Shown: positions 1 through 34,924 of the stretch, piece after piece | Layout of the letters: every line of letters begins with the position of its first letter | How positions within the stretch are numbered: position 1 is the first letter of the stretch | Origin: Thermodesulfobacteriota bacterium | GTDB lineage: Bacteria > Desulfobacterota > BSN033 > UBA1163 | Length of the DNA: 34,924 bases | Assembly (NCBI GenBank): GCA_030017685.1 | Contig: JASEHH010000032.1 | Span: forward strand, 1 to 34,924 | Direction of reading: 5' to 3' | Position numbers and translations under genes: made by a program | The notes under the pieces: generated by a model | Told to the model about the DNA's origin: nothing | The model's database searches: none | The model's input: only the letters and a program-made list of their open reading frames with translations

Positions 1-39
1 CCGGTTTAAGTAGAAGCCGCCAATGTAAAATAAATTGCA

Positions 40-113
40 CCTTTAAAATCTCTGCCTGCGCGGGAATGACAGACAAAGAACTTTCTCCGAAATCCCTGCC
101 TGCGGCAGGCAGG
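40..113. repeat. Repeat fragments at the left edge
   Basis: The first 134 bases contain no gene. They hold a fragment of the GGGAATGAC-type palindromic repeat seen elsewhere in the window (CTGCGCGGGAATGAC near 55-69) and a perfect palindromic unit, CCTGCC-TGCGGCA-GGCAGG, at 95-113. A variant of the same palindrome sits inside the mobile cassette at 26854-26872. Confidence 0.5.
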
Positions 114-134
114 CGAACTCATTACTCCGAACTT

Positions 135-551
135 CTATAGGAATTTCTCGTGTTCTTTCTTGATGCACCGGTCCATCACCACTTTCAGGCCTGCCCTCTC
201 GGCCTCTTCTCCTGCCTTCTGATGGATCACTCCCTCCTGCATCCAGATAATCTTTACTCCCCGCCGGATCGCCTCTTCCGCAATAGGAGGAACCTCCTCC
301 GATTTCCGGAAGATATCGACCACATCGATCTCAATCTCTTTAGGGATCTCCATCAGATGGGGATATACCGTTTCCCCGAGGATCGTATCGCCATCAGGCC
401 GGACCGGTATGATGCGGTAGCCCTTCGATTGAAGGTAGGCGGCCACCCTATAACTGGGCCTGTCCTCCTTGGGTGAAATACCCACGACCGCCACTGTTTT
501 AGAGCTTTTCAGTATCTGCTTCAATATCTGCTTCAATTCTTCGTCTTTCAT
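135..551 (-). CDS. CoA-binding domain protein (YccU-like)
   Basis: A 138-residue single-domain protein of the small CoA-binding (CoA_binding_2, YccU-like) family, which has a Rossmann fold resembling the CoA-binding domain of succinyl-CoA synthetase. A nucleotide-binding strand-loop (VAVVGISPKEDRPSYRV, about residues 20-36) is followed by GYRIIPVRP, a central IDVVDIFRKSEEVP segment, an IIWMQEGV strand and a C-terminal MDRCIKKEH stretch. All are in family order and the length is normal. The ATG start is preceded on the minus strand by AGGAGAATCA. It lies about 250 bases downstream of the penicillin-binding protein gene on the same strand, with a hairpin repeat between them, so cotranscription is uncertain. 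The cellular role of this family is unknown; a CoA or related nucleotide ligand is inferred from family membership only. Confidence 0.85.
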   Translation of the reverse strand: MKDEELKQILKQILKSSKTVAVVGISPKEDRPSYRVAAYLQSKGYRIIPVRPDGDTILGETVYPHLMEIPKEIEIDVVDIFRKSEEVPPIAEEAIRRGVKIIWMQEGVIHQKAGEEAERAGLKVVMDRCIKKEHEKFL

Positions 552-621
552 TGATTCTCCTAAAGTTTTTACAATTCTTCCTGATAGCTTTATTACCCGC
601 GAACCATGAAAATACCCCGGG

Positions 622-757
622 TGTTTGGGTTACGGTTACGAAGCCCGTTTCGGTTACTGGTTACGGTTACGTGTAAAGAATTAAGAGACGATAAACGTAG
701 CCTTTTATTAACGATACGGGCCTCGTTACCCTTACCGTTAGACTTTAATTTTCTAGG
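622..757. repeat. Hairpin repeat element, copy 1 (TTACGAAGCCCG family)
   Basis: A roughly 130-base element that is nearly the same as 17751-17881 (about 90% identical by eye, almost gapless over its 120-base core). One arm reads TTACGAAGCCCGTTTCGG, and the other arm, read in reverse complement, TAACGAGGCCCGTATCGT, so the whole unit can fold on itself. The G-T-T-A-C-G motif is repeated within the arms. It lies between the stop of the penicillin-binding protein gene (803) and the start of the CoA-binding gene (551), both on the minus strand. A 64-codon open frame across it is not considered a gene. It could be a MITE-like repeat or a transcribed structured element. Confidence 0.75.
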
Positions 758-802
758 CAATCCTTCTTTAACCTCGACCTCAACCTTGTGTACTTTTTAA
801 GA

Positions 803-3283
803 TTAGTAGCTTGGCGTGGTGGGTCGGGAAGGATCTGTGAGGGGCCATCCTCTTACCGGAGCCCCTGAGGCCGGCTCTTCTTTCTCTTTCGGAATGGTTC
901 CTTCGACAAAGGCCTCCAGGATGGTCTGCGGAGAACTTCCATCAGCAGGGGTTCCTGTTTCGAGATTCACCTTCAACAGAACAATCTTTTCAGGAACTCT
1001 GAAGGGTTCCGCGGGCGCATCCCTCAATGCGTGATCCATAAAAGAGATCCAGATGGGAAGGGCGGCTCTCGAACCTGTCTCATTCTTCCCGAGAGAGGCC
1101 TTGTCATCGAAACCCACCCAGACTCCGGCAAGGAGAGAGGGAGTATATCCAATAAACCAGGCATCCGCATAGTCGCTGGAGGTCCCGGTCTTTCCGGCAA
1201 CAGGTCTGCCAAGAACCTTTGCCCTCTGGCCGGTTCCGTGCTGGACCACGCCTTCGAGAAGATGGGTGATGATAAAAGCATTCTGCGGAGAGATGACCCG
1301 TTCCTTAATGATAGGAGTAGGAGATGGGGCGGCAGGAGCGTTTTCTTCTCCTTCTTCTTCCTCCTCCGGTTCCTCCAATTCAATATAAGGGGTATTCTCT
1401 TCAAGGACCTCGCCTTTCATGGTGACGATCTTTTTGATGAAGATGGGTTTGATACGTTCTCCACCGTTGGCAAAGACCGCAAAGGAAGAGATCAATTCTA
1501 ACATGGAAGCTCCGGAGGTTCCCAGGGCAATGGAGAGGTCCCGCTTGATCGGAGATTCAATTCCCATCTTTTTGATGAATTTAAGGGCATAACCTACACC
1601 AACGTCCTCAAGAATCTTGACCGTCACGACATTTCTGGAATGAGCCAGGGCGTTTCTGAAGGTGATGGGGCCCATAAAATGCTTGTCGTAATTTTTTGGA
1701 GCCCAGTAGTATCCTCCGTCATAATCCGAATATTCCACGGGCGAGTCCATGAGAAGGGTGGAGGGGTGATAACCCTTCTCAAGCGCCGCAGCATAGATGA
1801 AAGGTTTAAATGCAGAGCCCGGCTGTCTACGGGAATTGACAGCGCGGTTGAACTGACTTTCGCTGAAATCACGGCCCCCCACCATGGCTTTCACATATCC
1901 TTTTTGCGGATCGGAGCAGATCAGGGCTCCCTGGACAAGGGGTTCCTGTTCCAGAGTGAGGGTGAGAGGCTGATCTTTCTTAGCCGGTTCCTTTACTCTC
2001 ACATGGACGACATCTCCGGTTTTGAGTAGATCTGCAGGCGTCTTCACCTGGCCGGGCTTGAAATGGGCTGTGGGTTTGATCTGGAGGGCCCAGGCCATCT
2101 CAGCATAGGGAAGCATTCCCTTCCGATCCTCCACCCAGACCGTGTAGAGCTTTTTGGTCTCATCCCTGGAGAGGATCACTCCCTCAAAGATCTGATTCGG
2201 TAAAAGGGGTTGGAGCGTCCCTCTCTTCCTTTTGGTGAGGTCCTTCACCTCATCAGGAGTGAGAGTCTGGATGGGTCCCCTGAATCCCTGCCTCTTATCC
2301 AGTTCCCTCAATCCCATCTCCATTGATTTTTGTGCGGCTCGTTGAAGGTTGAGGTCAAGGGTGGTATAGATTCTTAATCCCTCTTTATAGAGTTTCTCCT
2401 TGCCGTATTTTCTTTCGACCTGAATGCGGATGAACTCCGTAAAGTAAGGGGCCTTGCTGAAGAAGGCGCTCTCCCTCGGCTGAATCTTCAGGGGCGTCCG
2501 GAGGGCTTTCTCTTTCTGTTCCTGTGAGATGAAACCCAAATCCGTCATCCGTGTGAGGACATAATTCTGGCGTTCTCTGGCCCTGGGCAGGTTGTTGACA
2601 GGCGAATAACGGCTGGGAGCTTTTACCAGGCCTGCGAGCAGGGCCGTTTCTGGAAGATTGAGCTGTTCCACCCGTTTATTGAAATAACTTTCCGCGGCGG
2701 CTTCTATTCCATAGGCGCCGTTTCCCAGGTAGATATGATTGAGATAGAGAGAAAGGATCTCCTCTTTGGTCAAATTCCCTTCCAGACCGAAGGCATAGGC
2801 GACTTCTTTCAATTTTCGGAGAAAACTTCTCTTGGGGGTGAGGAAGAAGGTCTTGGTTACCTGTTGGGTGATGGTGCTGCCCCCCTGGACAATCTTTCCG
2901 GCGAGGAGGTTCTTCAGCACTGCTCGGGCGATTCCTTTGTAGTCGATTCCCCTGTGCTGAAAAAACTCGGCATCCTCCGCTGCGAGGAAGGCCTGGATGA
3001 GAGGTTTTGGAATTTTCTCATAAGAGATCGGGATTCGATTGTCCAATAAGAATTTTCCCACGACCTCATCGTCTTCCGAATAGACGATGGAGTTAGCGTT
3101 GAGGTTTCGTTCCTTCAGGGAGGCAAAGTCAGGAAGCTGGCGGGAGAAATAGAGGAAGAGGAGCGCTCCGGAGAGGAAGAGCAGAAAGGCGGAGGAGAGA
3201 AAGGCGAGGATGATATAAAAGGCGAACCCCTTTTTCGCCTTTTTTTTTCTTGGACGTTTTGTTCTTCCTTTTTTCTTATTCAT
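803..3283 (-). CDS. mrcA: Penicillin-binding protein 1A (class A, bifunctional)
   Basis: An 826-residue inner-membrane enzyme that polymerises lipid II and crosslinks peptidoglycan. A Lys/Arg-rich cytoplasmic tail (residues 1-19) and one membrane segment (about 20-46) come first. The GT51 glycosyltransferase domain follows, with catalytic E103 in the EDxxFxxHxG motif and QGGSTITQQ at 133-141. An OB-like insert (about 330-445) typical of PBP1a precedes the transpeptidase domain. There the three penicillin-binding motifs are intact: S490-x-x-K493, S549-R-N551 and K698-T-G700. An unusual acidic tract (EEPEEEEEGEE, about 637-647) followed by a Pro/Ala-rich linker sits between the second and third motifs, probably on a surface loop. 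The ATG start fits the basic tail. The gene reads the same way as the lipoprotein gene upstream, separated by a terminator and a repeat, so it probably has its own promoter. Confidence 0.96.
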   Translation of the reverse strand: MNKKKGRTKRPRKKKAKKGFAFYIILAFLSSAFLLFLSGALLFLYFSRQLPDFASLKERNLNANSIVYSEDDEVVGKFLLDNRIPISYEKIPKPLIQAFLAAEDAEFFQHRGIDYKGIARAVLKNLLAGKIVQGGSTITQQVTKTFFLTPKRSFLRKLKEVAYAFGLEGNLTKEEILSLYLNHIYLGNGAYGIEAAAESYFNKRVEQLNLPETALLAGLVKAPSRYSPVNNLPRARERQNYVLTRMTDLGFISQEQKEKALRTPLKIQPRESAFFSKAPYFTEFIRIQVERKYGKEKLYKEGLRIYTTLDLNLQRAAQKSMEMGLRELDKRQGFRGPIQTLTPDEVKDLTKRKRGTLQPLLPNQIFEGVILSRDETKKLYTVWVEDRKGMLPYAEMAWALQIKPTAHFKPGQVKTPADLLKTGDVVHVRVKEPAKKDQPLTLTLEQEPLVQGALICSDPQKGYVKAMVGGRDFSESQFNRAVNSRRQPGSAFKPFIYAAALEKGYHPSTLLMDSPVEYSDYDGGYYWAPKNYDKHFMGPITFRNALAHSRNVVTVKILEDVGVGYALKFIKKMGIESPIKRDLSIALGTSGASMLELISSFAVFANGGERIKPIFIKKIVTMKGEVLEENTPYIELEEPEEEEEGEENAPAAPSPTPIIKERVISPQNAFIITHLLEGVVQHGTGQRAKVLGRPVAGKTGTSSDYADAWFIGYTPSLLAGVWVGFDDKASLGKNETGSRAALPIWISFMDHALRDAPAEPFRVPEKIVLLKVNLETGTPADGSSPQTILEAFVEGTIPKEKEEPASGAPVRGWPLTDPSRPTTPSY

Positions 3284-3300
3284 AAGGACCGGAGGAGGGA

Positions 3301-3470
3301 ATCAACCCATTCGACTCCCCGGTCTGATCCTTCGACTTCGCTCAGGACAGGCACCCGGGGTATGCTCAGGGTTGATACTGAGCGGCGCTTTTCCCTCGAC
3401 TCTGCTCGGGATGGTGAGCTTGTCGAACCATTACCCCAATTTAAAAATCGGGGTTTGGCGCCGTCGAACG
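3301..3470. repeat. Composite TCGAC/CTCAGG palindromic repeat
   Basis: The 170-base stretch upstream of the penicillin-binding protein gene is built of short palindromic blocks (CTTCGACTTCGCTCAGGAC, GCTCAGGGTTGATACTGAGC, GGTGAGCTTGTCGAACC). The outer blocks recur in opposite orientation at 34420-34517, including TTCGACTCCCC, GCTCAGGGTTGA, CTGAGCGGCG and TTGGCGCC. Here two extra TCGA...GCTC blocks interrupt the order, so repeats have inserted into repeats. Related pieces occur at 33124-33200. No coding sequence is supported. Confidence 0.6.
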
Positions 3471-3474
3471 TATC

Positions 3475-3515
3475 AAAAAGGGGAAAACCCAGCTATCCGC
3501 AGGTCTTCCCCTTTT
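3475..3515 (-). terminator. Rho-independent terminator of the lipoprotein gene
   Basis: Read on the minus strand, GAAAAGGGGAAGACC pairs with GGGTTTTCCCCTTTTT across a loop of about 12 bases, with a T run at the end. It starts 17 bases beyond the lipoprotein stop codon, so it should end that transcript before the penicillin-binding protein gene. Confidence 0.75.
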
Positions 3516-3531
3516 CGCATTGGATGGATGG

Positions 3532-3822
3532 CTATTTCTTCTTCTTTGCCAGTTGCGACTTCAGATCTTCGACCTGTTTTTTCAAGGCTTCATTCTCTGC
3601 GGTGAGAGAAACGATGGTTGCCTCTTTCTCGGCGCCCTTCTGGATCTCTTCCTTCAGCTTCTGAATCTCAAGTTTCGACTTGTCATTGTCTGACTTGAGG
3701 TTGGTGTTCTCCGCTTTCAACTTCTCATTCTCCGCCTTGATGTCCGCTCCGCATCCGGCCAGGGCTGAAACGAGCATGCCGATCAGGAACAACGAAAGCA
3801 TCAAAGATATGGCCCTCTTCAT
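3532..3822 (-). CDS. Small coiled-coil lipoprotein (Lpp-like)
   Basis: A 96-residue predicted outer-membrane lipoprotein. Residues 1-23 form a lipoprotein signal peptide ending in the lipobox LAGC, with C24 as the lipidated residue. The rest is an uninterrupted heptad-rich coiled coil (repeated ENEKLKAEN-type units, hydrophobic residues every 3-4 positions) ending in KKKK. Length, architecture and lysine tail recall Braun's lipoprotein Lpp, whose C-terminal lysine is linked to peptidoglycan, but sequence similarity to Lpp itself is not obvious and the link is an inference. The ATG is preceded by AGGAGGTGAT, the strongest Shine-Dalgarno in the window, and by a near-consensus promoter at 3855-3883, so high expression is likely. 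The gene stands alone between its own promoter and a terminator. Confidence 0.85.
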   Translation of the reverse strand: MKRAISLMLSLFLIGMLVSALAGCGADIKAENEKLKAENTNLKSDNDKSKLEIQKLKEEIQKGAEKEATIVSLTAENEALKKQVEDLKSQLAKKKK

Positions 3823-3854
3823 CTACCTATCACCTCCTCTTATTTTTGTTTAAC

Positions 3855-3883
3855 ATTATAAGCCTCTCTTCGTAAAAAATCAA
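3855..3883 (-). promoter_or_regulatory. Sigma-70-type promoter of the lipoprotein gene
   Basis: On the minus strand, TTGATT (3883-3878), a 17-base spacer and a perfect TATAAT (3860-3855) lie about 33 bases upstream of the lipoprotein ATG. The -35 hexamer lies inside the 9-base direct repeat flanking the mobile cassette 3887-4509. Confidence 0.75.
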
Positions 3884-4021
3884 ATCGTTTACAATTCAGA
3901 CACTGGACTTCAGACGTTAGACATCAGATTTTTCTAATATAGCAAATTAACTCTTGTGGTGCATCTAACGCTTCTTTACATTTAATGGCGGAAAAATCTT
4001 CCAAAAAACAGGAAGATTTTT

Positions 4022-4097
4022 GTAGCCGCAGGCTTTAGCCTGCGATATTGTGCCCTGAATGGCACATTAAGGAACGCAACCTGAAGGTTGCGGCTAC
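4022..4097. repeat. GTAGCCGC inverted-end repeat, copy 1
   Basis: Begins GTAGCCGCAGGCTTTAGCC and ends AACCTGAAGGTTGCGGCTAC, so the outer GTAGCCGCA/TGCGGCTAC pair and each half is itself a hairpin. A second copy is at 6126-6216. It resembles REP/RAYT-type palindromes that are common in many bacterial genomes. Confidence 0.75.
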
Positions 4098-4197
4098 CTC
4101 ACAATTGCTCAACTCAGGCCTGAACGCACCTACCAATATGGCGATAAATTTATGACCCACTACACTCTATTCCACTCTTTTGAAATTCTTTCATATA

Positions 4198-4337
4198 TGA
4201 TGGAATCGTAAAAAGTCGTCATTCCCGTGAAAACGGGAATCCAGAGAATTCTAACTACTTGAAAATATCCCGCTAAGAGCGGGACTTGCGCAGGAATGAC
4301 TGATAATGGGATTTTCAGACTTTTTACGAAACCATCA
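4198..4337. mobile_element. MITE with TGATGG ends, copy a (nested)
   Basis: A 140-base element with about 20-base inverted ends (TGATGGAATCGTAAAAAGTC and, at the other end, GACTTTTTACGAAACCATCA). It is flanked by TATA on both sides (4194-4197 and 4338-4341), consistent with a 4-base target duplication. The inner part holds GTCATTCCCG/CGGGAAT hairpins. It is very similar to 25862-25995 and lies inside the older cassette 3887-4509. It has no coding capacity, so movement would need a transposase from elsewhere. Confidence 0.75.
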
Positions 4338-4527
4338 TATATACAAAAGCGTCATTTCCTCTGGTAGCTACCAGGCCGTTCGGCTGAGCTCACGTCGAAG
4401 CCCTCATCCATTTGTAATCTCTGGCCATTTATCTTTCTTCAGTCTAATGTCTGCCCGCAGCGCCAGCGCTTGCGCGGCGTGAGGTCTATAGTCTTACTGT
4501 CTGCATCATAGTTAAATCTTTTCTTGC

Positions 4528-4556
4528 TTGACGAATGAAGCCATTTTTTGTAGAGT
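4528..4556 (+). promoter_or_regulatory. Likely promoter of the acyl-CoA ligase gene
   Basis: TTGACG (4528-4533), a 17-base spacer and TAGAGT (4551-4556) give four of six bases in the -10 box and five of six in the -35 box. A start near 4563 would leave a short leader with AAGGGAGAG before the ATG at 4581. Confidence 0.55.
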
Positions 4557-4580
4557 TGCACGGATAAGGGAGAGATTCCA

Positions 4581-6107
4581 ATGGATGTCGGACAAATTCT
4601 CACTTTTACTGCCCGTAAGTTCCCTCAAAGGATCGCGCTCATTTGCGAGCAAGAGCGGAAGACTTATCAGGAGTTTAATGATCGGACCAATCGACTTGCC
4701 AATGGAATGCTACGGCTGGGTTTAAGAAAAGGGGAGAAAGTCGCTGTTCTTCTCTTCAATTCGATCCCCCTCGTTGAGATTCTCTTTGCCTCGGCAAAGA
4801 TAGGCGGCGTCTTCACACCGATCAATTTCCGCTTTACCGCGGAGGAAGTTTTCTACATCCTGGACCATTCCGATGCCCGTTTTTTTATCTATGGAGAGGA
4901 GTTTTCAGGACTCGTCGAGAAGATCCGCTCCAGGCTTAAAAAAGTGGAGTTCTATTTCTCCATCGGGGAGCCCGCTCCTCCTTCCATTTTGAACTACGAA
5001 ACTTTTTTAAAAGAGTCCCTTTCTCAGGAACCGGATGTCCCCCTCTCTGAAAAGGATGAGTGCCAGGTGATGTATACCTCCGGCACGACGGGAAAACCGA
5101 AAGGGGCCCTCCTCACTCATGAGAATCTCCTCTGGAACCTTTTCAATACCATCCTGGGAAGGGAGGAGAAGGAAGGAGAGACTTCACTCGTCATCGGTCC
5201 CCTCTATCACACGGCGGCTCTCAATAACCATTTCCTCACCCGTGTGGCACTGGCCGGGACCAGCGTCCTCGTCAGGCATTTTGATCCGGAAAGGGTGATG
5301 GAGATCATCGGAAAGGAGAGGGTGACGATTATCTCAGGCGCTCCTTCGGCCTACCATTTGATACTCTCCCTTCCTGAGGGACGGTATGACACCCGTTCGA
5401 TCACCAAATGCACCACAGGGGCCTCCATCCTTCCGAATGAAACAAAGGAGAGACTGGCCAAACTCTTTCCCAATCTCTCTGGCATTTATGATGTCTATGG
5501 GTGCACCGAGGCTACGCCCTCGATTGCCATCCTCAAGGCGAAGGACTCTCTGAAAAAAAAGGAATGTGTGGGGCCGGCTGTTCCCTTCCTCGAAGTGAGA
5601 ATCGTGGATGATCAGGACCGAGATCTCCCAGTGGGAGAAGTAGGGGAGGTGATCTGCCGCGGTCCCAATGTGATGAAGGGATATTATAAGGATGAAGAGG
5701 CTACCCTAGAGGCTCTCCGGGGGGGATGGCTTCACACGGGGGACCTGGCCCGGATGGATGAGGAGGGATTCATCTATATCGTTGACCGGAAGAAGGATAT
5801 GATCGTCAGCGGCGGAGAGAATATCTATCCACGTGAGATTGAAGAGATCCTTTACAGTCATCCTAAGATTGAGGATGCGGCCATCATCGGAGTCCCTGAT
5901 CCGCTCTGGGGGGAATCGGTCAGGGCGGTCATCGTTTTGAAAAGGGGAGGGACGATGACAGAGGAGGAGGTGATCGAATACTGCAAAAGTCATCTTGCCA
6001 GTTACAAGAAGCCAAAGTCAGTGGAGTTCGTAGAAAGCCTTCCCAGAAATCCTTCGGGGAAGGTCCTTAAAACCGTATTGAGGGAGAGATTCTTGAAACG
6101 AAATTGA
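4581..6107 (+). CDS. AMP-forming acyl-CoA synthetase / carboxylate-CoA ligase
   Basis: A 508-residue ANL-superfamily enzyme that activates a carboxylic acid with ATP to an acyl-AMP and then forms the acyl-CoA. The AMP-binding P-loop YTSGTTGKPKG starts at about residue 165. DVYGCTEAT (A5 motif), GWLHTGDLARMDEEGF (A7) and DRKKDMIVSGGENIYPREIE (A8 hinge) follow. The catalytic lysine K494 lies in NPSGKVLK near the C terminus. The length fits medium- or long-chain fatty-acid ligases and related aryl/alicyclic acid ligases; the substrate cannot be read from the sequence. The start at 4581 has AAGGGAGAG seven bases upstream. It is the first gene of a plus-strand block that goes on with carboxylate transporters, thiolase and a dehydrogenase, so it probably activates the imported acid in the cytoplasm. 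Confidence 0.93.
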   Translation: MDVGQILTFTARKFPQRIALICEQERKTYQEFNDRTNRLANGMLRLGLRKGEKVAVLLFNSIPLVEILFASAKIGGVFTPINFRFTAEEVFYILDHSDARFFIYGEEFSGLVEKIRSRLKKVEFYFSIGEPAPPSILNYETFLKESLSQEPDVPLSEKDECQVMYTSGTTGKPKGALLTHENLLWNLFNTILGREEKEGETSLVIGPLYHTAALNNHFLTRVALAGTSVLVRHFDPERVMEIIGKERVTIISGAPSAYHLILSLPEGRYDTRSITKCTTGASILPNETKERLAKLFPNLSGIYDVYGCTEATPSIAILKAKDSLKKKECVGPAVPFLEVRIVDDQDRDLPVGEVGEVICRGPNVMKGYYKDEEATLEALRGGWLHTGDLARMDEEGFIYIVDRKKDMIVSGGENIYPREIEEILYSHPKIEDAAIIGVPDPLWGESVRAVIVLKRGGTMTEEEVIEYCKSHLASYKKPKSVEFVESLPRNPSGKVLKTVLRERFLKRN

Positions 6108-6125
6108 GCGATATTTTGGGGGGAT

Positions 6126-6216
6126 GTAGCCGCACCCTTCAGGGTGCGAGGGTTTCGGTTTCATGGTCTTTACCTTGTGTGTACCTTTTTTCGCAGGCTA
6201 AAGCCTGCGGCTACAG
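6126..6216. repeat. GTAGCCGC inverted-end repeat, copy 2
   Basis: Starts GTAGCCGCACCCTTCAGGG and ends GGCTAAAGCCTGCGGCTAC, with the same outer arms as 4022-4097 but different inner hairpins, as usual for this kind of palindromic repeat. It occupies the first third of the 319-base gap between the acyl-CoA ligase and the first TRAP binding protein. Confidence 0.75.
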
Positions 6217-6281
6217 GTTTCTTAAAAAAAATCGCTCAACTTAGTACACTGTTTCATAAATACGCTAACGTATGCTATAAA

Positions 6282-6350
6282 AGATTCTTCGTCGTTTCAC
6301 TCCTCAGAATGACAATAATCGTTTGTCACTCTGAACGAAGTGAAGAGTCT
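6282..6350. repeat. Inverted pair of TTCGTTTCACTC/GAACGAAGTGAAG units
   Basis: AGATTCTTCGTCGTTTCACTC followed by CAGAATGAC is answered by GTCACTCTGAACGAAGTGAAG plus AGTCT in inverse orientation, giving an imperfect hairpin of about 69 bases. Between it and the next gene (6351-6426) there is a GTAACCGTAATTACG palindrome resembling the arms of the 622-757 element, and no clear promoter. Confidence 0.6.
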
Positions 6351-6426
6351 CTATAATTTATGGCCCTAAAAATACGTAACCGTAATTACGAAATGGAGTA
6401 CTTAGGTTAAAGAAAGGAGAGAAACT

Positions 6427-7380
6427 ATGAAACGGTCTATCTTCTTATTATTATTCTTGTTGGCGCTTATGGTGAGCATGGCCCAGGCCCAGGAGAAGCG
6501 GTTGGTCATAGGGACGGCGAGCACCGGAGGGACATGGTACCTTTTAGGAGGAGGGGTTTCGGGAATCATCAACAAACATATCAAAGGGGTTACTTCTACG
6601 GCCATTCCTTCCGGAGCCTCAATTGAAAACATCAGGGCGATTTCCAAGCAGAGGCAGGATCTGGCTCTCACCATGCCGGACATCGCCTTCTATGCTTTCA
6701 ATGGACAGGAGATGTTCAAGGATGGAAAAGTGGAAGAGATCCGGGGACTCTTTTCAACCTACCCCATCGACATTCAGATCTATGTGGAAGAGAAATCTCC
6801 GATCAAGAGCATTTCCGACATCAAAGGGAAGAATCCAAAAGTGGCTGTGGGGCCACCCGGGAGCGGGACAGAGGTGATGGCAAGGTATGTCTTAAAAGAG
6901 TACGGGATCACCTACGATGATATCCAGGAGCAGTTCCTCTCCCATACGGAGGCCACGGCTGCAATGAAGGATGGGAATATTGAGGTGGGAATTGTCACCC
7001 TTGGGACGCCCGCACCCACCCTGGTCGAATTGACCCGTTATAAGAAGATCAGGTTTCTCGATATCGAGCCTGAAGTTGGGGAAAGGATCAATAAGAAATT
7101 CCCTGCCTACTTTCCAAGGGTGATTCCCACAGGGACCTATCCGGGAATGGGAAAAGAGCATCACACTCTGGGCTGGATGGGTTTCTTCATCGTCCATAAG
7201 GATTGCACCGGGGATCTTGCTTATGAGATGGTAAAGGCGGTCTTCGATCATAAGGCGGAACTGGATGCCATCCATGCCATGTTTAAGGAGATCACATTGG
7301 CCAATGCCACCAAAGGGATGTCGGTTCCCCTTCATCCCGGGGCGATTCGATTCTTTAAGGAAAGAGGAGTTATAAAGTAA
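6427..7380 (+). CDS. TAXI-family TRAP transporter substrate-binding protein 1
   Basis: A 317-residue periplasmic binding protein of the TAXI (TRAP-associated extracytoplasmic immunogenic) family. A signal peptide (residues 1-21, cleavage near AQA-Q) is followed by the family opening LVIGTASTGGTWYLLGGGVSGIIN. ASIENIRAISKQRQDLALTMPDIA, SDIKGKNPKVAVGPPGSGTEVMA, a central PTGTYPGM and a closing LHPGAIRFFKERGVIK also match TAXI proteins. It should catch a carboxylate or amino acid in the periplasm and deliver it to the fused permease. The ATG has AAAGGAGAG upstream. DUF1850 and permease genes follow directly. It has the same architecture as the binding protein at 11101-12060, and the two differ in many ligand-region residues, so the two systems may take different substrates. 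Confidence 0.93.
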   Translation: MKRSIFLLLFLLALMVSMAQAQEKRLVIGTASTGGTWYLLGGGVSGIINKHIKGVTSTAIPSGASIENIRAISKQRQDLALTMPDIAFYAFNGQEMFKDGKVEEIRGLFSTYPIDIQIYVEEKSPIKSISDIKGKNPKVAVGPPGSGTEVMARYVLKEYGITYDDIQEQFLSHTEATAAMKDGNIEVGIVTLGTPAPTLVELTRYKKIRFLDIEPEVGERINKKFPAYFPRVIPTGTYPGMGKEHHTLGWMGFFIVHKDCTGDLAYEMVKAVFDHKAELDAIHAMFKEITLANATKGMSVPLHPGAIRFFKERGVIK

Positions 7381-7397
7381 TCATTGAAAATTGATCA

Positions 7398-7943
7398 ATG
7401 ATCAGTGGTCATTTAACATTGAAAACGAAAAAGGGGTCCATCTTGTTGAGGATAGCTATAGGCGTAGGCATAATAGCGATGTTGGTTGGGGTGTTGTGGC
7501 CTGTCTATCGCTTAGAGGTTTCAAGCGAGGGCAGGCCCGATGCCTTTCTCTCGCTTCCCGTCTCTTCAGGGGACAGGTTCAGCATCCGGTTTTTCCACTC
7601 CTATGATCGGGCCTTTTTCCAGGAGAATTATGAAATCGAACCCAGGGCGCAAATTCTTCTGAGGGATATGACATTCCAATCCCATCTCAATGGCGGAGGA
7701 TTTGCGTATCCCAATTTCCATCTCCGGGCGGATGGTGTGGGAGAGTTAAGGGATATCAATGAGGCGAGGAAGAAGATTCAGTTCATGATGGGGTCGAGAG
7801 ATCTGGCCAATCATAAGCTCATCTTCAAAGGTAAAACCTTTCATCTCTCGGATGGGATCGAACCTTTCGAGATCGTAGAGATCAAATTGAAAAAGAGGAT
7901 GGTTCTATGGGACCTATTCGAAAAAGTCACCTCGTCACTCTAA
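7398..7943 (+). CDS. DUF1850 membrane-anchored protein of the TRAP operon
   Basis: A protein of up to 181 residues with one N-terminal membrane segment (about residues 17-36) and an extracytoplasmic DUF1850-type domain. The domain is marked by SGDRFSIRFFHSYDRAFFQENYEIE and a C-terminal DGIEPFEIVEIKL. DUF1850 genes are usually found between TAXI binding proteins and their permeases, as here, so it probably serves the transporter, but no molecular function is established. The ATG at 7398 has no ribosome binding site. A TTG at 7443 has AAGGGG six bases upstream and would give a 166-residue protein starting right before the membrane segment, which I consider at least as likely. Its 3' end overlaps the permease gene by 37 bases, so the two are probably translationally coupled. 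The second TRAP system lacks this gene. Confidence 0.8.
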   Translation: MISGHLTLKTKKGSILLRIAIGVGIIAMLVGVLWPVYRLEVSSEGRPDAFLSLPVSSGDRFSIRFFHSYDRAFFQENYEIEPRAQILLRDMTFQSHLNGGGFAYPNFHLRADGVGELRDINEARKKIQFMMGSRDLANHKLIFKGKTFHLSDGIEPFEIVEIKLKKRMVLWDLFEKVTSSL

Positions 7944-9766
7944 CCGCCATCGGGATGTCCGTCTTCCATCTCTATACCGCCCAATTCGGACTCTTCTCTG
8001 CCATTGTCCAGCGTTCCATCCATCTCCTCTTTGCCCTGCTCCTCATCTTTTTGACCATTCCGATGGGAGGAAAGGGTCCGGAGAAGGCCACCCAGTCGAA
8101 ACTCTCCACCTTGTGGGATTTTTTTCTATTCCTCCTCAGTCTGGCGACCGTCGTCTATCTCGTTTTGCAATTCAGAGAGATCGTCATGAGGGGGGGCGCT
8201 ACGACAACCTACGACCTCATCATGGGCGGAATCCTCATCCTCCTCGTCCTCGAAGCAACGAGGAGGTCTCTGGGATGGTCGCTTCCCATCATTGCCCTTT
8301 TAGGCATCCTTTATGCCCTTTTAGGGGATCGAATCCCGGGATTATGGGGACATAAGGGCGTGGATCTGGAAAGTTTCGTGGCCTATCAGTTTATCACCAC
8401 GGAAGGGCTCTTCACCGTTCCCCTCGGTGTTTCCGCAAGTTTCATCTTCATCTTTATCCTCTTTGCGGCCTTTCTCGTCGCTTCGGGGACAGGAGAGTTC
8501 TTTATAGATTTTGCCAATTCCCTCACCGGAAATTGGAGAGGAGGCCCTGCCAAGGTGGCGATCGTCAGCAGCGGCTTCTTCGGGACGATCTCCGGGAGTT
8601 CTGTGGCCAATGTAGTGAGCACAGGCTCCTTCACAATCCCCCTCATGAAGAAGATCGGATATGAGCCTAAGTTTGCAGGGGCCGTGGAGGCGGTGGCATC
8701 GACCGGAGGCCAGTTCATGCCTCCTGTGATGGGAGCCGCGGCCTTTATCATGGCCGATATGCTTGGAATTCCATATATCCGGGTCTGCCTTGCGGCCATG
8801 ATTCCTTCGATCCTCTACTATTTCGCCCTTTTCTATATGGTCCATCTCGAGGCATTAAAACTGGGTTTAAAAGGAATCCCGAAAGAACAGTTGCCCCGGC
8901 TGAAAAAGGTGATCCTCCAGAGGGGACATCTCATCCTGCCTGCTTTTCTTCTCGTTTACCTCCTTGTCATAGGGTACTCGCCTATGAAGGCGGGTTTCTG
9001 GTCGATCTGGGCTGTTATGGGAATCAGCTTTTTCAAGAAGGAGACAAGGATCGGTTTTAAGAAGTTTCTTTTAGCCCTTGAAAAAGGGGCGATGATATCG
9101 AGGGAGGTGGCTTTAGCCTGCGCCTGCGCTGGAATTATCATCGGCGTGGTCACCCAGACAGGCCTTGGATTGAAGTTCTCCACCCTTGTAATCGAGGCAT
9201 GCAAGGGAGAACTCTTTTTAGCGTTGATCGCCGTGATGTTTACCTCGATGATAATGGGCCTTGGTTTAACCACTTCTGCCGCCTATATCCTCACTGTGAT
9301 CTTAGGAGGACCGGTTCTCATCAAGTTGGGGGTTGATCCTCTGGCGGCCCATATGTTCGTCTTCTATTACGCCTGCATCTCCACGATCACGCCTCCGGAG
9401 GCCCTGACCGCCTATGCTGGAGCAGGGATCGCTGGTTCCCCTCCCTTTGCCACCGCATTTTTAGCCATGAGGCTCGCGGCCATTGCCTATTTCATTCCCT
9501 TTCTCTTCGTCTACTATCCTGTTCTCATCTGGAAAGGAGACCTGCTTCATATTCTCTCCGCTTTTCTGACAGCCATCATCGGATGTTTGGCTCTTGGCTC
9601 TGCTATCCAGGGCCATATGATCAGCAGGTTGAATTGGGTCTTAAGGCTCCTCCTTTTTATTGCGGCGTTCACCCTGATCAAACCGGGCATGGTCTCGGAT
9701 ATTCTTGGGGGTGGTATCCTTGTCGCCATCTTTCTCCTCCAGAGGATGAAAAATAGAAAGAGATGA
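7907..9766 (+). CDS. TRAP transporter fused permease (TAXI type) 1
   Basis: A 619-residue inner-membrane protein that fuses the small (DctQ-like, four-helix) and large (DctM-like, about 12-helix) TRAP subunits. The first 130 residues hold four hydrophobic segments opened by the conserved SVFHLYTAQFG and QRSIHLLFALLL. The large domain has ATRRSLGWSLPI, GTISGSSVANV, STGGQFMPPVMGAAAF and AITPPEAL-like motifs (here STITPPEALTAYAGAGIAG). It should use a sodium or proton gradient to import the substrate brought by the binding protein. It has the same length as the permease at 12154-14013. The start overlaps the DUF1850 gene and has GAGGAT upstream. It ends the first TRAP operon before a hairpin region. 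Confidence 0.94.
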   Translation: MGPIRKSHLVTLTAIGMSVFHLYTAQFGLFSAIVQRSIHLLFALLLIFLTIPMGGKGPEKATQSKLSTLWDFFLFLLSLATVVYLVLQFREIVMRGGATTTYDLIMGGILILLVLEATRRSLGWSLPIIALLGILYALLGDRIPGLWGHKGVDLESFVAYQFITTEGLFTVPLGVSASFIFIFILFAAFLVASGTGEFFIDFANSLTGNWRGGPAKVAIVSSGFFGTISGSSVANVVSTGSFTIPLMKKIGYEPKFAGAVEAVASTGGQFMPPVMGAAAFIMADMLGIPYIRVCLAAMIPSILYYFALFYMVHLEALKLGLKGIPKEQLPRLKKVILQRGHLILPAFLLVYLLVIGYSPMKAGFWSIWAVMGISFFKKETRIGFKKFLLALEKGAMISREVALACACAGIIIGVVTQTGLGLKFSTLVIEACKGELFLALIAVMFTSMIMGLGLTTSAAYILTVILGGPVLIKLGVDPLAAHMFVFYYACISTITPPEALTAYAGAGIAGSPPFATAFLAMRLAAIAYFIPFLFVYYPVLIWKGDLLHILSAFLTAIIGCLALGSAIQGHMISRLNWVLRLLLFIAAFTLIKPGMVSDILGGGILVAIFLLQRMKNRKR

Positions 9767-9819
9767 AGATGAAGCATTTTTATTAACCTTGTTAAAATAG
9801 TCCATTCAACCCCTCCTGT

Positions 9820-9870
9820 CCTCCCCTTATTTTGAGGGGAGGAATACCCCCTCTTAGGGTTAAGAGGGGG
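9820..9870. repeat. Two G/C-run hairpins after the first TRAP operon
   Basis: CCTCCCC (9820-9826) pairs with GGGGAGG (9836-9842), and CCCCCTCTTA (9847-9856) pairs perfectly with TAAGAGGGGG (9861-9870) across a 4-base loop. They lie between the TRAP permease and the alcohol dehydrogenase. Neither has a following T run, so they could block read-through or be repeat debris rather than classic terminators. Confidence 0.5.
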
Positions 9871-9922
9871 AAAGGGGGAGTTACTTCTTGCCGTGAGCCA
9901 AATTTTTAGTGGGTGAGGAGAG

Positions 9923-11017
9923 ATGAAGACATGTAAGGCAATGGTTCTTGAAAAACCAGGGAGAATGGTTTTGAGGGAGTTTCCCCTTCCGTCGATCGGA
10001 CCGGAAGAGGGACTCCTTAAGGTGGAGATGGTTGGGGTCTGTGGTTCGGATGTGGGGATGTACCGGGGCAAGGCGACACGGGCTCCTCGCCCCTATCCCA
10101 TCATCATGGGACATGAGATCTTCGGGACGATCGTCGAGGTCGGGGAGGAGGCATCCCAAAGATGGAACCTGAAAGAAGGGGACCGGGCGATCGTTGAGTA
10201 TGCCTTCGGATGCGGAGAATGCTTCTATTGCAAGCAGGGAGATTATATTCACTGTGAGGCGATGTTCACCTACGGATCGATGATTTCCTGTAAAGATCCG
10301 CCACACCTCTGGGGCGCTTATAGCGAATATCTTTATCTCCCTCCGAGGGCAATGGTCCACAGGGTCGGTCAGGACCTTCTGCCGGAAGTCGGAGTTCTGA
10401 TCTGTGCGGTCCTGGGAAATGGAATAAGATGGCTTCAAACCCTTGGGGGCCTTTGTCCCGGAGATATCGTCGTGATCCAGGGGCCCGGACAACAGGGATT
10501 GGCTGGTGTCATCGCGGCAAAAGAAGCAGGTGCTGAAAAGGTGATCGTCACTGGAATAACCAAGGATCGAGTTCGATTTGAATTGGCCAAGACCTTTGGA
10601 GCGGATGAGATCATCGATACCGAGAAGAACGATCCGGTCGAAAGGGTGAAGGAGATCACGGGAGGGATGATGGCCGATCTTGTCATGGATGTGACGGGAA
10701 ATCCAAAAGGAGCGATAACAGCCATCGATCTGGTAAAGAAAAAAGGGACGGTTATCCTCCCCGGGCTTTACGGTATGGATCGAGAGATACCTCTGGTCCT
10801 CGATAAGATCGTTTACAAGGAGGTGAGAGTGCAGGGCGCCTTCAGCCATGATTTTCGGTCTGTCCTTCCGGCTATCCGCCTGGCCGAATCAGGAAAATAT
10901 CCCCTGGAGAAGATGGTGACCCACCGGTTTCCTCTTGAGGAGGCTGAACAAGCAGTCAAGGTGGCAGGAGGAGAGATTGAAGGAGAGGACCCCATCAAAG
11001 TGGTCATTGTTCCTTAA
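9923..11017 (+). CDS. Zinc-dependent medium-chain alcohol/polyol dehydrogenase
   Basis: A 364-residue cytoplasmic NAD(P)-dependent oxidoreductase of the zinc MDR family. Catalytic zinc ligands are C40 (in GVCGSD) and H64-E65 (in MGHE). The structural zinc site is complete, with C97, C100, C103 and C111. The Rossmann loop is GPGQQG rather than GxGxxG, and the end of the second strand reads VTG with no acidic residue, so cofactor preference is unclear. GVCGSD and the general pattern recall threonine or sorbitol dehydrogenases. Oxidation of a hydroxyacyl-CoA, as by the Had enzyme of anaerobic benzoate breakdown, is possible but nothing here proves it. The ATG has GAGGAG upstream. It stands between the two TRAP systems, which suggests a place in the same catabolic programme. 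Confidence 0.88.
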   Translation: MKTCKAMVLEKPGRMVLREFPLPSIGPEEGLLKVEMVGVCGSDVGMYRGKATRAPRPYPIIMGHEIFGTIVEVGEEASQRWNLKEGDRAIVEYAFGCGECFYCKQGDYIHCEAMFTYGSMISCKDPPHLWGAYSEYLYLPPRAMVHRVGQDLLPEVGVLICAVLGNGIRWLQTLGGLCPGDIVVIQGPGQQGLAGVIAAKEAGAEKVIVTGITKDRVRFELAKTFGADEIIDTEKNDPVERVKEITGGMMADLVMDVTGNPKGAITAIDLVKKKGTVILPGLYGMDREIPLVLDKIVYKEVRVQGAFSHDFRSVLPAIRLAESGKYPLEKMVTHRFPLEEAEQAVKVAGGEIEGEDPIKVVIVP

Positions 11018-11037
11018 GCATTGTACATCGAAACTTC

Positions 11038-11067
11038 TTGACATGAATGGCTATTTATTGTTATTGA
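11038..11067 (+). promoter_or_regulatory. Possible promoter of the second TRAP operon
   Basis: A perfect TTGACA (11038-11043) is followed 18 bases later by the weak -10 candidate TATTGA (11062-11067), 33 bases before the start of the binding-protein gene. The -35 match is convincing and the -10 is not. Confidence 0.35.
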
Positions 11068-11100
11068 AAGCCCATTAATCCATTATAAAGGAGGGCGAAA

Positions 11101-12060
11101 ATGAAGTTGAAAAAAATAGCGTGTTTTGGGTTTGGGTTAATTATCTTTTTGATGGCTCCTTATTTAGCTCTTGGACAGGAGAAGGTCGATATTAAGATGA
11201 TGACCGGACCAATGGGAGGATCGTGGTATCCACTTGGAGGGGCGATTGCAGAATTGATCCAAAAGAATATTCCTGGGTCAATGGTCTCTGTATCTCCTGG
11301 GGCGGGCATTGCCAATGTGGTGGGCGTGGAAGAAGGGAAAACGGATATTGGTTTCGGAAACTCTTCCTCGAGTGTGGATGGGGTTGCAGGAAGAGAGCCT
11401 TTCAAGGCGCCTCAAAAAAATGTGATGCAGTTGGCAAACCTTTATCCCCAATATTTTCAGATCGTTGTTCTCGAAGACTCCGGTATCAAAACGATTTCGG
11501 ACCTTAAAGGAAAAAGAATCTGTCCAGGGACAAAGGGGATGACCGGAGAGCTTCTGGCTACTCAACTTCTTCAAGTCCATGGCCTTTCCTATAAGGATAT
11601 GGCAAAGGTAAACTATGTGAGTTATACCGATTCTATATCGCTCATGAAGGATGGACATGCAGACGCTTATATGCCTGGCACAACCACCCCTGCTGCGACC
11701 ATTGTCGATCTGGCAACCACCAAGAAGGTCAGGCTACTCTCCGTTCCGGAGGATAAGATCAAAGAACTCCAGAAGATGAATATTGGGTATATCCGGAGGG
11801 TCATTCCCTCCGGTACCTATCCGGGAATCAACTACGATGTTGTCACAGTCGGCTATTTCACCCATCTGGTCATCAGTTCAAAGCTTCCGGAAGCGCTTGT
11901 TTACCGGATCACAAAAATTCTCTCTGAGAATGTGGATCGGCTGGCAGATGTTGTGAAGGATATGAAAGGGGTGACCATTAAGGATCTCGCACATGATATC
12001 GGAGTTCCATTTCACCCCGGCGCATTGAAGTACTATAAGGAAGCAGGCGTCATTAAGTAA
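11101..12060 (+). CDS. TAXI-family TRAP transporter substrate-binding protein 2
   Basis: A 319-residue periplasmic binding protein of the TAXI family. The signal peptide covers residues 1-25 (cleavage near ALG-Q). The mature protein opens with IKMMTGPMGGSWYPLGGAIAELIQ and continues with SVSPGAGIANVVGVEEGKTDIGFGNSSS, SDLKGKRICPGTKGMTGE, PSGTYPGINYD and the family ending HPGALKYYKEAGVIK. The ATG is preceded by AAAGGAGGGCG. A perfect terminator hairpin begins 50 bases after the stop and before its permease gene, which should make this protein more abundant than the permease. Binding protein 1 (6427-7380) is a paralogue; the substrate is unknown in both cases. Confidence 0.93.
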   Translation: MKLKKIACFGFGLIIFLMAPYLALGQEKVDIKMMTGPMGGSWYPLGGAIAELIQKNIPGSMVSVSPGAGIANVVGVEEGKTDIGFGNSSSSVDGVAGREPFKAPQKNVMQLANLYPQYFQIVVLEDSGIKTISDLKGKRICPGTKGMTGELLATQLLQVHGLSYKDMAKVNYVSYTDSISLMKDGHADAYMPGTTTPAATIVDLATTKKVRLLSVPEDKIKELQKMNIGYIRRVIPSGTYPGINYDVVTVGYFTHLVISSKLPEALVYRITKILSENVDRLADVVKDMKGVTIKDLAHDIGVPFHPGALKYYKEAGVIK

Positions 12061-12109
12061 AGGTTCTGCTGTTCGCTTTCCATCGCGAATTTCTTTGAAA
12101 CGCTGCGAG

Positions 12110-12141
12110 GGGCGGGAATGGAGCCATTCCCGCCCTTTTTT
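12110..12141 (+). terminator. Terminator/attenuator inside the second TRAP operon
   Basis: GGGCGGGAATG (12110-12120), a GAGC loop and CATTCCCGCCC (12125-12135) form a perfect 11-pair stem followed directly by TTTTTT. It is a textbook intrinsic terminator lying between the binding-protein stop (12060) and the permease start (12154). Because both genes must be made together, it is probably a partial terminator that sets their ratio. Confidence 0.85.
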
Positions 12142-12153
12142 ATAGGTGGAAAT

Positions 12154-14013
12154 ATGGAGAGTTTTATTCGCATTGTGAAAAGGGCGGTATGGGTCATCGC
12201 TGTTCTCATGTCAGCCTACCATCTCTATGCCGGGGCCTTCGGCGCTCCGGAGGCGATGATGCACCGTTCCATCCATCTTCTCTTTACGCTGGTGTTAATC
12301 TTTCTTCTAGGGATTACAATACAAACAAAAACCAGCAAGGTTAAACTCTGGTCAGATCTGGTTCTCCTTCTCTTAACCCTCGGCTCTCTCGGCTACATCT
12401 TCCTCAATTATGAATATGTGGTGACACGGTATGCTTATGTTCAATCGTTGACTCAGTGGGATATGGTTATGGGCGTGATTCTGACCTTGATCCTTCTTGA
12501 GGCGGCGAGAAGGACCATTGGTCCGGCTTTGCCCATTACCGCATCCGTATTCCTCCTCTATGCCCTTTTGGGAAATTACCTTCCGGGATTGATGCGCCAT
12601 ACGGGTTTTACGATTGAGACTCTGATTGACCAGCTCTATTTAACTACGGAGGGAATTTTTGGCATTCCGATAGGAGTATCTGCCACCTATGTGATTCTCT
12701 TTGTCATCTTCGGCGCCTTCCTGGAACAGTCCGGCGCAGGGAAGTTCTTTATGGATTTTGCCACCTCTCTGGTAGGCGGCGCGAAGGGAGGGCCGGGAAA
12801 GATCTCTGTGGTTTCGAGCTCTCTCTTCGGAACAATCTCCGGAAGTGCGGTAGCCAATGTGATGGTTGATGGCTGGTTGACCATCCCGCTGATGAAGCGT
12901 ACGGGATTCAAACATGAGTTTGCGGCGGCTGTTGAAGCAACAGCCTCTACCGGAGGGCAGATCATGCCACCGGTCATGGGCGCGGCCGCATTTGTCATCG
13001 CTGAATATACCGGAATTTCTTACCTTCAGATATGTAAACATGCCCTGATTCCCGCCCTTTTATACTATCTTGCTCTCTTTATGGCCATCCATTTTGAGGC
13101 CAGCAAGACGGGATTACAGGGCATCCCCAAGTCGGAGAGACCGGTCCTGAACTGGGTCATTGTCACGAAAGGCCATCTCTTCGTTCCCCTGATTGTAATT
13201 ATCTTCTTCATGCTGGCAGGGTATACGCCGATGTATGCCTGCATCTACGCCATCGTTGCTACACTGGTTGTTTCTCTCCTGAGGACAGAGACCCGCATGG
13301 GGTTGAAAAAGATCATGGAAGCCCTTGAGCTTGGGGCAAGGAATATGCTTCCTGTTGCCGCTGCCTGCGGCTGCGCGGGCATTGTGGTGGGTGTGATTAA
13401 CCTGACAGGGTTGGGACTTAAATTTACCAGTCTGATCCTTTTCATCGCCGGCGACTCCCTTGCTCCTGCTCTCATCTTTACGATGATTGCCGGGATCATC
13501 CTTGGGATGGGGCTTCCCACGACAGCAGCCTATATTGTCCAGGCAGCGCTGTTGATTCCTGCCCTCATTAAACTTGGCGTGCCGGTCATTGCGGCCCATC
13601 TCTTTGTCTTCTACTTTGCCATCATCTCCGCGATCACGCCTCCGGTTGCCATGGCGGTCTATGCGGCCGCGGGCATCAGCGGCTCCAATATCTGGAAGAC
13701 AGGCCTGGCCGCGATGAAAGCAGGCGCAACGGGGTTCATCGTTCCCTTCATGTTCGTCTACGGTCCTTCCCTTTTGCTCATCGGATCTCCCACGAGCATT
13801 GTCACGACCATCGTTTCTGCATCGATCGGCGTGGTGCTTCTCTCCGCCGGATTGATGGGATGGTTTTTAAAAGAGGCGAACTATCTGGAAAGGGCGATGC
13901 TCATTGCCGGAGCCATCTTCCTGATCAACCCCGGTCTCTTCACGGATGCCGTCGGACTCCTCCTGCTGATCGGGGTCATTCTTCTGCAGAAATATCGGCA
14001 TCGTTCAGGATAA
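12154..14013 (+). CDS. TRAP transporter fused permease (TAXI type) 2
   Basis: A 619-residue polytopic inner-membrane protein, the fused small and large TRAP subunits of the second system. The N-terminal part has SAYHLYAGAFG and HRSIHLLFTLVL. The DctM-like part has AARRTIGPALPITA, GTISGSAVANV, STGGQIMPPVMGAAAF, LGMGLPTTAAY and SAITPPVAMAVYAAAGI. I start it at the ATG at 12154, which has AGGTGG upstream. An earlier in-frame ATG at 12118 lies inside the terminator stem and would add 12 unrelated residues. With the later start the protein has the same length as its paralogue at 7907-9766 and the N termini line up. No DUF1850 gene accompanies it. Confidence 0.94.
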   Translation: MESFIRIVKRAVWVIAVLMSAYHLYAGAFGAPEAMMHRSIHLLFTLVLIFLLGITIQTKTSKVKLWSDLVLLLLTLGSLGYIFLNYEYVVTRYAYVQSLTQWDMVMGVILTLILLEAARRTIGPALPITASVFLLYALLGNYLPGLMRHTGFTIETLIDQLYLTTEGIFGIPIGVSATYVILFVIFGAFLEQSGAGKFFMDFATSLVGGAKGGPGKISVVSSSLFGTISGSAVANVMVDGWLTIPLMKRTGFKHEFAAAVEATASTGGQIMPPVMGAAAFVIAEYTGISYLQICKHALIPALLYYLALFMAIHFEASKTGLQGIPKSERPVLNWVIVTKGHLFVPLIVIIFFMLAGYTPMYACIYAIVATLVVSLLRTETRMGLKKIMEALELGARNMLPVAAACGCAGIVVGVINLTGLGLKFTSLILFIAGDSLAPALIFTMIAGIILGMGLPTTAAYIVQAALLIPALIKLGVPVIAAHLFVFYFAIISAITPPVAMAVYAAAGISGSNIWKTGLAAMKAGATGFIVPFMFVYGPSLLLIGSPTSIVTTIVSASIGVVLLSAGLMGWFLKEANYLERAMLIAGAIFLINPGLFTDAVGLLLLIGVILLQKYRHRSG

Positions 14014-14050
14014 TACCTCAAACTCATCTTTGAACGATGGAAGTTTTATT

Positions 14051-14208
14051 TAGTGTCTGTTTATGAATTACCCTCTCAATCAGAATCGTCATTCCGGCGA
14101 AAGCCGGAATCCAGTCTTTCCAAGACCTTCTGGATGCCCCCGTATCAAGTACGGGACAGGCTCCTCAGGTCCGGCATGACGGAAAACACTATTTACGGAC
14201 AGACACTA
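14051..14208. mobile_element. MITE-like repeat with TAGTGTCTG ends
   Basis: Left end TAGTGTCTGTTTATGAA and right end TTTACGGACAGACACTA are inverted copies (9 perfect bases, then similar). The terminal TA on each side may be a duplicated TA target. Inside are GTCATTCCGGCGAAAGCC-type hairpins and a CCCGTATCAAGTACGGG palindrome. It has no coding potential. It occupies most of the gap between the TRAP permease and thiolase genes and ends 9 bases before the thiolase ribosome binding site. Confidence 0.6.
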
Positions 14209-14228
14209 CTTAAGAAAAGGAGAGTGAA

Positions 14229-15470
14229 TTGAAGAAAGCAGTGATCGTCAGTGCGGTTCGGACGCCGATCGGAAGGTACATGGGAATTTTGAAAGGCATT
14301 CCAGCTTATGATCTGGGAGCGCTGGTTCTGAATGAAGTTGTCAGGAGAGCCGGGTTAAATCCGGGTCAGGTGGATGAAGTCATTCTGGGCCAGTCCTATC
14401 AAAACGGGGAGTATGTCAATATTGCCCGGATGTCGCTTCTCAAAGCGGGATGGCCGGAATCGATTCCCGGAATCACGCTGGACCGGCGATGTTGCACAGG
14501 ATTGGATACGGTCTGCTCTGCGGCCATGGCTGTCCAGTCGGGTCATGCGGAGATTGTGGTGGCGGGCGGCGTGGAGAGTATGAGCAGTGCGGAGTTTTAC
14601 CTTCCGGGGGAGATTAAATGGGGGATCGGGGGAAAGAAAGGAATGCCGAAAGGGCATGGCGACCTAAACCTTTGGGGAATTCCCTTCTACGACCGGATTC
14701 AGCGGGCAAGGGTGATGTCCCAACCTGAAGAGAGATACGGGATACTGACGACGATGATGTCCTGGGCAGAGACAGCCGCCAAAGAGGAAAAGATCTCAAG
14801 GGAGGATTGCGACCGCTGGGCTCTGGAGAGCCACCGGAAGGCGTGCGAAGCAATGGAGTCGGACAAATTTAAAGAGGAGATGGTGGCCGTGCCTGTCCCT
14901 CAAGAAAAAAAAGGTGTAATCTTAGTTGACCGGGATGAGACGCCGAGACCGGATACGACCTTTGAACAATTGTCGAAACTTCCACCTGTTTTAGGAGGGG
15001 TTTGCACGGCAGGGAATTCCTCCTCCGAAAACGATGGTGCCGCGGCTTGCGTCATCACGACCGAAGAGAAGGCTGAGGCATTGGGGCTGAAGCCTCTGGT
15101 CTCGATCAGGGAGTTTGCGGTTGCGGGTGTGGACCCAAGATATACCTATAAGGCAGTGGACTTTGCCGTAAAGAAGGTTCTGGAGAAGACAGGACTGAAG
15201 ATCGATCAGATGGATTTGATCGAGATTCAGGAGGCCTTTGCCGCACAGGTTTTGGCAGACCTGAAGATGTTGGGACTGAAGGAGAAGGATTATCCCAGAA
15301 TCAATGCCAACGGATCTGGAATCTCTCTTGGACATCCCATCGCCTGCACAGGGACGAGAGTTCTGGTCACACTTCTGCACGAAATGAAACGGCGTGGCAG
15401 TCGATTCGGACTCGAATCAATCTGCGGTGGCGGAGGCCTGGGCATTGCAGCCATCTTTGAAAGGCAATAA
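14229..15470 (+). CDS. Thiolase (acetyl-CoA acyltransferase family)
   Basis: A 413-residue thiolase that should split a 3-oxoacyl-CoA with CoA to acetyl-CoA and a shortened acyl-CoA, or run in reverse. The nucleophile is C88 in LDRRCCTG (the usual context is NRxCxSG). GGVESMSS, H369 in NGSGISLGHP and C399 in ICGGGGLG complete the catalytic set. It begins with a TTG codon, with AAGGAGAG seven bases upstream and the family start KKAVIVSAVRTPIG directly after, so the rare start is well supported. It is the first gene of a three-gene run (38-base and 76-base gaps) with the hexapeptide-repeat protein and the hydroxyacyl dehydrogenase. In this setting a degradative role after the acyl-CoA ligase is likely; chain-length preference cannot be seen. 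Confidence 0.94.
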   Translation: MKKAVIVSAVRTPIGRYMGILKGIPAYDLGALVLNEVVRRAGLNPGQVDEVILGQSYQNGEYVNIARMSLLKAGWPESIPGITLDRRCCTGLDTVCSAAMAVQSGHAEIVVAGGVESMSSAEFYLPGEIKWGIGGKKGMPKGHGDLNLWGIPFYDRIQRARVMSQPEERYGILTTMMSWAETAAKEEKISREDCDRWALESHRKACEAMESDKFKEEMVAVPVPQEKKGVILVDRDETPRPDTTFEQLSKLPPVLGGVCTAGNSSSENDGAAACVITTEEKAEALGLKPLVSIREFAVAGVDPRYTYKAVDFAVKKVLEKTGLKIDQMDLIEIQEAFAAQVLADLKMLGLKEKDYPRINANGSGISLGHPIACTGTRVLVTLLHEMKRRGSRFGLESICGGGGLGIAAIFERQ

Positions 15471-15508
15471 AAGTAGCGATCAATTTCACACCCTGAAGGA
15501 GCCACCCA

Positions 15509-16054
15509 ATGTCATCCCAATCTCACGACTTAAATCAAATCACACCTTTTGAGGGAAAGTCTCCCCAATTTGATGAGACCGTATTCATCGATCCCTCTGC
15601 GAGGCTGATTGGAGAAGTCATCCTGGAGAAAGAGGTGAGCATCTGGCCCTTTGCGCTTTTGAGGGCGGATAGCGATCGAATCGTCGTGGGGGAACGTTCG
15701 GTCATTCTTGATAAGGTTTTGATCGAGTCCCCGAAGGACCGGCCGGTCATCATTGAACGAGAGGCATTGATCAGTCACGGTGTCATCCTTCACGGATGTA
15801 TTGTCAGAGAAGGGGCGGTTGTTGGAATCGGAGCGATCGTGCTCGATGGAGCAGAGGTGGGGAAGAATTCGGTCATCGGGAGCGGAAGTGTAGTGCCTCC
15901 TGGAATGAAGGTTCCTGAAGGGTCGCTCGTTCTTGGAATTCCGGGCAAAGTCGTCAAGAGACTGGATGAGGAGGCGATGGGACGATCCAGGGAACAGTGG
16001 AGCGAAGCTTACGAGAAGTCGAAGAAGTATCTAAAGATTTTTGGGAAAACGTAA
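15509..16054 (+). CDS. Gamma-carbonic-anhydrase-like hexapeptide-repeat protein
   Basis: A 181-residue left-handed beta-helix protein of the gamma-carbonic anhydrase/PaaY/YrdA group. Hexapeptide repeats run from about residue 24 (ETVFIDPSARLIGEVIL) to about 150 (GSLVLGIPGKVVKRL), and a C-terminal helix follows (SREQWSEAYEKSKKYLKIF). Two zinc-type histidines, H90 and H95 (SHGVILHGC), are in place. At the position where the third histidine normally follows the QDN-V-I pattern, the sequence reads LDKVLIES, with E73. Carbonic anhydrase activity is therefore doubtful, or the metal site is altered. Relatives of this fold often sit in CoA-related catabolic operons (for example PaaY), which fits its place between thiolase and dehydrogenase genes. 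Confidence 0.85.
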   Translation: MSSQSHDLNQITPFEGKSPQFDETVFIDPSARLIGEVILEKEVSIWPFALLRADSDRIVVGERSVILDKVLIESPKDRPVIIEREALISHGVILHGCIVREGAVVGIGAIVLDGAEVGKNSVIGSGSVVPPGMKVPEGSLVLGIPGKVVKRLDEEAMGRSREQWSEAYEKSKKYLKIFGKT

Positions 16055-16130
16055 GTGGTCTCTGAAAAAAATTCGTGCAGGTAGACTTCGAAAACCTGTT
16101 ACCAATTAAACAATCATAACGAGGAAAGTA

Positions 16131-17078
16131 ATGATTATCGATCGGATCAGAAGGGTATTGGTTGTCGGTGCAGGGACGATGGGCCATTCGATCGGACTGG
16201 TCTTTGCACAGGGCGGGTATGAGGTCGATCTGGTGGATATTAATGAGGACATCCTCGGGAAAGGCCTCAAACTGATTCAATCCAATCTTCGGACCCTGAA
16301 AGATGGGAAGATGGTCGATGTTAGATCGATTCCAAAGATTTTGGGCCGAATCCATCCCTCCACTTCCCTCGAGGTAGCAAAGAAGGCTGACCTGGTCGTA
16401 GAGGCAATATCAGAACATCCGAAAGCGAAGAAAGAACTTTTTCAGACTCTGGATCGCCTCTGTCCTGCTCGGACGATCTTTACCAGCAATACCTCCTATC
16501 TCAATATCTTTCGACTGGCGAAAAGAATCCGTCCCGAGAAGATGTTGATCTGCCACTGGTATGCCCCTCCCCATCTCATCCCTCTGGTCGATCTGGTCAA
16601 AGGTCCCGGAACATCCGCAATGACGATAAAAACAGTGAGGGAGATCCTCCTGAAATTGGGAAAGACGCCGGTGGTGATGAAGAAGTTCATCCCCGGATAT
16701 ATTGTCAATCGTCTCCAGAGGGCGATGGCGAGGGAGATCTTCTACCTTCTGGATGGAGGATATGCCACAGCGGAGGAGATCGACCGGGCAGTGAAGAGCA
16801 GTCTCGGGATCAGAATCCCTGCTGTCGGAGTGGTTCAACGATATGATTATACAGGACTCGATCTGGCCCTCACCTTTGAGAGAAACCCGTCTATCCATCT
16901 GGTCTCAAAGGACCGACGGCCCAAAACATTAGAACAGTTAGTAAAAGATGGATATTTCGGAGTGAAGTCGGGAAGAGGGTTCTATGACTACTCCTCAAAG
17001 AGAGTCGAAGAAGTCTTGAGGGAGAGGGATAGAAAGCTGATCGAAATGATAAAATTTTTTAAAAAAGAGGGAACTTAA
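16131..17078 (+). CDS. 3-hydroxyacyl-CoA dehydrogenase-family NAD oxidoreductase
   Basis: A 315-residue cytoplasmic enzyme with an N-terminal Rossmann domain (GAGTMG at 13-18, acidic D36 at the end of the second strand) and a C-terminal helical domain (FIPGYIVNRLQRAMAREIFYLL, about 186-207). Catalytic serine (S119 in TSNTS), H142 and N193 are present. The acidic partner normally E in VEV is D154. The segment CHWYAPPHLIPLVDLV is closer to the PPHLIPLVE form of lambda-crystallin, L-gulonate and carnitine dehydrogenases than to the NPVPVMKLVE form of classical fatty acyl-CoA enzymes. The substrate may therefore be a free 3-hydroxy acid or an unusual hydroxyacyl-CoA. GAGGAAAG precedes the ATG. 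It ends the thiolase gene run; the sigma factor gene starts 45 bases later. Confidence 0.88.
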   Translation: MIIDRIRRVLVVGAGTMGHSIGLVFAQGGYEVDLVDINEDILGKGLKLIQSNLRTLKDGKMVDVRSIPKILGRIHPSTSLEVAKKADLVVEAISEHPKAKKELFQTLDRLCPARTIFTSNTSYLNIFRLAKRIRPEKMLICHWYAPPHLIPLVDLVKGPGTSAMTIKTVREILLKLGKTPVVMKKFIPGYIVNRLQRAMAREIFYLLDGGYATAEEIDRAVKSSLGIRIPAVGVVQRYDYTGLDLALTFERNPSIHLVSKDRRPKTLEQLVKDGYFGVKSGRGFYDYSSKRVEEVLRERDRKLIEMIKFFKKEGT

Positions 17079-17123
17079 GCCGGTTTACTGTTGTCTTTAT
17101 AAGAGGGGACAAACGGATTTTTA

Positions 17124-17714
17124 ATGGAGAAGTCTCCAAAGGTTCAAAAAGAGGTGATTGAGGGGTGTAAGGCTGGAGACGAGGGCGCCTTTGCAGAGAT
17201 CGTCCTCACTTACCAGAAAAAGGTGTTCAATATTGCCTTTCGGATGTTGGGAAACAGAGAGGAGGCAAAGGAGTTGTCCCAGGAGGTCTTCCTTTCCGTC
17301 TTAGAGTCGATTAAGGATTTGAGAGAGGAGATTAAATTTGAGCCCTGGCTGACGCAGATCACCTTGAACCATTGCCGAAATCGCTGGAAATATTTGAAGC
17401 GAAGGCACTACTTCAAAACCGACTCGTTGAACGATCCTATCGAGACAGAGAATGGAGAGATGGAAAGACCGGTCTATGATCCTTCCGGTAATCCGGAAAC
17501 CCTCTTCGAAAAGAAAATGGTCCGACAGTTTGTTCAAAAGGGACTATTAAAATTGAAGGAGGATCAGAGAGAGATGATCGTGTTGAGGGACCTCCAGGGG
17601 TTCTCTTACGAAGAGATCGGAAGATTGCTCTCCCTTCCCGAAGGGACGATCAAGTCAAGACTTCACAGGGCCAGGATGGACCTCAAAGGGATTCTGGAGA
17701 GATCTATGCATTAA
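17124..17714 (+). CDS. ECF-type RNA polymerase sigma factor
   Basis: A 196-residue extracytoplasmic-function sigma factor. Region 2 spans about residues 22-90, with FAEIVLTYQKKVFNIAFRML, AKELSQEVFLSVLESI and PWLTQITLNHCRNRWK. An acidic linker (about 100-130) leads to region 4 at about 135-190, with REMIVLRDLQGFSYEEIGRLLSLPEGTIKSRLHRAR as the DNA-binding helix-turn-helix. It should direct RNA polymerase to a small regulon. The downstream gene encodes a zinc-finger membrane anti-sigma factor, its probable inhibitor. The ATG at 17124 is preceded by only a weak A/G-rich stretch, so translation may be low. A 130-base hairpin element lies between the sigma and anti-sigma genes instead of the usual overlap. 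Confidence 0.93.
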   Translation: MEKSPKVQKEVIEGCKAGDEGAFAEIVLTYQKKVFNIAFRMLGNREEAKELSQEVFLSVLESIKDLREEIKFEPWLTQITLNHCRNRWKYLKRRHYFKTDSLNDPIETENGEMERPVYDPSGNPETLFEKKMVRQFVQKGLLKLKEDQREMIVLRDLQGFSYEEIGRLLSLPEGTIKSRLHRARMDLKGILERSMH

Positions 17715-17750
17715 AAAAATGGGGAAAAAGCCGGTTGGGTTTAGGGTCAA

Positions 17751-17881
17751 TCGGTTAAGGTTACGAAGCCCGTTTCGGTTACCGGTTATGGTTACGTGTA
17801 AAAAATAAAGAGACGATAAACGTAGCCTTCTGATAACGATACGGGCCTCGTTACCGTTGCCGTTAGGCTTTATTTTTTAGG
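17751..17881. repeat. Hairpin repeat element, copy 2, between sigma and anti-sigma genes
   Basis: The second copy of the 622-757 element. Arms TTACGAAGCCCGTTTCGG (17761-17778) and ACGATACGGGCCTCGTTAC (17836-17854) pair imperfectly. The middle carries the conserved GTTACGTGTAAA and GAGACGATAAACGTAGCC. It fills nearly the whole gap between the two genes and would be transcribed as part of their mRNA. Confidence 0.75.
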
Positions 17882-17901
17882 AAATGAACGGAGCGAAGTC
17901 A

Positions 17902-18840
17902 ATGGATTGTGGAAAGGTTCGTGACCAATTCTCTTCCCTGTTTGAGGGGGAATTGAAGCCGCTGGAGGAGGAGAAGGTCAGGGAGCATCTTGGTTCCTGC
18001 CAGGACTGTGAAAAGGAGTGGAAAGAGTTCAGACAGATGATGGGCTGGCTTCACGCGGTCGAAGAGGAGGAGGTGCCCGGAGGGTTTCTCTCAGAGTTAC
18101 AGAAGAAACGGGAAGAACGAAAGAGGAAAGAGAGACGGGGAGGGGATCAGTTCTTCCGTTCCATGAAGATCCCTGTCCAGGCGGTGGCCATGGTAATGAT
18201 TGTTTTTTTGGCCCTTTATCTCAGCAACATGGCGCCTTTTGAGATGCTTCAGAAGAGGGCTGTTGAAAAATCCGAGGTTCCACAATCAGAGGTCCAAAAG
18301 AAAGAGGCAGAGCCCGTTTCTCCGCCTCCTCTCAAGATCTATCCTGAGAAATATAGGGCAGAGGCAAAATCCTCTGTGGTTGATGAGAAGAAGAGCATTC
18401 CACCCGCTCCTCCTCTCAAAGAAGAGATGGCAACGGCTGAACCCCTTCGCCCGAAAGAGATGGTAAAGGCAGAAGCCCCTCCATTGGAAGAGAAGAAGAG
18501 AGAGAGCGAGAGGGTTGGAACAGTCATGATGTCTCTTGCTAAAAAACCAGCCCGGGAAATTACCTTGAAAATCAGTGACAGGGAGAAAGCCGTCTCACAG
18601 GTTCAGGAGTTGGCAAAACAATTGGGAGGAGAAATGGTCAGAGAAGATGGAAGTGTCCTCCTGGCTTCCTTGCCTGTCTCCTCCTATGGCGAATTTGAAA
18701 AAGGACTGGCCCAGATCGGTTCTTCTCCCGTGTTTCCCAAAGCCACCGTTCCAAAAGAGATGAAGGATGATTCAAGCCTTGCCGCGGGAACGAAGAGCAA
18801 GGAACCCATTTTCATCCGCATTCACCTTGTCCCGGAATGA
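17902..18840 (+). CDS. Zinc-finger membrane anti-sigma factor
   Basis: A protein of about 312 residues. Its N terminus (MDCGKVRDQFSSLFEGEL) is a ZAS anti-sigma domain with Cys, 25 residues, then HxxxCxxC (REHLGSCQDCEKEW). One membrane helix follows (VQAVAMVMIVFLALYLSNM, about residues 92-112). A long Glu/Lys/Pro-rich linker leads to a small periplasmic domain of about 90 residues (EITLKISDREKAVSQVQELAKQL to the end), which resembles DUF4349/DUF2275-type tails of other anti-sigma proteins, with low certainty. It should hold the sigma factor encoded just upstream at the membrane and release it on an envelope signal. I choose the ATG at 17902, which has GGAG eight bases upstream and the usual ZAS opening; an in-frame ATG at 17884 would add six residues. 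Confidence 0.88.
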   Translation: MDCGKVRDQFSSLFEGELKPLEEEKVREHLGSCQDCEKEWKEFRQMMGWLHAVEEEEVPGGFLSELQKKREERKRKERRGGDQFFRSMKIPVQAVAMVMIVFLALYLSNMAPFEMLQKRAVEKSEVPQSEVQKKEAEPVSPPPLKIYPEKYRAEAKSSVVDEKKSIPPAPPLKEEMATAEPLRPKEMVKAEAPPLEEKKRESERVGTVMMSLAKKPAREITLKISDREKAVSQVQELAKQLGGEMVREDGSVLLASLPVSSYGEFEKGLAQIGSSPVFPKATVPKEMKDDSSLAAGTKSKEPIFIRIHLVPE

Positions 18841-18842
18841 TG

Positions 18843-19092
18843 ATGTGATTCAGACATTAAGACTATAGACCTCACGCCGCGCAAGCGCTGGCGCTGCGGG
18901 CAGACATTAGACTGAAAAATAGAAATAGCCAGAGATGACACAAAGATAGAGGACTGGCACCTGCGGCAGGAGCAGTGGAACCGGCACTCTTGGTATATAC
19001 GAAAAAATTTCAAAAGAGTGAAATATAGAATTAATTTCATACTTTGGGAAGCCTGATGTCTAACGTCTAAAGTCCAGTGTCTGAATTGCAAC
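18843..19092 (+). mobile_element. Decayed IVP-like cassette, copy 2
   Basis: A 250-base element flanked by perfect 9-base direct repeats GGAATGATG (18834-18842 and 19093-19101). Left end ATGTGATTCAGACATTAAGAC; right end GTCTAAAGTCCAGTGTCTG followed by AATTGCAAC. The left arm holds a GCGCAAGCGCTGGCGC palindrome identical to that of copy 1. The internal frame is dead: the position matching the MARDY start reads ATA GCC AGA GAT GAC (18925 onward). The left duplication overlaps the stop codon of the anti-sigma gene, so the insertion landed directly behind it. Together with the promoter at 19110 it explains most of the 393-base gap to the next gene. Confidence 0.8.
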
Positions 19093-19109
19093 GGAATGAT
19101 GGTCTCTGG

Positions 19110-19138
19110 TTGACTTATCGGAACAATCCTTGTATAAA
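19110..19138 (+). promoter_or_regulatory. Sigma-70-type promoter of the LysM/NlpC operon
   Basis: TTGACT (19110-19115), a 17-base spacer and TATAAA (19133-19138), about 95 bases before the ATG of the LysM/NlpC gene. The -35 begins 9 bases beyond the right target duplication of the cassette 18843-19092. Confidence 0.7.
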
Positions 19139-19233
19139 TTATCGTTATCTACTCTTCCAATCTGATCCTTTTCGATAAATTCCCATATCTTCAACAGGGA
19201 AAAGATGTCTGGCAACAGGAAAGGAGGGGATTT

Positions 19234-20151
19234 ATGGTGGGACGGTTAGGCTTTTCAGGGGTGATGCTGGTCGTTCTGGTCGTTTTGGCCTGCCCTCACA
19301 ATGGGGCGGCAGAAGAGCGCTATACAGTCAAGCCCGGTGATTCTCTCTACACGATTTCGAGATCGTATGGCATCTCCGTCGAAGCTTTAAAAGAGGCTAA
19401 CGATCTGGAAGGAAATCATCTCAAACCGAAGCAGGTTCTCCTCATCCCGCATCCGAAAAAGAGACCAGCCGGAAAGACAGCCCAGAAGGTTTCGTCCGAA
19501 ACAGAACCCTACATCGTGAAACAGGGAGATAGTTTATACACGATTTCGAAGAGGGTGGGGTTTTCAGTGGAAGAGATCAAGAGGATGAACCAGCTTCAAA
19601 CGAATGCCTTGAAGACCGGGCAGAAACTGATTCTGGTAAAACAGAAAAGCAACAGGGAAGAAGAATCAGAAGAGATCGGTGATGCGGAAGAGGTCAAAGA
19701 GAGTCAGCAAGCCCAGGGGGAGACTCAGACAATCACAGAGCCTCTTGGGAAATGGAGAGATCCCGAGGAGAGGGGTCTCTTCCTAAGAGTGGTTAAAACC
19801 TTTTTAGGGGTTCCTTACCGGCTGGGTGGTTCCACACTGAAGGGGCTTGATTGTTCCGCCTTTGTGAAAAGGGTTTTTGAAATTTTTAATGTTCAGCTCC
19901 CCAGAACCGCCCGGGAACAGTTGCGCATCGGCAAAAAAGTTGGGAGAGGAGAGTTGGAAGAAGGCGATGTCATCTTTTTTAAGACACGGTGGGCGAATAA
20001 TGCCCATGTGGGAATCTATATCGGCAACAACGAATTTGTCCACGCCTCCTATCGAGGCAAAGAAGTGAGGGTGGACAATCTGGATACACCTTATTTTAAC
20101 CAGCGGTTCATCAATGGGATGCGCATCATCGAATTAGAGAGGGAGAGTTGA
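19234..20151 (+). CDS. LysM and NlpC/P60 cell-wall hydrolase
   Basis: A 305-residue exported peptidoglycan endopeptidase. A signal peptide (about residues 1-26) could be a lipoprotein leader (VLAC, C20), although the lipobox is poor. Two LysM peptidoglycan-binding domains follow at about 29-72 and 92-136, both with the VKxGDSLYTIS pattern. After a charged linker (138-175), the NlpC/P60 catalytic domain covers about 180-300. It has C207 in GLDCSAFVKRVF, H258 in NNAHVGIYIG and H270 in FVHAS, a complete cysteine-histidine set for cutting stem peptides. A nearly perfect AGGAGGGG precedes the ATG. It opens a run of four genes, with only 4 bases to the next. A role in wall remodelling or separation is likely; the preceding envelope-type sigma factor may control it, but no specific site is visible. 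Confidence 0.93.
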   Translation: MVGRLGFSGVMLVVLVVLACPHNGAAEERYTVKPGDSLYTISRSYGISVEALKEANDLEGNHLKPKQVLLIPHPKKRPAGKTAQKVSSETEPYIVKQGDSLYTISKRVGFSVEEIKRMNQLQTNALKTGQKLILVKQKSNREEESEEIGDAEEVKESQQAQGETQTITEPLGKWRDPEERGLFLRVVKTFLGVPYRLGGSTLKGLDCSAFVKRVFEIFNVQLPRTAREQLRIGKKVGRGELEEGDVIFFKTRWANNAHVGIYIGNNEFVHASYRGKEVRVDNLDTPYFNQRFINGMRIIELERES

Positions 20152-20155
20152 GAAT

Positions 20156-20764
20156 ATGATCCTTGCCATCAATCCTAAAAATCCGCAGTTGAGGCTGGTC
20201 CGAAAAGTGATCGAAGTTCTGGAACAGGGAGGGGCCATCGGGTATCCCACCGACACTGTCTATGGAGTGGGTTGTGATCTCTTCAACCAGGAGGCGATCC
20301 GGAAGATTCATCGATTGAAGAAGATGGAGGGGAAGAAACCGCTCAGTTTCATCTGCTCCGACCTGAAGGACATCAGCCGCTATGCCCATGTTTCCAATTA
20401 TGCCTACAAGATGATGAAAAGGCTGCTTCCAGGGCCCTATACCTTTGTTTTGACCGCAACCAAACTTGTCCCCAAAATCGCCATGACGAAGCAAAATACC
20501 GTTGGCATTCGCATCCCGGACAATAAGATCTGTCTCAACCTTGTACGGGAACTGGGGCATCCGATCATCAGCACCAGCGTCTATAAGCCTGACGAAAGCC
20601 TTTACAACGATCCCGCCGAAATTGAAGAACGCTTCGCCAGGCAGCTCGATCTCGTCATCGACGGCGGAGTGATCGTTGCCGAGCATTCCAGCATCATTGA
20701 TCTCACCGATGAATTCCCAAAAGTCATCCGAAAAGGGAAAGGGGATGTGAGCCTTTTTCAGTAG
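20156..20764 (+). CDS. tsaC: L-threonylcarbamoyladenylate synthase (Sua5/YrdC family)
   Basis: A 202-residue cytoplasmic protein of the YrdC/YciO/Sua5 family, which makes threonylcarbamoyl-AMP from threonine, bicarbonate and ATP for the t6A modification of ANN-decoding tRNAs. Visible family marks are GGAIGYPTDTVYGVGCDLFN, KIHRLKKMEGKKPLSFIC, RLLPGPYTFVL, NTVGIRIPDN and PIISTSVYKPDE. The length fits the single-domain form without the Sua5 C-terminal extension. It could be the YciO paralogue rather than the true TsaC. The spelling GKKPLS is compatible with either. It starts 4 bases after the LysM gene stop and is followed by the flavin reductase gene, so it is in an operon. Confidence 0.88.
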   Translation: MILAINPKNPQLRLVRKVIEVLEQGGAIGYPTDTVYGVGCDLFNQEAIRKIHRLKKMEGKKPLSFICSDLKDISRYAHVSNYAYKMMKRLLPGPYTFVLTATKLVPKIAMTKQNTVGIRIPDNKICLNLVRELGHPIISTSVYKPDESLYNDPAEIEERFARQLDLVIDGGVIVAEHSSIIDLTDEFPKVIRKGKGDVSLFQ

Positions 20765-20792
20765 AAGGCGGATTTCCCTGAGGAGGAAAAGA

Positions 20793-21362
20793 ATGGGACG
20801 AAAGAGTCTTTCACCTACGACCTTACTCTTTCCCACACCGGTCGTGCTGGTCACCTGTGTGGATGGAAAGGGAAAACCGAATATCATCACGCTCGCCTGG
20901 GCAGGAGTGGTCAATTCCGAGCCTCCCATGATCGGCATTTCCATTCGACCGGAACGGTATTCGCATGGTTGCATAAAGGGGACGATGGAATTTGTAGTTA
21001 ATCTTCCCTCAGAGGAGATGGTCAGAGGGGTTGATGCCTGTGGGGTGGTCTCAGGAAGAGAGACAGACAAATTTGATCTGACGGGATGGAAAGCCGTTCC
21101 AGCGGAGAAGGTTAAGGCGCCATTGATCGACGAATGTCCGGTTCAAATGGAGTGTAAAGTCAAGCAGATCATCTCTCTCGGAAGCCACGATCTCTTTCTC
21201 GGCGAGATCATTGCCCTCCATGTGAAGGAGGAAGTGCAGAAGGAGAGGGGCCAGATCGATATCCCGAAAGCCCTTCCACTGGCCTACTGCCCGGGCGCGC
21301 GGGAGTACTGGAGCCTCGGAAAACCCCTCGGCCACTATGGTTTTACCAAAGGCAAGCCATGA
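20793..21362 (+). CDS. Flavin reductase family protein (FMN-binding split barrel)
   Basis: A 189-residue FMN-binding split-barrel protein of the flavin reductase-like family. The family pattern is clear: TPVVLVTCVDGKGKPNIITLAWAGVVNSEPPMIGISIRPERYSHGCI near the N terminus, then EFVVNLPSEEMVRGVDACGVVSGRETDKFD, and CPVQMECKVKQIISLGSHDLFLGEIIALHV. It probably binds FMN and passes electrons from NAD(P)H or another donor. In anaerobes, close relatives (flavoredoxin-like) act as electron carriers, but the exact partner is not visible. GAGGAAAAG precedes the ATG. The last four bases (ATGA) are shared with the start of the amidohydrolase gene, so the two are translationally coupled. Confidence 0.88.
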   Translation: MGRKSLSPTTLLFPTPVVLVTCVDGKGKPNIITLAWAGVVNSEPPMIGISIRPERYSHGCIKGTMEFVVNLPSEEMVRGVDACGVVSGRETDKFDLTGWKAVPAEKVKAPLIDECPVQMECKVKQIISLGSHDLFLGEIIALHVKEEVQKERGQIDIPKALPLAYCPGAREYWSLGKPLGHYGFTKGKP

Positions 21363-22201
21363 TCATCGACTGTCACACCCATATCTTTCCTGATGAGATG
21401 AAAAAGAACAGGGAGGCCTTTTGTTTAAGGGACGATGGATTTTCTTCCGTTTATAAAAATCCCAAGGCCAGGATCGTCGGAGCAGAGGAGTTGATTGCGT
21501 CGATGGATGAAGCCGGGATCGAGCAGTCGGTGATCTGCGGTTTTCCCTGGAACGAAAAAGAACTCTGCGCTCTTCATAATCAATACCTGATCGATTCTGC
21601 CTCGCGTTATCCCCATCGATTGATCGTTTTCATTCTTCTTCTCTTTTCGGACCCGGAGTGGTCTGCCATGGAATTGGATCGAGGAATAAAGCGTGGGGCA
21701 AAGGGAGTGGGGGAGATCGCTTTCTATGATCGGGAGATGACCGAGCAGGATATTGAATCGATGAGGCCGATTTTTAAAGAGATGGAGAAGCAGAAGATTC
21801 CCATCCTTCTCCATACCAATGAACATCTCGGGCATTCCTATCCCGGCAAGGGGAAGACGCCTCTGGAGGTTTTCTACCGGTTTGCCCTCGCCTTTCCATC
21901 TCTTAAAATTCTGCTGGCCCACTGGGGAGGAGGGCTTCCCTTCTATGAGTTGATGCCTGAGGTTGCAAAGGCAATGGCAAATGTTTATTACGATACGGCA
22001 GCCTCTCCCTTTCTTTATTCGAAGAAGATCTATGGCGTTGCAAAAGAGATCGTGGGCGCGGAGAAGATTATTTTCGGATCGGACTTCCCGCTGGTTCAAC
22101 CCCGGAGGTATTTTCAGGAGCTGGAAGAATCAGGCCTCTCGACCGAGGACCGCGAGAAGATTTTGGGGTTGAACTTTTTGAGGTTTCTTCAAACGGAATA
22201 G
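21359..22201 (+). CDS. Amidohydrolase-family metal-dependent hydrolase
   Basis: A 280-residue TIM-barrel protein of the amidohydrolase_2 group (which includes ACMSD-like decarboxylases and lactone hydrolases). Metal ligands are H6 and H8 in the N-terminal DCHTH motif, H152 in LLHTNEH, H188 in LLAHWGGG and D242 in FGSDFP. The length is typical. The substrate cannot be told; related proteins hydrolyse or decarboxylate ring-cleavage products. It overlaps the flavin reductase gene by four bases. Its 3' end overlaps the end of the convergent thioesterase gene by 13 bases, with no terminator hairpin between them. Confidence 0.88.
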   Translation: MIIDCHTHIFPDEMKKNREAFCLRDDGFSSVYKNPKARIVGAEELIASMDEAGIEQSVICGFPWNEKELCALHNQYLIDSASRYPHRLIVFILLLFSDPEWSAMELDRGIKRGAKGVGEIAFYDREMTEQDIESMRPIFKEMEKQKIPILLHTNEHLGHSYPGKGKTPLEVFYRFALAFPSLKILLAHWGGGLPFYELMPEVAKAMANVYYDTAASPFLYSKKIYGVAKEIVGAEKIIFGSDFPLVQPRRYFQELEESGLSTEDREKILGLNFLRFLQTE

Positions 22202-22608
22202 GTTCCTTCCAGGCCCTGTCGAACAAAGGAGGCCGTTGCTGTGGCCAATACCGCTCCATCCTCCCTTGCGACGCTTGCCTTTGCCTTAACCAATTTCTTA
22301 TGCACTTCTGTGATTTCTCCATCGATTCGAAGGGGTTGAAGGGTCGGGGCCGGTTTTTTGAATCTGACCTCCAGGGATGCCGCAATTGCATTCAATCCTA
22401 ATTCATAAACCAGATTGGCCATTGCTTCATCCAGAAGGGTGCAGACGATTCCGCCGTGGACGACTCCATCCCAGCCCTGATAGATTGGCTCCACCGTGAA
22501 GGTCGTGTGGATGGTCTGCTTCTGCCGGTCGACCTGAAACTTAATTTTTAATCCGTGAGGATTCTTATCGCCGCACACAAAACAGCCTCCATCCGATACG
22601 AATTTCAT
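22189..22608 (-). CDS. PaaI-like hotdog-fold acyl-CoA thioesterase
   Basis: A 139-residue single hotdog-domain thioesterase of the PaaI/YdiI type, which hydrolyses acyl- or aryl-CoA thioesters. The catalytic motif is GWDGVVHGGIVCTLLDEAM (about residues 45-63) with the usual HGG and acidic residue. SLEVRFKKPAP and KASVAREDGAVLATATASFV follow. It opens with GGCFVCGDKNPHGLKIKF, a common N terminus in this group. An open frame continues upstream to 22935, but that part only shadows the gene on the other strand. The ATG at 22608 with GAGGAG upstream is the real start. It reads away from the inositol monophosphatase-family gene, with a perfect inverted repeat at 22629-22664 in its leader. Confidence 0.88.
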   Translation of the reverse strand: MKFVSDGGCFVCGDKNPHGLKIKFQVDRQKQTIHTTFTVEPIYQGWDGVVHGGIVCTLLDEAMANLVYELGLNAIAASLEVRFKKPAPTLQPLRIDGEITEVHKKLVKAKASVAREDGAVLATATASFVRQGLEGTYSV

Positions 22609-22628
22609 CCGGTGCTCCTCATGATTTC

Positions 22629-22664
22629 CCCTCTTCCCATCGCAGGAGAGAGATGGGAAGAGGG
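22629..22664. promoter_or_regulatory. 13-base perfect inverted repeat between divergent genes
   Basis: CCCTCTTCCCATC (22629-22641) and GATGGGAAGAGGG (22652-22664) are perfect inverted copies around a 10-base spacer. The repeat lies 10 bases upstream of the -35 box of the plus-strand promoter and 21 bases upstream of the thioesterase start. It could be an operator, an mRNA leader hairpin or simply a repeat; no T run follows on either strand. Confidence 0.5.
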
Positions 22665-22673
22665 AAGTGATGG

Positions 22674-22702
22674 TTGACTTGATTTTTCCTGTATCATATA
22701 GT
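22674..22702 (+). promoter_or_regulatory. Sigma-70-type promoter of the inositol monophosphatase-family gene
   Basis: TTGACT (22674-22679), exactly 17 bases, then TATAGT (22697-22702). Each box has five of six consensus bases. The likely transcript start near 22709 leaves a leader of about 38 bases with AAGGGGAG before the ATG. Confidence 0.7.
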
Positions 22703-22746
22703 CTGAACCATGAGGTTGTCAAATCAGGGTGATCAAGGGGAGAATG

Positions 22747-23551
22747 ATGAAAGAGAATAAACACTATTTCGAGGTGGCTATCACAGCGGCCAAAGAGGCA
22801 GGTAAGATCCAGAGGGTTCGCTTTGGTCAGCCCCAGTCCGTTACCTTTAAGGGAGAATTTAATCCGGTGACCGAAGTGGACCGGCTCTGCGACCAGGCCA
22901 TCCAGAAGGCGATTCATCATGCCTTCCCTGACCACGACATTCTGACAGAGGAGAGTTCTTTCGAGGAGAAAGGGTCTTCCTGGAGATGGATCATCGATCC
23001 ACTCGACGGGACGACAAACTATTACCGGGGTTTTCCTTTTTTTTCCGTCTCCATTGGCCTTGAGAAAGACGGAGAAGTGATCCTGGGAGTGGTTTACATC
23101 CCCCCTCTTCGAAGAGCTCTTCGTCGCCCAAAAAGGAGAAGGAGCGTTTCTGAATGAAAGAAGAATCTCTGTCTCTCAAACCAATCAATTGAAGAGGAGT
23201 TTTCTTGCCACGGGTTTCCCATACGATGTTCAGGAGAACCCTGATGTCTATCTGCGCTATTTCCGGCAGTTCATCCGACAGAGTTTAGCCATTCGCAGGC
23301 CGGGGTCTGCGGCCATTGATCTCTGTTATGTTGCCGCTGGCAGGTTTGATGGTTTCTGGGAGTTGAGGCTACAACCATGGGATATGGCCGGAGCTAATCT
23401 CATCGTCACCGAAGCCGGGGGGAAGGTGACCGATCCAGAAGGAGGACCTTTCGATATCTATTCCGGGGGACTTGTGGTTGCCTCCAATGGGCTGCTTCAC
23501 AAGCAGATGCTTCAAGCGATTGAGGAGATTGATGAAGAGATGGGGAGATAG
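22747..23551 (+). pseudogene. Inositol monophosphatase-family gene with a frameshift
   Basis: Two adjoining frames together encode a complete protein of about 268 residues of the inositol monophosphatase/fructose-1,6-bisphosphatase (SuhB-like) family. The first part has the metal-binding ILTEESSFE, WRWIIDPLDGTTNYYRGFPFFSVSIG and GVVYIPPL. The second continues as EELFVAQKGEGAFLNERRISVS and has LRRPGSAAIDL-like (IRRPGSAAIDLCYVAAGRFDGFWE) and LQPWDMAGANLIVTEAGG. The break lies at a run of six C bases (23100-23105); removing one base restores YIPPLEELF. Without correction the first frame stops at 23157 after an Arg-rich tail. It may be a recent mutation or a base-calling error in the C run. The likely start is ATG 22747 with AGGGG six bases upstream; ATG 22744 is also possible. 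It has a good promoter of its own. Confidence 0.8.
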
Positions 23552-23606
23552 GGAGATGGGGTTATGAAATCTGAAATTAGGTTGCGTGATTGAAGGCGAC
23601 GGATAA

Positions 23607-24980
23607 ATGGATAAAAGGAAACAATCCGATCTTTTTAATCGTGAGGGAAAAGAGTTTTTGGGGAGAGAGGCTCCGCTGGCTGATCGGTTGAGGCCGAAAA
23701 TGCTGGAAGAGTTCGTGGGTCAGGATCATCTTCTGGGGCCCGGGAAAGTCCTTCGTCAGGCCATTGAGGCGGATCACATTCCTTCCATGATTCTCTGGGG
23801 TCCGCCTGGGTCAGGGAAGACAACCTTGGCAATGCTCATCGCGTCCGTCACAAGCGGTCATTTCATAGCCTTCAGCGCCGTGCTCTCCGGCGTGAAAGAG
23901 ATTAAGGAAGTCGTCCACGAAGCGGGCGAGGAGTGGAAGTACCAGAAGAGAAGAATGATCCTCTTTGTCGATGAGATCCACCGTTTCAATAAGGCCCAAC
24001 AGGACGCTTTCCTGCCCCATGTGGAGAAGGGGACGATCATTCTCATCGGTGCGACCACGGAGAACCCATCCTTTGAAGTGATTTCGCCGCTGCTTTCCAG
24101 GGCCAAAGTCTTTACTCTCCGCGCTTTGACCGAAGAAGAGGTCGAGGTCATTTTAAACCGGGCATTGAGCGATCAGGAAAGGGGATTGGGTCAGTATCTA
24201 ACCGAGGTTGAGGATGAGGTGATTAAAAGGATCTCACGGATGGTCAACGGCGACGCACGAATCGCTCTGAATACTCTGGAGATGATTGTGCTTACCACTC
24301 CGTCCGATCCAAGCGGGATCCGTAAAATCGCTACAAAAAATCTGGAGGAAGTCCTTCAGAGAAAGACCTTTCTTTATGACAAGTCCGGGGAGGAGCATTA
24401 TAATCTCATCTCCGCTTTCCACAAGAGCCTGAGAGGGAGTGACCCGGATGCGGCACTCTACTGGCTGGGAAGGATGTTAGAGGCTGGAGAGGATCCCCTC
24501 TATATTGCGAGGCGGATGATCCGGTTTGCTTCAGAGGATGTAGGAAATGCAGATCCCCAGGCATTACAGGTGTCGGTTTCTGCGATGCAAGCCTTTCACT
24601 TCATCGGCCAGCCCGAGGGGAATCTGGCCCTTGCCCAAGCTGCTGTCTATCTGGCAACCGCTCCTAAATCAAATTCCCTTTATACGGCATTTCAGGGGGT
24701 GCAAAAGGATGTCCGGGAGCTTGAGAACATGCCTGTTCCGCTCCATATCAGAAATGCTCCCACCTCTCTGATGAAGGACCTGGGTTATGGAAAGGATTAT
24801 AAATATCCCCATGATTACCAGGATCATTTCATCGAAGAGGAATACCTTCCCGAAAACCTCAAAGGGAAAACCTACTATCACCCTACCGACCAGGGGTTTG
24901 AAAAAGAGATTAAAAAGAGATTAAAAAGAGATTGGAGGCTTGGAGGAGAAGAAAAAAAACATGAAAAGGATTCATTTTGA
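23607..24980 (+). CDS. rarA: Replication-associated recombination protein RarA (MgsA)
   Basis: A 457-residue AAA+ ATPase of the RarA/MgsA/Mgs1 (WRNIP1) family, which acts at stalled replication forks. Family opening PLADRLRPKMLEEFVGQDHLL, Walker A GPPGSGKT (65-72), Walker B FVDEIHRF (about 120-127) and sensor GATTENPSFEV are all visible, followed by LLSRAKVFTL. The C-terminal tetramerisation part has YDKSGEEHYNLISAFHKSLRGSDPDAALYWLGRML and IRFASEDVGNADPQAL, both highly conserved. The C terminus is a lysine-rich tail with repeated KKRLKRD units. It starts 55 bases after the monophosphatase frame; the ribosome binding site is weak. The assignment is one of the safest in the window. Confidence 0.95.
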   Translation: MDKRKQSDLFNREGKEFLGREAPLADRLRPKMLEEFVGQDHLLGPGKVLRQAIEADHIPSMILWGPPGSGKTTLAMLIASVTSGHFIAFSAVLSGVKEIKEVVHEAGEEWKYQKRRMILFVDEIHRFNKAQQDAFLPHVEKGTIILIGATTENPSFEVISPLLSRAKVFTLRALTEEEVEVILNRALSDQERGLGQYLTEVEDEVIKRISRMVNGDARIALNTLEMIVLTTPSDPSGIRKIATKNLEEVLQRKTFLYDKSGEEHYNLISAFHKSLRGSDPDAALYWLGRMLEAGEDPLYIARRMIRFASEDVGNADPQALQVSVSAMQAFHFIGQPEGNLALAQAAVYLATAPKSNSLYTAFQGVQKDVRELENMPVPLHIRNAPTSLMKDLGYGKDYKYPHDYQDHFIEEEYLPENLKGKTYYHPTDQGFEKEIKKRLKRDWRLGGEEKKHEKDSF

Positions 24981-25042
24981 CAAGATGCCAATATTCTGAT
25001 AACTATATAACGAAACATTGAGCTTAATATGAGGAGCGGTAG

Positions 25043-25321
25043 ATGGCTGAGAAGGGACTGACGAGAAGGGATTTACAGGAAGTATTTGTAGGTTTTGAGA
25101 AACGCCAGGATGAGAAGTTAAAAGGTCTTGAAAACCGAGTGGTCGATCAATTCCATATTGTTGCTGAAGGGTTGAATGATCAAAGCAAACTTTTAGCTGA
25201 AGGACATGCCGGAGTTGTTGATAGACTCAAGACCATTGATGAGCGATTGGAACGAATGGAGAAGGAGGGCGAACGTCAGCATTTGGAGACCCGTTCACTC
25301 ATTAGATTTTCTTTTGCTTAA
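25043..25321 (+). CDS. Small coiled-coil protein of unknown function
   Basis: A 92-residue, charged, mainly helical protein with no recognised domain. Residues 5-85 look like a helical coiled coil (QDEKLKGLENRVVDQFHIV, DRLKTIDERLERMEKEGER). GAGGAGCGG lies upstream of the ATG, so it is probably translated. The end LETRSLIRFSFA resembles the middle of longer coiled-coil proteins that go on with ELDRR. Here a TAA stands at the point where a GAA (Glu) codon might be expected, so it may be a shortened version; this is a guess. It is followed 40 bases later by the HicB-like gene and may be cotranscribed with it. Confidence 0.6.
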   Translation: MAEKGLTRRDLQEVFVGFEKRQDEKLKGLENRVVDQFHIVAEGLNDQSKLLAEGHAGVVDRLKTIDERLERMEKEGERQHLETRSLIRFSFA

Positions 25322-25361
25322 TTGATTTTTTGTAATTTGATTTGAATTAAAGGAGAAAGAA

Positions 25362-25661
25362 ATGGAGAAAAAATACACGGCAATAATCCGAAAAAGTAAA
25401 CTTGAATATGTCGCAATATGCTTAGAACTAAATGTATCGGCTCGTGGTGATGACCTGGCTGATGTGGAGAAGAATTTAAAAACAGCCATTGAATTATACC
25501 TGGAGGATACAAAAGAGCATCCAGGGATGGTCGTCTCTCCTATTTCTACGGATGAAATCATTGAGTTTTTAAGGGATACGGAGCCAGATTGGTATAAAGA
25601 ACCGGGCGAAGGGCTAATTTTGAAGCCTCTTGAAATTCACGAGGTCCCTTCGTATGCATAA
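25362..25661 (+). CDS. hicB: HicB-like antitoxin
   Basis: A 99-residue protein with the HicB partial RNase H-like fold. KYTAIIRKSKLEYVAICLELNVSARGDDLADVEKNLKTAIELYLED (residues 4-49) matches the pattern in which a strand-strand-helix unit ends in AIELYLE. HicB proteins neutralise the HicA mRNA interferase and often repress their own operon. No ribbon-helix-helix or helix-turn-helix is evident in the C-terminal half (EIIEFLRDTEPDWYKEPGEG...), so DNA binding is uncertain. AAAGGAGAAAG precedes the ATG. The HicA-like gene begins 8 bases before this gene ends, the usual antitoxin-first arrangement of this subgroup. Confidence 0.82.
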   Translation: MEKKYTAIIRKSKLEYVAICLELNVSARGDDLADVEKNLKTAIELYLEDTKEHPGMVVSPISTDEIIEFLRDTEPDWYKEPGEGLILKPLEIHEVPSYA

Positions 25662-25857
25662 GATTCCATCAATGTCCAGTAAAGAACTGGTGAAGTTATT
25701 AGAAAAAGGGGGAACGATATATTCAAGGATTATCGAAGGCAAAAGATATTCTGCTCCTGTCCAAATGGGTAAAAAATCGTTAGATCCTGTTTATTGTAAA
25801 AGGATTATGAGACAGTTGAAATTTTCAGATGAAGAAATAGAAAAACTGCTAGACTGA
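25654..25857 (+). CDS. hicA: HicA-like toxin, apparently lacking its active-site segment
   Basis: A 67-residue HicA-family protein that in intact form would be an mRNA interferase. The N terminus HKIPSMSSKELVKLLEKGG and the C-terminal half GKRYSAPVQMGKKSLDPVYCKRIMRQLKFSDEEIEKLL both fit the family. Between them, family members normally have about ten more residues including the catalytic histidine (pattern F-x-R-Q-x-G-x-x-H). Here GG is followed directly by TIYSRIIEG, and the only histidine is H2. I infer an in-frame deletion giving a harmless toxin. I start it at the ATG 25654 inside the end of hicB; a longer frame from 25630 is unlikely. A MITE inserted four bases after the stop codon. Confidence 0.72.
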   Translation: MHKIPSMSSKELVKLLEKGGTIYSRIIEGKRYSAPVQMGKKSLDPVYCKRIMRQLKFSDEEIEKLLD

Positions 25858-25861
25858 TTTA

Positions 25862-25995
25862 TGATGGAATCGTAAAAAGTCGTCATTCCCGTGAAAACGG
25901 GAATCCAGAGAATTCTAACTATCTAAAAATACTGGATTCCTGCTTGCGCAGGAATGACTGATATTGGGATTTTCAGACTTTTTACGAAACCATCA
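25862..25995. mobile_element. MITE with TGATGG ends, copy b
   Basis: A 134-base element with the same inverted ends as 4198-4337 (TGATGGAATCGTAAAAAGTC and GACTTTTTACGAAACCATCA). It is flanked by TTTA on both sides (25858-25861 and 25996-25999), a 4-base target duplication. The first 58 bases are identical to copy a. Inside is an inverted pair GTCATTCCCG...CGGGAATCC and GGATTCCTG...CAGGAATGAC. It sits directly after hicA and may act as its transcript's 3' hairpin. Confidence 0.8.
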
Positions 25996-26047
25996 TTTAT
26001 AATAAACTCCAAAATAAGGCATTCAATTACGTTAGGATCATTTGAAA

Positions 26048-26788
26048 CTATTTCTTCTGCTTCACGCCTTCGCCGGTCATGGGGACGAAGATGACCGAAA
26101 TGACATCTGTCGTCTCGATCTTTCCGGATCTTTTGACAATCCTTTTTAATTCCTGAGAGTGGGTTCCCACAGGGACGACCATTCGTCCGCCTTCCTTCAA
26201 CTGCTCCAGAAGAGGTTTGGGGATGTGGTCAGGCGCACAGGTGACGATGATCGCATCAAATGGAGCAACGTCAGGCCACCCCAAATAGCCATCCCCTGCC
26301 TTCACCCGGATGTTCCGATATCCCTGTTCGAAGAGCAGATTCTTTGCAGAGGAAGCAAGGGTCTCGATAATCTCGATCGTATAAACCTCCTTGGCCAATT
26401 CCGCCAAAATGGCAGCCTGGTAGCCTGATCCTGTTCCGACCTCCAATACCTTTTCTTCTCCTTTGAGTTCGAGAAGCTCTGTCATCAAGGCCACGATGTA
26501 GGGCTGGGAGATGGTTTGCCCCTCTCCGACAGGCAGGGGTTGATCCGCATAGGCTTTGGAATGGTACTCTTTCGGGACGAAGCGATGGCGTTCTACCTTG
26601 AGCATCGCAGAGAGCACCCTTTCATCCCTCACTCCACGACCTTTAATCTGTGTTTCAACCATCTTTTCACGCATGGTTTTGAAATCCCTTCCGGAGTCCG
26701 GCTTTGAACTCCTCATGTCCCCGCCACATCCGGCAGAAAAAGCGAAAAGTATTATGAACGCGAGTATGAAATCGACTTTTGTCTTCAT
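26048..26788 (-). CDS. pcm: Protein-L-isoaspartate O-methyltransferase with a lipoprotein-like leader
   Basis: A 246-residue SAM-dependent methyltransferase that starts repair of isoaspartyl residues in damaged proteins. The catalytic part from about residue 39 has MVETQIKGRGVRDERVLSAM, RHRFVPKEYHSKAYADQPLPVGEGQTISQPYIVALMTELL, the SAM motif VLEVGTGSGYQAAILAEL, and DAIIVTCAPDHIPKPLLEQLKEGGRMVVPVG, all typical. Unusual is the N terminus: MKTKVDFILAFIILFAFSAGCGGD, a signal peptide with a possible lipobox ending at C21, which suggests export. The ATG at 26788 has no ribosome binding site and lies very close to the predicted transcript start. A later ATG at 26674 with GGAAGGGA upstream would give an ordinary cytoplasmic enzyme, so both forms are possible. 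Confidence 0.88.
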   Translation of the reverse strand: MKTKVDFILAFIILFAFSAGCGGDMRSSKPDSGRDFKTMREKMVETQIKGRGVRDERVLSAMLKVERHRFVPKEYHSKAYADQPLPVGEGQTISQPYIVALMTELLELKGEEKVLEVGTGSGYQAAILAELAKEVYTIEIIETLASSAKNLLFEQGYRNIRVKAGDGYLGWPDVAPFDAIIVTCAPDHIPKPLLEQLKEGGRMVVPVGTHSQELKRIVKRSGKIETTDVISVIFVPMTGEGVKQKK

Positions 26789-26797
26789 CGAAAAAAG

Positions 26798-26825
26798 GTT
26801 ATCATATTCATAAAATACTTGTCAA
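26798..26825 (-). promoter_or_regulatory. Possible promoter of the isoaspartate methyltransferase gene
   Basis: On the minus strand, a perfect TTGACA (26825-26820), a 16-base spacer and GATAAC (26803-26798, four of six). Five bases of the -35 are part of the direct repeat left by the cassette insertion at 26831. A transcript from here would have almost no leader before the ATG at 26788. Confidence 0.45.
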
Positions 26826-26830
26826 TTCTT

Positions 26831-27074
26831 TGTGATTCAGACATTAGACCATACCTGCCTACCGCAGGCAGGGACTCCAGACATCAGACCGAAAGGGAGG
26901 AAATGGCCAGAGATTACACAAAAGGGTTTATAAAGAAATTTGAATACTTAGCCCCCAATAGACATGAAGAATTATGGACAAAAGCTCAAGAACGTTTGAG
27001 AAGACTGCAAGGCTTAATTTCCTATATAGAAAAGTCTGGTGTCTAAAGTCTGAAGTCCAGTGTCTGAATTGCGG
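26831..27074 (+). mobile_element. IVP-like cassette, copy 3 (most intact)
   Basis: A 244-base element flanked by GTCAATTCTT on both sides (26821-26830 and 27074-27083; counted as a 9-base target duplication, TCAATTCTT). Left end TGTGATTCAGACATTAGAC and ACTCCAGACATCAGAC; right end GTCTAAAGTCTGAAGTCCAG and TGTCTGAATTGCG. The arms are imperfect inverted copies made of repeated TTAGAC/CAGAC units. The left arm contains CCTGCCTACCGCAGGCAGG where the other two copies have a different palindrome. A short frame with GGGAGG before its ATG runs through the body and its stop codon is part of the right arm. Most of the gap between the methyltransferase and TPR genes is explained by this element and the repeat at 27139. 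Confidence 0.8.
26903..27046 (+). CDS. Short MARDY protein, probable four-helix-bundle (IVP) remnant
   Basis: A 47-residue frame inside cassette copy 3, with GGGAGG six bases or so upstream of its ATG. It starts MARDYTKGFIKKFEYL and ends RLRRLQGLISYIEKSGV. Many four-helix-bundle proteins of the S23/23S rRNA intervening-sequence type start MARDYKK and end in a helix of the form LxGLIxYLxxS, but they are about 115-125 residues long. I infer that the middle has been deleted in frame here. Copy 1 (3887-4509) keeps traces of the same start and the same end with more sequence between them. Whether the short protein is made or does anything is unknown. An upstream in-frame extension to 26819 is not believed. 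Confidence 0.5.
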   Translation: MARDYTKGFIKKFEYLAPNRHEELWTKAQERLRRLQGLISYIEKSGV

Positions 27075-27138
27075 TCAATTCTTGACAATCCTTCAATCTT
27101 TCTGATAGGTTTTAAACATCTCCTTTGATTCCGACCTT

Positions 27139-27211
27139 GTCATTCCCGTGCAAACGGGAATCCAGAAAATTGTGTTTTAAAAATATGGATTCCTGCTTTC
27201 GCAGGAATGAC
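27139..27211. repeat. GTCATTCCCG/CAGGAATGAC hairpin repeat
   Basis: GTCATTCCCGTGCAAACGGG at the left and CCTGCTTTCGCAGGAATGAC at the right, the inner part of the TGATGG MITE without its inverted ends. It lies about 50 bases before the start of the TPR gene, so it may be in that gene's leader or upstream of its promoter; I see no good promoter in 27212-27264. Confidence 0.65.
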
Positions 27212-27264
27212 AAAAATGGTTTCAAAAAAGGATGGACTATCGTTTTTAAAATCCGGTATCGAAA

Positions 27265-30200
27265 ATGTGGCAGTTAACGATTAGAATTCTCAGCCTCCTT
27301 CTTCTCCTCTCCATTACCTTCTCTTTCTCCATCCTCAAGGGCCAGGATCAGAGCCGGGGTCGGATTCGAGCGCCTGAAATTATTTTTTTAGGCAAAGAGG
27401 AGACGAAATGGACAGAGGAGAGGGAGATTTCTCTTCCCATCATTGTAGCTAAGGGGATTAAAGAGGAGCCCTCCGCAGGCTTGTTCGATCTGAGAGAAGA
27501 CCAGATCGGGCCGATGAAGAAGATGAGCCCATCCACCACCCAACCCGGCTGCGCCTACACGAGCAGGCTCACGAGAGGGATGACCAGCGGAGACAGGGCC
27601 TTTTACGAAAGGGGAAGACATCACTATCTCCAGGGGAATTATGAGGATGCCATACAACTTTTTCGGCGGTTGGTCGATGAACACCCCGAGAGCTTATTGA
27701 AAGGCTCTGCGATATACTGGATGGGAGAGGCAAAGTTTCATCAGGAGAAGACAGAAGAAGCTTTCTCCTTATTTAAGAAGGTGGTCGAAGAATATCCTGA
27801 CAGTGAATTCAGCCCCTATGCCCTCTATTCCTGCGGGTGGATTCAACTGATGAAGGGAGTCTATGAGGAGGGAAGTCGATTCTTCCGTCTGGCTTACGAA
27901 AAGAATCCCGCTCTCTCCATTGCCCAGTCCTCTCTCTTCTGGTCGGGATACTGCCTTTACCACCTGGGGCGATATTTAGAGTCGATCAAGGAGATAGAAA
28001 CTCATCTCCAGAAACATCCTGAGGGGATATGGCGACCGGAGGCAGAGTATCTGATGGGCGTCAACACCTTCAGGCTCCAGAAGTATGAAGAGGCCGTTAC
28101 TCTTTTCAGGTCCTTTTTAAGGCGCTACCCCAGGCATCCGTTAGAGGAGAGCGGCCGATACGCCCTGGCCTGGAGCCAGGTCTCTCTTGGAAATTATACC
28201 GAGGGAAGGAAGACGTTCGAAGAGATCCTTTTGAACTTCCCTCGCACAAAACTGTCTGATCCCATCTTCTGGGGAATTTTGAGGAGTTACCTGGGGAATG
28301 ATGAGATAGAAAAGGCGATTCAATTCTATCAGAGATTCCTCTCCCAGTTTCTTCCCTCGCCCTGGACCGAGCAGAGTCTCTTCGATATCGGGCGATACCA
28401 CTTTAAGAAGAAAGAATATATCTACGCCGTTTCCACCTTCCGGCAGTTCCTGAGGACGTTTCCTGAGAATGACCTTCAGGAGTGGGTCTACTTTATGTTA
28501 GGGGAATCCATTTTCAATCAGAAGGATTATGTCGGCGCCATCGGCGCCTATCGGCAGGTGTTGTGGTCGAAGAGGAGAGCGCATTTTGAAGAACGGGTCT
28601 ATTCGAGGCTGGGATATGGCCATTTCTTATTGAAGAATTACGGTGAAGCCATCGGATACTGGGAAAGACTTCTCAGGGAATTTCCCGACCACCCGGAGAA
28701 GAACGAGGTCTTGTACTGGCTGGCGGAGAGCCACCTGCTGAAAGAGGATTACCGCAATGGCGTCAGATATGTGGATCAACTAAAAGGAGATCCTACCCTC
28801 TACCCCCGGGGATTGACCAATCTGGGGTGGTACCACTTTCAGAGGAAGGAGTGGAAGGAGGCCAATCATTACTTTCTCAAAATTGCGGCCGAATTCCCCC
28901 ATCATCGATCCACCCCTCCCATCTCCCTTTTGATCGGCCAGTGTTATTTAAACCAGAACAATTATGATCAGGCAAAAATCCATTTGATGAGCCTGACCAA
29001 CTCGCCTGAAGAAGAGGGGAAGGAAAAGGGTTATTATCTTTTGGGATGGATCGCATACAGGGAGGAGCGGTTCGATGAGGCATTGAATCATTTCCAAAGG
29101 TTGAGGGAGGCTTTCCCCTCGAGTCCATATCGTGACGAAGCTCAATACTGGACGGGTTGGTCACACTTCCGGAAAAAGGATTTTCAGAAGGCCATCGAAG
29201 AGTTTCAGCGGCTCATCCAGCAATACCCCGAAAGCCCTTTCGTCGTCTCCTCGCTGTTAAAAATAGGCGACGGCTTCTATAATCTCAAACAGTACGGAAA
29301 TGCCATTCAGGCCTATCAACGGCTCATCAGGGAGCATGGCAAATCAAAGGAGGCGCCGGAGGCTGATTACGGGATCATCCTTGCCCTCTTTCAGGAGAAG
29401 AGGTATGAACCCTTCATCGCACGGGTGGAAGCTTTCCTGAAGCGGTATCCCCAGCATCCCCTAACGGGTCAGGCACTGATGCAATTGGGAGAGCACTACC
29501 AGCAATCCCGGATGGCAGAGAGGGCCTTAAGAACTTATCAGGAAACGGTTCGCCTCTACCCTAACAGCGAATGGGCGGAGGAGGCACAATTTCGCATCGC
29601 CCTTCTTTTGAAGTCGGAGAGACGATGGATCGAGGCGTCGGACGAGATGGAGAGATTCATTAAAAACCATCCGAAAAGCCATCTCCTCATAGAGGCCCAT
29701 CTCGAAGCGGGGGAACTCCACCTTCTTCTCAAGGCGTACCCGAAGGCGCTGGAACGATTCGAATGGGTGATGAGGAATCATCCTCAAATTCTGCCGGTGA
29801 AGAGAAGCTACCTGGGGATGGAGGAGGCGTATCGGAGCCTTGGAAAGGTTGATGAGGCGGAAAAGATTTTGAAGGAGTATATCGAAAAATTTCCTCATGA
29901 TGAGACCCGGTTTGAAGCCTATTTGAGAGCAGGACTTCTCTACCTGACCCTTAAGAGATTTCCGGATGCCATCTCCTCTCTCTCGACCGCCTTGCGAAGC
30001 CCCGAAGAAAGAATAGCCAGCCAAGCGCAGTTCAAGTTAGGAGAGGCCTATGCGGAGGCAGGCAATAGGGATTCGGCAATCCTCCAATTTTCAAAGATCC
30101 TCTACCTCTATCCTCATCTCTCGGAGTTGGTGGAAGAAGCTCTGCTGAAATTGGGGGCGCTCTATATGGAGGAGAAGAGATTGGCTGAGGCGAGGCAGGT

Positions 30201-30297
30201 CTATCAGAAACTCTTGGAGAAAACGAGCCGGGAGGAAAGACGCCGGGTGGCCAGAAAGATGCTCGATCAGATTCGGGAAGGAGCGGCTCGTCAATGA
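27265..30297 (+). CDS. Large exported TPR-repeat protein
   Basis: A 1010-residue protein with a signal peptide (residues 1-26, ending near LKGQDQ), a low-complexity stretch (30-100) and then more than twenty TPR units to the C terminus. Typical units read YxxGNYEDAIQLFRRLVDEHPES, KEYIYAVSTFRQFLRTFPEN and KDFQKAIEEFQRLIQQYPESPF. Many belong to the BamD/YbgF-like class with GEAYxxxG and YPxS turns. It probably sits in the periplasm or at the outer membrane as a binding scaffold; there is no visible enzymatic domain or outer-membrane anchor. It shares an ATGA overlap with a TonB-like gene and heads a four-gene operon (TonB-like, FtsB, radical SAM). Proteins of this build occur in gliding, secretion and envelope assembly systems, but no specific family can be named. 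Confidence 0.88.
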   Translation: MWQLTIRILSLLLLLSITFSFSILKGQDQSRGRIRAPEIIFLGKEETKWTEEREISLPIIVAKGIKEEPSAGLFDLREDQIGPMKKMSPSTTQPGCAYTSRLTRGMTSGDRAFYERGRHHYLQGNYEDAIQLFRRLVDEHPESLLKGSAIYWMGEAKFHQEKTEEAFSLFKKVVEEYPDSEFSPYALYSCGWIQLMKGVYEEGSRFFRLAYEKNPALSIAQSSLFWSGYCLYHLGRYLESIKEIETHLQKHPEGIWRPEAEYLMGVNTFRLQKYEEAVTLFRSFLRRYPRHPLEESGRYALAWSQVSLGNYTEGRKTFEEILLNFPRTKLSDPIFWGILRSYLGNDEIEKAIQFYQRFLSQFLPSPWTEQSLFDIGRYHFKKKEYIYAVSTFRQFLRTFPENDLQEWVYFMLGESIFNQKDYVGAIGAYRQVLWSKRRAHFEERVYSRLGYGHFLLKNYGEAIGYWERLLREFPDHPEKNEVLYWLAESHLLKEDYRNGVRYVDQLKGDPTLYPRGLTNLGWYHFQRKEWKEANHYFLKIAAEFPHHRSTPPISLLIGQCYLNQNNYDQAKIHLMSLTNSPEEEGKEKGYYLLGWIAYREERFDEALNHFQRLREAFPSSPYRDEAQYWTGWSHFRKKDFQKAIEEFQRLIQQYPESPFVVSSLLKIGDGFYNLKQYGNAIQAYQRLIREHGKSKEAPEADYGIILALFQEKRYEPFIARVEAFLKRYPQHPLTGQALMQLGEHYQQSRMAERALRTYQETVRLYPNSEWAEEAQFRIALLLKSERRWIEASDEMERFIKNHPKSHLLIEAHLEAGELHLLLKAYPKALERFEWVMRNHPQILPVKRSYLGMEEAYRSLGKVDEAEKILKEYIEKFPHDETRFEAYLRAGLLYLTLKRFPDAISSLSTALRSPEERIASQAQFKLGEAYAEAGNRDSAILQFSKILYLYPHLSELVEEALLKLGALYMEEKRLAEARQVYQKLLEKTSREERRRVARKMLDQIREGAARQ

Positions 30298-31124
30298 AAA
30301 AAGAGATGAAGCGAGTCCGAAAAAAACGACTCATCTTTCTGATCGGCCTCCTGACCATTGCAGTGGGGATTTTTGTATGGGCGTTCCTTTTCATCCCTTC
30401 TGTGCAATTTCCTCTCGAACAGGGATGGCGAGTCCTTACCAAAGAGGCCGGAAGGATTCTGGGATTGAAAAGGAGGGATGAGGTCCCCCCGGAAGAGAAG
30501 AGAATCCGGGAGGAAGTGATCCTGAAGAAGATGGAGGAAGCCGGCGCGCAACAGGACTGGAGGTCTCTTGCCCCTGAATATCCCAGACCGAAAAAGATAG
30601 ACGCCGCCACAGATGAAGAGAGGATGAAAGCTCTCAGGAATTCTCCGGAGTTTAAGGAACTGGGAATAGAATTAAAAGAATATTTAAGAAAGAAAGAGGA
30701 CCAGTTGCTTCCGGAACCTCCTGTCCCATCGATAAAAGAAGCTTCTAAAATAGAGAAAATGAAAGACAGAGGCGCTGAGAAGATTATCGAGAGGTTACTT
30801 GTTGCAAAAGAGAAGCCCTTGCCGGAGAAAGCTCTGGATGAAAACCTTCAACTGGGAATCAAAGGACCCCTGGTGGCACGAAAAATTTTAGAAAGGCCGC
30901 CGCCTCCCCAGGTGAAGGTGAAGGTGGAAGCGGAGATTGAGATGACCCTCTGGGTTTTACCGAATGGGATGGTGGACCGGGTCATCCCTGCTCTTAAAGG
31001 GGATGCAGAGCTGGAACGGATTGCGGGCCAGTACCTGAAACAGTGGCGATTTGCTCCTCTCCCAAGAGATCAGGTCCAATCGGAACAGTGGGGGACGATC
31101 CCCATCAAATTTAAACTTCAGTAG
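30294..31124 (+). CDS. TonB-like single-pass envelope protein
   Basis: A 276-residue protein with a short basic N terminus (KKEMKRVRKKR), one membrane helix (about 13-35), a long charged periplasmic linker (about 45-205) and a C-terminal domain of about 70 residues. This last part reads EIEMTLWVLPNGMVDRVIPALKGDAELERIAGQYLKQWRFAPL...WGTIPIKFKL, the pattern of TonB C-terminal domains, which bind outer-membrane proteins and transmit force. No Pro-rich spacer or ExbB/ExbD genes are next to it, so it may be a structural TonB-domain protein instead of an energy transducer. It overlaps the TPR gene by four bases (ATGA), which argues that the two products work together. Confidence 0.82.
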   Translation: MKKEMKRVRKKRLIFLIGLLTIAVGIFVWAFLFIPSVQFPLEQGWRVLTKEAGRILGLKRRDEVPPEEKRIREEVILKKMEEAGAQQDWRSLAPEYPRPKKIDAATDEERMKALRNSPEFKELGIELKEYLRKKEDQLLPEPPVPSIKEASKIEKMKDRGAEKIIERLLVAKEKPLPEKALDENLQLGIKGPLVARKILERPPPPQVKVKVEAEIEMTLWVLPNGMVDRVIPALKGDAELERIAGQYLKQWRFAPLPRDQVQSEQWGTIPIKFKLQ

Positions 31125-31128
31125 AACC

Positions 31129-31443
31129 ATGGCCATCAAAGTGCGCAAGAAGCATCTCTTTCTTTTGCTCCTCTGCCTCCTTCTCATTCTTGGCTTCTTT
31201 ACCTTCTTTGGAGAAAAGGGTATCCTTCACCTTCTCCGGTTGCAGAAGGAATTGGCAGGGATTAAAGAGATGAATATAAAAATGGAGGAGGAGAACCAAA
31301 GGCTGAAGGAAGAGGTGAGGCGGCTTCAATATGAAAAACGCTACATCGAAGAGATTGCCCGGAAAGAGCTTGGAATGGTCAAAGAGGGAGAGATCATTTA
31401 TCAGTTCGATCTTCCCTCATCGAATAAGGAGAACTCGAAATGA
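31129..31443 (+). CDS. ftsB: FtsB/DivIC-like septum formation initiator
   Basis: A 104-residue bitopic division protein. A basic cytoplasmic tail (MAIKVRKKH) and membrane helix (about 10-29) precede a coiled coil (LLRLQKELAGIKEMNIKMEEENQRLKEEVRRLQ, about 40-72). It then has the family end YIEEIARKELGMVKEGEIIYQF, the mark of FtsB/DivIC proteins. FtsB joins FtsL and FtsQ in the division complex. I use the ATG at 31129, four bases after the stop of the TonB-like gene; a longer frame from 31051 overlaps that gene and adds unrelated residues. The end overlaps the radical SAM gene by four bases. Confidence 0.88.
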   Translation: MAIKVRKKHLFLLLLCLLLILGFFTFFGEKGILHLLRLQKELAGIKEMNIKMEEENQRLKEEVRRLQYEKRYIEEIARKELGMVKEGEIIYQFDLPSSNKENSK

Positions 31444-32315
31444 AATATGAGGGCATGATCTTCCGGCCACCCAGTGAGGCAGAGAGCCTGATCCTCCAAG
31501 TGACCGTGGGCTGTTCTTATAACCGATGCACCTTCTGTGGGGCCTATCGGGAGAAGGCCTTCCGAATCAAAAGATTTGAGGAGATAAAAGAGGATATTGA
31601 TGAAGTCAGCTCCTATTCTCCCCGGGTCGAGAGGGTCTTTCTGGCCGATGGAGATGCCCTGATCATTCCTCAGAAAGAACTCATTCGGATTCTATCCTAT
31701 CTAAAAGCAAGATTGAGGGGGCTCGAAAGAGTAGGGATCTACGCCAATGCAAAGGATATCCTTCGGAAAGACGTCGAGGAACTAAAAGCCCTCAAAAACT
31801 TAGGAATAGGAATCATTTATCTGGGTCTGGAATCCGGGAACCCAGAAGTATTGAAACGAATTAAGAAGAATGCCACCATTGAACAACTGATCCGTGCCGG
31901 AAAAAGAGTAAAGGAATCCGGAATCCTCCTCTCCGTCACAGTCATTCTGGGCATCGGAGGAGTGGAACATAGTCAGGTTCATGCGAAAGAGACGGCAAAG
32001 GTCCTTTCCGAGATGGACCCCGACTATGTAGGAGCGCTTTCACTGATGATCGTTCCCGGAACTCCTATCGAGAGGGAGATCGATGCGGGGAAATTGATCC
32101 TGCCCACGCCCTTTGGGCTGATTCAGGAACTTGAGACGATGATAGAGAATAGTCATATGACCCACTGCTTTTTTGCATCCAATCACGCCTCAAACTACCT
32201 TCCCCTCCGCATCCAGCTTCCAGACGAAAAGGAAGAGGCCCTACGGCGGATCCGGGAAGTCCTCAAGAGGAAGGATCCAGCCCTGCTGAGACCGGAATAT
32301 CTGAGAGGCCTGTAA
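31440..32315 (+). CDS. Radical SAM protein
   Basis: A 291-residue radical SAM enzyme. The iron-sulfur cluster cysteines are C25, C30 and C33 in CSYNRCTFC. The spacing is C-x4-C-x2-C, as in a known subgroup, and differs from the usual CxxxCxxC. ADGDALIIP (about 71-79), GIIYLGLESGNPEVLKRIKK and TVILGIGG follow, as in Elp3/HemN-type radical SAM barrels. No auxiliary cluster or cobalamin-binding domain is seen. The substrate is unknown. Its ATGA overlap with ftsB ties it into the envelope operon, and a role in modifying a lipid, protein or tRNA there cannot be told apart. Confidence 0.85.
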   Translation: MKYEGMIFRPPSEAESLILQVTVGCSYNRCTFCGAYREKAFRIKRFEEIKEDIDEVSSYSPRVERVFLADGDALIIPQKELIRILSYLKARLRGLERVGIYANAKDILRKDVEELKALKNLGIGIIYLGLESGNPEVLKRIKKNATIEQLIRAGKRVKESGILLSVTVILGIGGVEHSQVHAKETAKVLSEMDPDYVGALSLMIVPGTPIEREIDAGKLILPTPFGLIQELETMIENSHMTHCFFASNHASNYLPLRIQLPDEKEEALRRIREVLKRKDPALLRPEYLRGL

Positions 32316-32625
32316 AGGAGATGAGGGGATAGGGTGATGGGGAGATGGGGAAAAGTCCAAAATCAAAAATAGACAAAAACAAAAAATGTAATAGAAGACA
32401 AAACTAAAGTGTAATCCCTGTAAGTCATTCCTGCACAAGCAGGAATCCAGGGTTTCCTATGAAAATAGGAATCCAGCCATTAATGGTTCCCTGCTTCCGC
32501 AGGGACAGAGTCTGGATTCCCGTTTTCACGGGAATGACGACTTTTTACGATTCCATCATCATTCGGTTAATTCGGTTATTAAAATAAATTCGCTGTCATT
32601 AGGACTATTCGAAAGAGGTATTGTG
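32316..32625. other. Intergenic region with a chimeric palindromic repeat
   Basis: A 310-base gap. It begins with a G-rich GATGGGGAGATGGGG stretch similar to 23541-23563. From about 32422 to 32558 there are several GTCATTCC/GGAATCC hairpins. The right end (ATTCCCGTTTTCACGGGAAT, then GACTTTTTACGATTCCATCA at 32539-32558) is the inverse of the left end of the TGATGG MITE, but the matching left end is missing, so it is a truncated or recombined copy. No promoter stands out. Confidence 0.6.
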
Positions 32626-33027
32626 ATGAAAGACTATGTGGATGTTGATATTCGGGTGAGATATGCTGAGACGGACCAGATGGGGGTGGCCTATTATGCC
32701 AATTACCTGGTCTGGTTTGAGGTTGGAAGGTCAGAGTTCTGTCGGAAAAAAGGGTTCCGGTATGCCGACCTGGAGGCACTGGGGTATCGACTGGTCGTCT
32801 CCGATGTCCATTGCAGATACCGAAATTCCGCTAAATATGATGAAACCATTGTCATCCGAACCCGGCTAAAGCACCTGAATAAACGGATGATCACTTTCGG
32901 GTACCAGGTCCTCCATGAAGACAGGGAGGAAGTGATCGCCGAAGGAGAGACCCAGCATATCTGTGTCGATTCGAAGGGAAAAACAAAAAGCCTTCCCGAG
33001 AAGTATTTAAATTGTCTCGCCGGATAG
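32626..33027 (+). CDS. YbgC/FadM-type acyl-CoA thioesterase
   Basis: A 133-residue single hotdog-fold thioesterase. The N-terminal RVRYAETDQMGVAYYANYLVWFEVGRSEF contains the conserved Asp of the 4HBT/YbgC family (ETDQMG). YRNSAKYDETIVIRTRL and EGETQHICVDSKGKTKSLP complete the fold. YbgC-like enzymes cleave acyl-CoA esters and are often linked to the Tol-Pal or phospholipid system, but the substrate is not fixed. I start it at the ATG at 32626 with AGAGGT six bases upstream; a GTG three bases earlier is the only close alternative. It stands alone between repeat-rich gaps. Confidence 0.9.
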   Translation: MKDYVDVDIRVRYAETDQMGVAYYANYLVWFEVGRSEFCRKKGFRYADLEALGYRLVVSDVHCRYRNSAKYDETIVIRTRLKHLNKRMITFGYQVLHEDREEVIAEGETQHICVDSKGKTKSLPEKYLNCLAG

Positions 33028-33330
33028 TTATGACTCAATCCTAAAGCTGATCTATTCCCGTATTGTACAAAATGGCTTTATAAAATCCCCCCAACCCCCA
33101 TTGAGGGATTGTCCCACAAGTCCGTTCATGGTTCGACAGGGCCTGTCCTGAGCGAACCGTTCGTCCCTTCGAGAGACTCAGGGCCACCGGTGAGTCGAAG
33201 GGCAAACGGCGAATTGCGACACAGTCTCTACCAGCAGGCAGGGCTTTACCAAAAGGGGGGCGAGGGGGGATAGGGCATCTCCTTGTTTTTTCTATTGAAA
33301 ATTGGATGTGAATGGGGTAATGTTTCCGTA
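33028..33330. other. Repeat-filled gap before the heptosyltransferase genes
   Basis: A 303-base gap with no supported gene. It has CCCCCCAACCCCCATTGAGGG and, near the other end, AAAAGGGGGGCGAGGGGGGA, which are partly complementary. Between them are GGTTCGACAGGGCCTGTCC, CCTGAGCGAACC and GACTCA...TGAGTCGAAGGGC blocks related to the repeats at 3301-3470 and 34420-34517. No promoter of good quality was found before 33331. Confidence 0.5.
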
Positions 33331-34395
33331 ATGGATTACAAGAAAATTTTAATTTTGAGGCTGAGTGCGGTTGGGGATGTGATCCGGACACTTCCTGCGG
33401 TAAAGACTATCAAGACAAATTTCCCAGCCGCCTCGATCACCTGGATTGTTGAAGAACCGTCAAAAGCCCTTATAGAAAGCCAGCCAGAAGTTGACGAGGT
33501 CATCCTCTTTCCAAGACGGAGGTGGTCCGAAGGAATCAGGTCTCCAAAAGGGTGGTGGAGGACGATCGGAGAGGTTCGAACATTCATTCAATCCCTCCGG
33601 AGAAAGAAATTTGATCTGGTCCTCGATTTTCACGGTATTTTGAAAAGTGGCCTCCTTTCTTTTCTTTCCGACTCTCCTCAACGGATCGGATTTGAGCGAA
33701 GGTCGAGCAAGGAAGGAAATTTCCTGTTTTCGAATGTCAAAGTGAAACTTCCGAAAGAAAGGATCAGTCGATTTGAGAGGAATTTTAATCTTCTAAAGGG
33801 AATAGGTTTAGAGGTTCAGCCTAAGGACTATCCACTCCTTATCCCAGCCGAGGACAGGGAGCGTGTGAAATCATTTTTTGACCAACTCTTCCCTCCACTT
33901 CAGAGCCCTTCCATTGCAATCCATCCAGGAACAAGCCCGAAGACCTTCTATAAAAGGTGGCTGCCCGACCAATATGCTCAACTGGCAGACCGACTGGTTC
34001 GGGAACTGAAGGCAACGGTGCTCTTTACCTGGGGGCCTGGCGAACTGGATTGGGTCAAGAGGATTCAGAAGAGGATGAAAGAATCTTCCGTACTCGGACC
34101 CCATACCATCTCTCTCACACAATTGGGGGAGGTATACCGGCACTGCGATCTCTATATTGGGGGAGATACAGGTCCAATGCATATCGCCTCCTTGATGGGG
34201 GTTCCCGTAGTGGTCATTTATGGCCCGACAGATCCGGTGTTGAACGAGCCTTTCGGACCCCATAGAAAGGTGATTAAGAATGTGGGATGTAATCCTTGCA
34301 GGGATCGCTCCTGCAAGAAACTCAAGTGTCTGGAGGAGATTACGGTCGACGATGTTTTTAAAGCAACAAGAGAGGTTTTGTCTATAACTGCTTGA
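33331..34395 (+). CDS. Glycosyltransferase family 9 protein (LPS heptosyltransferase I-like)
   Basis: A 354-residue GT-B fold glycosyltransferase of family 9, which adds ADP-activated heptose to the LPS inner core at the inner face of the cytoplasmic membrane. It opens with KKILILRLSAVGDVIRTLPAVKTIK, has FDLVLDFHGILKSGLLSFLS, SIAIHPGTSPKTFYKRWLPDQYAQLADRL at the start of the C-terminal domain and the donor-site IGGDTGPMHIASLMGVPVVVIYGPTDP. A Cys-rich CNPCRDRSCKKLKC follows, as in many family members. I start it at the ATG 33331; a longer frame from 33283 adds residues with no family match. Its ribosome binding site is weak. WaaC-like is more likely than WaaF-like because the next gene looks like WaaF, but the acceptor cannot be deduced. 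Confidence 0.9.
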   Translation: MDYKKILILRLSAVGDVIRTLPAVKTIKTNFPAASITWIVEEPSKALIESQPEVDEVILFPRRRWSEGIRSPKGWWRTIGEVRTFIQSLRRKKFDLVLDFHGILKSGLLSFLSDSPQRIGFERRSSKEGNFLFSNVKVKLPKERISRFERNFNLLKGIGLEVQPKDYPLLIPAEDRERVKSFFDQLFPPLQSPSIAIHPGTSPKTFYKRWLPDQYAQLADRLVRELKATVLFTWGPGELDWVKRIQKRMKESSVLGPHTISLTQLGEVYRHCDLYIGGDTGPMHIASLMGVPVVVIYGPTDPVLNEPFGPHRKVIKNVGCNPCRDRSCKKLKCLEEITVDDVFKATREVLSITA

Positions 34396-34419
34396 AAATA
34401 TTTTGTTATTGACCCATTC

Positions 34420-34517
34420 GGTGGCGCCAAGCTCCTCCCTTCAGGGTGAAGTATAAATCGCCGCTCAGGGTCAACCCTGAGCAAGCCCCAGCCTTCAGAC
34501 TGGGGAGTCGAAGGGTT
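34420..34517. repeat. TCGAC/CTCAGG palindromic repeat, second copy
   Basis: GGCGCCAA, CGCCGCTCAGGGTCAACCC and GGGGAGTCGAAGGGTTGAC are the reverse-complement counterparts of blocks at 3301-3470. This copy lacks the two extra TCGA blocks of the other and has its own small hairpin CCCCAGCCTTCAGACTGGGG. Confidence 0.6.
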
Positions 34518-34556
34518 GACTTTAAAGAATGGATAGAATAATTTAAGAAGAATAAC

Positions 34557-34589
34557 AAAAGGGGACAGATTTCAAGCCTGTCCCCTTTT
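34557..34589. terminator. Strong bidirectional terminator-like hairpin
   Basis: AAAAGGGGACAG (34557-34568) pairs perfectly with CTGTCCCCTTTT (34578-34589) across a 9-base loop. On the plus strand it ends in TTTT after a 12-pair stem. It separates the two heptosyltransferase genes although they point the same way. Confidence 0.7.
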
Positions 34590-34610
34590 GAGCAGGAAAA
34601 GGAAAGAGCG

Positions 34611-34924
34611 TTGAAATCCAATTTCAGCAACGTGAATAGTATTCTGGTGCGAGGAGTAAACTGGGTGGGGGACACGATCCTCACCTATCCCTCGGTCCAG
34701 GGGGTAAAGGAATTGTTTCCGCACTCTCGCCTGACCGTCCTTGTGCCCAATCATCTCGTTGATCTATGGAACACATTTCCCTGTGTGGATGAAATTATTC
34801 CTTTTCAAAAGAGCAGTGGGGTTGGATCGGTCCGGGAGGATGTGCAGATCAGCCGCTCTATGAGGAAGAGGAGGTTCGATCTCGCCCTTATTTTTCCCAG
34901 ATCTTTCCGCTCCGCATTTCAGAT
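34611..34924 (+). CDS. waaF: Heptosyltransferase II-like protein, 5' part only
   Basis: The frame runs off the right edge after about 104 codons. It reads SNVNSILVRGVNWVGDTILTYPSVQ and goes on with LFPHSRLTVLVPNHLVDLW, CVDEIIPF and FDLALIFPRSFRSA, the N-terminal half-domain of a family 9 glycosyltransferase. ILVRGVNWVGD is the characteristic opening of heptosyltransferase II (WaaF). The start is not an ATG: I use TTG 34611, with AAGGAAAG about seven bases upstream. A GTG at 34632 is the alternative. It follows a WaaC-like gene and a terminator hairpin, so it may start a new transcript despite the related function. The product should act on LPS core heptose addition; the symbol rests on the opening motif only. 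Confidence 0.82.
   Translation, partial: MKSNFSNVNSILVRGVNWVGDTILTYPSVQGVKELFPHSRLTVLVPNHLVDLWNTFPCVDEIIPFQKSSGVGSVREDVQISRSMRKRRFDLALIFPRSFRSAFQ

Follow-up and report, generated by a model that had tools for sequence, protein, structure and literature searches.

Short CAGAC-family elements in a Thermodesulfobacteriota genome and the heptamer arms of free-standing IVP genes

What are the short elements with inverted, repetitive ends that occur three times in a 34,924-nt stretch of Thermodesulfobacteriota DNA (contig JASEHH010000032.1; hereafter the window), and by what means did they arrive there? A sequence-only reading had proposed that they form a non-autonomous mobile cassette family with inverted ends and 9-bp target duplications, spreading a gene of the kind found within intervening sequences of 23S rRNA (IVP), whose frame begins with MARDY. 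Direct reading bears out the three elements, their inverted ends, arms and duplications (Table 1), the arms being built of units of the form NNYAGAC with a period of 7 nt. The MARDY start or its decayed equivalent is likewise where it had been placed, with ATG in C219c, ATA in place of ATG in C219a, and a minus-strand frame in C219b that is interrupted by stops and by a nested repeat; the stop codon of C219c is indeed part of its right arm, and no frame of at least 60 aa overlaps positions 3880–4515, the region of C219b.

Table 1. Coordinates of the three CAGAC-family elements and their flanking features in the window
Feature	Position	Strand	Basis or remark
C219c, CAGAC-family element	26831..27074	+	Direct reading and genome layout
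Left target duplication of C219c, TCAATTCTT	26822..26830	.	Direct reading; tenth base also matching
Right target duplication of C219c, TCAATTCTT	27075..27083	.	Direct reading
47-codon MARDY frame in C219c, internally deleted IVP gene	26903..27046	+	TAA inside right arm
TTGACA, possible -35 box right of C219c	27082..27087	+	Off modal spacing; without -10 box by the rule used
C219a, CAGAC-family element	18843..19092	+	Empty sites in G007 and G004
Left target duplication of C219a, GGAATGATG	18834..18842	.	Direct reading
Right target duplication of C219a, GGAATGATG	19093..19101	.	Direct reading
Promoter-like TTGACT-17-TATAAA beyond C219a	19110..19138	+	Conserved at empty sites
C219b, CAGAC-family element with another repeat nested inside	3887..4509	-	Direct reading and genome layout
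Target duplication copy of C219b (7/9)	3878..3886	.	Direct reading
Target duplication copy of C219b (7/9)	4510..4518	.	Direct reading
Promoter-like TTGACG-17-TAGAGT beyond C219b, ahead of the gene at 4581	4528..4556	+	Direct reading and promoter rule

The repeat nested in C219b (window 4200–4340) belongs to a family with ends like TGATGGTTTCGTAAAAAGTC...GACTTTTTACGA, whose further occurrences (L006, L012 and L042) include two other CAGAC copies and, at L042, a position next to a truncated IVP gene. The left arm of many CAGAC copies contains a REP-like hairpin, CACGCCGCGCAAGCGCTGGCGCTGCGG (window 18870–18900), which others lack; in C126 it is inverted and lies within the right arm.

A mobile family with 9-bp target duplications

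A BLAST search of the window genome (3.96 Mb in 326 contigs, 92% complete) with one element copy as query returned 22 copies on 19 contigs, three of them in the window and one truncated (C292), a number at which the repetition is not due to chance. Their termini are conserved, the ends reading CTGTGATTCAGACA...TGTCTGAATTGCAA or close variants. Direct repeats were scored around 31 curated copies, 20 from the window genome and 11 from relatives, with C55 dropped and the truncated C292 set aside. The best repeat scores at least 7 in 20 of the 31, as compared to 2.15% of cross pairs, and of these 20 copies 18 have a left duplication starting 11–14 nt ahead of TGATTC and 17 have a right one starting 3–4 nt past GAATT, a near-constant register that points to a 9-bp duplication. 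The eleven copies scoring below 7 are C68, C126 (its right end mis-set in that scoring), C219b (6.5; seven of nine bases), C250, L053, L067, L068, L049, L050, L057 (6.5) and L066. Further copies with direct repeats, as the proposal of a duplicating family implied, are present in the genome, and the family shows staggered 9-bp insertion.

Sites lacking the element were sought by joining the flanks of 16 window-genome copies without the second duplication and searching ten genomes of the genus, from which 20 matching regions were aligned. Among these, uninterrupted sites are clear for seven loci (C110, C208, C60, C288, C219a, C271 and C23), and C174 has an uninterrupted site with a few bases missing. 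Some of the 20 regions depart from a plain empty site: G007:C191 (L151) and G004:C68 (L153) hold other inserts, and G003:C99 (L154) has a doubled duplication. The CAGAC family is mobile, and on this point the congeners uphold the sequence-only reading.

The other small inserts, L151 and L153, have short duplications of their own and lie, in sister genomes, at the promoter-upstream spots that CAGAC copies take up. The doubled target duplication in G003:C99 has a single base between its copies (ATCTTTCCA A ATCTTTCCA) and is possibly an excision scar.

IVP descent and the heptamer arms of IVP genes

What did the ancestor of these elements carry? The 47-aa frame of the window, taken alone, has no Pfam or NCBIfam match at E 1, so that its IVP identity is drawn from DNA relatives. 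The most informative of these is the near-full-length element in G011:C68 (L048), which has the same ends as the window copies and an IVP frame interrupted by one stop; the 87-aa piece before the stop codon matches PF05635 (23S_rRNA_IVP) at E 6.4e-28, and positions 97–240 of the C219c query are 87% identical to this element over 144 nt of DNA. The presence of an IVP frame between the same ends in a near-full-length relative marks the window copies as internally deleted derivatives, and at the level of sequence comparison the IVP descent of the CAGAC elements is established. The expected profile match to the inner frames is therefore found in the relative but not in the window frame itself. The picture of a non-autonomous, IVP-derived family stands, its inverted ends and 9-bp duplications included, but a working IVP gene is not what the window copies spread; CAGAC arms, judged by eye, surround none of the 16 PF05635 matches in the window genome.

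Most of these 16 genes instead lie between inverted arms of their own with a period near 7. Across 44 IVP loci, a count that leaves out L039 and includes a mis-registered and low-scoring L041, the arm score exceeds the 95th percentile of 1,892 cross pairs in 36. A profile search of GTDB genomes then extended the comparison to the 80 top-ranked named loci among at least 590, and 79 of the 80 were usable: inverted period-7 arms around free-standing IVP genes exceed the cross-pair 95th percentile at 63 of the 79, as compared to 2 of 148 displaced controls. The loci span many phyla and include one archaeon; 16 of the 79 fail. In the arms of the 63 loci, which were selected by complementarity and not by period, the match is 0.66 at lag 7 and 0.62 at lag 14 versus 0.24–0.32 at other lags, and unselected flanks give 0.377 versus 0.269 at lag 7. 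When 53 arms from 102 loci were retained on the basis of score and period, the left-arm strand proved rich in G in 48 of them and rich in C in 4.

The heptamer itself varies between IVP genes and is common to both arms of one element. Among 82 loci kept of 118, the arm motif is common (more than 0.2 of 6-mers) in all 12 pairs with at least 70% protein identity but in only 96 of 3,286 pairs below 60%, indicating that arm motifs turn over fast and yet stay matched within an element. A consensus common to the heptamers is weak: its information is 4.04, and the highest value among 20 shuffled runs is 3.83. Aligned arms contain a median of 5.3 units (10–90% range, 4.4–8.4); a strict set of five heptamers, matched to a pentameric protein, was considered and rejected, as the unit number is not fixed. 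Free-standing IVP genes thus generally lie between inverted arms of 7-nt units, an architecture of which the TTAGAC/CAGAC arms are an instance. We found no description of heptamer arms around IVP genes in the available text of five papers (PMC4990558, PMC4692102, PMC4679880, PMC2672173, PMC8700078) or in searches of the open-access literature, outside which fall preprints and most subscription papers.

Two further features of IVP loci deserve mention. Among 92 of the loci, 46 have an upstream frame on the same strand, and there the left arm often starts close to the upstream stop codon, at a median of -1 nt and between -15 and +25 nt in 28 of the 46, which is a purely descriptive count. L134 and L135 (G229:C1) are clusters of near-identical IVP genes spaced by about 0.5–0.7 kb, and several of these genes contain an in-frame TAG.

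Sigma70-like promoters beside the CAGAC copies

Outward-reading, sigma70-like promoters were scanned for within 75 nt of 32 CAGAC copies, relatives included. At least one side has such a promoter in 22 of the 32 (right, 16; left, 11), among them 14 of 21 window-genome copies, and in ten neither side gives a match. The corresponding controls are 0/32 on each side for windows farther out, 1.6 and 1.3 for shuffles, and 3 and 0 for promoters facing the element; the either-side background among 54,273 random intergenic positions in the loci examined is 7.4%. The L044 arm family of the same genome has a promoter in one of 24 copies, even with a wider 130-nt window. The promoter beyond the element is also present in the relative for C219a, C271, C174 and C60.

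The spacing is narrow. On the right, the -35 box starts 17–23 nt from GAATT in 15 of 32 copies, where 0.75% is expected (binomial p 6e-24, a value that ignores the copies' shared ancestry); on the left it starts at 17–21 nt in eight and at 7–11 nt in four. A typical -35 box lies about 8 nt beyond the edge of the duplication. TTGAC alone, which resembles the element end, was considered as the target, but a full promoter fits better, given that a TTGAC within 14 nt of the duplication is followed by a -10 box in 16 of 19 instances versus 34 of 107 control TTGACs. Such a pattern would arise if the insertion machinery favoured DNA just upstream of sigma70 promoters, with the duplication edge some 8 nt from the -35 box. 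Alternatively, selection may have produced it, insertions elsewhere having been lost and those upstream of promoters tolerated. The different inserts that congeners in G007 and G004 hold at two of the promoter sites suggest that the spot may simply tolerate insertions; the narrow range of -35 distances on both sides and the near absence of promoters from the L044 arm family speak against selection as the explanation, which we regard as possible but on the doubtful side. If it reflects targeting, a fixed step from sigma70 promoters would be an unusual address for a bacterial element; among the titles and abstract openings listed by one search of the open-access literature, no such case appeared.

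Movement and comparison with known systems

Arms without an intact gene are not peculiar to the CAGAC family. When the arms of 12 IVP loci of the window genome were searched against that genome, the L044/L045 arm family proved to comprise two IVP genes without stops and 24 viewed copies that keep both arms but lack a full IVP gene, the match extending over some 0.1–0.2 kb. In Nostoc plasmids a given gene junction may have an IVP cassette in one plasmid and none in another; a plasmid of Nostoc sp. ATCC 53789 (L294) has arms without an IVP gene where relatives have the cassette or nothing. A Calothrix cassette separates an integrase gene from its neighbour and, judged by eye, replaces about ten bases without duplication; in all, two cyanobacterial cassettes seem by eye to replace some target bases in this way. 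Flanking direct repeats are no more frequent than expected at 92 other IVP loci (of 117), with three of at least 8 nt seen versus 3.2 expected and none of at least 9 nt versus 0.9 expected; suggestive single cases (L122) were excluded from evidence. Given this and the cyanobacterial replacements, the 9-bp reaction is perhaps no general property of IVP cassettes, and a transposase acting in trans may move the CAGAC copies.

We consider it probable that the window elements descend from an IVP cassette as internally deleted, MITE-like derivatives, moved in trans, with their arms as binding sites and an insertion preference for promoters. In the ancestor, inverted arms of some five 7-nt units would have enclosed a gene of the 23S_rRNA_IVP family, whose product is a four-helix bundle; its derivatives would move as DNA through a staggered-cut, transposase-type reaction supplied in trans; and the heptamers would form an array of binding sites, recognised most likely by IVP, a pentamer in crystals. 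A rival account, which we hold to be quite possible though short of probable, makes them ordinary MITEs of a DDE transposase with the same ends, the IVP remnant being a passenger and the heptamers irrelevant to movement. The short terminal inverted repeats, target duplications, many copies and lack of a transposase in the copies are all MITE-type features, and the absence of a duplication excess at other IVP loci fits this account as well. However, between CAGAC end pairs in four incomplete genomes (G000, G011, G060, G095), searched by end patterns and frames rather than profiles, no transposase gene is visible; the pairs are at most 0.9 kb apart, and one of 861 bp in G060:C11 spans a 191-aa frame that reads as LemA-like. 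Also against it are the arms-only derivatives that a second arm family has beside stop-free IVP copies, and the joint occurrence of arms and IVP at 63 of 79 loci.

Could IVP cassettes instead be self-sufficient, an IVP pentamer reading the heptamer arms and performing excision and insertion, alone or with a host enzyme? The copies read contain only IVP remnants or unrelated nested repeats, and IVP or its remnant is the sole gene seen between their arms; among close relatives the arm motif follows the IVP lineage. Ends of a second IVP family in four other genomes pair at 0.1–0.5 kb, with one exception in G017:C33, where they are 1,424 bp apart, with the outer end inside a transporter-like gene, and no transposase-like frame was recognised. 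Five polar residues (Q34, S41, N45, E48 and E71) are invariant in 53 IVP sequences. An AlphaFold model of an IVP from the window genome (L031, with A2; pLDDT 96.6) matches 2gsc and 2rld, which have five chains each. Yet no nuclease motif of a known kind was recognised in IVP, and its best fold matches in the PDB are other IVP structures and Avd, an accessory protein of retroelements and itself a pentamer; self-sufficiency seems unlikely to us. The weaker matches to Avd, including a retroelement complex, might also hint at an RNA-based route that uses a reverse transcriptase. The fixed register of the 9-bp duplication instead indicates that DNA is cut, and among the 22 genomes that have at least five IVP matches, are at least 90% complete and appear in both searches, 9 lack any RVT_1 match, on which grounds a general need for reverse transcriptase was rejected; we judge an RNA route highly improbable.

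The function and origin of IVP-type intervening sequences were described as unclear in 2016, with transposition cited as a hypothesis of 1990 (PMC4990558). A mobile family set mostly at a fixed step upstream of promoters bears on this old question of IVP mobility, and the empty sites, target duplications and general architecture render the transposition hypothesis testable. The heptamer-arm rule, moreover, offers a probable DNA or RNA target for a protein family of unclear function. A far-reaching extension, which we advance tentatively and would sooner doubt than assert, is that free-standing IVP genes form a large class of minimal mobile elements in bacteria and at least one archaeon, in which one pentameric protein reads its own lineage-specific arms, the heptamers of the literature and the IVP inserts of rRNA being relics and one branch having become promoter-addressed and transposable.

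How do these elements relate to known systems? The intervening sequence of Coxiella 23S rRNA, with its IVP/S23 gene, measures 428 nt (PMC4990558). Such sequences resemble the present loci in protein family, in complementary ends around the gene and in size, whereas the CAGAC and IVP loci are free-standing, lying between protein genes or before promoters and outside 23S rRNA. A 23S context was tried and rejected, as L134 has no Rfam match and E. coli 23S rRNA has no BLAST match (E 1e-5) to the IVP loci examined; the link is by protein family only. MITEs share with the CAGAC elements their small size, copy number, inverted ends, duplications and lack of a transposase, but the CAGAC parent would carry IVP in place of a transposase, and the family is set apart by arms of 7-nt units and by its promoter spacing; unlike insertion sequences, the CAGAC copies read encode no transposase. 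Diversity-generating retroelements have in Avd a protein with the fold of IVP, although three IVP proteins scanned with the Avd model all fell below its cut-off; they differ in that the CAGAC elements, at 0.2–0.6 kb, have no reverse transcriptase, nor do the nine IVP-rich genomes have an RVT_1 match.

Heptamer repeats have been reported elsewhere. The GGGAATC repeats of Xanthomonas and Nostoc form intergenic arrays, with 70 convergent pairs in one genome, and are generally not associated with mobile elements; the term S23 does not appear in the text available (PMC4692102). The TAACTGA repeats of Beggiatoaceae and cyanobacteria are intergenic and nearly all direct, with one inverted, and the available text contains neither "four helix" nor "23S rRNA" (PMC4679880). 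Intergenic heptamer arrays and convergent pairs are what the first share with IVP arms; the second share intergenic heptamers in several phyla but, being nearly all direct, differ from the inverted arms. Cyanobacterial short repeats and the heptamers of tRNA-Leu introns may be related too. The heptamer-arm rule may explain heptamer repeats reported in other bacteria.
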